From positions 1 to 64,000 of the forward strand of contig JAAXKQ010000007.1 of the NCBI GenBank assembly GCA_025612245.1: a stretch of DNA of 64,000 nucleotides, read 5' to 3'. Position 1 is the stretch's first letter. Every line of letters starts with the position of its first letter. This document shows positions 1 to 64,000 of the stretch, piece after piece. This DNA is from Ignavibacteria bacterium (GTDB lineage: Bacteria > Bacteroidota > Ignavibacteria > Ignavibacteriales > SURF-24). Below the pieces are notes generated by a model. It worked only from the letters and a program-made list of their open reading frames with translations, was not told the origin of the DNA and did no database searches. Both the position numbers and the translations under genes were made by a program.

Positions 1-2
1 TT

Positions 3-548
<546 letters not shown>

Positions 549-583
549 AATTATTTTACGGCTTTATCTGGGGCAGAGCTTAA

Positions 584-3193
584 ATGCCTGCCCCTTTAAG
601 GCCCGTCTTAAATTTCAAAAAGAACTTTATTATGATTAATCCGGCAGAAATTAAACAGGAATTTATTAAGAGCAGGGATAAACTCTTCAGGAATCCTGTG
701 CTCCAGAAAGATGCCTTCAGGTTCTGCGTGGCTTATACTCTCCTTGTAGAAGAGCATATTTTCATGATAGTCGGGCAGGAAAAGCCGGATTTTGCCCTCG
801 CTTCGGCCGGAAGCTTCAGCCGCAGGGAGCTTTCTCCTTATTCCGACATCGATATAATGTTCATAGCTGAAAGGATTGAGGATAGCGAAGAAAAGATCAG
901 GAGTTTTGTTCAGCTGCTCTGGGATTGCGGCATCGAGGTCTCCCACACAACGCGCGACTTCTACGATATTGAAAAATTCCTGAACAAGGACCTGCACACG
1001 TTTACTCAGTTCTTTGAAACACGCTTTTTGCTCGGCAATGAAAAAGTTTACAAGGACTGGAACGCACAGCTCTTCTCTTCCATTGCAACTCAAAATATGC
1101 CGGAGCTGCTTTTTGAATTTTTCCGGGATATCGAAGCCCGCTATAATAAATACGGAAAATCCGCCAAAACCCTGGAACCAAATCTTAAGATGTCTGCTGG
1201 CGGACTGAGGGATCTGCATGCGGTCGAATGGATGTATTCCCTCAAAAATGGAATTCTCCTTACCGAACAGTCCGAAATTACGCAGGCCGAGAGTTTCGTC
1301 CACCGACTTAGGGAAGAGAAGGTTACCTCTGCCAATGAGTGTAAAAGCGTTCTGGACAGCTACAGGTTTGTCCTGAACGTCCGGAATATGCTGCACCTGA
1401 TCAGCAAGCAGAGAAACGACCGCCTCGAATTCAGGGCGCAGACAAAAATTGCACGCCTGCTGAATTATAAGGGCGATTCCTCCGTTCAGAATTTCATGCG
1501 CAGCTATTTCCAGGCGGCAAATACTCTGAACCGCTTCTCAAAAACCATGATCAGGCGCTACGAAGAGGAAATTGCATATCCGCTCTCTGCCTTCCTGGCT
1601 GTCGACCTGGATGAGGATTTCTCGCTCAAGGGCTCCACTCTTTCCATCAAGCACTCCAACCTGCTCTCGCTTTCCGATATTCTCAGGGCTTTTTATTACA
1701 GGGGACTCTATAGCGCCAGGTTCGACGAGAACCTCCGCTCACTGGCAATTCAGAGCATCGAAAACATTGAGCAGACGGAAAATAGCGGAGGCAGCGAGGC
1801 CCGCTCTTCCGTATTTTTCAGGGAAATTCTCAGGCTCCCGAAAAATGTCGGCGAGACCCTCATTAATATGAACGAGCTGGGTGTCCTTCAGCTCATCATG
1901 CCCGAATTCGGCGACCTGGTCGGATTCTTTCAGGCCGGGGTTTACCACAACTATACGGCCGATGAACATACGTTAATTGCTATCAGCAACGTGGAAAACC
2001 TTTACGGTAAGGAATCGGAGCTCGGAAGAATTTATACCAGCCTTAAGGAAAAGGAAATTTTATACCTGGCAATACTGCTCCACGATATTGCAAAACCCGT
2101 TAGCGTTTCGGGACACGAAATAATAGGCGCCGAGATCGCTTCTTCGGTTATGTACCGCCTGGGTTACGACGAAAAAGAAACCGAACAGGTCAGCTTCCTC
2201 GTCGCAAACCACCTCGTAATGGAACAGATCGCCTTCAGGAGAAACCTGAACGACCCCGTAACGCTCAATAACTTTACGGCAAAGTTCTCCTCGGTTAAGG
2301 ACCTCGATCTCCTTTACCTGATTACTTATGCCGACCTTTCGGCGGTTAACCCAGTGGTCTGGACAGAATGGAAAAGCGACCTCCTGGCAGAACTCTACAG
2401 GAAAGCCAAAGCCATGCTGGTCGAACAGCTTACTGGCGAGGAGCTCCTCTTCTCAAGCACTATCAGCTTCCCGCAGGCAGACGCCGACCCCTCGATGCAG
2501 AGGCATATTGAATCCATTGATGATATTGGTTATGTACAGCACTTCTCGGAAGAGGAAATCCTTAGCCACCTCAAAGAGATCAGTAAAGGCTTGAGCCTTT
2601 CGGTATTCTTCAAACAGGTAAACGTTTTTACAAATATTACGATTATTGCTAAGGATTCCCCGTCGCTTCTTTCACGTCTTTGCGGGGTGCTTTCCATTAA
2701 CGACCTGAATATTCATGACGCAAGAATATTCACGCGAAAAGACGGAATAGTAATTGACAGTTTTAATGTAACGGATTTCAGGACTCACAAACTCGTTGAA
2801 GTGGAAAGGTATGAGAAAATTGAAAACGACCTCAGGGCGGTCATTGAGGGAAGCTTCCAACTCTTACAGGAGTTCAAGAGGATGAAATCCAAATGGTGGC
2901 GCATAGAAAACAAATTCTTCAAGCGTTCAGGTAAGGTTAAAATTGCATTTGAAGAGCACGATAAATTTACAATCATAGACGTATTCTCACCCGACCGGCT
3001 GGGCCTGCTTTATCAAATCACCAGAAAACTTTCCGAACTTGGTTTGTCTATCTACTTCGCTAAAATTTCCACCAAGGCAGATGATGTGGTGGATTCCTTC
3101 TACCTGCTCGACCGCAACGGGAAGAAGGTGTCTCAGAACGATTACGAATTCATTAAGTTTGAGCTGAACTCTGCCATTGAACAGATGTTATAA
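584..3193 (+). CDS. glnD: GlnD-like [protein-PII] uridylyltransferase / uridylyl-removing enzyme
   Basis: Bifunctional nitrogen sensor that adds UMP to, or removes it from, the PII signal protein. The domain order is typical: a nucleotidyltransferase motif (GSFSRRELSPYSDID, about residues 76-90, with the Asp-x-Asp metal site), an HD hydrolase domain (LLHDIAKP about residue 497, followed by a HEIIGAEIA helix), then two C-terminal ACT domains (about 680-735 and 794-850) that would bind glutamine. The length of 869 residues is close to the roughly 890 of E. coli GlnD. The first glycines of the nucleotidyltransferase motif read GSFSR rather than the usual GGYGR. The first 16 residues are weakly supported; an internal ATG at 632 (MINPAEIKQE) is an alternative start. 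No glnB or amtB lies nearby, so PII as partner is inferred from the family. Confidence 0.85.
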   Translation: MPAPLRPVLNFKKNFIMINPAEIKQEFIKSRDKLFRNPVLQKDAFRFCVAYTLLVEEHIFMIVGQEKPDFALASAGSFSRRELSPYSDIDIMFIAERIEDSEEKIRSFVQLLWDCGIEVSHTTRDFYDIEKFLNKDLHTFTQFFETRFLLGNEKVYKDWNAQLFSSIATQNMPELLFEFFRDIEARYNKYGKSAKTLEPNLKMSAGGLRDLHAVEWMYSLKNGILLTEQSEITQAESFVHRLREEKVTSANECKSVLDSYRFVLNVRNMLHLISKQRNDRLEFRAQTKIARLLNYKGDSSVQNFMRSYFQAANTLNRFSKTMIRRYEEEIAYPLSAFLAVDLDEDFSLKGSTLSIKHSNLLSLSDILRAFYYRGLYSARFDENLRSLAIQSIENIEQTENSGGSEARSSVFFREILRLPKNVGETLINMNELGVLQLIMPEFGDLVGFFQAGVYHNYTADEHTLIAISNVENLYGKESELGRIYTSLKEKEILYLAILLHDIAKPVSVSGHEIIGAEIASSVMYRLGYDEKETEQVSFLVANHLVMEQIAFRRNLNDPVTLNNFTAKFSSVKDLDLLYLITYADLSAVNPVVWTEWKSDLLAELYRKAKAMLVEQLTGEELLFSSTISFPQADADPSMQRHIESIDDIGYVQHFSEEEILSHLKEISKGLSLSVFFKQVNVFTNITIIAKDSPSLLSRLCGVLSINDLNIHDARIFTRKDGIVIDSFNVTDFRTHKLVEVERYEKIENDLRAVIEGSFQLLQEFKRMKSKWWRIENKFFKRSGKVKIAFEEHDKFTIIDVFSPDRLGLLYQITRKLSELGLSIYFAKISTKADDVVDSFYLLDRNGKKVSQNDYEFIKFELNSAIEQML

Positions 3194-3210
3194 GAATTAT
3201 AGGATCACAA

Positions 3211-4053
3211 GTGAATTTTATGGAGAAAGAAAAGCCGATAGGTGTATTTGATTCCGGTATCGGCGGTTTAACAGTTGTAAAAAGAATTTCATCAATTCTT
3301 CCCACGGAAAATATAGTTTATTTCGGAGATACCGCCCGCGTGCCTTATGGCTCAAAATCAAACGCAACAGTAGTGGATTACTCTCTGCAGGATGCGGGCT
3401 TCCTGATGAGTAAAAACGTCAAGGTTATCGTCGTAGCCTGCAATACTGCTTCCTCGGTTGCACTGGATGAACTTAGAAGAAACTTTCACGTGCCCGTCAT
3501 TGGCATGATTGAACCCGGCGCATCATTTGCACTGCAGAATTCGGCTACAGGAAAAATCGGCGTTATAGGTACAAACACTACCATTAACAACCATGCCTAT
3601 TCAAAAGCAATACACCGCTTAAATCCCGATGTGGAGGTCTTTGAAAAAGCATGCCCCCTTTTTGTTCCTCTTGCAGAAGAGGGCTGGATAGACCGCAAGG
3701 CTACATACCTTATTGCCGAAGAATACCTGAGTGAATTAAAACAGGCTGAAATTGATACGCTTGTGCTTGGCTGTACTCACTACCCGATTCTTTATAAAGT
3801 TATACAGGAAGTTATGGGCCCCAATGTAAAGCTCATAGATTCCGGCATAGCCGCGGCCTCGGTCGTAAAAAGCGAGCTGGAGAGAATTGGCTTCTGCACC
3901 AATTCATACTCAAACGGACTCCAGGATTTTTACGTGAGCGATATTCCTCAGAAGTTTAAGGAAATAGCCGAGCTTTTCATGGGGCGGGAGCTTCAATACA
4001 TAAAAAGAATTGATCCTGAAAACCTGACCATGCTAAAGCCTGAACAAAAATAA
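3211..4053 (+). CDS. murI: Glutamate racemase
   Basis: Converts L-glutamate to D-glutamate for peptidoglycan precursors in the cytoplasm. The 280-residue length fits the family. The N-terminal IGVFDSGIGGLT signature is present, and the two catalytic cysteines sit in VACNTAS (about residue 77) and LGCTHYP (about residue 188). The start used is GTG at 3211, six bases after an AGGA; an in-frame ATG three codons later (3220) is possible. It follows the GlnD-like gene by 17 bp in the same direction, so co-transcription is likely. It converges on the Nudix gene, with an array of 7-bp repeats in between. Confidence 0.93.
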   Translation: MNFMEKEKPIGVFDSGIGGLTVVKRISSILPTENIVYFGDTARVPYGSKSNATVVDYSLQDAGFLMSKNVKVIVVACNTASSVALDELRRNFHVPVIGMIEPGASFALQNSATGKIGVIGTNTTINNHAYSKAIHRLNPDVEVFEKACPLFVPLAEEGWIDRKATYLIAEEYLSELKQAEIDTLVLGCTHYPILYKVIQEVMGPNVKLIDSGIAAASVVKSELERIGFCTNSYSNGLQDFYVSDIPQKFKEIAELFMGRELQYIKRIDPENLTMLKPEQK

Positions 4054-4092
4054 AAGGTAGAGAAAGGAATGTTGAGTTCTGAAGTTAAAAAT

Positions 4093-4162
4093 TTTTAATT
4101 TTTAACTTCTACTTTTTAATTCCTACTTTTTAATTTTTAATTTATACTTTTTAATTCGTAAT
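4093..4162. repeat. Heptad-period intergenic array A
   Basis: Ten consecutive 7-bp units with no slippage: TTTTAAT occurs five times and the others are TTTTAAC, TTCTACT, TCCTACT, TTATACT and TCGTAAT. The units differ in base content but the period is strict. It lies between the convergent murI and Nudix genes. The same unit variants recur in the array at 11243-11333. Confidence 0.8.
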
Positions 4163-4221
4163 GAAGGCTGTGGAAAGGACTATCCGCAATTTCTGAGCAA
4201 TTGCACAACGTGCACAAAACT

Positions 4222-4251
4222 GCTACCGCTAACGCGGTAGCATGCTTGTAG
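4222..4251 (+). repeat. REP-like hairpin with GCTTGTAG tail
   Basis: Perfect 8-bp stem GCTACCGC / GCGGTAGC with loop TAAC, followed by ATGCTTGTAG. Close relatives occur at 21561, 21615 and 21667, and an inverted one near 42828. The hairpin plus GTAG-containing flank resembles REP elements mobilised by RAYT (IS200-like) transposases; no such transposase is in the window. Confidence 0.6.
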
Positions 4252-4272
4252 ATTTGAAATTAACGGAGATTA

Positions 4273-4815
4273 TTATTCTTTGCCGTTCCCGTTCGTTTTT
4301 GCCATTAGCAATCCGCTCAGGCTTTTTGCGTCAACGAGCTCGCCGTTTATAATTTTTTCTTTTATTTCATCGCCGTCCAGTTCAATTACTTCCATTCCGT
4401 GTTCGCCTTCCTCGCGCCTGTGCTCGCCCGGCGTAAGGTTTTTTGCCAGATAAATGTGCAGCACTTCGGTGCAGAATCCCGGGGTCGTATAAATTGCCCC
4501 CAGCTTTGTGATTGTTTCTGCTCTGTAGCCGGTTTCTTCCTCCAGCTCGCGGGTTGCACATTTCATGGGGTCTTCGCCAACTTCCAGCTTGCCTGCCGGA
4601 AGTTCAAGGAGCACTTTCTGCAGGGGGTAACGGAACTGTTTTACAAAAATTATTTTCCCGTCGTCTTTAACCGGAACCACAACTGCGCCTCCGGGGTGGA
4701 TTGCAATTTCCCTTACGCCCGGGTTGCCGCTGTTATATTCTATCTGATCTACCTGCAGGTCAAATACTTTTCCTCTGAACAATGTTTCACTTTTAATTAC
4801 TTTGAAATTCTTCAT
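4273..4815 (-). CDS. Nudix hydrolase, ADP-ribose pyrophosphatase type
   Basis: Hydrolyses ADP-ribose or related nucleoside diphosphate sugars in the cytoplasm. The protein has 180 residues. The complete Nudix box is present at about residues 75-97 (GKLEVGED, seven residues, then RELEEETGY), fitting the G-x5-E-x7-REUxEExGU rule. It is preceded by LPAGK, as in the NudF/YqfA-like ADP-ribose pyrophosphatases, and followed after about 16 residues by the TTPGFCTE loop typical of that subgroup. The gene is transcribed leftwards behind a terminator (4839-4873) that separates it from the DUF1232 gene, so it probably has its own promoter. The exact substrate cannot be settled from sequence. Confidence 0.88.
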   Translation of the reverse strand: MKNFKVIKSETLFRGKVFDLQVDQIEYNSGNPGVREIAIHPGGAVVVPVKDDGKIIFVKQFRYPLQKVLLELPAGKLEVGEDPMKCATRELEEETGYRAETITKLGAIYTTPGFCTEVLHIYLAKNLTPGEHRREEGEHGMEVIELDGDEIKEKIINGELVDAKSLSGLLMAKTNGNGKE

Positions 4816-4838
4816 TAAATGTCCTTCATAAAAAATAA

Positions 4839-4873
4839 GGAGCAGGATAAAACCTTGCTTTTTATCCTGCTCC
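4839..4873 (-). terminator. Intrinsic terminator after the DUF1232 gene
   Basis: Perfect 14-bp stem (GGAGCAGGATAAAA with its complement), 7-base loop. On the minus strand it is followed by TTATTTTTTATG, giving a U-rich tail. It lies 28 bp after the stop of the minus-strand DUF1232 gene. Confidence 0.8.
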
Positions 4874-4901
4874 CGGGTTACTGTTAGTATTAAATTAAAA
4901 C

Positions 4902-5261
4902 TTACACAAATTTCCTGTCGTAGTATGGTATAAGCTCGCTGCCTAAAAATTTCAGTACGGCAACTATTACACCCAGGTCATCCAGATATCCGATCAAAGG
5001 AGCCAGGTCGGGAATGGCGTCAATTGGTGTAATAAAATAGACCAGCGCACCTACTACAATTGCCTTGCGGTGCCAGGATACGTACGGGTCGCGCATGTAG
5101 TTAAACAGTGCCCTGATGTCCCGCGCAAATGAGATCCTTTTACCCGTTTTCTCAAGTTTAGTCCATATCTCATCATTAACTAATTCCTCTGCCTTGCGGT
5201 ATTCCTTTTCGCTGGTGTAGGGGCTTTCAAGCTCATCCAGATCCGGGCGGTTGGTAATCAT
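4902..5261 (-). CDS. DUF1232 (YkvA-like) membrane protein
   Basis: A 119-residue protein of the YkvA/DUF1232 family, whose function is not known. The family signature is clear in the last third: YFITPIDAIPDLAP followed by IGYLDDLGV (about residues 75-97), inside a hydrophobic stretch that may form one or two membrane segments. The N-terminal 40 residues are charged. The start codon overlaps the stop of the upstream S9 peptidase gene by 4 bp (ATGA type), so the two are translationally coupled. A strong terminator follows. Confidence 0.85.
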   Translation of the reverse strand: MITNRPDLDELESPYTSEKEYRKAEELVNDEIWTKLEKTGKRISFARDIRALFNYMRDPYVSWHRKAIVVGALVYFITPIDAIPDLAPLIGYLDDLGVIVAVLKFLGSELIPYYDRKFV

Positions 5262-7318
5262 ATTCCTTGCCTCTTATAATGTTTATTAAACCAGTCAAAA
5301 ATCGTATTCCACCATAAACGCGCATTCTGGGGCCTGGTTACGAAGTGCGACTCCTCCGGGAAATACAGGAATCTGCTTTCAACCCCTTTCCTCTGCAGCG
5401 AAGTAAAAGCCTGAAAAGCCTGCTCTTCGGGTACGCGGAAATCCATGCCGCCGTGCACTATGAGCATCGGCGTCTTGAAATTCTCCACGTACTGATGAGG
5501 GGAAAACTTTCTGTACAGGGACCTGTTGGTCCATGGCTTTCCCTTGTTCTCCCACTCCGGAAACCAGAGCTCCTCTGTAGTGCCGTACATGCTTTCAAGA
5601 TTAAATACACCGTCGTGGCAGACCAGTGCGTTAAACCTGTCCGTATGGCCTTCGAGCCAGTTGATCATATAGCCGCCATAGGAAGCGCCGGCTGCAAAGG
5701 TATTCTTCGGGTCGATAAAATTGTATTTACTAATAACATAATCACATGCCTTCATTAAATCAACATAAGGCTTGCCGCCCCAGTCGCCCGATATTTCATC
5801 GGTGAATTTCTGCCCGTATCCCGTAGAACCCCTGGGGTTTGGCGCAACTACCACGTAACCCTGTGCGGCAAACATCTGCAGGTTCCACCTGTAATGGAAA
5901 TCGTCTTCCCAGTGCCCCTGCGGCCCTCCGTGAATTAAGAACATGAGCGGGTACTTCTTGTTCGGATCAAAAAACGGGGGCTTAAGCAGAATTGACTCAA
6001 CCTTTGCGTTCCCGGCTCCCTTGGACCAGAAGGTTTCAATCGGGTTCATTTCTATCTGGCTTAAAAGCTCCGTGTTTGACGAGGTGAGCTGCTTTGGCTC
6101 AGAGCCGCCGTTTACACTCATCGAAAAAATTTCTGTCGGCAGATTTGTCCTCATCTGGCTGAAATAAATCGTAGTGCCGTCAGGTGAGACTCCGAAGATA
6201 TTGTTTATGTGGTCCTTTAAGAGGAGGCTTATCTTGCCCGTCGTTAAATCGAGCCTGTAGATGGAATTATAAACCTCGTTTGCGCAGTCGAAGTAAATTG
6301 CCTTTGAGTCGGGCGACCAGGTGAGGTCTCCTACTGAACGGTCAAATCCCTTTGTCATCTCTTTTGTCTGACCGGTTTTCCTGTCGTAGAGCATCAGGCG
6401 CTGGCGGTCGGCCTCAAAGCCTGCTCTTTCCATTGAGCAGTATGCAATGTAGTTCCCGTCGGGGGAGTAAACGGGATTGTTGTCGTTACCCTTGCTGACG
6501 GATATCTTCGTGTAAGGGGTCCTGGCGCTACTGTTTACATCTTTAAGCTTAATGATAAAAATGTCATTGTTCGTGCTTACGGCCAGAGTCTCGGACTCGT
6601 TCATCGTAAAGGCAATTTCCTGCCGGTCGGGCGAGAAGCTGTAGTCGTTTGTGCTTCCGAGTGCAATCGGGGGTACGTCAGCCTTGCTGTTAAGCGTCAG
6701 GTCCGTGTATTCTTTTTTATCCTTATCCATTAAGAACAGGTGGCCTCTTTTTTCGCCTCTCCAGTTATCCCAGTGCCTGTACATGAGTTCTGTAAAAAGT
6801 GTAGCCTTAACCTTGCTCTTTTCCTTTTCCTCGTCTTTCTGTTTGTTGCATTCCTGGGAAGTGCATTCGGGATAAACAGAAGAAACAAATGCTATTTTAT
6901 TTCCGTCGCCGGAAATAATTGCACCGCTGGCACCGGAGTAAATATCGGTAACGGCCTTATCGTCCGAGCCGTCCAGGTTACACTGGTGCAGCTGTCCTCC
7001 TAAGGAATAAAGGATTCCTTTTTGTCCCGGCAGAAACTGCGGCTCGGTTTCGTTTTTATCCGAATTCTTCAGTACCCTTAAGTTTGTTCCGTCGCTGTTT
7101 ACAAGCCATATATCTGCGTTGCCTTTGTTTTCTTCCATGCTGTAGGAAGTAAGAACAAATGCAATGGTCTTCCCGTCGGGCGAGAGGACGGGCGCGCTGA
7201 GCCTTTTCATTGCCCAGAGGTCCTCAACCGTAAGGGCACGCTTTGAGTGCTGCTGCTGAGGGTATATCAGCATTGCGGGCAGCAAAAATATTGCCGCAAT
7301 CAAAAGAAATTTTTTCAT
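5258..7318 (-). CDS. Secreted S9 family peptidase (prolyl oligopeptidase/acylaminoacyl peptidase type)
   Basis: Serine exopeptidase or oligopeptidase expected outside the cytoplasmic membrane. Residues 1-21 form a signal peptide (MKKFLLIAAIFLLPAMLIYP). Residues about 40-400 contain repeated LSPDGK / YSPDGN / WSPDSK motifs of a PD40-type beta-propeller. The C-terminal 260 residues are the alpha/beta hydrolase domain, with nucleophile Ser in GASYGGY (about 546), Asp in GGMDFRVPEEQ (about 623) and His in ESHFV (about 655). The 686-residue length fits the S9C group. A Cys- and Lys-rich loop near residue 155 (PECTSQECNKQ) is unusual. It is the first gene of a two-gene unit with the DUF1232 gene. 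Confidence 0.93.
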   Translation of the reverse strand: MKKFLLIAAIFLLPAMLIYPQQQHSKRALTVEDLWAMKRLSAPVLSPDGKTIAFVLTSYSMEENKGNADIWLVNSDGTNLRVLKNSDKNETEPQFLPGQKGILYSLGGQLHQCNLDGSDDKAVTDIYSGASGAIISGDGNKIAFVSSVYPECTSQECNKQKDEEKEKSKVKATLFTELMYRHWDNWRGEKRGHLFLMDKDKKEYTDLTLNSKADVPPIALGSTNDYSFSPDRQEIAFTMNESETLAVSTNNDIFIIKLKDVNSSARTPYTKISVSKGNDNNPVYSPDGNYIAYCSMERAGFEADRQRLMLYDRKTGQTKEMTKGFDRSVGDLTWSPDSKAIYFDCANEVYNSIYRLDLTTGKISLLLKDHINNIFGVSPDGTTIYFSQMRTNLPTEIFSMSVNGGSEPKQLTSSNTELLSQIEMNPIETFWSKGAGNAKVESILLKPPFFDPNKKYPLMFLIHGGPQGHWEDDFHYRWNLQMFAAQGYVVVAPNPRGSTGYGQKFTDEISGDWGGKPYVDLMKACDYVISKYNFIDPKNTFAAGASYGGYMINWLEGHTDRFNALVCHDGVFNLESMYGTTEELWFPEWENKGKPWTNRSLYRKFSPHQYVENFKTPMLIVHGGMDFRVPEEQAFQAFTSLQRKGVESRFLYFPEESHFVTRPQNARLWWNTIFDWFNKHYKRQGI

Positions 7319-7639
7319 TAATGCCTCAAGATGGTTAAATTAATTAAAGGTAAAAATATACAACTGGTGCCTCAAAAGTCAATATATTATTAAGCTCTGA
7401 CACTATGGCTTAGACAGCCTTAATAAAAGGGCTAAGCCTCAAACTTTTGGGCCTCCTGAGGCCTGCAGTACTGCGGAAGCGGGCTTTTACGGGCAGAGCC
7501 TGAAAGCTACTTTAATAAAATCGCATTCCGGGCGCTTTTCAAAGAAAAGGGCACTCTTTTATCCCTTTTACCGGTTTGATATTAGTAGCCAATTTTATTA
7601 GTTTTAGATGCTTAAAACAAAGTTATAGCAAGGAGGATT
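7319..7639. other. Intergenic region between divergent genes, with possible RNA structure
   Basis: This 321-bp gap separates the divergent S9 peptidase and nucleotidyltransferase genes, so it must hold both promoters. I see a possible stem GGCTTAG / CTAAGCC (7408-7438) followed by short GC-rich self-complementary segments up to about 7510. No known riboswitch or tRNA is recognisable. The last bases hold the AAGGAGG ribosome-binding site of the next gene. Confidence 0.35.
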
Positions 7640-8617
7640 ATGCGGGCGATTATTCCGGTTGCGGGTTTCGGCAGCAGATTAAAACCTCATACATATTCAA
7701 TTCCCAAAGTACTGTTGAATGTTGGGGGAAAGCCGATTATAGGTCACATAATTGACAAGATTCTGGGTGAGAATATAAACAAGGCTACGTTCGTCATCGG
7801 GCATCTTGGCGAGATGATCAGAGATTATGTTACGGATACTTATCCGGAATTAAAAGCCGACTTTGTTGAGCAGAGGGAAATGCAGGGCCTGGGGCACGCT
7901 ATCTATACGGCAGTCCCTACTTTCGATGAAAAAGAAATTTTTATAATACTCGGCGATACGATTTTTGACGTCGATCTAAAGGACGTATTGAGGAACAAAC
8001 AGACCGCCCTTGGCGTTAAGACGGTTGAGGATCCGAGCAGGTTCGGCGTTGCCGTCTGCGAAAATGGCAGAATTGTAAAACTCGTCGAAAAGCCCAAGAC
8101 CCTCGTCTCCAAGCTGGCACTGGTTGGCTTGTATTATATATCTGATGCCGAAAAGCTGGTTAATGCACTCAATGAACTCATAAGGCGCGACATCAGGACG
8201 AAAGGGGAGCTTCAGCTTACAGATGCCCTTCAGATAATGATTGAATCGGGCGAAGATATTGCAACTTTTCCCGTCGAAGGATGGTATGACTGTGGAAAAC
8301 CTGAAACCCTGCTTTCTACTAACCAGTTTATTCTGGAAAGAGATGCAACCGGGCACAATATTAAATCTGTCGTAATTAATGAGCCCGTCTTTATTGCTCC
8401 AAGCGCCGTGGTGAAAAATTCCGTTATCGGCCCTTATGCAACTATTTCTGAAGGATGCACAATTACAGACAGCATAATTAAAAATTCAATCGTTGGCTCG
8501 GGCGCTACGGTTAAATGCGCAATGCTCGATCACTCGCTTATCGGCAATTCATCCCAGGTAAAAGGAAATTATCAAAGGCTGAACGCCGGGGATTCTTCTG
8601 AAATAGAATTCTTCTAG
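7640..8617 (+). CDS. Sugar-1-phosphate nucleotidyltransferase with left-handed beta-helix tail
   Basis: Makes an NDP-sugar from NTP and a sugar 1-phosphate, feeding cell-surface polysaccharide synthesis. The N-terminus carries the nucleotidyltransferase signature (IPVAGFGSRLKPHTYSIPK; Arg and Lys contact the triphosphate), followed by GDTIFDVD with the metal-binding Asp. Residues about 250-315 are short hexapeptide repeats (IAPSAVV, SVIGPYA, SIVGSGA), which form a left-handed beta-helix. The 325-residue length suits the RmlA-like/GlmU-like group. A strong AAGGAGG sits 5 bases before the ATG. Candidate substrates are glucose 1-phosphate (dTTP or UTP) or mannose 1-phosphate; sequence alone does not decide. 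metK follows 70 bp downstream. Confidence 0.85.
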   Translation: MRAIIPVAGFGSRLKPHTYSIPKVLLNVGGKPIIGHIIDKILGENINKATFVIGHLGEMIRDYVTDTYPELKADFVEQREMQGLGHAIYTAVPTFDEKEIFIILGDTIFDVDLKDVLRNKQTALGVKTVEDPSRFGVAVCENGRIVKLVEKPKTLVSKLALVGLYYISDAEKLVNALNELIRRDIRTKGELQLTDALQIMIESGEDIATFPVEGWYDCGKPETLLSTNQFILERDATGHNIKSVVINEPVFIAPSAVVKNSVIGPYATISEGCTITDSIIKNSIVGSGATVKCAMLDHSLIGNSSQVKGNYQRLNAGDSSEIEFF

Positions 8618-8687
8618 ATAAATGCTGAAGGCGGAAATTATATTAAAACAAAAGTTACTTTCATTCATTAACTAAAGGTAGAATAAA

Positions 8688-9845
8688 ATGTCATATTTTT
8701 TCACATCTGAATCCGTATCGGAAGGACATCCGGATAAAGTGGCCGATGCTATTTCTGACGGAGTATTGGATGCAATTTACAAAACTGATCCTAATGCAAG
8801 AGTAGCTTGCGAAACTTTCGTTACAACCGGACTCGTGCTTGTCGGTGGAGAGATAACAACCAAAGCCTATATCGATATACAGGACGTGGTAAGAAAAACC
8901 GTCGAAAAAATCGGATATACCAGCGCAGACTATAAGTTCGATTCTGAATCCTGCTCTGTCTTAAATGCAGTCCACTCACAGTCACCCGACATCGCCATGG
9001 GCGTCGATAAGGGCGGAGCCGGCGACCAGGGCATCATGTTTGGTTATGCCTGCGATCAGACCGAAGAACTTATGCCTATGCCTATAGTCTATGCTCATAA
9101 GCTCGTCTTGAAATTAGCCGAGATCAGAAAGAAAAACAACGGACTTATGCCCTACCTCAGACCCGATGCAAAAAGCCAGGTTACTATTGAATATGACGAC
9201 AACAACAATCCCTTAAGAGTGGATGCAGTTGTAATTTCTACCCAGCACGACGGAGACGTTTCCCAGAAGAAAATTAAAGATGACGTAATTGAAAACGTAA
9301 TTAAAAAGGTTATTCCTGAAAAATTCCTGGACAAGAAGACAAAGTACTTCGTTAACCCGACAGGTCGCTTTGAAATCGGCGGACCCCACGGCGATAGCGG
9401 ACTTACGGGACGCAAGATCATAGTTGACACCTACGGCGGATGGGCTCCTCACGGAGGCGGCGCTTTCAGCGGCAAAGATCCTTCGAAAGTGGACCGCAGC
9501 GCAACTTACGCAGCACGCCACATCGCTAAGAACGTCGTGGCCGCGGGCCTCGCAAAAGAATGCCTGGTACAGGTGGCTTACGCAATCGGCGTTGCAAAAC
9601 CGGTCTCTATATATGTCGATACAAAAAATACTGGCATCATCCCCGATAAGGATATAGCAAAGATGATTATGAAGGAAGTTGACCTGACTCCTAAGGGAAT
9701 CATCGAACGCCTGAAGTTAAGACGTCCAATCTACCAGAAGACCAGCGCTTACGGACACTTCGGACGTAACGACAAGGACTTTACGTGGGAAAAACTGGAC
9801 CTGGTGCCAACGTTTAAGAAGTACGCAAAAACTACTAAAAAATAA
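8688..9845 (+). CDS. metK: S-adenosylmethionine synthetase
   Basis: Makes S-adenosylmethionine from methionine and ATP. The 385-residue protein has all signature elements: [14 protein letters not shown] (ATP and metal site) at the N-terminus, [12 protein letters not shown] (methionine/ATP loop) near residue 110, and the P-loop [17 protein letters not shown] near residue 265. It sits 18 bp before ahcY in the same direction. Together these two cover SAM formation and removal of S-adenosylhomocysteine. The 70-bp leader shows no recognisable SAM riboswitch. Confidence 0.97.
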
Positions 9846-9863
9846 AATGGAAGGGTGTGAGAA

Positions 9864-11180
9864 ATGGATCAGGTGGTAGAAAAACAATTAAATTATAAAG
9901 TAAAAGATATCTCCCTGGCTGAATGGGGAAGAAAAGAAATTAAGCTCGCCGAGGCCGAAATGCCCGGACTTATGGCCTTAAGAAAAGAATACGGCCCTGC
10001 AAAACCCTTAAAGGGTGCCAGAATTGCAGGATGCCTGCACATGACAATACAAACCGCGGTACTGATAGAGACCCTGGTCGAACTCGGAGCCGAGGTTCAG
10101 TGGTCATCTTGCAACATCTTCTCTACACAGGACCACGCTGCCGCTGCAATCGCAAAGGCCGGCATTCCGGTATTTGCCTGGAAGGGCATGTCAACCGAGG
10201 AATTTGACTGGTGCATTGAACAGACACTGTTCTTTGGACAGGATAAGAAACCCCTTAATATGATTCTCGATGACGGTGGGGATCTTACAAATATGGTGCT
10301 CGACAAGTATCCTGAACTTGTAAAAGGGATCAGGGGACTTTCAGAAGAAACCACCACGGGCGTTCACAGGCTCTACGACAGGGTTACAAAAGGAACTCTT
10401 CCTCTTCCGGCATTCAACGTAAATGATTCGGTTACTAAGAGCAAATTCGATAACAAGTACGGATGCCGCGAAAGCCTGGTAGACGCCATCCGCCGCGCAA
10501 CAGACCTCATGCTGGCAGGCAAGGTTGCAGTTGTTGCGGGCTACGGAGACGTCGGCAAGGGCTCGGCACAGAGCTTAAGGAGCGCAGGCGTAAGAGTAAT
10601 CGTAACCGAGATCGACCCGATCTGTGCACTCCAGGCTGCAATGGACGGCTATGAAGTCAAGAAGATGTCGAACGCCATTCCAAGAGCTAACATTGTGGTT
10701 ACCTGCACCGGAAACAAGTCCATCGTAAGGGAAGAACACTTCCGCCTTATGAAGGATAAGACAGTTGTTTGCAATATCGGTCACTTCGATACGGAAATCG
10801 ATATGGCATGGCTTAATAAGAACTACGGTCATACAAAAGATACCATTAAACCTCAGGTGGATAAGTACACAATTGAGGGTAATGAGATCATCGTGCTTGC
10901 AGAGGGAAGACTGGTTAACCTTGGCTGTGCAACAGGCCATCCATCCTTTGTAATGAGCAATTCATTTACAAACCAGTGTCTTGCCCAGCTTGAACTCTGG
11001 ATGAACGCTGAAAAGTACGAAAACAAGGTCTATATGCTGCCAAAACACCTGGATGAGAAGGTCGCAAGACTGCACCTGGATCAGATTGGTGTTGAACTTG
11101 ACACACTGTCTCAGGATCAGGCAGATTACATCGGTGTTAAAGTGGAAGGGCCTTATAAGCCGGAATACTACCGTTATTAA
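9864..11180 (+). CDS. ahcY: S-adenosylhomocysteine hydrolase
   Basis: Splits S-adenosylhomocysteine to adenosine and homocysteine, relieving product inhibition of methyltransferases and regenerating the substrate of MetH (31431-35129). The 438-residue length matches the short form without the extra internal segment. NAD binding is shown by [12 protein letters not shown] (about residue 218); [11 protein letters not shown] contains the conserved Cys and His. The C-terminal tail ends KPEYYRY, where Lys and Tyr reach into the partner subunit's NAD site. It is translated from an ATG preceded by GGAAGGGTGTGAG and is co-transcribed with metK. A strong terminator follows. Confidence 0.97.
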
Positions 11181-11205
11181 TTACAATAACATTTCACACA
11201 TTCTA

Positions 11206-11239
11206 AAAGCCCGGAGAATATCTTTTCCCTCCGGGCTTT
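11206..11239 (+). terminator. Terminator after metK-ahcY
   Basis: Stem AAAGCCCGGAG paired with CTCCGGGCTTT around an 11-base loop, followed by CTCTTATACTTT. It ends the metK-ahcY unit and directly adjoins heptad array B. Confidence 0.8.
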
Positions 11240-11242
11240 CTC

Positions 11243-11333
11243 TTATACTTTATACTTTTTAATTTTTCCTTTTTAATTTTTAATTTCTACTTTTTAATTT
11301 TCCCTTTTTCATTTTTCCTTTTTCCTTTCCTCC
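11243..11333. repeat. Heptad-period array B, running into the end of amrS
   Basis: Thirteen consecutive 7-bp units in unbroken register: TTATACT twice, TTTTAAT four times, TTTTCCT three times, and TTCTACT, TTTCCCT, TTTTCAT and TTCCTCC. The unit variants are shared with array A. The right third overlaps the 3' end of the minus-strand amrS gene; its stop codon lies within the TTTTCAT unit. Confidence 0.8.
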
Positions 11334-12358
11334 TCAAAGACTCCTGCAACCTGTGTGCCGCATATATAGCACTTACTCATCTGCAGCTTGTTTGATATGA
11401 TGCTGTGCCAGTCGCGCTTAATTAAAGGCGTGTGGCAGCCGGGGCAGTAGGTGGTCTGTCCCTCCATATTGTGTACGTTCCCGATATAGCAGTACTTGAT
11501 TCCGGCTTCAGTTGCAATCTTTCTTGCCATCTCAAGCGTGGAGACTGGAGTGCGGCTTTTCTCGGTCATCCTGAAATCGGGGTGAAAAGCGGTAAAGTGG
11601 TGGGGCACCGAGTCGCCTAAATTCTCAATAACCCAGCCTGTCATCCTCCTTAATTCTTCTTCTGAATCGTTTTCACCCGGAATAAGGAGCGTCGTTATCT
11701 CAAACCAGATGTCTGTCTCGTTCTTAAGCCATACAAGTGTATCCAGCACGGGATTAAGGTGCGAATACGTAACCCTGTGGTAAAAGTCCTCCGTAAAGCC
11801 CTTTAAGTCCACGTTTGCGGCATCTATGTATTTATAAACATCCTTGCGGGCTTCTTTGTCTATGTATCCAGCCGTAACCATTACGGATTTAAGGCCTTCT
11901 TCGCGTGCAAGCTTTGAGATGTCTATTACGTACTCGCCGAAAATTGTAGGGTCGTTATACGTGTAGGCAATCGAAGGGGCGCCGTATTGCTTTGCCAGCG
12001 CAACAACTTTTTCGGGCGAAGCCTCAAAGGAATTTTCGTCGTCGAGCCTTGCCTTGCTGATCGACCAGTTCTGGCAGAACTTGCAGCCCAGGTTGCAGCC
12101 GGCTGTACCGAAACTAAGCACCTGGGTTCCGGGCAGAAAATGGTTTAATGGTTTTTTCTCTATCGGATCCAGTCCGAATCCGGTCGGCCTTCCGTAGCCC
12201 AGCGAATAAAGCTCGCCATCGATGTTCTGCCTTATGAAACAGAAGCCTGCCTGCCCCTCGCCTAGCTTGCAGTAACGGGGGCATAAGGTGCAGAGTATCT
12301 TCCCGTCTTCGGTTTTCTCCCACCATTGGGCTAATTTTAATTTCTCTTTCGTTTCCAT
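11309..12358 (-). CDS. amrS: AmrS, radical SAM enzyme of the AmmeMemoRadiSam group
   Basis: Radical SAM protein of the pyruvate-formate-lyase-activating-like group. The cluster-binding motif CNLGCKFCQNW (CxxxCxxC) is at about residues 89-99. An N-terminal Cys motif (LCTLCPRYC) and a C-terminal pair of CxxC motifs (CPGC, CYIC) suggest additional metal sites, as in AmrS proteins. Its usual partners (the Memo-like and AMMECR1-like proteins) are not in this window. The 349-residue length is typical. The final residues RKKEK and the stop codon are encoded by heptad array B, so the tail is probably not conserved. The natural substrate of this family is not settled. Confidence 0.88.
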   Translation of the reverse strand: METKEKLKLAQWWEKTEDGKILCTLCPRYCKLGEGQAGFCFIRQNIDGELYSLGYGRPTGFGLDPIEKKPLNHFLPGTQVLSFGTAGCNLGCKFCQNWSISKARLDDENSFEASPEKVVALAKQYGAPSIAYTYNDPTIFGEYVIDISKLAREEGLKSVMVTAGYIDKEARKDVYKYIDAANVDLKGFTEDFYHRVTYSHLNPVLDTLVWLKNETDIWFEITTLLIPGENDSEEELRRMTGWVIENLGDSVPHHFTAFHPDFRMTEKSRTPVSTLEMARKIATEAGIKYCYIGNVHNMEGQTTYCPGCHTPLIKRDWHSIISNKLQMSKCYICGTQVAGVFEEERKKEK

Positions 12359-12480
12359 TATGATAATTTAAGTTTAAATATGTTTTACTTACCAAAAATT
12401 GCAAAATAATTGAATGATAATAAATCCAATTTAAGAGTAGTCGTTCTTAAGGTGCGGACTATGCGGCTTTGAAATGAAAA

Positions 12481-12519
12481 CACCCGCAGTAAAGGAGTAG
12501 TTCCTTTTGTCTGCGGGTG
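12481..12519 (-). terminator. Terminator after the Lon-like protease gene
   Basis: Outer stem CACCCGCAG / CTGCGGGTG with an inner AAAGGA / TCCTTT pairing. On the minus strand it is followed by TTTTCATTTC. It sits 20 bp beyond the stop of the minus-strand protease gene. Confidence 0.75.
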
Positions 12520-12539
12520 AATGCCTGCTTTGGTAAGGA

Positions 12540-15056
12540 TTATTTCTTCTTTTGGGAAACTGCCGGCAGCCTCTTATTTACTTCCTTTGAGAGCGTCTGC
12601 CCGTTTTGTTTTACCACTCCGTCAGCGCCGTTTTTTCTGGCAACGGGCTTAATTTTGGCGTACATGTCCTTAAGCTTCTTTTCCACCAGGCCGAAGACTG
12701 TATTCTGCCCGAAGTGCCCCGACTTATCGGGCTTACCGGCCTTTACTCCCGTAAGTATCTCAATTGCCTCCTCAATCCTGGAAACGGCATAGACGTGGAA
12801 CTTTCCTTCCTTAGCCGCATCAATGATGTCGTCTCTGAGCATAAGGTCTTTCACGTTCTGCGCCGGAATTATTACGCCGTGATGCCTGTCTAAGCCGCGC
12901 CTTCGGCATACGTCAAAGAAACCTTCAATTTTTTCGTTAATGCCGCCTACGGGCTGAATGTCGCCTTTCTGGTTTACCGAGCCCGTTATGGCAATGGACT
13001 GCCTAAGAGGCAGCTCGGAAAAGGTCGACAGCAGGGCACAGACTTCGGCTGCCGAGGCGCTGTCGCCGTCAATCATTCCGTAGCCCTGCTCAAATACCAG
13101 GCTTGCCGAAAATGAAAGCGGAATTCTCTGCCCGAAGGTTTCCCTGAAGTATCCCGAAATTATGAGAACCCCTTTGTTGTGCGTGCTGCCGCTTAGGCCG
13201 GCTTCGCGTTCAACATTGATGAGGTTGCCCGCTCCTAGAGAAACTGAAGCCGTAATTCTGGTCGGCTTCCCGAATGAAAAGTAATCGGAGCCGTAAACTG
13301 CCAGCCCGTTAATCTGTCCCGTCCTTTCTCCCTCGGTATCAATTAAAATGCTCCCTTCTTCAATCATTTCCGAGATTTTCGATTCATAAAGAGCGTGCCT
13401 TTCCCGACTGTTATTATATGCCTGATGCACGTGGTACTCGCAGACAATCGATTCCCCGTCATCTTTTGCCCAGAAACTGGATTCCCTCAGTAGGTCCGCA
13501 ATAAAGGAAAACCTCGTCGTAAGCTTTTCCTTCTGCCCCGCGTAGCGGGAACTGTATTCAATGACGGCAGCAATAGCCGACTTGTCGAACTCCATCAGCT
13601 TTTCATTCTCAATCAGCTTTTTAATTACGCCTGCATATTCCTGCAGGTTATGATCGGTTCTCCTCATCTCATAGTCGAAATCCGACTTTATCTTGAAGAT
13701 TTTCTTAAAGTCATCCTCGTATGAGGCCAGGAGTGAATACATGTACTGATTGCCAATAAAAATCACCTTCGTATTGCAGTCTATTGGCTCTGGTTTTAGC
13801 ACCGTAGGTGAGAACTGGTAGTAGCTGAAGAAATCCTGTATCTCGAGCTTTCCGTACATGAGCACGCGCTTTAAGCTTTTCCAGACCCCGGGCTCCTGGA
13901 AGGCATCCATTGCGTTTAGGACCAGGTAGCCCCCGTTAGCTTTCAGGAATGAGCCTGCCTTGATCTTCGTAAAATCGGCATACCAGCCCCCGTGCCCGTC
14001 GGAGAACTTCTCTATTGTGCCGAAGAGGTTATTGTAAGAAGGCGTGGTTTCAATTACAATGGGGCACTCCTTTGTGTGAGTGTTATCCAGTATTATGTTT
14101 ACTTCGTATTCCTTGTAATAGTCAATTACAATGCCTTCTTCGGTTTCCTCTGTCTTCGGGCGTACACCCTTGAAGACGTCGAGCGAGTTAAATATGTTTT
14201 TTTCTACCTGGTCGAGGTAGCGGTCAACTTTCTCCCATTTGTATTTTTCTTTTATGTTGCTGATTGCACCCTTTACAATTACGTTTACGGTTTCTTTTTC
14301 CAGCTGCTGGAGTTTCTCCTGGTAATCCTGACTCAGCTTAAGCCCCTTCTTAAATACGCTCTGGAGCTCTTCCTGGTAAAGAGCGTATTTGGTGGAAATT
14401 TCCATTGCCTTTTCTTTGTCAATTTTCCCCTTGCGCACCTGCTCTTCGAGCTGCTGTATAAAAATGGGCTGGTTTTCAACCACGGGAAGCACCTCCGGGC
14501 GCGAAGCTTCTCCTACCTTAATCTGCCCCAGGGAAAAATTCTCTTTCTTCAGCTTTTCCTCAAATGTATTCATTAATACCTGCTCGCGGCTGCTGAATTC
14601 GGAGAGGATTTTCTTTCTTTCAACTTTATAGGATTCTGCCTCAAGAGCCTGAGGTATTTTATTCTGCAGGTACTGAATGGTGGATGCCAGGTCGTGCTTG
14701 AACTTTGCCGCTTCACCCGCCGGAAATACAAGAAGCAGCGGGTTATCCTGGTCCTCAAAGTTGTTTACGTAGGCATAGTCGTTCAAAACGGGGCACTTGG
14801 GCCTTATGCTTTCAAGCATCTTCTTTACCGTGGTTGCCTTGCCGGTCCCTGAGAGCCCAGTAATGAAAATGTTGTAGCCCGGGCTCCAGAGCTCAACTCC
14901 AATTTTCAGTGCTTTAAGCGCTCTTTCCTGCCCGATTATCTCGTTGACCGGGGTAATTTCTCCCGTTGAATCGAAATTAAATGTTTCGGGGCTGCACCTG
15001 AGTTTAAGTTCTTCCGGTTTTAGCTCCTTGTGAGCGTGCGCCTTAACAGCTTTCAT
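12540..15056 (-). CDS. Lon-type ATP-dependent protease (AAA_32 / S16 family)
   Basis: Cytoplasmic AAA+ protease of the shorter Lon-like group without the classical Lon N-domain. Walker A is GLSGTGKATT (about residues 66-75). A long charged helical segment follows (about 150-290), then the ATPase core with FLKANGGYLVLNAMDA (Walker B region, about 370-385). The C-terminal S16 domain has catalytic Ser in GDSASAAEV (about 660) and catalytic Lys in GGINEKIEGF (about 715). The 838-residue length fits this family, commonly annotated as Lon family or AAA family protease. It stands alone, with its own terminator. Substrates are unknown. Confidence 0.9.
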   Translation of the reverse strand: MKAVKAHAHKELKPEELKLRCSPETFNFDSTGEITPVNEIIGQERALKALKIGVELWSPGYNIFITGLSGTGKATTVKKMLESIRPKCPVLNDYAYVNNFEDQDNPLLLVFPAGEAAKFKHDLASTIQYLQNKIPQALEAESYKVERKKILSEFSSREQVLMNTFEEKLKKENFSLGQIKVGEASRPEVLPVVENQPIFIQQLEEQVRKGKIDKEKAMEISTKYALYQEELQSVFKKGLKLSQDYQEKLQQLEKETVNVIVKGAISNIKEKYKWEKVDRYLDQVEKNIFNSLDVFKGVRPKTEETEEGIVIDYYKEYEVNIILDNTHTKECPIVIETTPSYNNLFGTIEKFSDGHGGWYADFTKIKAGSFLKANGGYLVLNAMDAFQEPGVWKSLKRVLMYGKLEIQDFFSYYQFSPTVLKPEPIDCNTKVIFIGNQYMYSLLASYEDDFKKIFKIKSDFDYEMRRTDHNLQEYAGVIKKLIENEKLMEFDKSAIAAVIEYSSRYAGQKEKLTTRFSFIADLLRESSFWAKDDGESIVCEYHVHQAYNNSRERHALYESKISEMIEEGSILIDTEGERTGQINGLAVYGSDYFSFGKPTRITASVSLGAGNLINVEREAGLSGSTHNKGVLIISGYFRETFGQRIPLSFSASLVFEQGYGMIDGDSASAAEVCALLSTFSELPLRQSIAITGSVNQKGDIQPVGGINEKIEGFFDVCRRRGLDRHHGVIIPAQNVKDLMLRDDIIDAAKEGKFHVYAVSRIEEAIEILTGVKAGKPDKSGHFGQNTVFGLVEKKLKDMYAKIKPVARKNGADGVVKQNGQTLSKEVNKRLPAVSQKKK

Positions 15057-15307
15057 CTTAAAACCCTATTTGGTGAATGTATAAAATGAAAATAATAAAT
15101 TAAAAGAACAAATCCCGTAAAATTAAATGTCGGTTCTAACACCTTTAAAATATAATAATTTAACCTTAAACCGCCTTGCCGGCTGTCCCGTTTTTTATCC
15201 CCTTAAGTTTTACTTGAAAAATGTGCCTTAAGGATTTAGATTGTGGGGGGGAATTTTCGCGCACTCAGGTTCTTTTAATTTTTTTGTATCTTTTCATCAG
15301 GGGGAAA

Positions 15308-17674
15308 ATGAAAACGCTATACCGCATATGTTTTGCAATGTTTTTAATATCAGTGCTTTCCTTCCCGGGCAGGGCACAGTCAACTCTTTTTAACAGGACC
15401 GACGAGCCGGGTTACGGCTGCGGGGATCTTGAAGGCGGCTACGCTTCGGATCTGAGCGGCTACAGGGGAGACACACTTAAATTCTACATCTCAACTCACG
15501 CCCTGAACTACGACCTTAAAATTTACAGGTATGGCAGGACAAAAGAGCTCGTTGCAACCATTCCGAACGTAAAAGGGGGAATACACAGGGTAATGGAGGA
15601 TGATGCCGTTTACCTGCACGGCTGCAACTGGCCCGAGGCAGCAAGAATTGTAATCCCGGGCAACTGGAAACCCGGGGCATATCTGGCCGAGTTCCCGGCC
15701 CTGAGCGATACCATAAACCCCGTCCTTTTTTTCGTCAAGGACGCAAATACCACAAACAGACTCCTGGTTGTCTGCGCTACAAATACTTACCAGGCTTACA
15801 ACATGTTCGGCGGTAAGAGCACTTATACTTTTAACAGCAGCTACGGGGGACCCGGAATTTCTGACAACCGCTCCGATAAACTCTCCTTCTTCAGACCCTT
15901 TAACAGGAACCACCATAGCCAGGTAAACCGCGGCAGCTTTGCTGCCTACGACTCTAAGCTCATAAAATGGCTCGAAGAGGAGGGCTACGACGCGGACGTC
16001 GTTTCAGAAACCGATCTTGACCGCGACCCGTCGTACCTGATGAAGCACAAGGTGCTCCTTATTACGGGCCACAGCGAATACTGGAGCCGCAATATGCGCG
16101 ATAACGTGGAAGCCTTCCTGAATAACGGCAACCACTTTATGTGCCTTAGCGGCAATACATGCTGGTGGCAGATAAGATATGAAGATAACTACCACACCTT
16201 CGTCTGCTATAAACATAATCTCGAAGACCCATTTTACGGAAAGGAACAGGGAACACAGGAGTGGTATACAATTAAAAGGGAAAACCCCTTCCTCGGCACC
16301 AGCTATCAGCACGGGGGACAGGTAAATTATACCGGTTGCCTGCCCTGGACAAAAGGCTACGGGGGATATATTGTGAGAAATTCGCAGCACTGGGCCTTTG
16401 ATAATACGGGATTGTCCGAAGGCGACACGCTCGGCTACTACGCCGATTCCTCCATCGTCGGCTATGAAACTGACGCGGCTCTCTTTAAGTACAGAAACGG
16501 TATGCCTCTGCCTACAGGAAGCGACCAGACCCCGCTTAACTTTACACTCCTCGGCCTCTCTCCGGCAGACTTTCAGTCGGAAAATCTCGGAAATGAATGG
16601 TCTACTATGGGAATCTTTAAGTACAACAGGGATAAAAACCCGAACGCCGGATACGTCTTTAATGCCGCAACTGTCAGATGGGCCTGGGGACTCCAGTCGC
16701 ACACGACAAAAGTATCGCTTATGACTAAAAATATACTGGAGCATTTCCTGAAGGATAATTTCCCTCCAAGGTTTACCTCCTGGTGGCCGTTTACGGCAGG
16801 CTCGGAAGTGTGCCTGCAGAAGAAAATGCCCTTTAATTACAGAAAAATTAAGCTCCAGCAGGGTAAAAGAATATCCTTCAGGGTTAGCGCCGTTGATGAA
16901 AATAACGGACACGTTTCATACTACTGGACTGTAAATGATACTCTGGTGCCGGAAAATGGCAGTGTGCTCAAATTTAACTCTTCCGAACATCCCCTGGGCC
17001 TAAATTCGGTCAGGGCATACTCATTTAATTCCAAAGATACCGCCTCGATCAGCTGGGAAGTAAATGTTATGGCGGCCGGAAAGGATATCAAAATTGCGGC
17101 CGGGCCGGAACCGACCTTTTCTACGGGTAAGCTTTTCAGCTATTCACCCCTCGTAGAAGGAAATACCGCCGCCAACGTTCACTACAGAATTGACCACATA
17201 CCCGACTGGATGAGCTACGACCCCGAGGAAAATAAGTTCGAGGGAACTCCGGATATTGATGCCCCTCAGGAGGATAGTATCTGTGTTGCAGCCGTGGATA
17301 ACCTGGGAAATATGGATTTCGAGACGTTTAAGATACATAGCCTTGCAGAACTTTCCGTCATGGAAGAAAATACCCGCCCGGCAGATTTTGAGCTTCTGCA
17401 GAACTATCCCAATCCTTTTAACGGAATGACAAAAATCAGGTTTTACGCTAAAAGCACTGCTGTGGCTGAACTGGTAATTACAAACCTTAAGGGGCAGAAC
17501 GTTCGAAGCTTTAAGCTGGGGCAGGTTAATCCCGGATTTCACGACGTAAGCTGGGATGGCAGAAATGAAAACCGTGTGCCTGTTTCTTCAGGTGTTTATC
17601 TTTATAAGTTAAACTGTGTGCCGGCTCAGGGACCGGGCTATAGTATTGTAAAGAAAATGAGCTATATCAAATAA
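15308..17674 (+). CDS. Secreted DMFA-like protein with type IX sorting domain
   Basis: A 788-residue exported protein. The start at 15308 (GGGGG just upstream) gives a clean signal peptide (MKTLYRICFAMFLISVL to about residue 23). Residues about 25-500 resemble the large-subunit domain of N,N-dimethylformamidase (DMFA2-like), with GCGDLEGGY, TNTYQAYNMFGG, and TGHSEYWSRNMRD followed by GNTCWW. Residues about 500-690 look like cadherin/Ig-like putative-Ig folds (WTVNDTLVPENG; HIPDWMSYDPEENKFEGTP). The last 80 residues are a type IX sorting domain starting LLQNYPNPFNG and ending IVKKMSYIK. Real dimethylformamidase activity is not implied; the family is broad. An upstream start at 15221 is in frame but would bury the signal peptide. 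Confidence 0.8.
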   Translation: MKTLYRICFAMFLISVLSFPGRAQSTLFNRTDEPGYGCGDLEGGYASDLSGYRGDTLKFYISTHALNYDLKIYRYGRTKELVATIPNVKGGIHRVMEDDAVYLHGCNWPEAARIVIPGNWKPGAYLAEFPALSDTINPVLFFVKDANTTNRLLVVCATNTYQAYNMFGGKSTYTFNSSYGGPGISDNRSDKLSFFRPFNRNHHSQVNRGSFAAYDSKLIKWLEEEGYDADVVSETDLDRDPSYLMKHKVLLITGHSEYWSRNMRDNVEAFLNNGNHFMCLSGNTCWWQIRYEDNYHTFVCYKHNLEDPFYGKEQGTQEWYTIKRENPFLGTSYQHGGQVNYTGCLPWTKGYGGYIVRNSQHWAFDNTGLSEGDTLGYYADSSIVGYETDAALFKYRNGMPLPTGSDQTPLNFTLLGLSPADFQSENLGNEWSTMGIFKYNRDKNPNAGYVFNAATVRWAWGLQSHTTKVSLMTKNILEHFLKDNFPPRFTSWWPFTAGSEVCLQKKMPFNYRKIKLQQGKRISFRVSAVDENNGHVSYYWTVNDTLVPENGSVLKFNSSEHPLGLNSVRAYSFNSKDTASISWEVNVMAAGKDIKIAAGPEPTFSTGKLFSYSPLVEGNTAANVHYRIDHIPDWMSYDPEENKFEGTPDIDAPQEDSICVAAVDNLGNMDFETFKIHSLAELSVMEENTRPADFELLQNYPNPFNGMTKIRFYAKSTAVAELVITNLKGQNVRSFKLGQVNPGFHDVSWDGRNENRVPVSSGVYLYKLNCVPAQGPGYSIVKKMSYIK

Positions 17675-17691
17675 CCGGAAAAAGAATATTT

Positions 17692-17734
17692 AGGCTCAAA
17701 ACCGGCAGGATTTCTTTTTTTGCCGGTTTTAGCC
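17692..17734. terminator. Bidirectional terminator between convergent genes
   Basis: Stem AAAACCGGCA / TGCCGGTTTT, extended by GGCT / AGCC, with an internal run of T. It serves the secreted DMFA-like gene on the plus strand; on the minus strand its arm contains the stop codon of the SUI1 gene. Confidence 0.7.
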
Positions 17735-18088
17735 TTTTACTTTAATACCCTGCTTCTCAAAGTAAGCCCTTATGAGCTCCCTTTTTTCTCCCTGTATTTC
17801 TATGCTTCCTTTGCCTGCCTCAGTCTTGTAGGTCCCTCCCGAGCCGCACTTCTTCTTGAGCTCGCTTGTAAGATCCTTCAGGTAACTTTCGTTTAAGGGA
17901 AGCTTGTCTATAACCGTAACGGTCTTTCCGTGCCTGCCCGACTTCTCAATCCTTAAGACCGGCGTAATCTTCACGTTGCTCATATCCTCATCCTTCGGAC
18001 ACGTGCATTCGGAGATTAACTCCTTGCACCGGGGACACTTTTTGTTGACCTCGGGGTCCGTTGAATATACCAATCTGTAGTTCTTCAT
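17729..18088 (-). CDS. SUI1/eIF1-like translation initiation factor (YciH family)
   Basis: Small predicted RNA-binding factor thought to affect start-codon selection at the 30S ribosome. From ATG at 18088 (MKNYRLVYSTD) it has 119 residues. A Cys-rich N-terminus (CPRCKELISECTC) resembles a zinc knuckle seen in many bacterial YciH proteins. The SUI1 core follows: RIEKSGRHGKTVTVIDKL, then KKKCGSGGTYK and IEIQGEKRELIRAYF. An upstream in-frame ATG at 18121 would add 11 residues not typical of the family. It is monocistronic. Confidence 0.9.
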   Translation of the reverse strand: MKNYRLVYSTDPEVNKKCPRCKELISECTCPKDEDMSNVKITPVLRIEKSGRHGKTVTVIDKLPLNESYLKDLTSELKKKCGSGGTYKTEAGKGSIEIQGEKRELIRAYFEKQGIKVKG

Positions 18089-18150
18089 ATGGTAAATATA
18101 ATGGGATTGTAAGCGTTTCACAAATTTAATATAATTTTTGTAGGATAACT

Positions 18151-18192
18151 TCTTACAAAAAAAGTAGACTTTTTAGAAGTCTTTTTGTAAGA
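18151..18192. repeat. Inverted repeat upstream of the 392-residue hypothetical gene
   Basis: TCTTACAAAA pairs with TTTTGTAAGA, with inner AGACTT / AAGTCT around a TTTA loop, giving a nearly continuous AT-rich hairpin. It sits in the 251-bp gap between the divergent SUI1 and hypothetical genes. It could be an operator or a structured leader. A second small GC stem (CCGCACCC / GGGTGGG region, 18239-18256) follows. Neither matches an RNA family I recognise. Confidence 0.4.
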
Positions 18193-18339
18193 AAAGATTG
18201 ACTTATTCTTTTTCATGTTATAACTTAATTAAAAGAGCCGCACCCAAAGGGGTGGGAAATCGGATTAATAACCGGTATTCATACAGCTTCTTTTCTGGTT
18301 ATGGAGTATAATAGATGAATCTTATTATTTAAGAAGAGG

Positions 18340-19518
18340 ATGCAGGCTGTGAATCAAAACGCAATAAAAGAACTTATGAAAAGTAACAATAAAAATTTGT
18401 CTGAAGACAATATTCCTGAATTTATACTCGAAAATATTGAGAAGGAAAAAAAGTTCGGTGCAATGATCAGTGAGATTAAAAAGGATCTGAAGAATAACCC
18501 CGCGTATAAAGAATTCTTCGGCCGTTATAACCCCTCAAGCGTGGAATCATTCATAGATACCTACGCCCTGAAGAAAACCAGGTATCTTACCTATGGAGAA
18601 ATGCTGAAGGAAAATGAGGAAAACGCTTTCCTGAGGCGCCAGATGGAAGCCGAGGAACGCCTGTGGGAAATCCAAAGAAAAAAACTCTTTAACATCGAAT
18701 GCCAGTGGAGGGCAGAGCTGATTAAAATTAGGGGAATTGAAATTACGCTCGACTTTGAATACTGGGAGAAAAATATTGAGAACTGCCCGTTTATCGACCC
18801 GATTTCCGAAGAGGACTTCAGCCTTTATTATGAATATATACTTAGCGATAACTTCCGCGATTTTGAGCTGGATTATATGTGGATGGGTTATAACGAAATT
18901 AAGGAAAGCCTGAATGCAAACGAGGACATTCCGCCCTGGTACGAATACTACGACAACCGCATGGCCTCGGGCTCTCTTATGTTGCTCCCCGATATTAGAG
19001 GGGAAAGGGAGGAATATTACCTGGCCATCTGGCGCAAACATAATTCCGAAAAGGATAAAAAACAGCACCGCCCGCGCAAAACCCAAAAACCCGACTCCCG
19101 GCCCCCGCTCTACGGGCACGACCTGGGCGCAATTGAAAGCTTCATAAAGACTTTCGAGGATGGCAGAATACTTGAATATTTCAGGCTTTACGAAAGGGAA
19201 CTGAGCGATTCGAATAACGAGCTTGAACAGGCTATCACAATCCTTAAGAACGCCGGCGAAAAAATCCCAGTGGATTTTAACGAGGACTGGCGCCAGGCTG
19301 TGATTCAGGCTGCCAGAAAATATGAACAGAAAAATCTTGCACTGGCATGCAAAAAAGCCTTCCAGCAGTACCAGTACAGAACGAAGATAGGCATCGCACA
19401 TGAGGTCCATTCCAGCGACGAGAACATACAGTGGGCACAGGAATGGTCGCAGCAGATAAAAAATAACATCATACAGGCAAGGACTTTGCTCGGTGAACCG
19501 GGCGACCTTAACTTTTAA
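18340..19518 (+). CDS. Hypothetical protein, 392 residues
   Basis: I do not recognise this protein. It is soluble and highly charged, rich in Glu, Lys, Tyr and Trp, with no signal peptide, membrane segment or Cys pair. The first 135 residues are mostly helical and charged ([21 protein letters not shown] looks like a short coiled coil near 95-115). The centre (135-230) has aromatic runs such as [11 protein letters not shown] basic linker [17 protein letters not shown] near 240 separates a second helical half. Codon use matches the neighbours. A 361-codon open frame lies antisense, but this strand has the credible protein. It stands alone between the SUI1 gene and the aldolase gene; no function can be assigned. 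Confidence 0.7.
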
Positions 19519-19663
19519 GCCATTCTTACGGGTGGGGCCTAAAACTCCACCCTTTCTTTTTGCACTCCGGAAACCGCCGGAAAACCGCCTCCAGAAACTT
19601 GATATTAAACCGAAAAGATATATCTTAATCAAAAGACCATTCAGAAATAAAGGAGGAATTAAA

Positions 19664-20710
19664 ATGATCGATCAGATCCGGAAGTACCTGGGCGAAGAGG
19701 CCGATGAGCTGCTTTCATATAAGGCAAAGTTCCCAAAGGAAAACCTTCACCTTCCCGGTCCAGATTTTGTGGACAGGATTTTATACCATTCCGACCGCAG
19801 CATCAACGTGCTGAAAAACCTGCAGTGGATCTTTATGACGGGCCGGCTTGCATCAACCGGCTATGTGTCCATACTTCCAGTCGACCAGGGCATTGAACAC
19901 TCGGCAGGGGCGTCGTTTTCCCCGAACCCCGAATATTTTGACCCTGAAAATATAATAAAACTGGCAGTTGAAGGGGGCTGCAATGCCGTGGCTTCCACGC
20001 TCGGCGTCCTCGGAATGATGTCCAGAAAGTATGCCCACAAGATCCCTTTCATAGTAAAATTAAACCACAACGAACTCCTTACTTTCCCAAATAAATTCGA
20101 CCAGATCATGTTCGGAAACGTGACGCAGGCCTACGACATGGGGGCCGCAGCCGTGGGAGCGACAATTTACTTCGGAAGCGAAGAAAGCGGGCGCCAGATA
20201 ATTGAGGTAAGCGAGTCTTTCCGCTACGCCCATGAGCTCGGCCTTGCAACTGTCCTCTGGTGCTACCTTAGAAACTCCGGCTTTAAGACCGATAAGGATT
20301 ACTCTCTCGCAGCCGACCTTACCGGGCAGGCAAACCACCTTGGCGTTACTATTGAAGCCGACATAATTAAGCAGAAACTGCCGGAGAATAACGGCGGCTT
20401 TAAGACGCTCAAATTCGGGAAATTTGACGAAAAAATGTACACCGAGCTTACAACCGGAAATCCGATTGACCTTACACGCTACCAGGTGATGAATAACTAT
20501 ATGGGGCGTGCAGGACTCATAAATTCGGGCGGCGCCTCGGGAAAAAACGACTTCGGCGAGGCTGCAAGAACGGCAGTAATAAATAAGCGCGCCGGCGGAA
20601 TGGGGCTTATTTCCGGCCGCAAGGCCTTCCAGCGCCCGATGAAAGAAGGCATCCAGCTCCTCAACCTGATACAGGACGTTTATCTGGCAAAAGAAATAAC
20701 CGTCGCCTGA
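19664..20710 (+). CDS. fbaB: Class I fructose-bisphosphate aldolase, DhnA/FbaB type
   Basis: Schiff-base aldolase that interconverts fructose 1,6-bisphosphate with dihydroxyacetone phosphate and glyceraldehyde 3-phosphate. The start at 19664 is fixed by AAAGGAGGAATTAAA before the ATG; the frame is open further upstream but overlaps the preceding gene. The protein has 348 residues. [16 protein letters not shown] near residue 68 is the family's first active-site loop. The Schiff-base lysine is expected in [14 protein letters not shown] (about residue 233). [14 protein letters not shown] (about 290) and [15 protein letters not shown] (about 318) form the phosphate-binding region. It is a stand-alone glycolytic/gluconeogenic gene. 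Confidence 0.92.
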
Positions 20711-20754
20711 GGCAAAAGAAAGCAAAATTTAAGGCAAAAGTAAAACCGTGCGGC

Positions 20755-20782
20755 CGGCTTAAAAAGTATAAAAATTAAGCCG
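20755..20782. terminator. Hairpin between convergent aldolase and cytochrome genes
   Basis: CGGCTTAA / TTAAGCCG flanks an A-rich loop, nested in a weaker outer pairing GTAAAA / TTTTAC (20740-20814). It lies between the two convergent genes and probably terminates both. Confidence 0.5.
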
Positions 20783-20842
20783 CAGCTAAACCGCGGAATT
20801 TTACCTTTGCCTTTTTATTTATAAGCGGATTTTTATCCGGTA

Positions 20843-21262
20843 TCAGAGTTTCATCAGGTAATCTGCAATTTTCCCCAGGTCTTTAATATCAAGATTGTTA
20901 AAAGGAGGCATTACAACCGAGGAGTATCTTTGCCTGTAGGCGGCGAACCTTTCTGAATCCATAAAAGAAGAAGGATTCCTGAGATAAGCAATCAGCTCGT
21001 CCCGGTTCCAGTTCTGTTTTACATTTACTAGTGAAGGAGCAAGGTTTGTTCCATTCAGATCGCTGCCGTGACAACTGGTGCAGCCGTTATTTTTGAGCAA
21101 TGCGGAAGCGTTTGCTTCATTGCCCTCAGGCTGAACACTTTCCATCTGTCCGTTCATTCCTGCCTGACTGGAAGGTTCATTATTATTCGAAATGTGTGAA
21201 ATACCAAAAAGAATGATGAAAAGACCCAAGAAAGCAGCGACCCATATTTGTGTTTTTGTCAT
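20843..21262 (-). CDS. Membrane-anchored c-type cytochrome
   Basis: Single-haem electron carrier expected on the outer face of the cytoplasmic membrane. Residues about 5-25 (IWVAAFLGLFIILFGISHI) form an uncleaved signal anchor. A low-complexity Asn/Gln/Ser linker follows. The haem-binding motif CTSCHG is at about residues 60-65, and the distal Met ligand is likely in VVMPPFNNL (about 116). The 139-residue length and this layout fit a small cytochrome c donor to an oxidase or reductase. No respiratory complex genes adjoin it, so the partner is unknown. Confidence 0.9.
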   Translation of the reverse strand: MTKTQIWVAAFLGLFIILFGISHISNNNEPSSQAGMNGQMESVQPEGNEANASALLKNNGCTSCHGSDLNGTNLAPSLVNVKQNWNRDELIAYLRNPSSFMDSERFAAYRQRYSSVVMPPFNNLDIKDLGKIADYLMKL

Positions 21263-21560
21263 ACGTCAGTCCCTTTCCGGTTATTTTATGGCTGTTGTGA
21301 ATTTAATATAAGGTACATACTCCTCAGATTCAATACCCGGCACCCCTTAATCCCGACACCCGGAAAAGCCCAAAAAAGACCGAGCATTTTGAATAACGCA
21401 TTTCCCAAGCCCGTCTTGAGAAGCGCTTTGTCCGTAGCCCCGGGAAATTGATCCCCCACACATTCCCCAAAAAGCTCCGGAGTATCCTCATGTAGAAATT
21501 ATAAATGTAAGAACCCAACCTGTAAACATCCTCCGCAATCTGAGAAATTATACACGTTCA

Positions 21561-21591
21561 CTACCGCTTTTAGCGGTAGGCATGTTTGTAG
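21561..21591 (+). repeat. REP-like hairpin with GCATGTTTGTAG tail (1)
   Basis: Stem CTACCGCT / AGCGGTAG, loop TT, followed by GCATGTTTGTAG. First of three successive copies within 134 bp in the cytochrome-topoisomerase intergenic region. Confidence 0.65.
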
Positions 21592-21614
21592 AAACGGTTC
21601 CCAAAATATCTTCC

Positions 21615-21643
21615 CTACCGCGCTAGCGGTAGCATGTTTGTAG
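21615..21643 (+). repeat. REP-like hairpin with GCATGTTTGTAG tail (2)
   Basis: Stem CTACCGC / GCGGTAG, loop GCTA, then CATGTTTGTAG. It is the same as its neighbours apart from the loop and one stem pair. Confidence 0.65.
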
Positions 21644-21666
21644 AAAACGATCCCTAAAATAATCCC

Positions 21667-21694
21667 CAACCACGTAGTGGTTGCATATTTGTAG
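21667..21694 (+). repeat. REP-like hairpin with GCATATTTGTAG tail (3)
   Basis: Stem CAACCAC / GTGGTTG, loop GTA, then CATATTTGTAG and a second partial tail GGTATTTGTAG to 21705. The stem sequence differs at several paired positions from the other two copies (CTACCGC), yet pairing is kept, i.e. compensatory change. Confidence 0.65.
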
Positions 21695-21841
21695 GGTATT
21701 TGTAGAAAATGCAAAAACACCCCCGGCTCCTCCGGAGCTAGGAGATATATGGGAGGGGACGGCACCTCCATTTACAAACGAAACACCCCCCCGGTGCTAA
21801 ATCCAAGCCCAATTCCAATTTCTCACCCTTCCTAATCCTTC

Positions 21842-21985
21842 CTCCTCTACCTTTGCCTTTTCCTAACCTCGAACCTAGAACCTTGAACTTTGAACTCTTT
21901 TCCCTTGAACTCTTTTTTCCCCACTTAAAACTTAAAACTTAAAACTCAACACTTCTTCTCCCCCTTGAACTTTGAACCTTCCTTC
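21842..21985. repeat. Heptad-period array C
   Basis: Units AACCTCG, AACCTAG, AACCTTG, AACTTTG and AACTCTT follow in register from 21865. After one slip come CTTAAAA-type units (three to four) and again CTTGAAC-TTTGAAC. The same motif set recurs at 57936-58290. It lies just upstream of the topoisomerase gene. The preceding stretch 21263-21560 shows no gene or clear element. Confidence 0.7.
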
Positions 21986-22031
21986 GACGTTATAATAGAT
22001 ACGCCTTAATTGAAATCAGGGAATTGACCTT

Positions 22032-23156
22032 ATGAAAAATATGAACGCACTGGAAGAAATTATTAACGAAAAACTTGAAAACCTCATTATAACTGAACCC
22101 GAAGAGGTGGCCGAGGCCGCAGGCCTGCGATATGTATCCGATACCGAGCCGGGCTTTAGCCGCAGGATTCAGGGCAAAGGCTTTGCTTACCTGGATAAAA
22201 ACGGCAATAAACTTACCGACCCTAAACACATAAACAGAATTGAAGCCCTGGTAATTCCGCCTGCATGGACGGATGTCTGGATCTGCCCTTATTCCGGCGG
22301 GCATATTCAGGCTACCGGGCGCGATCAGAAAGGACGCAAACAGTACATCTATCACCCCGGATGGGAAGACATCCGTAATACAAATAAGTTCAACCTTATG
22401 ATAAGGTTCGGCGAAACACTCCCTCTTATACGCGCCCGCGTGGATGAGGACCTCAGGCGCCATGGGCTTCCAAGAGAAAAGGTTATGGCAATTCTTGTCA
22501 GACTCCTGGAAGAAACCCTCATACGCATCGGTAACAGCGAGTACGCAAAGCAGAACGATTCCTACGGACTTACTACTCTCCGCAATAAGCACATGGAGGT
22601 CGAAGGCTCAAAGGTGCGCTTTATCTTTAAGGGTAAAAGCGGAAAACAGTGGGAAGTGGACATTGAAAATAAACGCCTCGCAAAACTCATCCGCCAATGC
22701 CAGGAACTTCCCGGCCAGCAGCTCTTCCAGTACCTGGATGAACAGGGCAGCCGCCAGTCGGTTGAATCGGCCGACGTTAATAATTACCTGAAGGAAATTA
22801 TCGGGCAGGATTTTACCGCAAAGGATTTCAGGACGTGGGGCGGAACGGTGCGCGCGGCAAGGGAATTATATTCCCTGGGCCCTGCGGAAGCGGAAAAGGA
22901 TAAACAAAAAAATATAGTGCAGGCAATAAAAAAAGTCTCGGGTGCCTTGAACAACACGCCATCGGTCTGCAGAAAATATTACATCCACCCGGAGGTTATA
23001 ACTGCCTACATGGATGACAGTCTTTTTGAAAAAATGGAAATGGCCTCGAAGAGCGCTGATAGCTCCGGCTTCGGGCTTAATGCTGAAGAAACCGCGGTGT
23101 TGAATATATTAAAGGAGGGATTGCTGCAAAAAGAGGAGCTCCTTAATTCCGCTTAA
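22032..23156 (+). CDS. DNA topoisomerase IB (poxvirus type)
   Basis: Relaxes supercoiled DNA through a 3'-phosphotyrosyl intermediate, without ATP. The protein has 374 residues. The N-terminal domain shows YLDKNGNKL and the IPPAWTDVWICPYSGGHIQATGRD-type DNA clamp (about 75-100), characteristic of the bacterial poxvirus-like enzymes. The catalytic domain includes GRKQYIYHPGW (about 105), LLEETLIRIGNSEYAKQN (about 157, with a catalytic Arg nearby), KDFRTWGGT (about 262, His/Lys region) and SVCRKYYIHP (about 315), where Tyr is the nucleophile. It is isolated and follows a repeat-rich intergenic region. Confidence 0.93.
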   Translation: MKNMNALEEIINEKLENLIITEPEEVAEAAGLRYVSDTEPGFSRRIQGKGFAYLDKNGNKLTDPKHINRIEALVIPPAWTDVWICPYSGGHIQATGRDQKGRKQYIYHPGWEDIRNTNKFNLMIRFGETLPLIRARVDEDLRRHGLPREKVMAILVRLLEETLIRIGNSEYAKQNDSYGLTTLRNKHMEVEGSKVRFIFKGKSGKQWEVDIENKRLAKLIRQCQELPGQQLFQYLDEQGSRQSVESADVNNYLKEIIGQDFTAKDFRTWGGTVRAARELYSLGPAEAEKDKQKNIVQAIKKVSGALNNTPSVCRKYYIHPEVITAYMDDSLFEKMEMASKSADSSGFGLNAEETAVLNILKEGLLQKEELLNSA

Positions 23157-23538
23157 GAATAAAACAGTCGCTTCTTTATATATGTGCCCGGAAATATGCC
23201 TGCCCCAGGTAAAACATAAACTGTACGTGGCATTATTCCATGTTTCATTTTCCATATTCTTGCTTTTTTTTTCAGCATTATTTTTATTTCTCTTGACAAA
23301 ATAAGTTTATGTAACTAACTTGGGCTACAACTTTGACTGCATATATCTTGAAAAAGAACTTATACTTATACTGAGCTTTCCGTAAGTACCAATCGAATTT
23401 ATTAACACTGATTTACCATTATGTTCTCTTGCTAAAAAGGGGCGGCTTTTGCCTTAAGGCACAGGTCCATCCCCCCGGAAGAATATTATTCTTTTTTAGA
23501 ATTACAGGCTAAAATATATATAGCACCGAAAAGGAAGG
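23157..23538. other. Intergenic region without recognisable gene
   Basis: About 380 bp of AT-rich sequence between the topoisomerase gene and the duplicated leader. I see a possible stem GGCGGCTTTTGCC near 23450 but no convincing promoter, RNA family or open frame. Confidence 0.4.
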
Positions 23539-23784
23539 TATTGTGTTACATAGTTCATCCAAAAAATCCTGAAAAAATTTGACGAAAGTTTCCGGAATTT
23601 TTTCCGAAAACGCTCCTCGTCACCATATTATATTAAGTAAAGGGAATATGCTTTACTGCATTCTTTTGTAATTGGAATCTATCGCAAATGACGTTTCCTG
23701 AAAAAAAGAATGAGGCACTCAGTAGTTTTGAGCCATGGGAGCAGAAACCTTAAAACAAGAGTATTAACTTTAGTAAAATGCTTT
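23539..23784 (+). repeat. Duplicated lipoprotein leader, copy 1
   Basis: 246-bp segment directly before the lipoprotein start. Copy 2 (29550-29793) differs only by one base in each of two homopolymers. It contains TTTCCGGAA / TTTTCCGAAAAC short repeats and two direct repeats ATGCTTTA (23648 and 23778) 130 bp apart. It presumably carries the promoter and perhaps a structured leader. Confidence 0.75.
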
Positions 23785-25146
23785 ATGAAAACACTACTTA
23801 CACCAGTATACCCCACGACCCTGTCTTATGGAATAAGAAAAGGACGCTTAATTATCCTTATTTTGCTCCTTTTTGTGTCTCATGGGTGCAAGAGTCCCAA
23901 TGAGCCTGAAGGAGGGAAAGGCAGCCCCGGGAAGCTGACCTCCGAGGACGTCTCCTGCACAGAGGCATGGCTTAAGATAAATGCTGGCGAGATGACTCTT
24001 CCATCAAATGTAACGATTAAAAGAGACGGCCAGTCCATTTTCAGCTTTACTCTTGGAAGAAAAGACACGGTAATTTATGACAATACACTTAAGCCAAACC
24101 ATTCGTATACTTACCAGGTCTATTTTAATCAAAAACAGGGCTCTCCTGTATCATTGACCACACTGGATACTACAAGTAACAGCATCAGCTGGCAGCTCTT
24201 TTATTTCGGGAACAATGTGGTTGGAAGCTGTATCAGTGACGTAGCCATTATAGATGAGAATAATATCTGGGCCGTCGGACAGATTTATGTTAATGATTCA
24301 TTGGGGCATCTGGACTATCAGTCTTATTCCGTAGCGCACTGGGACGGGAAGAAGTGGACCTTAAAGAAGATTTATGACGCAAATAACCAGCTTATGCCTG
24401 ATTTAAGGAGTATCCTGGTGCTGGGGCCGAATGATATCTGGCTTACAGACGGGGCAATCCACCACTGGGACGGGGTATCGAGTAAGATGCTTTCTTCATA
24501 CCAGAGAATAGACCTGATTGGAGGGGAAGAAAACGGGCAGTCTGTAAATAGATTATGGGGTAAAAGCTCAAGTGACCTCTACGGGATCGGCTGGGGGGGT
24601 ATGATAACTCACTTTGACGGCCATAGCTGGAAGAAGCTGGAAACAGGAACAAACCTTGATATCACGGATATCTATGGAGCTATGGATGAAAGAACGGGTG
24701 AGATGCAGATTCTGGCCACTGCAACTACAAACTACCCTCCAGGAAGAGCCATTTTAAGCATAAAGGGGAATACGGTTACCCACATTTCTTATGAACCCAT
24801 TATCTGGGACTTATATGCCGTCTGGTTCATACCGAACAGGCATTATTATGTAACCGGTGGTGGCATTTATGATAAGGTGAGCCTGATAGATAAGTTTTGG
24901 AAAGATGATTCCATGAAATACACTCATTATTCAATAGAAAGAATAAAAGCCAATGCGATAAACGATGTGTTTCTGGCTGGAGCCTACGGAGAAGTCCTTC
25001 ACTTCAATGGTGTGAACTGGAAAAGCTTTATCAGCGAGACATATCTTGATGGTGCGTATAACAATCTTGACGTAAAAGGAAACACTATTGCCATATCGGG
25101 AGGAGTTGGGCTAAGAGGAGTAGTTCTCATCGGGAAAAGAAAATGA
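23785..25146 (+). CDS. Mosaic lipoprotein with propeller-like repeats, copy 1
   Basis: Predicted surface or periplasmic lipoprotein of 453 residues. The start at 23785 (MKTLL) is supported because copy 3 keeps only this ATG after its leader deletion. The hydrophobic segment LIILILLLFVSHGC ends in a lipobox-type Cys (about residue 35), followed by a Gly/Pro-rich linker (NEPEGGKGSPG). Residues about 45-130 look like a fibronectin-type III fold. The rest has repeats of the form HWDGxxW / HFDGxxW with NDIW or NDVFLAG motifs about 40-60 residues apart, suggesting a beta-propeller. The head to about 24000 matches copy 2 closely; the body is diverged. The M6 protease gene follows 46 bp downstream. 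The function is not known. Confidence 0.8.
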   Translation: MKTLLTPVYPTTLSYGIRKGRLIILILLLFVSHGCKSPNEPEGGKGSPGKLTSEDVSCTEAWLKINAGEMTLPSNVTIKRDGQSIFSFTLGRKDTVIYDNTLKPNHSYTYQVYFNQKQGSPVSLTTLDTTSNSISWQLFYFGNNVVGSCISDVAIIDENNIWAVGQIYVNDSLGHLDYQSYSVAHWDGKKWTLKKIYDANNQLMPDLRSILVLGPNDIWLTDGAIHHWDGVSSKMLSSYQRIDLIGGEENGQSVNRLWGKSSSDLYGIGWGGMITHFDGHSWKKLETGTNLDITDIYGAMDERTGEMQILATATTNYPPGRAILSIKGNTVTHISYEPIIWDLYAVWFIPNRHYYVTGGGIYDKVSLIDKFWKDDSMKYTHYSIERIKANAINDVFLAGAYGEVLHFNGVNWKSFISETYLDGAYNNLDVKGNTIAISGGVGLRGVVLIGKRK

Positions 25147-25192
25147 AAAACTGAATAAAATTTCCCAACAAAACAATTCGGAGGTACTTTCA

Positions 25193-28100
25193 ATGTTCAG
25201 AAAAAGGTTCGGATATTCAGTAATATTACTAGCTATTCTTGCAGGAACAATTTTAGCATCAATTCCTCCACATGAGAGGGTGAAGGAGATGATCAGGAAA
25301 GGCTTGATTCAAAAGCCATATTTTCTTCAGCATTTTCAGGAACTAAAAGAACGTGGTCTAAATGTACCATGGCGTGAAGTAGCAAAGAAACAGGGCATTA
25401 ATATAAATAGTCCTGGATCTAAAAATTCTACGAATGCTGTTAATTCTAGTTTTAAAGTACTTATGATAATAGTGGATTTTTCTGATAAACCCAAAACTGT
25501 AAGTCCTACAGCATTCGATGCTATTGGCTTTGGAACTACACAGGGTACACTAAGACATTACTATAATACCCTTAGCTCCGGTACATTGGATATTGTAACT
25601 GTGAACTTGCCAAGCGCAATGGGATGGAAGCGAATGCCACAAGCTTACAGCTATTATGTTAATGGTCATGGCGGAGAGGGGACTTATCCTAATAATGCGC
25701 AGAAGCTTGCTGAAGATGCATGCGATGCCGTTGATGGGGTAGTGAACTTCAATAACTATGACAATGACGGTGATGGCTTTGTTGATGGTCTGGTCATTGT
25801 TCATGCAGGGCCAGGGGCAGAGTATACTGGAAGTGACTATGATATTTGGTCACATTCCTGGACAATGAGCAGCCATAAAAAGCACGACGATGTTTATACT
25901 TATGCTTATACAATGCAACCTGAATACTTTCAAAATCCGGGGGATATTACCTGTGGAGTGTTTGCTCATGAATGCGGCCATATGATTTTTGGATTACCCG
26001 ATTTGTATGACACGGATTATAGTTCGGAAGGATTGGGCAATTGGAGTCTGATGGCGGGTGGCAGCTGGAATGGTCCATCTGGAATGGGTGAATCTCCTGC
26101 ATACCCGGATGCATGGTCAAGATCCCAAATGCAATGGAAAACAGCGCAATTTGGAACAGTTCAAAACATAAACTCAAATACAGTAAATCAGCAAATTCAG
26201 AGTGTGGAGAATTCTTCAATAGTTTACAAAGTCTGGAAATATGGAACTATAGGCTCAGAATATTTCATGATTGAGAACAGACAACAGACTGGATACGATT
26301 CATATTTGCCTGGTAATGGGTTGCTTATCTATCATGTTGATGAACGTAATAGTGGTAACGATAATGAATGGTACCCTGGGCATACTACTTACGGACACTA
26401 CAATGTTGCTTTAGAGCAGGCTGATGGCTTATATTCATTGGAAAAGAACTCAGGCAGAGGAGATTCTGGAGACCCATTCCCCGGAAGTTCTAATAAATTA
26501 AGTTTTTCATCTTTAACGACACCTAATTCAAATGATTATAATGGAAATCCTACTTATGTTGAAGTGAATAATATTTCCAATTCAGCTTCAGCAATGACTG
26601 CTGATATCTATATGGGAAATGTAATTGTATCTCAGACCCTTGCTGACAACATAACTCAGGTGGGCACTGTAGGAAGATGGAATGGAAGTTCGTTTAGTCC
26701 ACGCCTTACTCCCGGACAGCCCATTTCTGTTGTGCCGGGAAACAATGAAATATTGCAGGGTGATCAGGTAATATGTAGCAATCAGAAATTTTATATCTGG
26801 TATAAAAACTTTGCTAAGGGAACTGATGTTATAAACCATCATGGCTTTACTGTTGGGGCACGGGATAATAATTATAATTCCCGTTTTTCTCCGATTATTA
26901 CAAATGTAACAATTCAAAATTTGTTCGAAGGTAGTGCATCGATTAATCCATCGGACAATACTGTTGATTTTATGGACCCGTGGTTTATCAATTATAACGA
27001 TCCCACTTATGGAAACACACTCAGGAATCAGGGGATGTCTGCTCCATTTTTATCAAGGACTTCTCCTTTCAGTCCAAATACAACTACGCGGTATGAAAAT
27101 AATCAGCCATACAATGGTGTATTTATAAATCAAACAGTTTCTTCAGGTAATTTCTATTCTGTTCGTGCCCCACTGAAGTTAACAAAAAACTTAGGTGGAA
27201 CACTTGGAAGTAGAGAATTCTATTTCCAGTATTGGTCTTCTTCTAACGCAACTTTACAGCAGAATGGCACAAACCCAACTGGTTTTGATCAGAAAGCGGT
27301 GGTATTTAATGAAGATAATGCAGGTATCACTGCATACTACAAGGGACTCCACCTTTCAAACTACTCAAATGCGTTTGCAAATTCATTCCAAAAGAAGACA
27401 AAAAGCGATGGTGTAAATTCCTTGCTGGTATATGAAAGCATGAACTCCATCTGGATGGAAAATTCAAACAATATGGGCTCAAGCTGGACGATGATGAATG
27501 ATGGAAAGCCAATAAACCCCGTGGGAACTATTGCGCATGACCCTTCAATTGACGGCACAGATGACGACTGTCACTTCTATGTAGTAGGATATGCCGCACC
27601 TGATCCTTCAGCAAACACCACCAGAATCATGGCCTCAGAGGTCAACGGCTTCTCCATTACAGGAGCCAAGACCCTTATAAGCAATATACCGGGAAGCACA
27701 TTTGATGCCCAGCCCGTAGTGGCATGCCTTGTTGTTTCTAAAAGCCAGGGTACTTTATCAGACAAGAGAGCAATCATGATCTGGAGGCAGCCTGCAATGA
27801 CAGATGACTTTGCAGGTACGTTTCCTGCAGGCTTATACTACAAGACCGGTACGCTTACACAGAAGCCCGACTCAAGTAATCCTTATCTCACGCTAAATGA
27901 AATAACCTGGGAGCCGTATGCTTTTGGTACACACATAGAGGGAACTGACATAAACAGCTTTAACCCGACCGTTGCAGGCGTAAGGGATGAGGCTAATGCA
28001 ATTCCGATGGATTTTTACCTGGCCTTTAGCCAGAAAACAGGCTCTGGCGGCAGCTGGAGCGTAATTAAGTACACGAAGCTTACTCTTAACAGCGACGGAA

Positions 28101-29428
28101 CGGTTACTGTTGCTCCTTTGGTGGAAATATCAGATCCTGTAGATTATGGTTCTTACCATCAGCTGAATGAAAAGCCTTCAATTACTCTGGTCAATAACCT
28201 GCCTTGTGTTGCCTGGAAAAACTATGACGACGCAACATACATGCAGACTGCCGTTCTAAAAAGGAAGGTTTCCAGCACTTCATGGTCCGATACTTATAAT
28301 TACGCCGGGAAAGATGACGATGCCACGTCAGTTCACGTGAGTAATCTTGGAAACCTGAGCATAGGTTACAAAAACTTTGTCCTTGGCTGGAGCACCAGCT
28401 ATTCAGGGAACCAGTTCGTAAGGAGCACTTCTTTATCCACCATATACAATTCAAATACGGCAGAACAGAACGTGCAGGTAATGGGCGGCAGCAGAGCTGA
28501 TTTTACCGATTCTTACCTCATCTCTTTTAATAATGCGTCTTTACCTTATTACTTCCAGTCCTCTAACGCCATTTCCTTGGGAACACTGGCCAAGGCGTCT
28601 TCAGAAGAGGGGCAGGGAAGTACAATTGAAAGCCGCAGCGGCCTGATAAAGCTCAATGACGTCCTCTTGAAGGCTTCCTTAGGCGAGGTGGCATTCAATG
28701 ACAGCAAGATAGGCTTCAAGGAGCCGAAGGAGAATGAGGAAAGGTCCTATGAACACTTCCAGGGTTCACTTGAAACCGGAGACATCGACGTAAATAACAG
28801 CGGAAGCCTCTCCTACTCCCTCGGCTTTGACTTAAGTGATTCGCTCAAGATGGCCTCACTTCTCAAAGATGGCGGAAAGATTGCGCTTCAGCTCGAGTTA
28901 ATCGACGCCGGAACAAAAGCGGTACTGAAGTCTCTGAACTCATTTGTACTTACTTCTTCATCAATAATGAAGCTAAAGCCGCAGAGCTACAGGCTCGACT
29001 TAAGCGGAATCGGAAACAGGAAGGTGGCTCTCAGACTTTCAAGGGAGCTTAGCCTCAGAGACAGCCTTAAAGCTGAATACTACGTCTTGAGATCATACAG
29101 CATTCCAAGGCAGGCAAAGAAGGAGAAGTATGTAGATCTGAGCTATTCGGAAGATACAAGGGTAACTGAATATGCCATAAGCCAGAACTACCCGAACCCC
29201 TTTAACCCTACAACAATGATAACTTACCAGATCCCCAGGGCCTCAAAGGTCACTCTCAAGGTCTATGACATGCTGGGTAAGGAAGTTTCTACACTCGTAA
29301 ACGGGTATAAGGAGATGGGGAAGTACTCTGTTGAATTCAACGCTTCAAGCCTCCCCAGTGGGACCTATATCTATGAGATAAGGGCAAATGACTTCGTCAA
29401 GAGCGGCAAGATGATGCTTTTGAAGTAA
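25193..29428 (+). CDS. Giant secreted M6-family metalloprotease with type IX sorting tail
   Basis: A 1411-residue exported zinc protease of the immune-inhibitor-A/M6 type. The start follows GGAGGTACTTTCA. Residues 1-22 are a signal peptide; the PPHERVKEMIRKG stretch begins a propeptide. The zinc site is HECGH followed by FGLPDLYD (about residues 261-274), preceded by FVDGLVIVHAGPG and followed by WSLMAGGSWNG, all typical of M6. Residues about 480-1300 are beta-rich, with a possible sialidase/propeller-like part. The C-terminus has NYPNPFNPTTMI and ends VKSGKMMLLK, a type IX sorting domain. Base composition shifts near 27.5 kb, suggesting the front half was joined to a resident back half. It is co-oriented with the lipoprotein upstream and followed by a terminator. 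Confidence 0.88.
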   Translation: MFRKRFGYSVILLAILAGTILASIPPHERVKEMIRKGLIQKPYFLQHFQELKERGLNVPWREVAKKQGININSPGSKNSTNAVNSSFKVLMIIVDFSDKPKTVSPTAFDAIGFGTTQGTLRHYYNTLSSGTLDIVTVNLPSAMGWKRMPQAYSYYVNGHGGEGTYPNNAQKLAEDACDAVDGVVNFNNYDNDGDGFVDGLVIVHAGPGAEYTGSDYDIWSHSWTMSSHKKHDDVYTYAYTMQPEYFQNPGDITCGVFAHECGHMIFGLPDLYDTDYSSEGLGNWSLMAGGSWNGPSGMGESPAYPDAWSRSQMQWKTAQFGTVQNINSNTVNQQIQSVENSSIVYKVWKYGTIGSEYFMIENRQQTGYDSYLPGNGLLIYHVDERNSGNDNEWYPGHTTYGHYNVALEQADGLYSLEKNSGRGDSGDPFPGSSNKLSFSSLTTPNSNDYNGNPTYVEVNNISNSASAMTADIYMGNVIVSQTLADNITQVGTVGRWNGSSFSPRLTPGQPISVVPGNNEILQGDQVICSNQKFYIWYKNFAKGTDVINHHGFTVGARDNNYNSRFSPIITNVTIQNLFEGSASINPSDNTVDFMDPWFINYNDPTYGNTLRNQGMSAPFLSRTSPFSPNTTTRYENNQPYNGVFINQTVSSGNFYSVRAPLKLTKNLGGTLGSREFYFQYWSSSNATLQQNGTNPTGFDQKAVVFNEDNAGITAYYKGLHLSNYSNAFANSFQKKTKSDGVNSLLVYESMNSIWMENSNNMGSSWTMMNDGKPINPVGTIAHDPSIDGTDDDCHFYVVGYAAPDPSANTTRIMASEVNGFSITGAKTLISNIPGSTFDAQPVVACLVVSKSQGTLSDKRAIMIWRQPAMTDDFAGTFPAGLYYKTGTLTQKPDSSNPYLTLNEITWEPYAFGTHIEGTDINSFNPTVAGVRDEANAIPMDFYLAFSQKTGSGGSWSVIKYTKLTLNSDGTVTVAPLVEISDPVDYGSYHQLNEKPSITLVNNLPCVAWKNYDDATYMQTAVLKRKVSSTSWSDTYNYAGKDDDATSVHVSNLGNLSIGYKNFVLGWSTSYSGNQFVRSTSLSTIYNSNTAEQNVQVMGGSRADFTDSYLISFNNASLPYYFQSSNAISLGTLAKASSEEGQGSTIESRSGLIKLNDVLLKASLGEVAFNDSKIGFKEPKENEERSYEHFQGSLETGDIDVNNSGSLSYSLGFDLSDSLKMASLLKDGGKIALQLELIDAGTKAVLKSLNSFVLTSSSIMKLKPQSYRLDLSGIGNRKVALRLSRELSLRDSLKAEYYVLRSYSIPRQAKKEKYVDLSYSEDTRVTEYAISQNYPNPFNPTTMITYQIPRASKVTLKVYDMLGKEVSTLVNGYKEMGKYSVEFNASSLPSGTYIYEIRANDFVKSGKMMLLK

Positions 29429-29452
29429 AAGGTTAGTCTGAAGTTAAATCAT

Positions 29453-29490
29453 GGCAGAAGTTCCTAATTGGGGCTTCTGCCTTTGTTATT
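29453..29490 (+). terminator. Terminator after the M6 protease gene
   Basis: GGCAGAAG pairs with CTTCTGCC around TTCCTAATTGGGG, followed by TTTGTTATTTG. An almost identical hairpin occurs at 31297-31325 after the remnant of the second protease gene. Confidence 0.75.
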
Positions 29491-29549
29491 TGTACACCCG
29501 GCAGGGTATTTGTACTATAAGGTGGCCGATGAATAATGACAAGGAAAGC

Positions 29550-29793
29550 TATTGTGTTACATAGTTCATCCAAAAAATCCTGAAAAATTTGACGAAAGTT
29601 TCCGGAATTTTTCCGAAAACGCTCCTCGTCACCATATTATATTAAGTAAAGGGAATATGCTTTACTGCATTCTTTTGTAATTGGAATCTATCGCAAATGA
29701 CGTTTCCTGAAAAAAAGAATGAGGCACTCAGTAGTTTTGAGCCATGGGAGCAGAAACCTTAAAACAAGAGTATTAACTTTAGTAAAATGCTTT
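29550..29793 (+). repeat. Duplicated lipoprotein leader, copy 2
   Basis: 244 bp, identical to copy 1 apart from one fewer A and one fewer T in homopolymer runs. The ATGCTTTA direct repeats are at 29657 and 29787, again 130 bp apart. The non-coding leader is better conserved between copies 1 and 2 than the coding sequence that follows. Confidence 0.75.
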
Positions 29794-31179
29794 ATGAAAA
29801 CACTACTTACACCAGAATACCCCACGTCCCTGTCTTATGGAATAAGAAAAGGAGGCTTAATTATCCTTATTTTGTTTCTCCTCGTGTCTTCTCATGGGTG
29901 CAAGAGTCCCAATGAGCCTGAAGGAGGAGGGAAAGGCAGCCCCGGGAAGCTGACCTCTGAGGACGTCTCCTGCACCGAGGCATGGCTTAAGATAAATGCT
30001 GGCAGCCTGAGGCTCCCCTCAGAGGTTACAATTTCAAGAGACGGCAATCCCGTAGCCAGATTTAACCTGTCTCTAAAGGATACCACCATTTACGACGACT
30101 CCCTTCAGCCAGGGAAAGACTACACCTACCAGGTTGAGTTCAGCCCGGGAATGAAGGAATCCTTAAGCATAAGGACGATGGATACGACCAGCCACGACTT
30201 TTCATGGCAGACATTCAGGCTTGGGGATTATGGAACATGGATAAGGGATGTGGCAATCATAAACGACACTCTCATCTATGCCGTAGGTGAGATATATAAG
30301 AACTTCCCCAATGGACAAGAAGACCCCAAACCCTACAGCCTGGCCCGCTGGGATGGCCACAGCTGGTCGATAAAGAGGCTCTACTATAAATACAAAGACT
30401 ACCAGGGGCAAGAAGTCATTGCTCCTAATCCAATTGCCCGCATTTTGCCGTTCGGGGAAAATGATATCTGGTTAAGCTCGGGAAGTGTATTTCACTGGAA
30501 TGGAAGGGATTCAATTGCCGATTTGTCATTCTCAAGAGTTTCTCTGACAGAAGATGTTGATGAAGGAAAGTCACTGGATGTAATCTGGGGCACATCTTCA
30601 AACGACATCTATGCTGCCGGAGCCAAGGGTACTATTCTTCACTTCGATGGCAGGAAGTGGCAGGTAATTGAAAGCGGCACAAACCTCACCTTCTACGACA
30701 TATGGGGAGGCATGAATGACTCCGGGACAAAGCCTGAGGTCCTGGCGGTGGGTTCTATTGTTGCTACCCATTCAGGAAGTGTAATAGAAAAGCTGGATGG
30801 ATTAAATGCAGAGCAGATCTCAACCGAAGGCATTCCTTATAACAACACAGATGTGTGGTTTATCCCTGAAAAGGCCTACTATGTTGCATCTGGATTTCTT
30901 TACTACAAGCACAGGCTTACCGACCCCAGCTGGACTGAAATATCTGGCCTTACGGATTACAGCATAACAGACATTTATGGCCCTGACAGGAATGATATAT
31001 TTGTTACTACATCTTATGGAAACATACTCCATTTTAACGGGAAAAGCTGGAAGACCAATTATAACGAGGTAAAGCTTCATGGCGTTGTTTACAGCTCAGT
31101 CAGGTTAAAGAACAACCTTGCTGTTGCCGTGGGCGGCTATCCTAACTACGAAGGATTTATTGCCATTGGCAGAAGATAG
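29794..31179 (+). CDS. Mosaic lipoprotein with propeller-like repeats, copy 2
   Basis: A 461-residue paralogue of the gene at 23785. The lipoprotein signal is LIILILFLLVSSHGC with Cys near residue 36, then NEPEGGGKGSPG. A fibronectin-like domain (about 45-130) and HWNGRDS, HFDGRKW and HFNGKSW repeats follow, with ESGTNLTFYDIWGG. Blocks 29794-30400 and about 30668-30852 are nearly identical to copy 3 (62806-63400 and 63674-63858), while the segment between is clearly diverged. The protease gene expected after it is reduced to a remnant. The function is unknown; a binding or display role on the cell surface is a guess. Confidence 0.8.
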   Translation: MKTLLTPEYPTSLSYGIRKGGLIILILFLLVSSHGCKSPNEPEGGGKGSPGKLTSEDVSCTEAWLKINAGSLRLPSEVTISRDGNPVARFNLSLKDTTIYDDSLQPGKDYTYQVEFSPGMKESLSIRTMDTTSHDFSWQTFRLGDYGTWIRDVAIINDTLIYAVGEIYKNFPNGQEDPKPYSLARWDGHSWSIKRLYYKYKDYQGQEVIAPNPIARILPFGENDIWLSSGSVFHWNGRDSIADLSFSRVSLTEDVDEGKSLDVIWGTSSNDIYAAGAKGTILHFDGRKWQVIESGTNLTFYDIWGGMNDSGTKPEVLAVGSIVATHSGSVIEKLDGLNAEQISTEGIPYNNTDVWFIPEKAYYVASGFLYYKHRLTDPSWTEISGLTDYSITDIYGPDRNDIFVTTSYGNILHFNGKSWKTNYNEVKLHGVVYSSVRLKNNLAVAVGGYPNYEGFIAIGRR

Positions 31180-31214
31180 AAAAAAATGTTTTACTAACAA
31201 TTAAAGGAGTTAAA

Positions 31215-31272
31215 ATGAATTATCAAAAAAGGTGTCTCTGTTGAAAGCGGTAAGATGATGCTCCTGAAGTAA
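31215..31272 (+). pseudogene. Remnant of a second M6-type/type IX-secreted protein gene
   Basis: A ribosome-binding site (TTAAAGGAGTTAAA) and ATG are followed by AATTATCAAAAAAGG, reminiscent of the start of the 25193 gene. A frameshift leads at once to GTTGAAAGCGGTAAGATGATG, which encodes VESGKMMLLK and a stop, the same end as the intact protease (VKSGKMMLLK). The terminator downstream also matches. Only the first few and last ten codons remain, as expected after an internal deletion of almost the whole gene. Confidence 0.65.
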
Positions 31273-31296
31273 GCGGCTAGTATAAAGTTAAATCAT

Positions 31297-31335
31297 GGCA
31301 GAAGTTCCTAATTGGGACTTCTGCCTTTGTTATTT
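31297..31335 (+). terminator. Terminator, duplicate of 29453-29490
   Basis: GGCAGAAG / CTTCTGCC stem with loop TTCCTAATTGGGA and tail TTTGTTATTTG; one base differs from the copy after the intact protease gene. The following 95 bp up to metH show no further gene. Confidence 0.7.
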
Positions 31336-31430
31336 GAGCAATGAAACCCGTAAAAGTAATTCTTCGTTTTGTTGCTGCAGGAAGTAATTTGATCAGGCCG
31401 GAGGACTTTTACGCCCTCCTCCTTTATCTC

Positions 31431-34400
31431 TTATTCGGCACTTCCGTTATAGTTGAGAATGGGCGAGAGCCACTTTTCCATCTCTTGCAGACTCATGCCT
31501 TTACGCTTCTGGTAATCAAGCACCTGGTCGCGCCCGACCTTGCCAACGTTAAAGTATTTTGCCCCGGAATGCGCAAAGTATAAACCGCTAACCGACGCTG
31601 CCGGATACATGGCCATGCTCTCTGTAAGGCGGATGGATGAGTTCTTCTCAGCCTGCAGAAGCTCAAAAAGCGTTCTCTTTTCGGTGTGGTCCGGCTGCGC
31701 GGGATACCCCGGCGCGGGCCTGATGCCACGGTACTTTTCTTTTATCAGCTCCTCATTGCTTAATGCCTCATCCGAAGCGTAACCCCAGTATTTCCTCCTT
31801 ACCAGCTCATGCAGATGCTCTGCAAATGCTTCCGCCAGGCGGTCGGCCAGGGCTTTAATGAGTATGATGCTGTAGTCGTCGTGCTCCTGCCGGAATTTTT
31901 CTATCATCGCTTCAATTCCAATTCCAGCCGTTACGGCAAAGCTTCCTATGTAATCCTTTACACCCGAGTCCTTGGGCGCAATATAATCGGAAAGCGCAAG
32001 GTTCGGGTTGCTGCCCGTTTTTAACCCCTGCTGGCGCAGCGTATGGAAAACGGTTAAAACACCCGAACGCTTCTCGTCGGAATAAACTTCTATGTCGTCT
32101 CCAACGCTGTTTGCCGGAAAGATTCCGAAAACGCCGCTCGCCTTAAGCAGGCTGCGTTCTGTTATGTTATCCAGCATCCTGTTCGCGTCTTCATAAAGCT
32201 TTTTTGCCTCGCTGCCGTAATCCGGGTTATCGAATATTGCGGGATACTTGCCCTTTAATTCCCAAACGTAAAAGAATGGCGTCCAGTCTATGTATTTCCT
32301 GAGTTCCGCAATGCTGTAATCATCTAAAACAGTAATCCCCGGGTATTTCGGCTTGCAGATCTTTGCTTCCTGCCAGTCGGTTTTAAGTGAGTTGTTCCTG
32401 GCTTCATTTATGGAAATATAATTCTTTGCTTCCTGCCTTTTTTTGTGGTCTTCCCTTAAGGCTTCGTATTCTTTCCTTACCTTTTCTACGTATGAATCGT
32501 GCGCCTCCGGGTTAAGAAGGCTGTTTACAACCGGTACGCTTCTCGATGCGTCAAGAACGTGAATTACGGGACCGCTGTAGCAGGGCGCAATTTTAACCGC
32601 CGTATGTATTCTGGACGTCGTGGCCCCGCCAATTAAAAGCGGGAGCTTTAGCCCCTGACGTTCCATTTCCTTTGCAACTTCAGTCATCTCTTCGAGTGAA
32701 GGTGTAATAAGTCCGCTCAGGCCTATAACGTCGGCATTTTCATTTATTGCGGCCTGCAGTATCTGCGCCGTAGGAACCATAACCCCAAGGTCAACTATCT
32801 CATAGTTATTACAGCCCAGGACAACGCCAACAATGTTTTTCCCGATGTCGTGCACGTCGCCTTTTACGGTTGCCATTACAATCTTTCCCGCAGCCCTCAA
32901 ATCCTGGTTTTTTGCCTTTTCGGCTTCAATGTAGGGAATAAGATAGGCTACGGATTTCTTCATTACGCGGGCGCTTTTTACTACCTGCGGAAGAAACATT
33001 TTGCCCGAACCGAACAGGTCGCCAACCAGGTTCATCCCCGCCATCAGCGGACCTTCAATTACTTCAATCGGACTCGTGAACTTCTGCCGGGCTTCCTCGG
33101 TATCCTGTTCTATGTATTCAACTATGCCCTTTACAAGAGCATGCTTAAGCCTTTCCTCAACCGGGGCTTCACGCCAGGCTTCTTCCTTTACTTCCGACTT
33201 GTCCTTTTGCTTTATCTGCTCGGCAAAGGCTACAAGCCTTTCCGTGGCGTCCGGCCTGCGGTTTAAGATTACGTCTTCTACCAGCTCCAGCAGGTCCTTC
33301 GGAATTTCTTCATAAACTTCGAGCTGTCCGGCATTAACTATTGCCATATCCAGGCCGGCTTTAATCGCGTGATAAAGGAACGCAGAATGTATGGCCTCGC
33401 GCACGCGGTCGTTGCCGCGGAAAGAGAATGAAATGTTGCTCACCCCGCCGCTTACCTTTGCGAGTGGCAGGTGTTGCTTTATCCACCGCGCTGCCTCTAT
33501 GAAATTAACGGCGTAATTGTTGTGCTCTTCAATTCCGGTTGCAACCGTAAGTATGTTCGGGTCGAAAATTATATCCTGTGCCGGGAAGCCTACTTCTTCG
33601 GTAAGAATTTTATATGCCCTCTGGCATATCTCAATTTTTCTTTCAAGCGTGTCGGCCTGCCCTTTTTCGTCAAATGCCATTACAACGGCGGCAGCGCCGT
33701 ACTGAAGAACCTTGCGCGCGTAATGCCTGAACTTTTCCTCGCCTTCTTTCAGGCTTATTGAATTAACGACACATTTTCCCTGAACACATTTTAAGCCCGC
33801 CTCAATAACCGACCATTTTGAAGAGTCTATCATTATGGGAAGTTTTGCAATGTCGGGTTCGGATCCCATGAGGTTCAGGAACCTAACCATCGCTTTCTCA
33901 GAATCCAGGAGCCCTTCGTCCATATTGACGTCCAGTACCTGGGCGCCGCCTTCAACCTGCTGGCGCGCAACGGTAAGAGCCGACTCGTAATCGTCCGAAA
34001 GGATCAGGCGCGCAAACTTTTTGGAGCCGGCAACGTTTGTCCTTTCCCCAATGTTTACAAAATTGGATTCGGGCCTTATTACAACGGGCTCAAGCCCGCT
34101 CAGCCTCAGGTAGGGGTCAACCTCGGGAATTTCCCTCGGCTTTAACTTTTCAACAGCCCGCGATATTGCATTTATGTGCTCTGGCGTGGTGCCGCAGCAG
34201 CCGCCTACAATATTTATAAAGCCTTCTTTTGCATAGTCTTCAAGCACTCGCGCCATATCGGCGCCCGTTTCATCGTAGCCCCCGAATTCATTTGGCAGCC
34301 CGGCATTCGGGTAAAGACTGATATAGCAACTCGCAATTCTTGAGAGCTCCTTTATAAAAGGACGCATCTGTTTTGAACCGAGCGCACAGTTAAGTCCCAC

Positions 34401-35129
34401 ACTGAGAAGATTTTTCGTGTGCGAAATGGATATCCAGAAAGCCTCCGTCGTCTGCCCCGAAAGCGTCCTGCCGCTCTGGTCAACTATGGTGCCCGATATC
34501 ATAACGGGTATGTCCCTGCCCGATTCCTTCCTGTACTCCTCAACTGCGTAAATGGCAGCCTTGCAGTTAAGAGTGTCGAATACGGTTTCAATCAGGAACA
34601 GATCTACGCCCGCGGCCGAAAGTGCCTTTACCTGCTCCAGGTACGCCGCCGCCAGCTCCTCAAACGATATCGCCCGGTAACCCGGATCGTTGACGTCTGG
34701 AGAAAGCGACGCGGTCTTGTTTGTAGGTCCCAGTGAGCCGGCTACAAACCTCGGCTTCGATGGCTCCTTTGCACTGAATTCCTGCGCTACTTCCTTGGCC
34801 AGCTTGGCTGCTGTGTAGTTGAGCTCGTAGACCAGGTGTTCTGTTTTATAATCGCTTTGCGAAATTGAGGTGCTGTTAAATGTATTGGTCTCAACAATAT
34901 CGGACCCGGCTTCGAAATAGGCCCTGTGAATACTTTTTATTATTTCAGGCTGCGTGAGACAGAGCAGGTCGTTGTTTCCTTTGAGGTCGTGGGGATGGTC
35001 CTTAAATCTTTCACCTCTGAAATCAGACTCTTCCAGTTTGTGGCGCTGGATCATCGTTCCCATAGCCCCGTCAAGCACAAGTATTCTTTCTCTGAGCAGT
35101 TCTGAAATATACTTGAAATTATTAGGCAT
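31431..35129 (-). CDS. metH: Cobalamin-dependent methionine synthase
   Basis: Transfers methyl from methyltetrahydrofolate to homocysteine through cob(I)alamin. All modules are present in 1232 residues (E. coli about 1227). The homocysteine domain has zinc ligands in GLNCALGS and [11 protein letters not shown] (about 240-310). The folate domain begins [14 protein letters not shown] (about 360). A cap domain precedes the B12-binding domain with [11 protein letters not shown] (the lower His ligand, about 765). The C-terminal reactivation domain binds SAM ([25 protein letters not shown]). With metK and ahcY at 8.7-11.2 kb it completes the activated methyl cycle, though it is not in the same operon. 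No cobalamin riboswitch was recognised in its 200-bp leader. Confidence 0.97.
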
Positions 35130-35329
35130 CAGACTGTTCTTTATATCCCTAAATTAAATGTGAAAATATATATCTTTTTGAAAACGTGTAATAATATAGT
35201 TAAATTAGACCTCAATTAAAAACCAGAATTTAATGATTGCCGGCGCCTTTGCTGCCGGCCAAAATTTCAACGTTCCGGGATCCGTTTTTTCCTTTTGTCC
35301 CGGAATTTAATATGCCGGAGAGATTAATT

Positions 35330-36316
35330 ATGATAGTTGTAACGGGTGGCGCGGGTTTTATAGGAAGCGCAATCGTTTGGCGCCTGAATTTATTGGGCCA
35401 GGAAAATATTATTATCGTCGATTCACTGGGTACTGGCGAAAAATGGAAAAACCTGGTGGGACTGAAATATGCCGACGTCTATAACAAGAAAGATTTTATA
35501 CAGAGAGTCATAGAGGAGAATGTGCCTTTCGACATTGATGCCATCATTCACATGGGAGCCTGCTCTTCCACAACCGAAAAGGATGCCGATTACCTCCTGG
35601 AGAATAACTACAGGTATACAACCGAACTCGTAAAATACTGCCTGCCCAGAAAAGCCAGGTTTATTTACGCTTCTTCCGCCGCTACTTACGGCGACGGCAG
35701 CCAGGGCTATAACGACAACGAAAATGAACTCCAGAGGCTGCAGCCCCTTAATATGTACGGCTACTCAAAACACATGTTCGACATCTGGGCAAGAAGAATG
35801 AAAATCCTCGACAAGATTGCCGGAATGAAATTCTTTAACGTCTACGGACCCAACGAATACCACAAGGCCGACATGCGCAGCGTTATTCATAAGGCGTACG
35901 GACAGATACTGGAAACCGGAAAAGTCAAACTCTTCAAGTCCTATCACCCTAATTACAAAGACGGCGAACAGATGCGCGACTTTGTTTACGTGAAGGACGT
36001 GGTGGATATGACACTTTTCTTCCTCGAAAACAGGGATAAAAACGGCATCTATAATATCGGATCGGGAAAGGCTAGAACGTGGAACGACCTCATTAAGGCC
36101 ATCTTTAGCGCACTTAAGCTCGAGCCTCAGATTGAATATATCGAAATGCCCGAGGTTCTGAAGAATAAATACCAGTACTTTACTGAGGCAAACCTGGGCA
36201 AAGTAATTAAGGCAGGCTATACAAAACCCGTAACTTCACTCGAAGACGGGGTAAAAGATTACGTCATTAATTACCTGCGCGAAAATAAATACCTCGGAAG
36301 CGAACTGGCCAGGTAA
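35330..36316 (+). CDS. hldD: ADP-L-glycero-D-manno-heptose 6-epimerase
   Basis: Short-chain dehydrogenase/epimerase making ADP-L-glycero-D-manno-heptose for the lipopolysaccharide inner core. The start at 35330 follows GGAGAGATTAATT; two upstream in-frame ATGs would place extra residues before the beta-strand. It has 328 residues. The NAD(P) motif TGGAGFIGS begins at residue 5. GACSSTTEKDADY (about 74) and YASSAATYGDG (about 111) contain catalytic Ser/Thr, and MYGYSKHMFD (about 140) carries the Tyr-x3-Lys pair. NVYGPNEYHKADMRSV is typical of HldD. It suggests the organism makes heptose-containing LPS. A terminator-like hairpin follows before the mutT-type gene. Confidence 0.92.
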   Translation: MIVVTGGAGFIGSAIVWRLNLLGQENIIIVDSLGTGEKWKNLVGLKYADVYNKKDFIQRVIEENVPFDIDAIIHMGACSSTTEKDADYLLENNYRYTTELVKYCLPRKARFIYASSAATYGDGSQGYNDNENELQRLQPLNMYGYSKHMFDIWARRMKILDKIAGMKFFNVYGPNEYHKADMRSVIHKAYGQILETGKVKLFKSYHPNYKDGEQMRDFVYVKDVVDMTLFFLENRDKNGIYNIGSGKARTWNDLIKAIFSALKLEPQIEYIEMPEVLKNKYQYFTEANLGKVIKAGYTKPVTSLEDGVKDYVINYLRENKYLGSELAR

Positions 36317-36331
36317 AAGAAATTTTGTCAA

Positions 36332-36363
36332 AAAAGGGGATATAATATTTATCCCTTTCTTTT
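36332..36363 (+). terminator. Terminator between hldD and the Nudix gene
   Basis: AAAGGGGATA pairs with TATCCCTTT around TAATATT, followed by CTTTTAA. It lies in the 58-bp gap and may attenuate readthrough into the next gene. Confidence 0.6.
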
Positions 36364-36374
36364 AACGGTGTAAA

Positions 36375-36833
36375 ATGAAACTTGCTACTTTGTGTTACCT
36401 CAAGCGTAACGGCAGCACACTCATGCTGCACAGAATCAAAAAGCAGAACGACATGCATAAGGGCAAATGGAACGGCCTTGGCGGAAAACTGGAAGCCGGC
36501 GAATCCCCCGAGGAATGCGTTATTCGCGAAGTCCGGGAGGAATCGGGACTTACAATTTCTTCCCCCAGGCTGCACGGATTTATCACGTTCCCCTTATTCG
36601 ACGGACGCGAGGACTGGTACGTCTTTGTATTCAGCGCAGTTAATTTTGAAGGGGAGCTGAGAGATTCAAACGAAGGCGTCCTGAAATGGATCCCCGACAG
36701 TAAGCTCTTTGACCTGAACCTCTGGGAAGGGGATAAGACTTTTATAGAATGGATGCTTGAAGAAAAATTCTTCAGCGCCAAGTTTAACTATAAAGACGGA
36801 AAACTTCTGGATTACAGCGTGGTGTTCCACTGA
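36375..36833 (+). CDS. MutT-type Nudix hydrolase (8-oxo-dGTP diphosphatase-like)
   Basis: Expected to clear oxidised or abnormal nucleoside triphosphates. The 152-residue protein has a complete Nudix box at about residues 36-58: GLGGKLEAGES then VIREVREESGLTI. The preceding MHKGKWNGLGGK matches the 8-oxo-dGTPase MTH1/YjhB-like subgroup (NGxGGK). The downstream FDGREDWYVFVFSA strand is also characteristic. The stop codon is followed after one base by a perfect 15-bp hairpin made from heptad repeats, which may act as its terminator. Confidence 0.88.
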   Translation: MKLATLCYLKRNGSTLMLHRIKKQNDMHKGKWNGLGGKLEAGESPEECVIREVREESGLTISSPRLHGFITFPLFDGREDWYVFVFSAVNFEGELRDSNEGVLKWIPDSKLFDLNLWEGDKTFIEWMLEEKFFSAKFNYKDGKLLDYSVVFH

Positions 36834-36898
36834 AAAGTTCAAGGTTCAATGCTGCAAAACTTTGAACCTTGAACTTTGAACCTTAAACCTTAAACCGT
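36834..36898. repeat. Heptad array D forming a perfect hairpin
   Basis: AAAGTTCAAGGTTCA (36834-36848) is the exact complement of TGAACCTTGAACTTT (36863-36877), a 15-bp stem with a 14-base loop. The units are the same AACCTTG / AACTTTG heptads as arrays C and F, here in both orientations, followed by further AACCTTA units. It lies between two convergent genes and probably terminates one or both. Confidence 0.7.
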
Positions 36899-36904
36899 CT
36901 TTTA

Positions 36905-37696
36905 TCATTTAACCCTTCTATTCAGAAATCCCGAGAGAATATCATTTATGAATTCCGGGTTTTCTAAAGGCGTAATGTGCCCTGCTCTTGGTGTTGCGGC
37001 AAATTCCGAGTCTTTTATCTTCTCCGAAATCTCCCTCATTGCCCCGGGCAGCACAATCTTATCGAGCGATCCGCAAATAACGAGCGCCGGGACCTCAATT
37101 TCCATCAGGAAACTCTCCAGGTCCAGCCTGCCTGCCATTGCAAGAAGGCAGCCTTTTACTCCCGTTGGGTTATACTTCACCGCTTTATTGAGCGTTTCGT
37201 CGTAAACCTCCTTCATTTCCTGCATCGTGAGGTCGCAGAAGCAGTTCGGCATCATGCCGGCAACATATTTTTCAACTCCCTGCGTATTTATCTTTTTTAT
37301 TCCTTCAGCCCTCTTGAGCTTCCCGTCATTGTCGTCCTGCGAGGCTTTTGTGCTCATGAGTACAAGTCCGCCAAAGCGTTTCTGCTCGCGCTGCACGGCC
37401 CTTAAGGCTATGTAGCCGCCCATGGAAAGCCCGCAGAGAACCGGTTTATTCAGTTTCAGCTCGTCAACGATCTGCAAAAGGTCATCGGTAAAGCTTTCGA
37501 TCGTGTACTGCCCGTCGCCTGCGTCACTCTGCCCGAGTCCGCGCACGTCATAAGTCACGCAGTAACGGTTATTCTTCAGGAATTCTACCTGGTTTTGCCA
37601 CATTGTATGGTCAAACGGGAAACCGTGAATAAATATTACAGGCTTATTACTTTTATGCCCATCTTCAAAAACAGCAAGGCCGTTAATTATTTTCAT
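36905..37696 (-). CDS. Alpha/beta hydrolase
   Basis: Soluble serine hydrolase of 263 residues. The oxyanion-side motif is IHGFPFDHTMW (about residue 23). The nucleophile elbow is GLSMGGY (Ser about residue 92), the acid Asp lies in GSLDKIVLP (about 211) and the His in ATPRAGHITPLE (about 239). The arrangement matches 3-oxoadipate enol-lactonase-like and related hydrolases, but that group is diverse and no aromatic degradation genes adjoin it. Substrate unknown. Confidence 0.88.
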   Translation of the reverse strand: MKIINGLAVFEDGHKSNKPVIFIHGFPFDHTMWQNQVEFLKNNRYCVTYDVRGLGQSDAGDGQYTIESFTDDLLQIVDELKLNKPVLCGLSMGGYIALRAVQREQKRFGGLVLMSTKASQDDNDGKLKRAEGIKKINTQGVEKYVAGMMPNCFCDLTMQEMKEVYDETLNKAVKYNPTGVKGCLLAMAGRLDLESFLMEIEVPALVICGSLDKIVLPGAMREISEKIKDSEFAATPRAGHITPLENPEFINDILSGFLNRRVK

Positions 37697-37856
37697 CTCA
37701 TAAAACGTAAATTGTTGAAATAATATTTAATGTAAATCTTACGATAAATTGATAATTTAATCAAATTATTTTTATAACTTATTTCTACTGCCCGGGGCTT
37801 TCTGTGCAGTCTGGCACAAACAATCCGGGTGTTGAAAATGGAAAAGAAACTTAGGG

Positions 37857-39092
37857 ATGGAAAAATATAAACTGATTGTTATCGGCGGCGGGGCTGCAGG
37901 ACTTATGGCCGCAATATCCGCTTCCGAAGAGTGGCCGGGCAATGTTGCCATTCTTGAAGGCAACTCAAGGTGCGGAACAAAAATACTCATGTCGGGCGGC
38001 TCGCGCTGCAACGTTACTAACGAATCCGTGCGCCCGGAAAACTTCTTCGGCGGAAGCAGGAATTTTATTAAAAACGTGCTGAGGGAATTCAGCGACAGGG
38101 ATGCCCTCGAATTCTTCAGGCGCCTTGGCGTTCAATTGAAACTGGAGCCCGGAGGCAAGTATTTTCCCCAGGATGACAGCGCTGCCTCCATATTAAATGC
38201 CCTTCAGAAAAAAGCGGCAGAGCTTCGGGTTAAAATCCACCTTTCAGCTAAGGTTGAGTCTATTGAATTCAACGGCACGGCTTTTATGCTCGCAACCAGG
38301 AACCAGAGGTTTGAAGCCGAAAGGATAATTCTTACTACGGGGGGCAGGTCCTATCCCACTACCGGGAGTGACGGCACAGGCTACGGCCTTGCCAAAAAAC
38401 TGGGCCATACGGTAAAGCCTCTTTTCCCGGCGCTTACCCCCATACTCCTGGATGATCCGAAACTTACCGGAATTCCGGGCATTACAATCCCTGCCAGGCT
38501 TACGCTCTTTCTTGATGAAAAAAAACTCATTGAACACGAAAACTCTCTTCTTATTACGCACTTCGGCATAAGCGGACCTGCGGCACTGAACATAAGCAGG
38601 GAAGTAGCAAGGCTTCAGGGCGGAAATCTGAAGCTTAAGCTTAACTTTATTCCGCTCTACAGTGAAGAAAGCCTCAGGAGCCTCCTGAAAAACCAGATAA
38701 GGCTGAATTCGGAAAAGTCGGTCCTGAACTTTTTCAGGGAAATGCTCCCGGTAAACCTCTGCGGCGTTTTGTTCGGGCTTGCTGAAGTAAGCCCCGAAAA
38801 AAAGTTTTACTCCCTCTCAAAAGAAGAAACCGGAAGCCTCGTCCGCGTTTTTACGGCATACGAGCTTAAGTTTACCGGCCTGAAGGGGTTCTCACAGGCC
38901 GAAGTGACGGCCGGGGGCGTGCCGCTTGAAGAGGTGCGCTACCAGACGATGGAGTCGCGCATCCAGAAAGGGCTCTACCTTGCAGGCGAGATACTCGACG
39001 CCGACGGGTTTATAGGCGGCTATAATTTTCAGTGGGCCTGGTCTACCGGCTTTATCGCCGGCCGCGCCGCTGCGCAGATTGAATATAAATAA
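37857..39092 (+). CDS. HI0933-like (YhiN/BaiN family) flavoprotein
   Basis: FAD-dependent oxidoreductase of 411 residues. The Rossmann motif VIGGGAAGLMAAISA is at residues 8-22. GTKILMSGGSRCNVTN (about 40) is the hallmark of the HI0933 group. The second FAD contact TTGGRSYPTTGSDG is near 160. The C-terminus has AGEILDADGFIGGYNFQWAW followed by STGFIAGRAAA, again diagnostic. Members are annotated as NAD(P)/FAD-dependent oxidoreductases of unsettled role. It converges on the GH13 gene with a 2-bp gap, and no separate terminator is visible. Confidence 0.9.
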   Translation: MEKYKLIVIGGGAAGLMAAISASEEWPGNVAILEGNSRCGTKILMSGGSRCNVTNESVRPENFFGGSRNFIKNVLREFSDRDALEFFRRLGVQLKLEPGGKYFPQDDSAASILNALQKKAAELRVKIHLSAKVESIEFNGTAFMLATRNQRFEAERIILTTGGRSYPTTGSDGTGYGLAKKLGHTVKPLFPALTPILLDDPKLTGIPGITIPARLTLFLDEKKLIEHENSLLITHFGISGPAALNISREVARLQGGNLKLKLNFIPLYSEESLRSLLKNQIRLNSEKSVLNFFREMLPVNLCGVLFGLAEVSPEKKFYSLSKEETGSLVRVFTAYELKFTGLKGFSQAEVTAGGVPLEEVRYQTMESRIQKGLYLAGEILDADGFIGGYNFQWAWSTGFIAGRAAAQIEYK

Positions 39093-39094
39093 GT

Positions 39095-40645
39095 TCAGAA
39101 CCTGAATATGTGGCTCTGCCAGGAATTCAGGTCTATGAACAGCCCCGTGTGAAAGACCTCCTCGGTGCTTCGCCAGTACCCGGCATCGTGCAGGAGGTCG
39201 GTAATTTCAAAGTGGTCCTCATAACCCCTTACGTCCAGCTTGATCCTGCACTGGGAGTGGAATTCCGAAAAGTTAATCACTACCAGCCTTTTTTCCTCTG
39301 ACATTGTCCACTGCCATGCCAGAATGTTCTTGTATGTATCGTTATCACTCCAGGCCGGTAGCACGTCCAGAAGCTTCCATTCGCCCTGCTGGAAAACTTC
39401 GGCTCCGGTAATTTCAAGCAGCTTGCTGTAAAACTCAACCATGCATTCTACCGTGCGCTCGGTGCTTTCACGCCCCAGCTGAACGGGGAGCTTTATCCTT
39501 CTGCCTTCAAACTGCCCGTCAAAATAAAACCTCATCCCCTGAATTGTGCCGATGATTATGGCCGCGGCCTGCGACTTATGCTTGCCCATGGCTGCATAGG
39601 CACGCTCTTCATCGTGGTTTTCAATGAAACGCACGGATTTTTTCTGAAAGTCGGACTCAGCCTTCAGGTGAAGCTTGATCTCGGGCACGTTGCCGGATAA
39701 AATGCGGTCCGTAAGCCTTTTGTCGTAAGTGTAATCAAAACCCAGCTGCTGCAGCTCCCATTCAAGATCCCAGTATGCTTCTGCCATGAAGATGAAATCG
39801 GGGTATTTCTCCTTGACCTTTTCAATTGCGTATTTCCAGAATTTGCGCTCGGGTTTTTCATGACCCATTTTGCTGAGCGTGCCCCTCCAGGTATTAAAGA
39901 ACACGTTTTCCAGGGGCAGCATCGCCATGTCGCATCTTACGCCGTCACACATGCCAGCAATCTTAAGTAGCCTGCCGGTCATAAATTCTACCGCCTGGCT
40001 GCTGAAATAGTTGACCTGTACCGTGTCTTCCCAGGCAGGGAAGAACGGGTCGCGCCCGTGCGCAAAAATTGCATTTTTCCCCTCGGGCTTGAAATATGTA
40101 TGACTGTCGCGCCCGTAAATATCCTCGTCGGCCTGCAGGAAAATTTCGGGATTTGTGTCCAGAAGGTGAGAATCGGCGCTGAAATGGTTCGGTATAAAGT
40201 CCAGAAAAAGCTTTAAGCCCATTTTATTCAGCTCTTTGCGCAGTTTCAGCAGGTCTTCCTCGCTTCCAAGCTCCGGGTTTACTATATAATCATCCAGGGC
40301 ATACGGGGATCCGATGACGTCTTCTTCCTTCCAGTTCCTGAGGGCTTTATCGTAGTTCCTGACCAGAAAATCCTCAAAGCAGCACCTGGAGACGACCGAA
40401 GGGCAGGTTTTCCAGATCCCCATCAGCCAGACAATATTCATCCCCTTTGCCGAAAGATTGTTCCATACCTCGCCGGGAATATTCTCAAGGGGAGCTTTTC
40501 CTTCAGGCCTGCCAAACTTTTTAATCCAAACGCGCGTATTTATTTCGTAAAGTTTAGGATTATGCAACTCTATTTTATTCCTCTCAATTAAGAAATCTGA
40601 CGTAAAAATCAGATTATCCACCTTATCCACATCAGAAAATGACAA
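39095..40645 (-). CDS. GH13 alpha-amylase family protein
   Basis: Glycoside hydrolase or related transglycosylase with no signal peptide, so cytoplasmic. It shows the four GH13 regions in order: DFIPNH (region I, about residue 160), GVRCDMAM with nucleophile Asp (about 240), FMAEAYW with the acid/base Glu (about 287) and FIENHDEER (region IV, about 342). The length is 516 residues. The N-terminus (YEINTRVWIKKFG) and the absence of a carbohydrate-binding module resemble stand-alone GH13 proteins of Bacteroidota often found without a known substrate. The start appears to be TTG at 40645, 11 bp after the dnaG stop; a GTG five codons later is an alternative. It is likely co-transcribed with dnaG. 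Confidence 0.85.
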   Translation of the reverse strand: MSFSDVDKVDNLIFTSDFLIERNKIELHNPKLYEINTRVWIKKFGRPEGKAPLENIPGEVWNNLSAKGMNIVWLMGIWKTCPSVVSRCCFEDFLVRNYDKALRNWKEEDVIGSPYALDDYIVNPELGSEEDLLKLRKELNKMGLKLFLDFIPNHFSADSHLLDTNPEIFLQADEDIYGRDSHTYFKPEGKNAIFAHGRDPFFPAWEDTVQVNYFSSQAVEFMTGRLLKIAGMCDGVRCDMAMLPLENVFFNTWRGTLSKMGHEKPERKFWKYAIEKVKEKYPDFIFMAEAYWDLEWELQQLGFDYTYDKRLTDRILSGNVPEIKLHLKAESDFQKKSVRFIENHDEERAYAAMGKHKSQAAAIIIGTIQGMRFYFDGQFEGRRIKLPVQLGRESTERTVECMVEFYSKLLEITGAEVFQQGEWKLLDVLPAWSDNDTYKNILAWQWTMSEEKRLVVINFSEFHSQCRIKLDVRGYEDHFEITDLLHDAGYWRSTEEVFHTGLFIDLNSWQSHIFRF

Positions 40646-40656
40646 CTCTGCCTTAT

Positions 40657-42621
40657 TTATGCGCTTTCATTCTGAATCAGCTTTTTTTCCTCCAAAAGGT
40701 GGTTATTTGCCTTCATCAGGCGCATTATTTCACTTTCGTCGGTAGAGTTCTTAATAGTATTATAGTTTATTTTTAATTCTTTATCTATCCTGAAAAGTCT
40801 GAACTTCCTTATGGAGTCCCTGGCATAACGCAAGAGGTTATGACTTTCATCGTCACCCGGGTTAATTACGTCCCAGGTTTTGCTGATTGAGTACTTGTTC
40901 AGTGACATTTTAATGACAAACTGCTTTGTTTCCTCGTCCTGTATCTTGTCTATAAGTGCACCCGGCAGTATATCCTCGCCGCTCTGGTAGGTGTCGTAAA
41001 CCAGCTCTGCCAGGTGCTGCGAAACCGGTTCGGTGAAATCTTCAGGCGTAAGATGGTTGAATACATACTTGATTATTTTCTTCTCACCTTCAAATAAAAG
41101 CTCAATAATTTCCTTCTCGGCAGTTGATGTCTCCTTGAGCAAGGGCTCGGCTTCCTGATGTGCGGCCATTTCCCGCGGCATCGGGATGTCCTCCAGAAGA
41201 CCTTCCTGCGCATAGTTTTCATATTCAGCCAGGTTCTGCTGCTCAAAATCGGTTTGTTGCTGCTCATGATGTTGCTGAAAATTCTTCTGCCTTGCGTGCG
41301 TGTGATGCTCGCCCTGCGAAGAAGAGCTTTTCTTCAGCTTTTCCATCTCTGTTTCAAGGAGCTTCTCCCTGAGGTTGAACTTCCGTGCAATGGATTTGAT
41401 CAGGAGGTTGCGCTTCAGTTCATCATTAACGTACGAGGCCGATTGAATCAGCTCACGGATGGCTTTTGTCTGCCCTTCGGGGTCATTGAACAGGCCCTGC
41501 TTTTCGTACTGAAGCGTCTGGTATTCAAGAAAGTTAAGAGCCCTGCCCATTGCCTCCTCAAATTCTTTCCTTCCCACGTTCTGTACGTAGGAATCGGGAT
41601 CCTCGCCGTCCGGAAGCTCTGCAATTTTAACCTCAAAATTCTGCTTTACCAGGAGCTCAATGCTCCTGAGCGAAGCCTTTATGCCTGCGGGATCGGAATC
41701 GTAGAATACCACTATGTTTCTGGTGTAGCGCGAGAGCATCTGCACCTGATCCTCGGTCAAAGCCGTTCCGCATGAAGCCACAACGTTTTTAATTCCATGC
41801 TGGTAAAGCGATATAAGATCTATATAGCCTTCAACCAGAATTGCCTTATCGAGCTTTCTGATTTCATCTTTCGAGTGAAAAAGCCCGTAAAGCGTTTTTC
41901 TCTTGAAATAAACCGGCGACTCCGGGGAATTCAGGTATTTTGCCAGGTTTGGATTTTTCTCCATAATCCTGCCCCCGAAAGCAATAACGCGTCCATTGGG
42001 CGAGAATATGGGAAAAATAATCCTGTCCCTGAACTTATCGTAATAATTTCCGCCGTCTTTTTTATCTATAAGTCCAAGCTGCTGTGCCTTTTCCAGTTCC
42101 ACGGCGTTGCTTTTGGCATGCCTCAAAAAGCCGTCCCATTCGGGCAGGGCATAACCCAGTCCGAAAGTTCTCTGTGTCTGAAGGTTTATTTTTCTGCCCG
42201 CAAAGTACTTTCTGGCAGCTTCACCTGCCGGATTCTGAAGAAGGTTATTGGAAAAGAACTTTGCCGCCAGTGTGTTGATGTCATAGAGCACCTCCATTTC
42301 GCTCTGCTTTTCTGGATTGGCGTTTTCATGCGTGTCCAGTATGATGCCGCTCCTTTTGGCAATTTCCTGCACGGCCTCGACGAAAGAAATGCTTTCATAA
42401 TCCATGAGGAACTTAAAAACGTTGCCGCCTGCATGGCACCCGAAACAATGGAAAATTTGCTTATCGCTGCTTACAATGAAGGAAGGGGTCTTTTCCTGAT
42501 GGAAAGGGCAGAGACCAATATAGTTTTTACCCCGCTTTTTTAGCTGAACAAATTCTGAAATTACATCTACTATGCTTATAGAGGAGCGGACTTCCTCTAT
42601 CTTGTGCTCTGGGATTATCAT
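40657..42621 (-). CDS. dnaG: DNA primase
   Basis: Makes RNA primers for replication. The CHC2 zinc domain is intact: CPFHQEKTPSF and then HCFGC (about residues 38-63). The RNA polymerase/Toprim core has FGGRIMEKNPNLAKYLNSPE (about 225) and ILVEGYIDL (about 262), with FYDSDPAG (about 311) supplying the metal-binding acidic residues. A Gln/His-rich linker (about 445-475) leads to the helicase-binding C-terminal domain. The length is 654 residues. In many bacteria dnaG lies with rpsU and rpoD; here it precedes a GH13 gene instead. Confidence 0.95.
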   Translation of the reverse strand: MIIPEHKIEEVRSSISIVDVISEFVQLKKRGKNYIGLCPFHQEKTPSFIVSSDKQIFHCFGCHAGGNVFKFLMDYESISFVEAVQEIAKRSGIILDTHENANPEKQSEMEVLYDINTLAAKFFSNNLLQNPAGEAARKYFAGRKINLQTQRTFGLGYALPEWDGFLRHAKSNAVELEKAQQLGLIDKKDGGNYYDKFRDRIIFPIFSPNGRVIAFGGRIMEKNPNLAKYLNSPESPVYFKRKTLYGLFHSKDEIRKLDKAILVEGYIDLISLYQHGIKNVVASCGTALTEDQVQMLSRYTRNIVVFYDSDPAGIKASLRSIELLVKQNFEVKIAELPDGEDPDSYVQNVGRKEFEEAMGRALNFLEYQTLQYEKQGLFNDPEGQTKAIRELIQSASYVNDELKRNLLIKSIARKFNLREKLLETEMEKLKKSSSSQGEHHTHARQKNFQQHHEQQQTDFEQQNLAEYENYAQEGLLEDIPMPREMAAHQEAEPLLKETSTAEKEIIELLFEGEKKIIKYVFNHLTPEDFTEPVSQHLAELVYDTYQSGEDILPGALIDKIQDEETKQFVIKMSLNKYSISKTWDVINPGDDESHNLLRYARDSIRKFRLFRIDKELKINYNTIKNSTDESEIMRLMKANNHLLEEKKLIQNESA

Positions 42622-42827
42622 AAAAATAAGTTAGGTTTCATGGCTTTAAGGGTCACAACAAGTCGTAAAATTCTTAATAACGTCACATAGTAAAATAATC
42701 TAATCGGGCTTCACAATCCAATAAATAAATTAAATTATAATGGACTTGCGCCCAACGTAATCCTCCAAAAACCAAGCCGTAGTTCTATCAAAATGCCGGT
42801 AAATTAAACTATATATTTGAACATTTT

Positions 42828-42857
42828 CTACAAACATATTACCTTTAAGGCGGTAGC
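42828..42857 (-). repeat. Degenerate REP-like element, reverse orientation
   Basis: CTACAAACATATTACC followed by a GGCGGTAGC arm: the reverse complement of the TTTGTAG tail with an imperfect stem. It lies in the 463-bp dnaG-methyltransferase gap. Confidence 0.45.
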
Positions 42858-42908
42858 AGTTTTATGCATATGTTCAATTGCCCAGAAATTGCCGATAATT
42901 CTTTCCCA

Positions 42909-42990
42909 TGGGTTCATTCAAAATTAAAAAGTAAAAATTAAAAATTAAAAAGTGAAATTAAGAATTTTTCCCATTCAGAACTTAAAACTC
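42909..42990 (-). repeat. Heptad-period array E
   Basis: On the minus strand it reads TTTTTAA-TTTTTAA-TTTTTAC-TTTTTAA-TTTTGAA, the same units as arrays A and B in opposite orientation, followed on the plus strand by AACTTAAAACTCAGC. It lies between divergent genes. The rest of 42622-42908 shows no gene. Confidence 0.65.
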
Positions 42991-43084
42991 AGCATTCCTT
43001 TACACCTCTTTTCCTTTTGATCCGTCTTCATTATATTCAGGTTGGATTTTGTGTGTATTAATACTTTTTAGAGAGAAAAGACGA

Positions 43085-43672
43085 ATGGATCCAATAAATA
43101 TTTTACTGGGACTGAATTTAATTGCCACACTCGGGGCTAACCTGGGCGGCGCGAAGAAGGGTTTCCTGAAAACCAAAACCGAAGTGGAAGAACGCCCTAA
43201 AACATTCCTCCAGAATGTCCCGGCAAACGTGTCGCTCCTGGTGCTGATTTTTACGATCGTTTCAATCTTCCAGATTGGAACTCTTAACTACGGAAAGTAC
43301 ACCTCGCTGAATTCACTGCGCCTTTTCGGCCTGTTTTTTAATGTCGCATTCTCCTGGTTCCAGATCTGGGCCTATAAATCCCTGGGGGCTAACTACTCAC
43401 AGGATATACTGGTCAACAGAAACCACGAGCTGGTAACAAGCGGACCTTTTAAGCTCGTCCGCCACCCGCAGTACCTTGGACAGATACTTTCTGACCTGGG
43501 GGCTTCGCTGGCTCTGCTGAGCTTTATTGTATTTCCCGTGGTGCTTTTCCTCGAAATTCCGCTTTTAATCATGCGCGCCAGGGAAGAGGACCGGCTTTTG
43601 GCAAAACACTTTAAGGAAAAATTCGGGATCTATAGAAAAAAGACAGGATTTCTACTCCCATTTATTGGTTGA
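43085..43672 (+). CDS. Isoprenylcysteine carboxyl methyltransferase-like membrane protein
   Basis: Integral membrane SAM-dependent methyltransferase of the ICMT/PEMT-like family, 195 residues from ATG 43085. It has three to four hydrophobic segments: the N-terminal LLGLNLIATLGANLGG, then VSLLVLIFTIVSIFQIG, LFGLFFNVAFSWFQIWA and ILSDLGASLALLSFIVFPVVLF. The family's C-terminal SAM motif is present: ELVTSGPFKLVRHPQYLGQIL (about 120-140), followed by acidic REEDRLLAKHFKE. Bacterial members have unknown substrates. The stop overlaps the upstream edge of the amidase frame; the two genes are probably one unit. Confidence 0.8.
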   Translation: MDPINILLGLNLIATLGANLGGAKKGFLKTKTEVEERPKTFLQNVPANVSLLVLIFTIVSIFQIGTLNYGKYTSLNSLRLFGLFFNVAFSWFQIWAYKSLGANYSQDILVNRNHELVTSGPFKLVRHPQYLGQILSDLGASLALLSFIVFPVVLFLEIPLLIMRAREEDRLLAKHFKEKFGIYRKKTGFLLPFIG

Positions 43673-43692
43673 AAATAAGGACATACGTACCG

Positions 43693-45429
43693 ATGAGAAT
43701 TAGGCTTTTATTGTTTTCTGCTCTTATCGCTGCCGGATGCATACTGGGGCAGGAAAGCATTACTTTCAGTTCACGTTCAGGACAGGTAAAAGACCTGAAA
43801 TCTATTAATATAAAAGGCGTCGAGTTCATCTCAGTCCGCCAGCTCGCCTCGGCACTCAAGGCCAATGTTTACTTCAATTCCTCAAACGGCAAAATTGAAG
43901 TGAAGTTCAGCGATGCCATACTGAAGCTTACCGCCGGAAGCAAGTTCCTTGTCCTGACGCCAAGGTCAGGCGGAAACCAGGAGATATTCCAGCTGCCGCT
44001 TTCGGTAAGAAAGGACGATAACGACGTATACGTCCCTTTTGAATTCTGCAGCAAAATATTCTCTTCTGCAGGCAAGAAGAATCTGGCTTTCAATACAAAT
44101 ACAGGCGAAATTACCGAAGAAGGCACTGGTACAACCCTTACAAAAACCGGAGCCCCGCTTATTGTGAAAAACGGCAATCCTTCCGAAGAGAAAACCGAAC
44201 CTTCCGTTTTGAAAGATGATAAGAAGAATGAGGAGGCTAAAAAAAATGAAGATATTAAAAAGAAAGAAGTGCCTAAAAAGGAAAAGATAGAAAAGGATAC
44301 CTCTGAAAATAAGAAGGCCACCGAAAAGAAAGAAGAAGTGGAAACCGCCGACCCCAAATTCGATATCCGCTCTGTTGTAATTGAGACTAAATCGAACGGC
44401 ACCTTAATCCAGATAAAATCCAAAAAGAAAATCGGCCGCTTTAGCAATACAATCAAGGACGGCACGCTTTACCTGAACCTTCTGGCCCTGAGTGCGGATA
44501 AAAAAACAATTGAAAGTCTGAAGCCGGAAGGACTCGTGAAAAAGATTAGCGTGAGAAAAGTGGGCCCGAATACCCAAATGGAGTTTCACCTCGCCGAAGG
44601 CTATTCCACCTCGGAGGTCTTTACCGATGACAACGGAACGGGGCTTCTTATTACAATACACAATAAGCTCCTTTCAAAATTCTCCGGCAGTTCGTACGAC
44701 AAACAGAAGGAAAGATGGACACTTAATACTGTAGTGATTGACGCGGGCCACGGCGGAAAGGACCCCGGCACAATAGGCGTTGAAGGCATAAAGGAAAAAG
44801 ACGTAAACCTTGCAATCGCCCTCAGACTTGGAAAGATGATACAGGAGAACATGCAGGATGTGAAGGTGGTCTATACGCGTTCTAAGGATAATTTTGTGGA
44901 ACTCTATAAACGCGGCAAAATTGCCAACGAAAAAAACGGCAACCTTTTTATTTCAATACACTGTAATTCCACTCCCACCAAACCCTCAAATGCAGGCGGC
45001 TTTGAAATTTACCTCTTGAGGCCGGGCAGGACGAAAGAGGCAATCTCTATTGCCGAAAGGGAAAACAGCGTTATTCAGTACGAGGATAACCGCTCGCATT
45101 ATGAAAAACTCACGGCCGAGAATTTTATTCTCGTTACAATGGCGCATTCTTCATATATGCGCTATTCAGAACAGTTCTCAGATATACTTAACAGGCAGCT
45201 TAATAACGACCTTACAATTCATTCAAACGGCGTCAGGCAGGCGGGCTTCTACGTGCTCGTGGGCGCTTCAATGCCAAGCGTGCTCGTGGAAACGGGTTTC
45301 CTTTCCAACAGGAAGGAGGCCGAGTTCCTTAGCAGCAAGCAGGGACAGGGAGAAGTTGCCGGCTCAATCTTCAGGGCTATCAAATCTTTCAAGTCGGAAT
45401 ACGATAAGGGAATTCAGGCGGGATTATAG
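43693..45429 (+). CDS. N-acetylmuramoyl-L-alanine amidase (Amidase_3)
   Basis: Zinc amidase that removes stem peptides from peptidoglycan, acting outside the cytoplasmic membrane. From ATG 43693 the protein has 578 residues with a signal peptide (RLLLFSALIAAGCILG; the Cys could be a lipobox). Residues about 20-140 look like a copper-amine-oxidase-N-like domain. A very Lys/Glu-rich linker spans about 168-217. An AMIN-like domain follows (about 220-330). The catalytic domain starts VVIDAGHGGKDPGTIG (about 347), with other zinc ligands in the EKDVNLAIAL region and FISIHCN. The C-terminal PSVLVETGFLSN has the catalytic Glu. A TTG at 43669 is an alternative start that overlaps the previous gene. 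Confidence 0.9.
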   Translation: MRIRLLLFSALIAAGCILGQESITFSSRSGQVKDLKSINIKGVEFISVRQLASALKANVYFNSSNGKIEVKFSDAILKLTAGSKFLVLTPRSGGNQEIFQLPLSVRKDDNDVYVPFEFCSKIFSSAGKKNLAFNTNTGEITEEGTGTTLTKTGAPLIVKNGNPSEEKTEPSVLKDDKKNEEAKKNEDIKKKEVPKKEKIEKDTSENKKATEKKEEVETADPKFDIRSVVIETKSNGTLIQIKSKKKIGRFSNTIKDGTLYLNLLALSADKKTIESLKPEGLVKKISVRKVGPNTQMEFHLAEGYSTSEVFTDDNGTGLLITIHNKLLSKFSGSSYDKQKERWTLNTVVIDAGHGGKDPGTIGVEGIKEKDVNLAIALRLGKMIQENMQDVKVVYTRSKDNFVELYKRGKIANEKNGNLFISIHCNSTPTKPSNAGGFEIYLLRPGRTKEAISIAERENSVIQYEDNRSHYEKLTAENFILVTMAHSSYMRYSEQFSDILNRQLNNDLTIHSNGVRQAGFYVLVGASMPSVLVETGFLSNRKEAEFLSSKQGQGEVAGSIFRAIKSFKSEYDKGIQAGL

Positions 45430-45451
45430 GACTTGCACATATAAAGAAAAA

Positions 45452-45484
45452 GGGACAGAGGGGTTCGTGAGGCCCCCTTGTCCC
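45452..45484. terminator. Terminator between convergent amidase and carB genes
   Basis: GGGACAGAGGGG pairs, with one mismatch, with CCCCCTTGTCCC. On the minus strand a CTTTTTCTTTAT tail follows, making it a good terminator for carAB; it may also serve the amidase gene. Confidence 0.65.
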
Positions 45485-45513
45485 AGATTCCGTTTCATTA
45501 ATTCATTTCTAGA

Positions 45514-48500
45514 TCAATTGTACTCATCCCAGCTTTTAACCTTGAGGTTTGCCGGGGAATACATTTTCAGAGATTTAATGTACCGCTTTGCGAACTGTGT
45601 ATTGGTAATCAGCGGCACATTCATGTCAACAGCCTTTCTTCTTATCACATAATCACTATCCAGTTCGTTTTTCTCATTGGTCTTTGGGATATTAATTACG
45701 AGGTCAATCTTGCCTTCGGAAAGATATGTTACTATGTTCGGCTCAACGTTGTCGTAAGGCCTGTAAAGCACTTCGGCTTCCATGCCGTTTTCCTTCAGGA
45801 AGTCGGCCGTGCCTTTTGTTGCATAGAACTTAAGTCCTCTTTCGTGCAGCATTTTTATACTGTCAAGAAGTTCGGCTTTGTCTTTTAGTGTACCGGTTGA
45901 AAGCATTACAGCTTTCCTGGGCTCCCTGTGCCCGGTTGAAAGTGAGCTTTTTAAGAACGCCTCGTTAAAGTCGTCGCCTAAGCAGGCAACTTCTCCTGTT
46001 GAGGACATTTCAACTCCCAGAACCGGGTCGGAACCCTTGAGTCGCGTGAACGAGAACTGTGAAGCTTTGACGCCAACATAATCCAGGTCGAAAGAGGACC
46101 TGTCGATTCTGTTGACCCTTTCGCCCATAATGAGCTTCGTGGCGATATCAATAAAGTTAATCTTCAGTACCTTGGAAACGAACGGAAAGCTTCTTGAAGC
46201 CCTCAGGTTGCATTCTATAACCTTTACATCGTTGTCTTTTGCGATGAACTGAATATTGAACGGTCCCGTAATTTCAAGCGCTTCTGCAATCTGCTTTGTA
46301 ATAATCTTAATGCGGCGCATGGTTTCAAGATAAGTCCTCTGCGGCGGCAGAACCAGCGTTGCGTCGCCGGAGTGTACGCCCGCATTTTCAACGTGCTCTG
46401 AAATGGCGTAGCAGAATACCTCGCCTTTATCGGCAACGGCGTCGGCTTCAATCTCGCGGGCGCCCGTTATGAATTTGCTCATTACAACCGGGTGCTCCTT
46501 GCTGATCTCGGAAGCCTTGTTGAGGTAGAATTCAAGCTCGTCTTCATCAAGTACAATGCTCATTGCAGCACCGCTCAGGACGTAGCTGGGCCTTATGAGT
46601 ACCGGGTAACCGACCCTGGAGGCAAATTCCTTCGCGTCCTTAAGATCCGTAAGCTCGCTCCACTGCGGCTGGTCCACCTTCAGGTCGTCCAGAATCTGCG
46701 AGAACTTATGCCTGTCCTCAGCGTTATCAATCTGCTTGGGAGACGTGCCAAGTATCTTAACTCCCGCACTTGGAAGCTTTACGGCTAGGTTGTTTGGTAT
46801 CTGTCCTCCCATGGATACAATTACGCCTTCGGGGTTTTCCTTCTCGTAAATGTCCAGTACACGTTCAAAAGTAAGCTCTTCAAAATAAAGCTTGTCGCAT
46901 ATGTCGTAATCTGTGCTTACGGTCTCCGGGTTGCAGTTGATCATAATCGTGCTGTAATCGAGCTTGTTCAGTGTCTGAACCGAGTTAACGCAGCACCAGT
47001 CAAACTCAACCGAGGAGCCGATCCTGTAGGCTCCGCTGCCAAGAACAACAATCTGGTCTTTTTCGCCCGTCGCAATGTCATCCTCACGCCCGTTGTAGGT
47101 CATGTAAAGATAATTCGTTTTTGCGGGATATTCGGCTGCAAGCGTATCAATCTGTTTTACCACGGGAGTGACGTTAAGCTCTTTTCTCCTCTTGCGTACG
47201 TCAAGCTCCTCTTCATTCATTATCATGCCGATCTGCTTGTCGGAAAAGCCCTTCTGCTTGGCGTCCCTTAAGAGGTCTTCGGAAACCTTTGCGAGCTTCT
47301 TCTTCGAGAGTTCCTTTTCAACCTCAACAATGTTCTTCATTTTGTAAAGGAACCAGGGAGTGATCTTTGAAAGCTCGTGTATCTTTTCAACCGAATAACC
47401 TTCCCTGAGAGCCTTTGCAATCGCGAAGATTCTCTTGTCGGTCGGCGACTCAATTGCCTTGTCCAAATCCCCGAGCTCAATTTCATTGCATACAAAACCG
47501 TTCATTCCGACGTCCAGCATGCGTATGGCTTTCTGCAGAACCTCCTCGAAGCTGCGGCCGATGGACATGACCTCGCCCACGGATTTCATTTCCGAGCCGA
47601 GAAGAGTGGATACCTGGCTGAACTTCTGCAGGTCCCAGCGCGGGAACTTAAGAGTAATGTAGTCGAGCGCGGGCTCAAAACATGCGCTGGTTTCCTGTGT
47701 AATTATGTTCTCAACTTCATTAAGCGCATAGCCCAGGGCAAGCTTGGTGGCAATGAATGCCAGCGGGTAGCCAGTGGCCTTGGATGCCAGGGCGCTGCTG
47801 CGGCTTAAGCGCGCGTTTACTTCAATAATCCTGTAGTCGTCGGAATTAGGGTCCAGCGCGTACTGTATGTTGCATTCGCCTATAATGCCGAGGTGGCGTA
47901 TAAGCTTTATTCCAATTGAACGCAGCTTAAAATTTTCCTTTGCCGAAAGCGTCTGCACCGGTGCAACAACCACGCTGTCGCCTGTATGTATACCCATGGG
48001 GTCCACGTTTTCCATGGAGCAGATGGTGATGCAGTTATTATAGCGGTCGCGCACTATCTCGTATTCAACCTCTTTCCAGCCGTAGAGCGATTCTTCCAGC
48101 AGTATCTGGTTTGTAAACGAGAACGCTCTTTTGGCCTTTTCTGCCAGCTCCTCTTTATTTTTGACGATCCCGGAGCCGAGGCCGCCAAGAGCGTATGCAA
48201 TTCTTACCATCAGCGGATAGCCTATCTCCTCGGCTGCGGTAAAAGTTTCCTCATAAGAGTTGACAGTCCTGCTTTTAGCTACCTTAAGGCCGATTTCAGT
48301 GACCTTGTTTGCAAAGAGCAGGCGGTCTTCTGTGTTTTTAATTGCCTCTACCTGGGTACCGAGCACCTTAACGTTGTACTTGCTGAGTATTCCTTTTTCG
48401 TAAAGCTCAACGCCTACGTTCAGTGCCGTCTGCCCGCCAAACCCAAGAAGAATGCTGTCGGGCCTTTCCTTCTCAATGATTTTCTCTACAAATTCAGCCT

Positions 48501-48708
48501 TGATTGGAAGAAAATACACCTTGTCGGCAAACTGCTCCGAGGTCTGTATTGTTGCAATATTTGGGTTAATCAATACCGTCTGTACACCGTCTTCCCTGAG
48601 GGCCTTTATGGCCTGGCTTCCGGAGTAATCAAATTCCCCGGCCTGCCCGATCTGCAGTGCGCCGGAGCCAAGTATAAGAACTTTATTTGCGCTTCTTTTA
48701 ATAATCAT
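45514..48708 (-). CDS. carB: Carbamoyl-phosphate synthase, large subunit
   Basis: Makes carbamoyl phosphate from bicarbonate, ATP and ammonia delivered by CarA, for pyrimidine and arginine synthesis. It has 1064 residues (E. coli 1073). Two homologous ATP-grasp halves are visible: the first begins VLILGSGALQIGQAGEFDYSG, the second QIVVLGSGAYRIGSSVEFDWC (about residue 555). The C-terminal 140 residues are the methylglyoxal-synthase-like allosteric domain (YATKGTADFLKENG). Its ATG overlaps the carA stop by 4 bp. Confidence 0.97.
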   Translation of the reverse strand: MIIKRSANKVLILGSGALQIGQAGEFDYSGSQAIKALREDGVQTVLINPNIATIQTSEQFADKVYFLPIKAEFVEKIIEKERPDSILLGFGGQTALNVGVELYEKGILSKYNVKVLGTQVEAIKNTEDRLLFANKVTEIGLKVAKSRTVNSYEETFTAAEEIGYPLMVRIAYALGGLGSGIVKNKEELAEKAKRAFSFTNQILLEESLYGWKEVEYEIVRDRYNNCITICSMENVDPMGIHTGDSVVVAPVQTLSAKENFKLRSIGIKLIRHLGIIGECNIQYALDPNSDDYRIIEVNARLSRSSALASKATGYPLAFIATKLALGYALNEVENIITQETSACFEPALDYITLKFPRWDLQKFSQVSTLLGSEMKSVGEVMSIGRSFEEVLQKAIRMLDVGMNGFVCNEIELGDLDKAIESPTDKRIFAIAKALREGYSVEKIHELSKITPWFLYKMKNIVEVEKELSKKKLAKVSEDLLRDAKQKGFSDKQIGMIMNEEELDVRKRRKELNVTPVVKQIDTLAAEYPAKTNYLYMTYNGREDDIATGEKDQIVVLGSGAYRIGSSVEFDWCCVNSVQTLNKLDYSTIMINCNPETVSTDYDICDKLYFEELTFERVLDIYEKENPEGVIVSMGGQIPNNLAVKLPSAGVKILGTSPKQIDNAEDRHKFSQILDDLKVDQPQWSELTDLKDAKEFASRVGYPVLIRPSYVLSGAAMSIVLDEDELEFYLNKASEISKEHPVVMSKFITGAREIEADAVADKGEVFCYAISEHVENAGVHSGDATLVLPPQRTYLETMRRIKIITKQIAEALEITGPFNIQFIAKDNDVKVIECNLRASRSFPFVSKVLKINFIDIATKLIMGERVNRIDRSSFDLDYVGVKASQFSFTRLKGSDPVLGVEMSSTGEVACLGDDFNEAFLKSSLSTGHREPRKAVMLSTGTLKDKAELLDSIKMLHERGLKFYATKGTADFLKENGMEAEVLYRPYDNVEPNIVTYLSEGKIDLVINIPKTNEKNELDSDYVIRRKAVDMNVPLITNTQFAKRYIKSLKMYSPANLKVKSWDEYN

Positions 48709-49778
48709 TTCAATGACCTCACAAACATATCAAAAATGAATTCCGAATCATCCGGTCCCGGTGAAGCCTCAGGATGGAACTGGGCTCCGAAGATCGGCTT
48801 GGAGATGTGTATAATACCTTCGTTGGTGCCGTCGTTATCGTTATTGAACCATTCTCTCCAGTCCTCGGGCAGCGTTTCTGTATTAATTGCATATCCGTGG
48901 TTTTGCGAGGTAATGTAGCACCTTCTGGTTCCGGCCTCATTGCAGGGCTGGTTGTGGCCGCGATGACCGTATTTAAGCTTGTAAGTGTCGGCTCCGGCTG
49001 CAAGGGCAAGTATCTGGCTTCCCAGGCATATGCCTAACATCGGGCGCCCGCTCTGCATTTCTTTCCTCGCATTTTCAATTGTAACCCTGCACATCTTGGG
49101 GTCGCCCGGGCCGTTGGAGATTACAATCCCGTCTGCGGCTTCTTTGGTAAAATCGTAATTGTAGGGCACCCTCATTACAGAAATGTCCCTTTTAAGGAAT
49201 GCCTGAAATATGTTGTTCTTTGCGCCGCAGTCCACAACTACAATTTTTTTCTGACTTTTGGCGTAAAAAACCGGTTCCTTAACGCTTACCTCGCCTACGA
49301 GGTCCGACTTGTTTGGATCCTCAAAATCCGGTTCCTCACCGGTCCCGGTTACAATCTTGCCCGGCATGGTTCCTTTTTCGCGGAGCTTCCTTGTAAGCAT
49401 TCTCGTATCGATGCCGTATATGCCGGGAATGTCCTGTTCACACATCCAGTCGGAAAGCGACCTTGAGGCGTTCCAGTGTGAATAGTTTTCTGAATAGTCG
49501 GATACAATAAGTCCTCTTACGTGTATCTGTTCGGATTCAAAATGCTTCAGCAGATTGTTTTCCCTCGTATCGTCCGGCACACCGTAGTTTCCGATAAGAG
49601 GGTAAGTGCAGACAAGTATCTGTCCGCGGTAGGAGGGATCCGTCATGGTTTCGGGATAGCCTACCATGCCTGTATTAAAGACCACTTCGCCGTTAGTGTT
49701 CTTCAGGCTGCCGAAGGAGTACCCGCTGAATTCCGATCCGTCCTGCAGTACAAGTTTAACTTTTACTTTATTTTTCAT
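48705..49778 (-). CDS. carA: Carbamoyl-phosphate synthase, small subunit
   Basis: Glutamine amidotransferase subunit that hydrolyses glutamine and channels ammonia to CarB. It has 357 residues. The N-terminal small-subunit domain is recognisable (GEVVFNTGMVGYPETMTDPSY). The class I glutaminase domain has nucleophile Cys in MLGICLGSQ (about 252) and His-x-Glu in FHPEASPGP (about 338). The usual residue after GICLG is His (GHQ); here it is Ser. It overlaps carB by 4 bp, and the pair forms a two-gene operon. Confidence 0.96.
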   Translation of the reverse strand: MKNKVKVKLVLQDGSEFSGYSFGSLKNTNGEVVFNTGMVGYPETMTDPSYRGQILVCTYPLIGNYGVPDDTRENNLLKHFESEQIHVRGLIVSDYSENYSHWNASRSLSDWMCEQDIPGIYGIDTRMLTRKLREKGTMPGKIVTGTGEEPDFEDPNKSDLVGEVSVKEPVFYAKSQKKIVVVDCGAKNNIFQAFLKRDISVMRVPYNYDFTKEAADGIVISNGPGDPKMCRVTIENARKEMQSGRPMLGICLGSQILALAAGADTYKLKYGHRGHNQPCNEAGTRRCYITSQNHGYAINTETLPEDWREWFNNDNDGTNEGIIHISKPIFGAQFHPEASPGPDDSEFIFDMFVRSLK

Positions 49779-49935
49779 TTATAATTGCCTGGTTAAAAAA
49801 ACTGTTTTCAAAGGTCCCAAATGGACCGAAATACAAAAGAGAACTAGAAAACTCAAAGCTGATTTCCGTGAATTTAGCTCCTTTTCTGCGGCCTGTTTAA
49901 ATCCATTTGAGGATTGAATAATTATGCAAAATGTC

Positions 49936-50110
49936 AAAAAAAAAGCCACTTCGAAAAAAGTGGCTTTTTAAAAAACTAATTTCCCTTCACCCTGTGAAGG
50001 ATTTACCCCGGGCCCCTTGGTAAAAGGGAATAAATAAGCTTCTGGAATATTCCTTATGTGCAATTTCTTTGTAATTCTATACAAAATAATTCCCAATATC
50101 CTTACTTCCG
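49936..50110 (-). other. Candidate small RNA or structured leader ending in a strong terminator
   Basis: At 49940-49969 a 12-bp stem (AAAAAGCCACTT / AAGTGGCTTTTT) is followed on the minus strand by nine T residues, an excellent terminator. No gene ends there: carA starts at 49778 and galM ends 465 bp away. Between it and a TTGACA-like box (minus strand, 50132-50137) lie stems TTTACC / GGTAAA and CCTTCAC / GTGAAGG. This would give an RNA of about 165-180 nt. I do not recognise the family. Confidence 0.3.
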
Positions 50111-50199
50111 GTTAAAATTTATGCAAAATTCTGTCAACAAATATAAATAAAACCCCGCAAAATATCAACGAAACAATTCGGGTGGCTTCCATTTTGCAC

Positions 50200-50283
50200 C
50201 CTCCTGGGCGCGGCATTTTTTCTCTTTATGCATTTGCCTCTTTTTCTCACAAAAAAGCTGGGAAACCAGGAGGCTATAACGAC
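50200..50283. other. Paired segment in the carA-galM gap
   Basis: CCTCCTGG (50200-50207) is the exact complement of CCAGGAGG (50276-50283), enclosing about 70 bases. The surrounding 50161-50434 has no convincing gene; an 87-codon minus-strand frame here was rejected. It could belong to the same transcript as the terminator at 49940. Confidence 0.25.
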
Positions 50284-50434
50284 AAAACAGATGAGCCAAA
50301 AATTCGGGCAATTTGGCCAAAAATGAGCTGAATTTAGATGCTTTTAGCCCCGGATTCATCTCCTGATGCTCCGGCCGGCCAACTCCCGATCTGAAATTTT
50401 CAGCCCGCCGCCGCCCCACGCGGAACATTTTATG

Positions 50435-51583
50435 CTATTTAACGCTGAAACGGTAAATTGTCGTTGACCTGAATTCCTTTCCCGGCTCAAGTATCGTATC
50501 TGGAAATTCAGGGTGATTTGGTGAATCCGGAAAGTGCTGGGTTTCCAAGCAGAACCCGCTGCGCTTTTCATAAGGCATTCCGCTTTTTCCTTTTATCTGC
50601 CCGTCCAGGAAATTACCCGAATAAAACTGCACTCCGGGCTGCGTGGTCAATATTTCCATAAAGCGCCCCGCCGAAGGCTCGTAAACCGTTGCCGCCACTT
50701 TAAGCGCGCCGGCGCTATCCGTGCTGAGTACCCAGTTGTGATCGTAGCCGCCGGCATATTCCAGCTGCTCGTCCTTGTCATTTATCCTTTCACCCACTTT
50801 ATGCGGCTTGGTAAAATCGAATGGAGTGCCTTGAACATCCCTGAGTTCGCCCGTGGGTATAAGCCCGCGGTTTACGGGAGTAAACTTCTGTGCGTTCAGC
50901 ATAACCTCATGGTCGAGTATATCGCCGTTTCCTTCTCCCTTAAGGTTGAAATAAGAATGGTTGGAAAGATTTACCGGCGTGGCTTTATCGGTTGTTGCAA
51001 GGTATTCTATCTTAAGCTCGTTATCGTCTGTAAGCGAATAGGTAACCGTAACATCCAGATTTCCCGGGTAGTGCTCCTCGCCGTCTTTACTGAGGTAATG
51101 AAGCTTCAGCCGCGGAATGTTGTTTCCCTCTGAAGCCTCCGCCTGCCAGACTACCTTGTCGAAGCCCTTAATTCCTCCGTGCAGATGACATGGAATTCCG
51201 CCCGGCGTGTTGTTAATTGCCAGCTTGTATTCCTCGGAGCCGATCTGAAAACGCCCGTTTGCAATGCGGTTGGCATAACGCCCTACTATGGCTCCAAAGT
51301 ACGGCGAATCCTTTATGTACTCCTCCAGCGTGTTGAAGCCCAGCACTACATCCGACAAGTTGTTATTATTGCCCGGTACAACGAGCCTTACAACTATGCC
51401 CCCGTAGTTTGTAATCTCGGCCTGCATGCCTTTGCTGTTTGTAAGCGTGTAAATGGAAACACTCTCTCCATCAGGCGTTTTTCCGAAAGGGCGCTCACTG
51501 ATTGTCTGTTTCAAGCTGCCTCCTGAACAATTGGCACATAAGAAGATAAAAGAGAAAAACAGTGAAATTAGCAAATTCGACAT
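50435..51583 (-). CDS. galM: Aldose 1-epimerase (galactose mutarotase), exported
   Basis: Interconverts alpha and beta anomers of galactose, glucose and related aldoses. From ATG 51583 it has 382 residues with a signal segment (LLISLFFSFIFLCANC). The Cys may be lipid-modified, though the preceding residues fit the lipobox poorly. Catalytic motifs are GRYANRIANGRF and HLHGGIKGFDKVVW (early His), NLSNHSYFNLKG (His acid) and GFCLETQHFPDSPN (Glu base). An upstream start at 51625 would add 14 charged residues ahead of the signal. Export suggests a role in taking up released sugars. Confidence 0.9.
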   Translation of the reverse strand: MSNLLISLFFSFIFLCANCSGGSLKQTISERPFGKTPDGESVSIYTLTNSKGMQAEITNYGGIVVRLVVPGNNNNLSDVVLGFNTLEEYIKDSPYFGAIVGRYANRIANGRFQIGSEEYKLAINNTPGGIPCHLHGGIKGFDKVVWQAEASEGNNIPRLKLHYLSKDGEEHYPGNLDVTVTYSLTDDNELKIEYLATTDKATPVNLSNHSYFNLKGEGNGDILDHEVMLNAQKFTPVNRGLIPTGELRDVQGTPFDFTKPHKVGERINDKDEQLEYAGGYDHNWVLSTDSAGALKVAATVYEPSAGRFMEILTTQPGVQFYSGNFLDGQIKGKSGMPYEKRSGFCLETQHFPDSPNHPEFPDTILEPGKEFRSTTIYRFSVK

Positions 51584-51850
51584 GTGATTGCTCCGGATTT
51601 TATTTTTAATCTTAACCGTTTCCACAAACCCGTTTTAAGAAGCCAATCCCGAAAGTCCCGCAACGCTCAATTAACACAAAAGATAATTTTGGAAATAATT
51701 TCCTGATAAGCAATAGCTGCCGCTTTCTGCTTTTTTCCTCAAATTGCGCCCCCTTATTCTGTTTTATTTCTCATGTTTTTGATATATTGTTGCAATATTG
51801 TCGACGATTGAGGACACAAGAACTTATTTTGAAATTTTACCCCCGGAAAT

Positions 51851-52978
51851 ATGAGTATTAAAATTTTTCATACTGCCGATATACATATCGGACTGAAGTT
51901 CTCGGGCAGGGATTACCCCCAGCCCTTAAAGGAACGCCTGGTTAGTGAGCCACTGGAAACCCTTAAAAGAATGGTCCGCATGGCCAACGACCGGAAATGC
52001 GACCTGTTCGTTATTGCGGGCGATATGTTCGACAGGACTAATACACCTAAATCCGAGGTCAAAAAAGCCGCCCTTATCCTGAATGAATTCCAGGGAGCTT
52101 CGGTTGCCGTGCTCCCGGGAAATCACGATTTTATCGAAGATAACCCTGATTCCATCTGGGCGGCCTTCTGTGAGAAAATGGATGAGCACCTGCTGCTCTT
52201 TCTTGAAAAGCCTGAAACAAAAAGTATTAGGGTGGGGGAAAAGGAAGTCGCTTTTTATCCCGGCGCGTGCAGAACAAAACATTCTTCCGAAAATATGATC
52301 GGATGGGTAAAAGATGCCCCGAAGAACACGGAGGCGCTTAATATAGGCGTTGCACACGGCAGCGTTCAGGGCGTTTCCCCCGATATGGAACAGAACTATT
52401 TCCCAATGTCCATCGACGAAATGCGCGAAAGCGGGGTTAAATTCTGGCTCCTGGGCCATACTCATATAAAATACCCGGTAAGTAACGGCAGCTTGAACCC
52501 GGTTTTCTTTATGCCTTCCACACCGTGCCCCGACGGCTTCGACTGCTTCCACGAAGGCTACGCCTGGGTAATTGAAGTAATGGAGGATAATTCCCTGAAT
52601 TATGAATCCGTAAGAACGGGTACGTTTATCTTTAAGAGCCTGGAAAAAGAAATATTCTCACAGACGGACGTAGATAAACTGAAAAGTGAAATAGACCCGC
52701 TTGCCGCAGATACAACCCTCATGAAACTTAAACTCAAAGGCCGCCTGAATAACAGCGAGCTTGAATACCTTGCCCGCTTCACTAACCAGGTAAAGGAAAA
52801 ACTCGCCTATGCCGAAGTGGATACTCAGGACGTGATACTTAATATCGATAAAGATTATATAGAAAAAAGCTTTTCAGCCGATTCGCTCCCGTACCGGTTG
52901 CTTGATCAAATTGAGAAGAATGACAATGAACTCGCGCTTCAGCTCGCATTCGGGCTTATTGAGGAGGCTAAAAAGTGA
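51851..52978 (+). CDS. sbcD: SbcD/Mre11-like DNA exonuclease subunit
   Basis: Metal-dependent DNA nuclease of the Mre11/SbcD (YhaO-like) phosphoesterase family, working with the ATPase encoded immediately downstream. The phosphoesterase motifs are in order: DIHIGLKFSG (about 10), IAGDMFDR (about 58), LPGNHDF (about 90), GVAHGSVQG (about 168) and LLGHTHIK (about 203). The 375-residue length is typical. The start codon lies in a leader without a clear Shine-Dalgarno site. Its stop overlaps the next gene's GTG start by 4 bp, so the two are coupled and probably form a complex. Confidence 0.9.
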   Translation: MSIKIFHTADIHIGLKFSGRDYPQPLKERLVSEPLETLKRMVRMANDRKCDLFVIAGDMFDRTNTPKSEVKKAALILNEFQGASVAVLPGNHDFIEDNPDSIWAAFCEKMDEHLLLFLEKPETKSIRVGEKEVAFYPGACRTKHSSENMIGWVKDAPKNTEALNIGVAHGSVQGVSPDMEQNYFPMSIDEMRESGVKFWLLGHTHIKYPVSNGSLNPVFFMPSTPCPDGFDCFHEGYAWVIEVMEDNSLNYESVRTGTFIFKSLEKEIFSQTDVDKLKSEIDPLAADTTLMKLKLKGRLNNSELEYLARFTNQVKEKLAYAEVDTQDVILNIDKDYIEKSFSADSLPYRLLDQIEKNDNELALQLAFGLIEEAKK

Positions 52979-55395
52979 TAATCAGCCGGATTAAACTTAA
53001 CCCGTTTGCAGGTACAAGCGACAGGACAATAAATTTCAGCAGGGGCCTCAACGTAATACTGGGGCGAAACGAGTCGGGCAAAAGCACAATTGTTAACGCC
53101 ATCCGCTGTGTCCTTTTTGTTGATACAAACCTTACACCCGTAAAATTCAAATCCCTCATGGGAGGCTTCCTGCCAATCGGCGGCGGCGATACCATACACG
53201 TTTCACTCGAAGTAATTGCAGAGGAGGAAACCTGCTGCCTCGATAAATTCTGGGGCGCAACCAAAAGCTCAAAGCTGAGCCTGGCAAGCGGCGGATATTT
53301 TACCTCGCCCGAGGAGATCTCGGAAAAAATGAATGACCTCCTGGGGCTCAACCGGGGAACATACGAAAATGTGCTCATCATAAGACAGGCTTCTTTAGCC
53401 GAGACTATCAGACAGATGGAAACCAAAGGGGAGGCTTCCGAATCCATCCAGCACATCCTGCGCAACTCCCGCTTTAAGATGGACGGGGTTTCCGTTCCTA
53501 AACTAAAGGAGCTTGCCGAACAGAAAGTGCACCAGTATTTCTCCCGCTGGGACAGGCTTTCGGGCAGACCCGAGGGTATGAGGGACTACGGAAACGAATG
53601 GAAAAAAGACGTTGGGATAATTCTTGACGCCTATTACCGCTTCAGGAAAGCAGGTGACCTCTATCAAAAGGCAAGAGATTTTGAAAAACATCTGGACGAA
53701 ATAATACTTCGGACGAGGGAAATCTCGGAAGAGAAAAACTGCCTCGAGACTTTTATAATGCGCTATAAACAGGCCTATGAAGCCACAGGCAAAAGACAGA
53801 ACCTGACACTTCAGAAAACTATGGCTTCCGATAAAATCCGCCAGCTCATCGATGTGCAGAAACTCTGGCCCAGAACCGACATCGAAATCCAGTACCTTAC
53901 GGAAAACCGCAACGACCTGCTGGCAAAGACTAAATCCCTCGAAGAAGAGGAGAAACTGGCCGCGGCTTACGAGGCGCAGAGAACCCTGAGGGATAAGTTT
54001 GAACGCGCAAAAAAGATATTCGACGAATATATTCTGGAAAAAGAGAAGGTCAATAACCTCCAGAGGATCACGCGCCAGGATCTCGATGAGGTCGAAAAAG
54101 CCGCCAGAAACTTCGGTGAATTGAAAATTAAATTTGAAGCCCGGAAGCTGAAGCTTAAAATTCTGGCTGGCTGCAACATAAAAGTAAGCCTCGCCGAGGG
54201 CTTGAACGCCCCAAGGGATCTGGACCTGAAAAAGGATGAAACCTATGAAAGTACCGTTAGCGGCAGCCTCAATCTTAAAGACGGGTATCTGGCTCTTTCC
54301 GTTTCCCCTGATAACGGGGATGCCCTGGATATAGTGACAAAACTGGAAGAAAGCCGCCTGAAATATGAAGGTCTCCTGGAAAAGTTTTCCGCCAAAAACG
54401 AAATTGAGTTCAGGCTTAAGGCCGATATATATAAAGAACAGTTTGAAAAAGCCAAAAGGCTTGCCGAAAGCCTGAAAAAGGAGATTGGCGATGAACCTTA
54501 TATGGCCCTGCAGGAAAAGTACGAGAGCCTCCGGGAGGCGAAACCGCAGAGATCCCTTTCCGACATTCTGAGGGAATCGGGTGAAGCCGGAAAAAAACTT
54601 GCCCGTGTGGAAAAGGATATTGAGGAGAAAAGCAGGCAGATCGCACTCTGGAAGAGCACGTATATTTCAGAAGACGACTTAAGCCGCATGCTTACGGAAA
54701 AGAAAATTGAGGAGATGAAGCTCGACGATGAAATTAAAAAACTTCAGCCCCTCCCAAAAGAATATCCTGAGGCCGCAGCTTTCATCAGGGAATATGAGTC
54801 GAAGAAAAACCTCTGCGAGGAGAAAAAAGACAGGCTGAATGACCTCAGGGTGGAAAGAGCCGCACACGAGAAAAACCAGCCCGGAAGTTCTGCCGAGGAG
54901 CTGTTGAGCGAAGTTTCGGAAACAGAGGAAAGTTTTCAAAGGGCAAAGAAGGAAGGCGAAGCCTACCTCCTTATACGGCAGGAGCTGAATAATATTCTTG
55001 AAGAGATAGACAGGGATACTTTTGAACCCCTTAAAAAAGAAGTGGGAAGTTTCCTGCAGAGGCTTACCATCAACAAGTATTCCGGGCTGTCCATGAATGA
55101 AATAGTGCCCGAAGGGATCAGGTCCAACGGCAACGTGCTTCCGGTTGAACTGCTTTCAGAGGGCACAAAAGATATACTGGCCCTCGCCGTAAGGCTGGGC
55201 ATGGCGGGCTTTTACCTAAACGGAAAAAAGGGCTTCATCATAATGGATGATCCGCTCGTTAACCTCGATCCCGAACGCCAGAAGGTTGCAGTTGAATGCA
55301 TAAGGAAAGTTGCCGAAGAAAAGCAGGTTATTGTGCTTACCTGCCACCCTTCACACGCGGAACTTTTCCGGGAGGGAATTATTTCCTTAAAATAA
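52975..55395 (+). CDS. Rad50/SbcC-like coiled-coil ATPase without zinc hook
   Basis: ABC-type ATPase partner of the SbcD-like nuclease, for processing DNA ends or hairpins. Walker A is GRNESGKST (about residues 31-39). Coiled coils run about 180-380 and 490-640. The C-terminal half has the signature LLSEGTKDILALAVRLG (about 720) and Walker B FIIMDDPLVNLDPERQ (about 755). The 806-residue length is shorter than E. coli SbcC (about 1048). No CxxC zinc hook occurs between the coils; instead residues about 395-455 are a compact beta-rich insert (LKILAGCNIKVSL ... SLNLKDGYLALSVSPDNG). This places it nearer to the YhaN-like group than to classical SbcC. The start is GTG. Confidence 0.87.
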   Translation: MIISRIKLNPFAGTSDRTINFSRGLNVILGRNESGKSTIVNAIRCVLFVDTNLTPVKFKSLMGGFLPIGGGDTIHVSLEVIAEEETCCLDKFWGATKSSKLSLASGGYFTSPEEISEKMNDLLGLNRGTYENVLIIRQASLAETIRQMETKGEASESIQHILRNSRFKMDGVSVPKLKELAEQKVHQYFSRWDRLSGRPEGMRDYGNEWKKDVGIILDAYYRFRKAGDLYQKARDFEKHLDEIILRTREISEEKNCLETFIMRYKQAYEATGKRQNLTLQKTMASDKIRQLIDVQKLWPRTDIEIQYLTENRNDLLAKTKSLEEEEKLAAAYEAQRTLRDKFERAKKIFDEYILEKEKVNNLQRITRQDLDEVEKAARNFGELKIKFEARKLKLKILAGCNIKVSLAEGLNAPRDLDLKKDETYESTVSGSLNLKDGYLALSVSPDNGDALDIVTKLEESRLKYEGLLEKFSAKNEIEFRLKADIYKEQFEKAKRLAESLKKEIGDEPYMALQEKYESLREAKPQRSLSDILRESGEAGKKLARVEKDIEEKSRQIALWKSTYISEDDLSRMLTEKKIEEMKLDDEIKKLQPLPKEYPEAAAFIREYESKKNLCEEKKDRLNDLRVERAAHEKNQPGSSAEELLSEVSETEESFQRAKKEGEAYLLIRQELNNILEEIDRDTFEPLKKEVGSFLQRLTINKYSGLSMNEIVPEGIRSNGNVLPVELLSEGTKDILALAVRLGMAGFYLNGKKGFIIMDDPLVNLDPERQKVAVECIRKVAEEKQVIVLTCHPSHAELFREGIISLK

Positions 55396-55500
55396 TTTAA
55401 CGCCAGGCTCTGAAATTTGAATTGATCCTGAGGCGCCTATTAAGTATCTCTTTATTAAGGCAGTTTTTTTCAACTCTTTACGGGTTTCCGGCATACTTAT

Positions 55501-56352
55501 ATGAGCGAAATTGTTGCAGGAAGAGAAGTAATAAACCTGAACCCCTCACAGCTGCGCATGATTAAAAGCGGCTGGGGAGAGGCCGCTGTGGAAGATTCCA
55601 CAGTTGAAAAAATGACTTACATTTCAGACGGCCTCAGGGTAAAGGGCTTTATTGCATATCCCAAAGAACCAGGGAATTATCCCTGTGTAATATGGAACAG
55701 GGGAGGACTGGGAAGCGACGGGGCAATTGACGATTTTACCGCACGCGGAATATTCGGACAGCTGGCCGGCTGGGGCTATGTGGTCCTTGCCTCACAGTAC
55801 AGGGGCAGCCCCGGAGGCGAAGGCAAGGATGAATTCGGCGGAAACGACGTAAACGACGTCCTCAACTTAATGCCCGTTGCAGATATGATACCCGGGGCCG
55901 ATACTTCCAGGTGGGCTATGGAAGGCTGGAGCCGCGGCGGCATGATGACTTACCTTGCACTTACAAGAAACCATAACTTCAAAACAGCCATTATTAGCGG
56001 CGGAATTGCCGACCTGCACTGCAATGCCCAAGAAAGCCGCTTTATGAGAATGCTTTATGAAAAAACTCTTGGAAGTTTCGATTCACAAAGTTTCAAAGAA
56101 GCCTGCTTTAAGCGCTCAATTATAAATTTCCCGGAAAAGCTTCCTAAAACTACCCCTCTTTTTCTTATCCACGGAACTTCCGATGAGAGGGTCGCACCCG
56201 GGGATTCACTCAAGCTCTCGGAAAAGCTCCTCAGGGAAAATATTCCTTTTCGCCTCGTGATGATTGAAAACGGTGACCATTACCTTAGAACACATAAAAA
56301 AGAGGTGGACCAAATGCGCAGGCAATGGCTCGATAAATATTTGAAAAAGTAG
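55501..56352 (+). CDS. Alpha/beta hydrolase, prolyl-oligopeptidase-like
   Basis: Soluble hydrolase or peptidase of 283 residues with no propeller domain and no signal peptide. The oxyanion loop is VIWNRGGLGSDG (about 61). The nucleophile is Ser in GWSRGGMM (about 142), the acid Asp in GTSDERVAPG (about 225) and the His in ENGDHYLR (about 260). It has the same catalytic arrangement as the C-terminal domain of S9 enzymes, such as the one at 5258-7318. Substrate unknown; it sits between the nuclease pair and the photolyase. Confidence 0.85.
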   Translation: MSEIVAGREVINLNPSQLRMIKSGWGEAAVEDSTVEKMTYISDGLRVKGFIAYPKEPGNYPCVIWNRGGLGSDGAIDDFTARGIFGQLAGWGYVVLASQYRGSPGGEGKDEFGGNDVNDVLNLMPVADMIPGADTSRWAMEGWSRGGMMTYLALTRNHNFKTAIISGGIADLHCNAQESRFMRMLYEKTLGSFDSQSFKEACFKRSIINFPEKLPKTTPLFLIHGTSDERVAPGDSLKLSEKLLRENIPFRLVMIENGDHYLRTHKKEVDQMRRQWLDKYLKK

Positions 56353-56418
56353 AAAAACTGCCGGCTTAAAAATCCGGGTTACGCATTGTTTTATAACTCT
56401 GTTTGCCGCGGAAATAAT

Positions 56419-57765
56419 ATGAATCTCAAAAGGGTAAGAAGATTAAAAAAAGGAGCAGATAAACCAGGTGCGGTAATTTATTGGATGAGCCGCGACCAGA
56501 GGGTATACGATAACTGGGCATTCATTTTTGCGCAGGAGCTGGCCTTAAAGGAAAACCGCCCTTTAGCTGTTGTCTTCTGCCTTGTACCGTCTTTCCTCAA
56601 TGCGTCATACCGGCAGTATGCATTTATGCTGAAAGGGCTAAAAGAAACTGAAAATGAATTGAAGCTTTATAACATCCCATTCCACATTTTAACCGGTGAG
56701 CCCGCCGATGTGCTCGTAAAATTTATGTCTAAAATGAAAATTGCGGCCGTGGTTACGGATTTCGATCCGCTGAGGATAAAAAGAAAATGGAGAGATGATG
56801 TTGCCTCAAAAACGGAGGCCTACATTTTTGAAGCTGACGCGCATAATATCGTTCCCTGCTGGGCGGCTTCGGCTAAGCAGGAATTTGCCGCATATACATT
56901 CCGCCCCAGGGTAACACGCCTTCTTGCGGAATTTCTTGAAGAGTACCCGCTTCCCGTAAAAATGCCGGGCAACACCTTCCCATTGCAGAAAGAAATTAAC
57001 TGGAATAAAATTGAAAAATCGCTGGATGCAGATTATAGCGTAAAAGAGGCAGGCTGGCTGACTCCCGGGGAAGGGGAGGCCTTAAGAACGCTGAATGTTT
57101 TTATAGAAACCAAAGCAGCCCTTTACACCGAAAACAGGAATAACCCAAATAAAGATGCGCAATCCAATCTTTCGCCTTACCTCCACTTCGGCCAGATTGC
57201 CTCACAAAGAATTGCGCTCAATATGGGAAGCTTTGTCACTAACCCCGGAATAACCGAGAGCTTCCTGGAAGAACTGATTGTAAGAAAAGAGCTATCGGAT
57301 AATTTCTGTTATTATAACGAAAACTACGATTCATTCAATGGTTTCCCTTCGTGGGCGCAGCATACGCTCAATGAGCACCGTAACGACGCGCGTGAATGCT
57401 TTTATACAGCTGAAGAATTTGAAAAAGCAGCAACGCACGACAGCCTCTGGAATGCCGCACAGATGGAAATGGTAACTACGGGCAAGATGCACGGATATCT
57501 TCGCATGTACTGGGCAAAAAAAATTCTGGAATGGACGCCCACTCCCGAAGAAGCCCTGGATATTTCCATATACCTGAACGATAAATATTCTCTCGACGGC
57601 CGCGATCCGAACGGCTATACCGGCATCGCCTGGTCCATAGGCGGTGTGCACGACAGGGGATGGGGCGAAAGAAAGGTCTACGGCAAGATCCGTTATATGA
57701 GCCAGTACGGCTGCCGTAAAAAATTCGACGCACAGAGCTATATAAATAAATTCCTGGGCAAATAA
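56419..57765 (+). CDS. Class II deoxyribodipyrimidine photolyase
   Basis: Light-driven FAD enzyme that repairs cyclobutane pyrimidine dimers. The start at 56419 gives 448 residues, typical of class II. The N-terminal antenna domain begins AVIYWMSRDQRVYDNWA; this WMSRDQR motif is a class II hallmark. The FAD domain shows NLSPYLHFGQIASQRIA (about 256), LVRKELSDNFC-like IVRKELSDNFC (about 290) and WNAAQMEMVTTGKMHGYLRMYWAKKILEW (about 345-373), also characteristic. The end has DPNGYTGIAWSIGGVHDRGWGER. It indicates exposure of the organism to light. Confidence 0.93.
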   Translation: MNLKRVRRLKKGADKPGAVIYWMSRDQRVYDNWAFIFAQELALKENRPLAVVFCLVPSFLNASYRQYAFMLKGLKETENELKLYNIPFHILTGEPADVLVKFMSKMKIAAVVTDFDPLRIKRKWRDDVASKTEAYIFEADAHNIVPCWAASAKQEFAAYTFRPRVTRLLAEFLEEYPLPVKMPGNTFPLQKEINWNKIEKSLDADYSVKEAGWLTPGEGEALRTLNVFIETKAALYTENRNNPNKDAQSNLSPYLHFGQIASQRIALNMGSFVTNPGITESFLEELIVRKELSDNFCYYNENYDSFNGFPSWAQHTLNEHRNDARECFYTAEEFEKAATHDSLWNAAQMEMVTTGKMHGYLRMYWAKKILEWTPTPEEALDISIYLNDKYSLDGRDPNGYTGIAWSIGGVHDRGWGERKVYGKIRYMSQYGCRKKFDAQSYINKFLGK

Positions 57766-57864
57766 TCCATTGTGCCGCTCCTGACCGGAGCTTTGTGTAT
57801 TGTTGGTGGAATCCTTTTTCCCAGGGGTTCAGTCGCCCCCATCCGGGGGCTTCCTCACCCCGGG

Positions 57865-57892
57865 CTACAAAGATCTCGCCCGCGCTGCGGGC
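57865..57892 (-). repeat. REP-like hairpin headed by CTACAAAGATCTC
   Basis: CTACAAAGATCTC followed by stem GCCCGC / GCGGGC with loop GCT. In reverse complement it has the same arrangement as the TTTGTAG-tailed elements at 21561-21694. Confidence 0.5.
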
Positions 57893-57995
57893 TTAGTCAT
57901 TGCACAATTCCAAACTCCCAGCCTTCATGGATATTTCTTTCTTAACCTAAACCTTTCTCCCTTAACCTAGAACCTTGAACTTTGAACCTTTTCCG

Positions 57996-58022
57996 CTACA
58001 AACAAGTCGCCCTTCCAGGGCT
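57996..58022 (-). repeat. REP-like hairpin headed by CTACAAACAAGTC
   Basis: CTACAAACAAGTC then GCCCT-TCC-AGGGC. It shares the TCC loop and CTACAAACAA head with the next copy (58057). Confidence 0.5.
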
Positions 58023-58056
58023 CTATTGATTGGGGGGAGGGAGTTCTCCTTCTTTT

Positions 58057-58083
58057 CTACAAACAAAACGCACCTCCGGTGCT
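58057..58083 (-). repeat. REP-like hairpin headed by CTACAAACAAAAC
   Basis: CTACAAACAAAAC then GCACC-TCC-GGTGC. A related form (TTACAAACGAAACACC ... GGTGC) lies at 21771-21797. The stems differ but pairing is kept. Confidence 0.5.
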
Positions 58084-58395
58084 GAATCCATACCCAATTC
58101 CAATTCCTCACCCTTCCTATATCTTTCCTCCCTAAAACCTAGAACCTTGAACTTTGAACTCTTTTTTCCAACTTAAAACTTAAAACTTAAAACTCAAAAC
58201 TTAAAATTATTCCCCCTTTGCCTTTTCCTCCTTAACCTAGAACCTTGAACTTTGAACCCTTTTCCTTTGACCCCCTTTTCCCCATCCAACATTAAACATT
58301 TTTTCGTCATTCCTTTATTAAATTCCTTTTTGTTAAATTTACTTTATTTTATAATTTTGTTTAATACTTAATATTATAAATGAGGGGAGGAAAAA

Positions 58396-58896
58396 ATGTA
58401 CTTTAGCGTCTCTGAATTCCGGAAAGACTGGCAGTTTGAACTCGATGCAACCTTAAGGGTAATGAAAAACCTTACAGATGCTTCATTAAGTCAGGAAGTT
58501 GTGCCCGATGGCCGTACGCTCGGCTTTATTGCATGGCATATTACTTTATCGGTCGGCGAAATGATGGAGAAAACAGGCCTTCAGATCGATTGCCCTCCGG
58601 AAGATGCCCCAATGCCTGAAACTGCTTCTGAAATCTGCAGTATATATGAAAAAGCTGCCAAGTCACTCCTGGAGCAGATAAAGGAAAAATGGACAGATGA
58701 AACTCTTCTCGTGGAAGATGAAATGTATGGCCAGAAATGGGCTCGCGGCGCCACGCTTACAGGCTTGAGCGCACACCAGATCCACCACCGCGGACAAATG
58801 ACTATCTTAATGCGCCAGGCCGGAGTTATGGTCCCCGGCGTTTACGGCCCTTCCAAAGAGGAATGGAGCCAGATGGGAATGCCTGCGGCAAAATAA
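58396..58896 (+). CDS. DinB family protein
   Basis: Predicted four-helix-bundle metal-binding protein of 166 residues, in a family that includes thiol-dependent enzymes. The three metal-binding histidines fit the usual places: IAWHI (about residue 48) and HQIHHRG (about 129-135). LTGLSAHQIHHRGQMTILMRQAG is the diagnostic C-terminal helix region. A GAGGGGAGG site precedes the ATG. Roles differ among members (stress response, thiol transfer); no specific function can be given. Confidence 0.88.
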   Translation: MYFSVSEFRKDWQFELDATLRVMKNLTDASLSQEVVPDGRTLGFIAWHITLSVGEMMEKTGLQIDCPPEDAPMPETASEICSIYEKAAKSLLEQIKEKWTDETLLVEDEMYGQKWARGATLTGLSAHQIHHRGQMTILMRQAGVMVPGVYGPSKEEWSQMGMPAAK

Positions 58897-58999
58897 CCCG
58901 GATTAAATGGATCCGCATTAAATTGATCCCTGTTACATTAATCCGAGTCAGAAACTGGCAATAATAAAAAAGATTTTTTTCATAAATTTTGAGGCTGTT

Positions 59000-60250
59000 A
59001 TGTTCGATTCAAATTACAAGTTTACCTGCGTCGAAAGATTCCTGCGTTACGTTAAGTACGATACGCAGTCCGACGAGGAATCTACTACTTTCCCTAGTAC
59101 CGCAAAACAGCTCATACTGCTGCGCGATTTGGCAAAAGAACTTAAGGACATGGGACTTGAGGATGCACACGTGGATGAGCACGGATATGTTATTGCAACC
59201 CTTCCTGCAAATTCCGCTAAGGACGTGCCCGTAATAGGCTTTATTGCACACGTCGATACTTCACCTGCTGTTTCGGGCTACAACATTAATCCCGTCATAA
59301 ACAGGAACTATCAGGGAGGCGATATCGTGCTTTCCAAAGATAGCTCTCAGGTAATTGAAGTCGAGAAAAATCCCGAACTTAATAGTATGATCGGATATGA
59401 CATCATTACAACCGACGGCACTACACTGCTCGGCGCAGACAACAAGGCGGGCGTATCCGAAATCATGGATGCAGTTAATTATTTCCTTACTCATCCCGAA
59501 GCTAAACACGGAACGGTTAAAATCTGCTTTACTCCCGATGAGGAAGTGGGACGCGGAACCGAAAAGTTTAACGTTGAAAAGTTCGGCGCCAAATATGCCT
59601 ATACGGTCGACGGCTCCTCCAGGGGTGAAGTTGAAATCGAAACCTTCAGCGCAGACGCCGTCGTCGCTAAATTCTACGGGCGCAATATCCACCCAGGATA
59701 TGCCAAAGGCAAACTGGTTAACTCTATGAAGGTCGCTTCTTATTTCGTCGATAGCCTGCCTAAGGATAAACTTTCACCAGAAACTACTGAAAAAAGAGAG
59801 GGCTTCGTCCACCCGACTTCCTTAAACGGCAACGAGGAACTTACTACCGTAAAGTTCATCATCAGGGACTTTGTAACGGAAAAACTGAAAGAATACGAAG
59901 ACATACTCAGGGACCTCGCACAGAAGGCCGTTGCGGCTTACCCGGGCTCACGCATGGAGTTCGAGGTAATCGAACAGTACAGAAATATGAAGTACGTGCT
60001 CGATAAGCACCCACAGGTGGCCGAATTTGCAGTTGAGGCTCTTAAGAGACTCAACGTCGAACCGATTATGTCTCCTATCCGCGGCGGTACGGACGGATCC
60101 CGACTTTCTTACATGGGCCTGCCTACGCCGAACATTTTTGCCGGGGAACACAGCTTCCATAGCCAGCTCGAGTGGGTCGCCATTCAGGATATGGAAATGT
60201 CCGTCAAAAATATCGTTACCATCGCTCAGGTCTGGGAAGAAAAAGCCTGA
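59000..60250 (+). CDS. pepT: Peptidase T (tripeptide aminopeptidase)
   Basis: Dizinc M20B aminopeptidase that releases the N-terminal residue of tripeptides in the cytoplasm. The 416-residue length fits. GFIAHVDTSPAVSG holds the first zinc His and Asp (about residue 78). GADNKAGVSEIM (about 142) has the bridging Asp, and FTPDEEVGRGTEKF (about 176) the catalytic and metal Glu. GRNIHPGYAKGKLVNS and GGTDGSRLSYMGLPTPN (about 356) are typical of PepT. A GAGG precedes the ATG. It has its own terminator at 60324-60352. Confidence 0.95.
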   Translation: MFDSNYKFTCVERFLRYVKYDTQSDEESTTFPSTAKQLILLRDLAKELKDMGLEDAHVDEHGYVIATLPANSAKDVPVIGFIAHVDTSPAVSGYNINPVINRNYQGGDIVLSKDSSQVIEVEKNPELNSMIGYDIITTDGTTLLGADNKAGVSEIMDAVNYFLTHPEAKHGTVKICFTPDEEVGRGTEKFNVEKFGAKYAYTVDGSSRGEVEIETFSADAVVAKFYGRNIHPGYAKGKLVNSMKVASYFVDSLPKDKLSPETTEKREGFVHPTSLNGNEELTTVKFIIRDFVTEKLKEYEDILRDLAQKAVAAYPGSRMEFEVIEQYRNMKYVLDKHPQVAEFAVEALKRLNVEPIMSPIRGGTDGSRLSYMGLPTPNIFAGEHSFHSQLEWVAIQDMEMSVKNIVTIAQVWEEKA

Positions 60251-60323
60251 ACCGGTAAATACTGAAAAAGGAACTCCTTTTTCCGCTTAATTTCATTTTA
60301 TAAATGATTGCATTTTGTTATGT

Positions 60324-60352
60324 TAAACCCGGCTCTGATGCCGGGTTTTGAA
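60324..60352 (+). terminator. Terminator after pepT
   Basis: AAACCCGGC / GCCGGGTTT stem with loop TCTGAT, followed by TGAATATAGT; 74 bp after the pepT stop. Confidence 0.7.
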
Positions 60353-60421
60353 TATAGTGCTCTTGTAAGGCTCCAGAGCTAATGTTTCCGGAACAGATTT
60401 TTATTAACAGGGTTTTATTTT

Positions 60422-61273
60422 ATGGCCGAACCATTGAAAAGAGCCACCACTCTGGCCCTTTTTCTGAATATTATCCTTTTTCTGTTAAAACTGACCGTGG
60501 GGATTATATCCAATTCACTTACTGTCATTTCGGAGGCTATTAATTCCTCTACTGACATTATCTCCTCGCTGGCAATTAAATACAGCGTCAGGATCTCTTC
60601 CATGAAGCCCGATGACCAGCATCAGTTCGGGCACACTGCAGCTCAGCCGATAGCAACTTTTATCGTTGCCGTATTTGCAGGCGTGCTGGGGCTCGATATT
60701 GTTCAGGAATCGGTTAAAAGAATTATTACTCCGGCCAATATAAATATTTCACTTCCTGTTTACCTTGTCCTGGGCGTTACAATACTGACTAAACTCATCA
60801 TGAACCGCTACCAGATCCATATCGGAAAAAAGTACAACTCAACTGCCGTGCGCGCTCAGTCTGTCGATTCCATTAACGACGTAATGGCTTCCTCACTCGC
60901 GCTTATTGGCGTAATTGGCGTACAGATTGGCTACCCCAGAATTGACGGCATTGGCGGACTCCTGGTCGCCTTCTTTATACTCCGCTCGGGCTACGAAATT
61001 GCTAAGGAAAATATTGGCTACCTTATGGGTAAGGCGGCCGACCAAAACCTCATTATGGAAATTACCAGCCGCGCACTTAAAGTGGATGGCGTGGAGGGCC
61101 TTAATGACCTCAGGTCGCATTACGTGGGCGACAAGTTCCATATAGAAATTCATATCGAGGTTAAAAGATCCGTCAGTACAAAAGACTCTCACGACATCGG
61201 TAAGCAGGTTCAGTACGCAATTGAAGCTCTGCCGGAAATAAGAAAAGTCTTCGTCCATATCGATCCCGTATAG
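60422..61273 (+). CDS. Cation diffusion facilitator exporter, probably manganese-type
   Basis: Proton-coupled divalent-metal exporter in the cytoplasmic membrane, 283 residues with about six membrane segments and a cytoplasmic C-terminal domain (HIEIHIEVKRSVSTKDSHDIG). The metal-site residues can be read: in TM2 N41-S-S-T-D45, and in TM5 D149-S-I-N-D153. Zinc exporters normally have His in TM5 (HxxxD); the Asn-Asp / Asp-Asp set is what I recall for MntE-like manganese exporters, so Mn(II) is the best guess. It is not adjacent to a metal regulator. Confidence 0.85.
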   Translation: MAEPLKRATTLALFLNIILFLLKLTVGIISNSLTVISEAINSSTDIISSLAIKYSVRISSMKPDDQHQFGHTAAQPIATFIVAVFAGVLGLDIVQESVKRIITPANINISLPVYLVLGVTILTKLIMNRYQIHIGKKYNSTAVRAQSVDSINDVMASSLALIGVIGVQIGYPRIDGIGGLLVAFFILRSGYEIAKENIGYLMGKAADQNLIMEITSRALKVDGVEGLNDLRSHYVGDKFHIEIHIEVKRSVSTKDSHDIGKQVQYAIEALPEIRKVFVHIDPV

Positions 61274-61340
61274 AACTTTTATCGGTATTTTTAATAAACC
61301 TTCATCATTTGGAATAAAATCGTCTTAAAAAGGAGCCGGC

Positions 61341-62282
61341 ATGAAAAAAGCCATATTACTTGTTTTATTTTTCTTTGTCCGTCAGGTCTGCAGCCAGACG
61401 GTACCATCCTATTATACTTACGACAAAGACTTTTCAAAATCACTCCAGGAAATAGTAAACTCTCTTGAGCTGAATAAAAATTTCAGCGTGGGTGAGGACG
61501 GGGAAGAACAGATATCCTTTGCTGTTATTGACCTGAACGGACCCGTACCCGTAATAGGAGGGGTTAACATGGAAAACTTTATCTATCCTGCCAGCGTTTA
61601 CAAAATGTACGTGGCGGCACAGGTGCTTGCGCAGGTGAGCGCCGGGAAATATTCCTTATATGAGCCCTACGTTACCAAGGCTCCTAACGTAGTTGACAGA
61701 AGCCTCGAAATTAAAACCGATCCCCGCCCTTTGATAAAAGAAGGCGACACGCTGAACGTGAATTACCTCCTGGATCTTATGATCACCAGAAGCGACAACT
61801 CTGCCGCCAACTGCATGATAGATATTGCGGGCAGGCAGAATATCAACGAAATGATGCACCACTACGGCTGGCAGGGAAGCGAGGTGACGCGCAAATTCCT
61901 GAAAAGAAAGTATGAGGACCCGGGCTACGATACCGTCAGAAGCACAATGACCTCGGCACTGCACGCAGCCGATTATATGTACAGGGTTTATAATAACGAC
62001 ATGATTAATCCCTGGGTCAGCATGCAGCTGAAAAGCTTCTTCGGGCGGCAGCTGGATAAATCGAAGCTTGCCTCCGGCCTGCCTGCAAACGTTATGTATT
62101 ACAATAAAACCGGATGGTTCAGCTACTGGACAAACGACGTTGGCATAGTTGACGACGGAAAAGTAAGATACATAATTTCCTGCTTTATTCCTCTTGAGGA
62201 GGACCAGGCACGCCCCAAAATGAAAGAACTGTCCTCACGTGTCTATAAGCTCATTAGCGAACGCCACAAAAAACAGTCCTGA
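61341..62282 (+). CDS. Exported serine hydrolase with class A beta-lactamase fold
   Basis: A 313-residue protein with a signal peptide (AILLVLFFFVRQVCSQ). It has the penicillin-recognising motifs: S-x-x-K in YPASVYKMY (about residue 83), SDN in ITRSDNSAAN (about 154) and KTG in YYNKTGWF (about 255). The usual class A Glu166 motif (ExxLN) is not clearly present; the corresponding stretch reads RKYEDPGYDTVRSTMT. It may be a beta-lactamase2-type (PF13354) hydrolase or a cell-wall transpeptidase/carboxypeptidase relative rather than a resistance enzyme. An AAAAGGAGCC site precedes the start. Confidence 0.82.
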   Translation: MKKAILLVLFFFVRQVCSQTVPSYYTYDKDFSKSLQEIVNSLELNKNFSVGEDGEEQISFAVIDLNGPVPVIGGVNMENFIYPASVYKMYVAAQVLAQVSAGKYSLYEPYVTKAPNVVDRSLEIKTDPRPLIKEGDTLNVNYLLDLMITRSDNSAANCMIDIAGRQNINEMMHHYGWQGSEVTRKFLKRKYEDPGYDTVRSTMTSALHAADYMYRVYNNDMINPWVSMQLKSFFGRQLDKSKLASGLPANVMYYNKTGWFSYWTNDVGIVDDGKVRYIISCFIPLEEDQARPKMKELSSRVYKLISERHKKQS

Positions 62283-62301
62283 CATAGTTTTTTCTTCTAA
62301 A

Positions 62302-62330
62302 GGGTGCATGGCACAAAGATCCGTGCACCC
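62302..62330. terminator. Possible terminator after the beta-lactamase-fold gene
   Basis: GGGTGCA / TGCACCC stem with a 15-base loop, 20 bp after the stop. The downstream tail (CCGCTTAAAATT) is poor in T, so termination is uncertain. Confidence 0.4.
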
Positions 62331-62483
62331 CCGCTTAAAATTGCAAAAGCAGCTTCTTGCGTCACATTTCTACACCTTTTATAATTTTTCCCCTTTTCTT
62401 TTTCCCAAAATGGTGTAATATATATTATATAGAGTGGCCCATCAAATGTATGGATACTATAAATAAACAAAAGGGAGGGGAGC

Positions 62484-62645
62484 ATGTTGTACATATTCCT
62501 GTACCTGGCTGTGTTTGTGCTATGGATGGTAGTCGAGCTTGTAACTGCACCCAAAGGATACGAAGATGAAAATGGGTTTCACTATGGAACGCCTCCTCCG
62601 ATGGATCTGAAAAAAGACCTTCGGAAATCGATTAACCTCAACTGA
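62484..62645 (+). CDS. Small single-span membrane protein, 53 residues
   Basis: Short gene with strong support from signals: AAAGGGAGGGGAGC directly before ATG and a strong terminator 21 bp after the stop. The protein begins MLYIFLYLAVFVLWMVVELV, a single membrane helix (residues 2-20), then a short hydrophilic tail (TAPKGYEDENGFHYGTPPP and a Lys-rich end KKDLRKSINLN). I do not recognise it. The terminators on each side suggest its own transcript. A possible AT-rich promoter (TATATATTATATAG) lies about 55-70 bp upstream. Confidence 0.65.
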   Translation: MLYIFLYLAVFVLWMVVELVTAPKGYEDENGFHYGTPPPMDLKKDLRKSINLN

Positions 62646-62665
62646 CCTTGTAATTGTACTTTATA

Positions 62666-62708
62666 AAAAAGGCTGCCCTGACTTAATTCCGGGGCAGCCT
62701 TTTTATTT
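62666..62708 (+). terminator. Terminator after the 53-residue membrane protein gene
   Basis: AAAGGCTGCCC pairs with GGGCAGCCTTT around TGACTTAATTCCG, followed by TTTATTTG. Confidence 0.85.
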
Positions 62709-62730
62709 GTACGCCCGCAAACAAAATCTA

Positions 62731-62805
62731 AAAAAGTTTCCGGAATAATTTTCCGAAAACGCTCCTCGTCACCATATATATATATGAGTAAAGGGAATAT
62801 GATTT
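62731..62805 (+). repeat. Shortened lipoprotein leader, copy 3
   Basis: It retains AGTTTCCGGAA ... TTTTCCGAAAAC, GCTCCTCGTCACCATA and AGTAAAGGGAATATG, then joins directly to TTTATGAAAACAC. The 130 bp between the two ATGCTTTA repeats of copies 1 and 2 is absent. The CATATTATATTAAG stretch of the other copies is an AT-dinucleotide run here. Confidence 0.7.
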
Positions 62806-64000
62806 ATGAAAACACTACTTGCACCAGTATACCCCACGTCCCTGTCTTATGGAATAAGAAAAGGAGGCTTAATTATACTTATTTTGCTCCTTTTTGTGTC
62901 TCATGGGTGCAAGAGTCCCAATGAGCCTGAAGGAGGGGGGAAAGGCAGCCCCGGGAAGCTGACCTCCGAGGACATTTCCTGCACCGAGGCATGGCTTAAG
63001 ATAGATGCAGGCAGCCTGAGGCTCCCTTCAGAGGTTACAATTTCAAGAGACGGCAACCCCGTAGCCAGATTTAACCTGTCTCTAAAGGATACCACCATTT
63101 ACGACGACTCCCTTCAGCCAGGGAAAGACTACACCTACCAGGTTGAGTTCAGCCCGGGAATGAAGGAATCCTTAAGCATAAGGACGATGGATACGACCAG
63201 CCACGACTTTTCATGGCAGACATTCAGGCTTGGGGATTATGGAACATGGATAAGGGATGTGGCAATCATAAACGACACTCTCATCTATGCCGTAGGTGAG
63301 ATATATAAGAACTTCCCCAATGGACAAGAAGACCCCAAACCCTACAGCCTGGCCCGCTGGGATGGCCACAGCTGGTCGATAAAGAGGCTCTACTATAAAG
63401 ACAAGGACTACCAGGGCAAAGATGTTATCTTCCCCCTTGAGATCCATAGCATTCTGGTCTTTGGGGAAAATGATATCTGGTTTGGAGCCGGAAATATCCT
63501 ACGCTGGAATGGACTGGACTCGCTTGCAGAAATATCCTTTTCTCCTCTTTACAGCGTCAGCAATTATGAAGGATTGCCTCTAGATCAAATCTGGGGAACG
63601 GGGCCTGATGATATATATGCTGCCGGATGGAATGGGGCCCTGAGACATTTCAATGGAAATAAATGGGAGTTAATTGAAAGCGGCACAAACCTCAATTTCT
63701 ACGACATATGGGGAGGCATGAATGACTCCGGGACAAAGCCTGAGGTCCTGGCGGTGGGTTCTATTGTTGCTACCCATTCAGGAAGTGTAATAGAAAAGCT
63801 GGATGGATTAAATGCAGAGCAGATCTCAACCGAAGGCATTCCTTATAACAACACAAGCGTATGGTTTATTCCTGAAAAGGCCTACTATGTTGCAGCTGAC
63901 CGATTGTATTACAAGCACAGGCTTACCGACCCCAGGTGGACTGAAATATCTGGCCTTACGAAATACGATATAACTTGCATATATGGCTCTGACAGGAATG
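62806..64000 (+). CDS. Mosaic lipoprotein with propeller-like repeats, copy 3 (partial)
   Basis: Third paralogue of the genes at 23785 and 29794, running off the right edge after 398 codons. The lipoprotein signal LIILILLLFVSHGC matches copy 1; the linker NEPEGGGKGSPG matches copy 2. The fibronectin-like part and the first propeller section (to about 63400) are nearly identical to copy 2. The section 63400-63670 differs (RWNGLDSLAE, HFNGNKWEL). Identity returns from ESGTNLNFYDIWGG to about 63858, then falls again. The linker is encoded over a run of six G residues. No partner protease can be seen before the window ends. Confidence 0.8.
   Translation, partial: MKTLLAPVYPTSLSYGIRKGGLIILILLLFVSHGCKSPNEPEGGGKGSPGKLTSEDISCTEAWLKIDAGSLRLPSEVTISRDGNPVARFNLSLKDTTIYDDSLQPGKDYTYQVEFSPGMKESLSIRTMDTTSHDFSWQTFRLGDYGTWIRDVAIINDTLIYAVGEIYKNFPNGQEDPKPYSLARWDGHSWSIKRLYYKDKDYQGKDVIFPLEIHSILVFGENDIWFGAGNILRWNGLDSLAEISFSPLYSVSNYEGLPLDQIWGTGPDDIYAAGWNGALRHFNGNKWELIESGTNLNFYDIWGGMNDSGTKPEVLAVGSIVATHSGSVIEKLDGLNAEQISTEGIPYNNTSVWFIPEKAYYVAADRLYYKHRLTDPRWTEISGLTKYDITCIYGSDRN

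Follow-up and report, generated by a model that had tools for sequence, protein, structure and literature searches.

Two neighbouring lipoprotein genes of an Ignavibacteria bacterium, both within the 64,000-nt stretch of DNA that was analyzed (the window), share a non-coding leader that is better conserved than the genes behind it, and the question that this locus raises is what has kept, or recently made, the two leaders so alike. The original prediction held that copies 1 and 2 share about 245 bp of leader, differing by only one A and one T, and global alignment confirmed this, with 246 columns containing no substitutions and two single-base gaps (one A, one T). Similarity upstream ends approximately 10 nt before the block. 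Downstream, the signal peptide and linker show 9 substitutions and 10 gap columns out of 217, and the coding bodies diverge as strongly as had been claimed (pS 0.72, dS approximately 2.5, dN approximately 0.6, with silent sites saturated, vs. no substitutions in the leader). The features compared were:

23539–23784, + strand: leader of copy 1, the block common to copy 2 (0 substitutions and 2 one-base indels vs. 29550–29793)
29550–29793, + strand: leader of copy 2 (global alignment with the copy 1 leader)
23656–23785, + strand: leader segment of 130 nt between two ATGCTTTA repeats, in copies 1 and 2, missing from copy 3 (three-way alignment)
23785–25146, + strand: lipoprotein copy 1, 453 aa, Fn3-like domain and beta-propeller (start from comparison with copy 3; fold from the copy 2 model)
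29794–31179, + strand: lipoprotein copy 2, 461 aa (family comparison; model pLDDT 87)
62806–64000, continuing past the window to contig position 64185, + strand: lipoprotein copy 3 (84% protein identity to copy 2; dS = 0 blocks; mosaic with copy 2)

Copy 3, which had been missed in the original prediction, has its leader at 62733–62805 and its coding sequence from 62806 to 64185 of the contig. It keeps only the core of the leader, a promoter-like element that is followed directly by ATGAAAACACTA, and lacks the 130 nt found at 23656–23785. Since copy 3 runs from the element straight into ATGAAAACACTA, comparison of the three copies indicates that translation almost certainly begins at the ATG at 23785 in copy 1 and at that at 29794 in copy 2, rather than at 23710 and 29719. 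The lipoprotein family has six members in this genome, not two, and is widespread in Ignavibacteria and their relatives; those of its relatives that carry a name put the host close to the Ignavibacteria/Melioribacteraceae. Searches of the lipoproteins against Pfam and NCBIfam returned no family, only weak, scattered Fn3-type matches, and a search of PDB by sequence gave weak Fn3 matches only. The predicted model of copy 2 (mean pLDDT 87) comprises an Fn3-like domain and a beta-propeller, for which the best fold matches were the Ycf48 beta-propellers (PDB 2xbg and 5ojr; E 8.9e-11, TM by target approximately 0.7). Identity to Ycf48 is 13–15%, and the Fn3-like domain and lipoprotein signal are additional here; because propellers match one another widely, we drew no functional inference from this match.

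Used as a query against the whole genome, the leader matched at 21 places, in most cases over only approximately 35 nt, and these matches defined the pattern TTTCCGAAnnCGnnnnnCGTCACCATATATATA. Leader matches extend well beyond a tandem pair; a purely tandem duplication with no further leader copies was the outcome named in the original prediction as one that would have counted against it. The window holds three element sites, while 100 shuffles of it hold none:

23589–23636, + strand: promoter-like element of copy 1, core 23601–23632 (model R1, 46.7 bits, E 1.7e-13; pattern, 0 mismatches)
29600–29645, + strand: promoter-like element of copy 2, core 29610–29641 (model R1, 47.0 bits, E 1.4e-13)
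62742–62786, + strand: promoter-like element of copy 3, core 62750–62781 (model R1, 54.7 bits, E 5e-16)

The core also occurs at 25 places in this genome besides copies 1–3. Allowing up to 3 mismatches, the correctly spaced pattern was found at 27 sites in this genome and 39 in a congener, whereas the reversed control gave 0 and 1. Most of these sites matched perfectly; in this genome the numbers with 0, 1, 2 and 3 mismatches were 19, 4, 3 and 1, respectively. A profile model recovered 28 sites here and 40 in the congener, all scoring 31–62 bits, whereas the best score in the other three genera of the family was 16 bits. On these scores the set of elements is closed, the genus having been sampled as this genome (a draft of 44 contigs) and one congener. 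The other 37 genomes of the order yielded three pattern matches in all, no more than the controls. A class-wide scan, run with stricter filters and with 20 candidates scored in each genome, placed the element in 2 of 294 genomes and 1 of 151 genera, namely this genus only, and found none in the remaining 292 genomes. The exact TTTCCGAAnnCGnnnnnCGTCACCATATATATA pattern had no match in genome_contigs or viral_contigs, collections from which records near the window's genome may be omitted.

Element sites are almost always intergenic, with an open reading frame downstream on the same strand. The downstream genes, whose names at most sites were assigned by eye, are mostly unrelated and often encode lipoproteins or proteins with signal peptides. 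At approximately 12 orthologous genes of the two species, the core is 80–100% identical, while the flanks (30–130 nt upstream and 60–160 nt downstream) are often only approximately 50% identical (range 0.45–0.8). By this comparison the core is constrained and its surroundings mostly are not. Some non-orthologous sites also share flanks well beyond the motif, which indicates that promoter-plus-leader segments are sometimes copied together, with the leader of copies 1 and 2 as a local case, and part of the similarity among non-orthologous sites may reflect common descent.

These shared flanks would also suit the reading that the dispersed sequence is not a promoter at all but a conserved terminus or target site belonging to a mobile or repeat element, as would its restriction to one genus and the fact that its copies are more alike than their number requires (see below). 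We regard this as unlikely, given that the sites are intergenic and oriented towards the downstream gene, are kept at orthologous places while their flanks decay, vary freely at pyrimidine positions between invariant blocks, and have no inverted partner or associated transposase that we could see.

Several individual sites deserve description. At L024, L026, L080 and L085, AATGCTTGACAATAAYGCTGATTTT stands directly behind the element and before different genes, forming a leader sub-family. The element also precedes defence-like genes at L112 (this genome, C36:157432) and L077 (congener, C5:80758 and C5:82806), which by eye encode a TIR/SEFIR-like protein, a type I restriction HsdR-like protein and an XRE regulator; the leaders of the first two are 83% identical over 132 nt, and the genes themselves are unrelated. 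In both species (L025, G000:C14:371755; L079, G001:C13:55762), the element extends over what looks like the start of an ftsX-like gene, the true start of which may lie further downstream, and the six variable spacer bases there are also identical in the two species. At L107 (C12:43250) and L083 (G001:C21:49745), the element lies 400–580 nt ahead of an acetyltransferase gene, and the leader between the two is partly conserved (79% over 67 nt).

From the base counts of 66 sites, the core spans approximately 32 nt (positions 0 to 31) and carries approximately 49 bits, with weaker conservation over approximately 75 nt that fades to background near −30 and +55, and with invariant blocks lying beside free pyrimidine positions. 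By our own arithmetic, picking out 28 sites from the two strands of a 4.84-Mb genome would take approximately 18 bits, vs. the approximately 49 found; the 3-mismatch limit used in collecting sites inflates this conservation somewhat, although the mismatch counts drop before the limit is reached. An A/T-rich tract from approximately −27 is followed by the nearly invariant TTTCCGAA, then CG at 10–11, varying and mostly pyrimidine positions, CGTCACC, TATATATA and a purine-rich stretch. TCCGAA (+2 to +7) and TATATA (+25 to +30) are separated by a 17-nt gap, and a purine follows TATATA after 7–8 nt; the purine at +38 is present in 62 of 66 sites. This geometry appears to be of the sigma-70 type with an upstream A/T tract, in which TTTCCGAA would be −35-like, TATATA −10-like and the purine the putative start. 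As expected of a promoter class, the motif is recurrent, lies in fixed orientation upstream of genes and is kept at orthologous sites; its two boxes are also separated by approximately 17 nt and followed, at a suitable spacing, by a putative purine start, with the caveat that the boxes were chosen after the motif had been seen, making the geometry a reading and not a test.

Sigma-54 and extracytoplasmic function (ECF) readings of the motif were considered and are not favoured. The CGTC block might pass for an ECF −10; an ECF promoter needs a GAAC-type −35 and a CGTC-type −10 approximately 16 nt apart, whereas GAAAAC lies only 6 nt from CGTC, and the A/T tract stands where the ECF −35 would be. 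In Flavobacterium psychrophilum, another member of the Bacteroidota, promoter classes include the sigma-A motif TAnnTTTG and the ECF-type motif SM6 (PMC9723704). As in that species, a motif class here is common to many (here putative) starts, and alternative-sigma classes there make up a small share that includes envelope-related genes (PMC9723704). The element resembles SM6 in having a CGT block, but its consensus is far longer and stricter and lacks TAnnTTTG (PMC9723704), and its CGTC block lies 6 nt downstream of AAAAC, within the spacer of what resembles a sigma-70 arrangement. Among the papers searched, none joined Ignavibacteria, a promoter motif and a sigma factor, and the 11-mer CGTCACCATAT appeared only in papers with unrelated titles.

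Most likely, the element is read by an alternative sigma factor. This genome yielded 18 sigma factors, among them a 286-aa RpoD-like protein (L147, C14:387508–388365) that is additional to two ordinary RpoDs, much as group 2 (RpoD-like) alternative sigma factors are. It is 98% identical to a protein of the congener (L148, G001:C13:38147–39004), and the matches that come next across the order's 39 genomes are to ordinary RpoDs, at 55–58%. Within those 39 genomes it is therefore restricted to this genus, unlike group 2 sigma factors, and its distribution is the same as that of the element. Set against every RpoD in the comparison, L147 is distinguished by a single residue of region 2.4, where it has Q instead of L after WWIRQSI, and by its region 3.0; its region 4.2 helix is almost RpoD-like, which predicts no new −35. 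The pattern search listed no element at the L147 gene itself. Two ECF pairs (L282/L295 and L285/L300) are also without counterparts in the two sister genera compared. We consider L147 the best lead for the factor that reads the element and no more than a lead, the link being one of co-occurrence.

Returning to copies 1 and 2, the leader appears to be regulatory in a narrower sense than had been predicted: the promoter half of the original proposal stands as a promoter-like element, of approximately 32 nt and not 245, that recurs genus-wide before unrelated genes, while the regulatory RNA half found no support. A structured RNA leader, such as a riboswitch, would account for the identical 5′ untranslated sequence of copies 1 and 2. 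Yet the leader has no Rfam match, folds no better than shuffled sequence (z −0.45), as we found on carrying out the folding that had been proposed, and copy 3 lacks most of the transcribed part, all of which leaves this reading extremely improbable.

The remainder of the leader calls for a different explanation. Because the core is constrained and its surroundings mostly are not, the non-core leader of copies 1 and 2 is best read as free of constraint and its identity as the product of recent copying; likewise, the 130-nt part, being dispensable in copy 3, is not slow by constraint. The signal block next to the leader has a dS of 0.12, vs. 0 substitutions at 244 leader sites, and on this comparison the leader tract is younger than the signal block that adjoins it. 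The near-perfect identity over 245 bp is thus best explained by recent copying of a tract that surrounds a constrained core, and the better conservation of the leader looks to be partly due to selection on the core and mostly to the youth of the tract.

The surroundings of the two genes indicate how they came to be neighbours:

25193–29428, + strand: M6 metalloprotease, secreted and carrying a type IX sorting tail; the second gene in the tandem unit (TIGR03296 2.6e-57, TIGR04183 2.8e-12; Pfam PF18962)
29389–29492, + strand: 3′ end of unit 1, the protease's last codons and a terminator-like tail (repeat D3)
31213–31336, + strand: remnant behind copy 2, a short ORF start, the last codons of a sorting-tail gene and a terminator-like tail (repeat D3; sequence)

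The segment 29389–29492 recurs behind copy 2 at 31233–31336 with 15 differences in 104 nt. As the protease end and terminator-like tail reappear there, fused to a short ORF start, the two copies seem to represent tandem units of a lipoprotein and a secreted M6 protease, and the remnant behind copy 2 is, judging by this repeat, what is left of a deleted second protease-type gene. These matching 3′ ends would also fit a plain tandem duplication, in which the whole unit was doubled and the leader is merely its slowest-changing part, with no special element. That account is already contradicted, unless the silent rate of the body was wildly elevated, by body silent sites that are saturated vs. 0 substitutions at 244 non-coding sites, and the dispensability of the 130-nt part in copy 3 and the 25 other places holding the core also speak against it; we judge it very improbable.

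Recombination among the paralogues, the other mechanism originally proposed, was evident. The longest identical run between copies 1 and 2 is 207 nt (maximum of 34 in 2000 column shuffles), and copies 2 and 3 share identical runs of 182, 160 and 159 nt (largest in 2000 column shuffles, 90). In codon windows, silent divergence between copies 2 and 3 is 0 at approximately codons 100–200, near saturation at 220–300, 0 at 320–365 and then moderate. A second pair, L110 (C18:117777–119039) and the contig-end copy L111 (C15:9–800), has approximately 600 identical nt beside sequence of approximately 65% identity. The C18 gene has no element, and its closest relative in the congener (L095) has one. As in gene conversion, the identity blocks are longer than overall divergence allows, silent sites included, and the alignments make it clear that the lipoprotein paralogues are mosaics from segmental exchange, although in a draft genome of 44 contigs these could in principle include assembly errors. 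What did not hold was the leader's role as the anchor by which bodies are swapped: copy 3 shares body blocks with copy 2 in spite of lacking most of the leader, so by this evidence the leader is not a required anchor.

The same mosaicism bears on the proposed likeness to surface-antigen cassette systems, in which the leader and signal region would be an expression site or anchor and bodies would be swapped in for surface variation. Sharp identity blocks, the predicted surface or periplasmic location of the lipoproteins and the concentration of differences between copies 2 and 3 in the central propeller stretch would all suit such a system. But copies 1–3 each have a full reading frame with its own element, the family has only six members, the sharing of body blocks by copy 3 without most of the leader does not fit, and no promoterless silent cassettes were found, the sole partial copy lying at a contig end. 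Nothing here resembles silent cassettes with an expression site, and we think the antigen reading improbable. The paralogues are instead like the gene-conversion families of bacterial lipoproteins in being mosaic, with identity blocks at silent sites, and unlike them in having no silent cassettes or expression locus, each copy being complete with its own element.

Taking together what can be read from the sequences themselves, namely the element, its distribution, its conservation at orthologous sites, the mosaicism and the unit repeats, we favour, with fairly good confidence, a combined explanation: a putative genus-specific promoter of a discrete regulon within the leader, lipoprotein paralogues that exchange segments, and recent copying at the 5′ end. 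The regulon would comprise approximately 28 genes in this genome and 40 in the congener, with many encoding lipoproteins or secreted proteins, and its promoter would be read by an alternative sigma factor, for which the genus-restricted RpoD-like protein at C14:387508–388365 is the best candidate. Gene conversion or ectopic recombination would account for the exchange of segments among the lipoprotein genes. A tandem duplication of the lipoprotein and secreted M6-protease unit, followed by loss of the second protease, would have given rise to copies 1 and 2, and their 5′ block, core and non-core alike, would recently have been copied from one to the other, in a direction and by a mechanism that we infer.

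More tentatively, and as a possibility that we would not yet expect to prove correct, a promoter class may have been born within one Ignavibacteria genus. In this scenario, the additional sigma factor resembling RpoD and 28–40 unusually information-rich promoters forming a closed set (core of approximately 49 bits) would have emerged jointly and spread, in part as cassettes of promoter and leader, to genes for lipoproteins and secreted proteins, to ftsX-like genes and possibly to defence genes. A conserved leader before a divergent body can come from recent copying around a short functional core, and for this poorly studied class the element supplies a candidate transcription signal that is specific and open to experiment. 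Confined to one genus as a closed set, and accompanied there by a candidate sigma factor of equally narrow distribution, these promoter-like elements would offer a clean natural example of how a new bacterial regulon originates and spreads.
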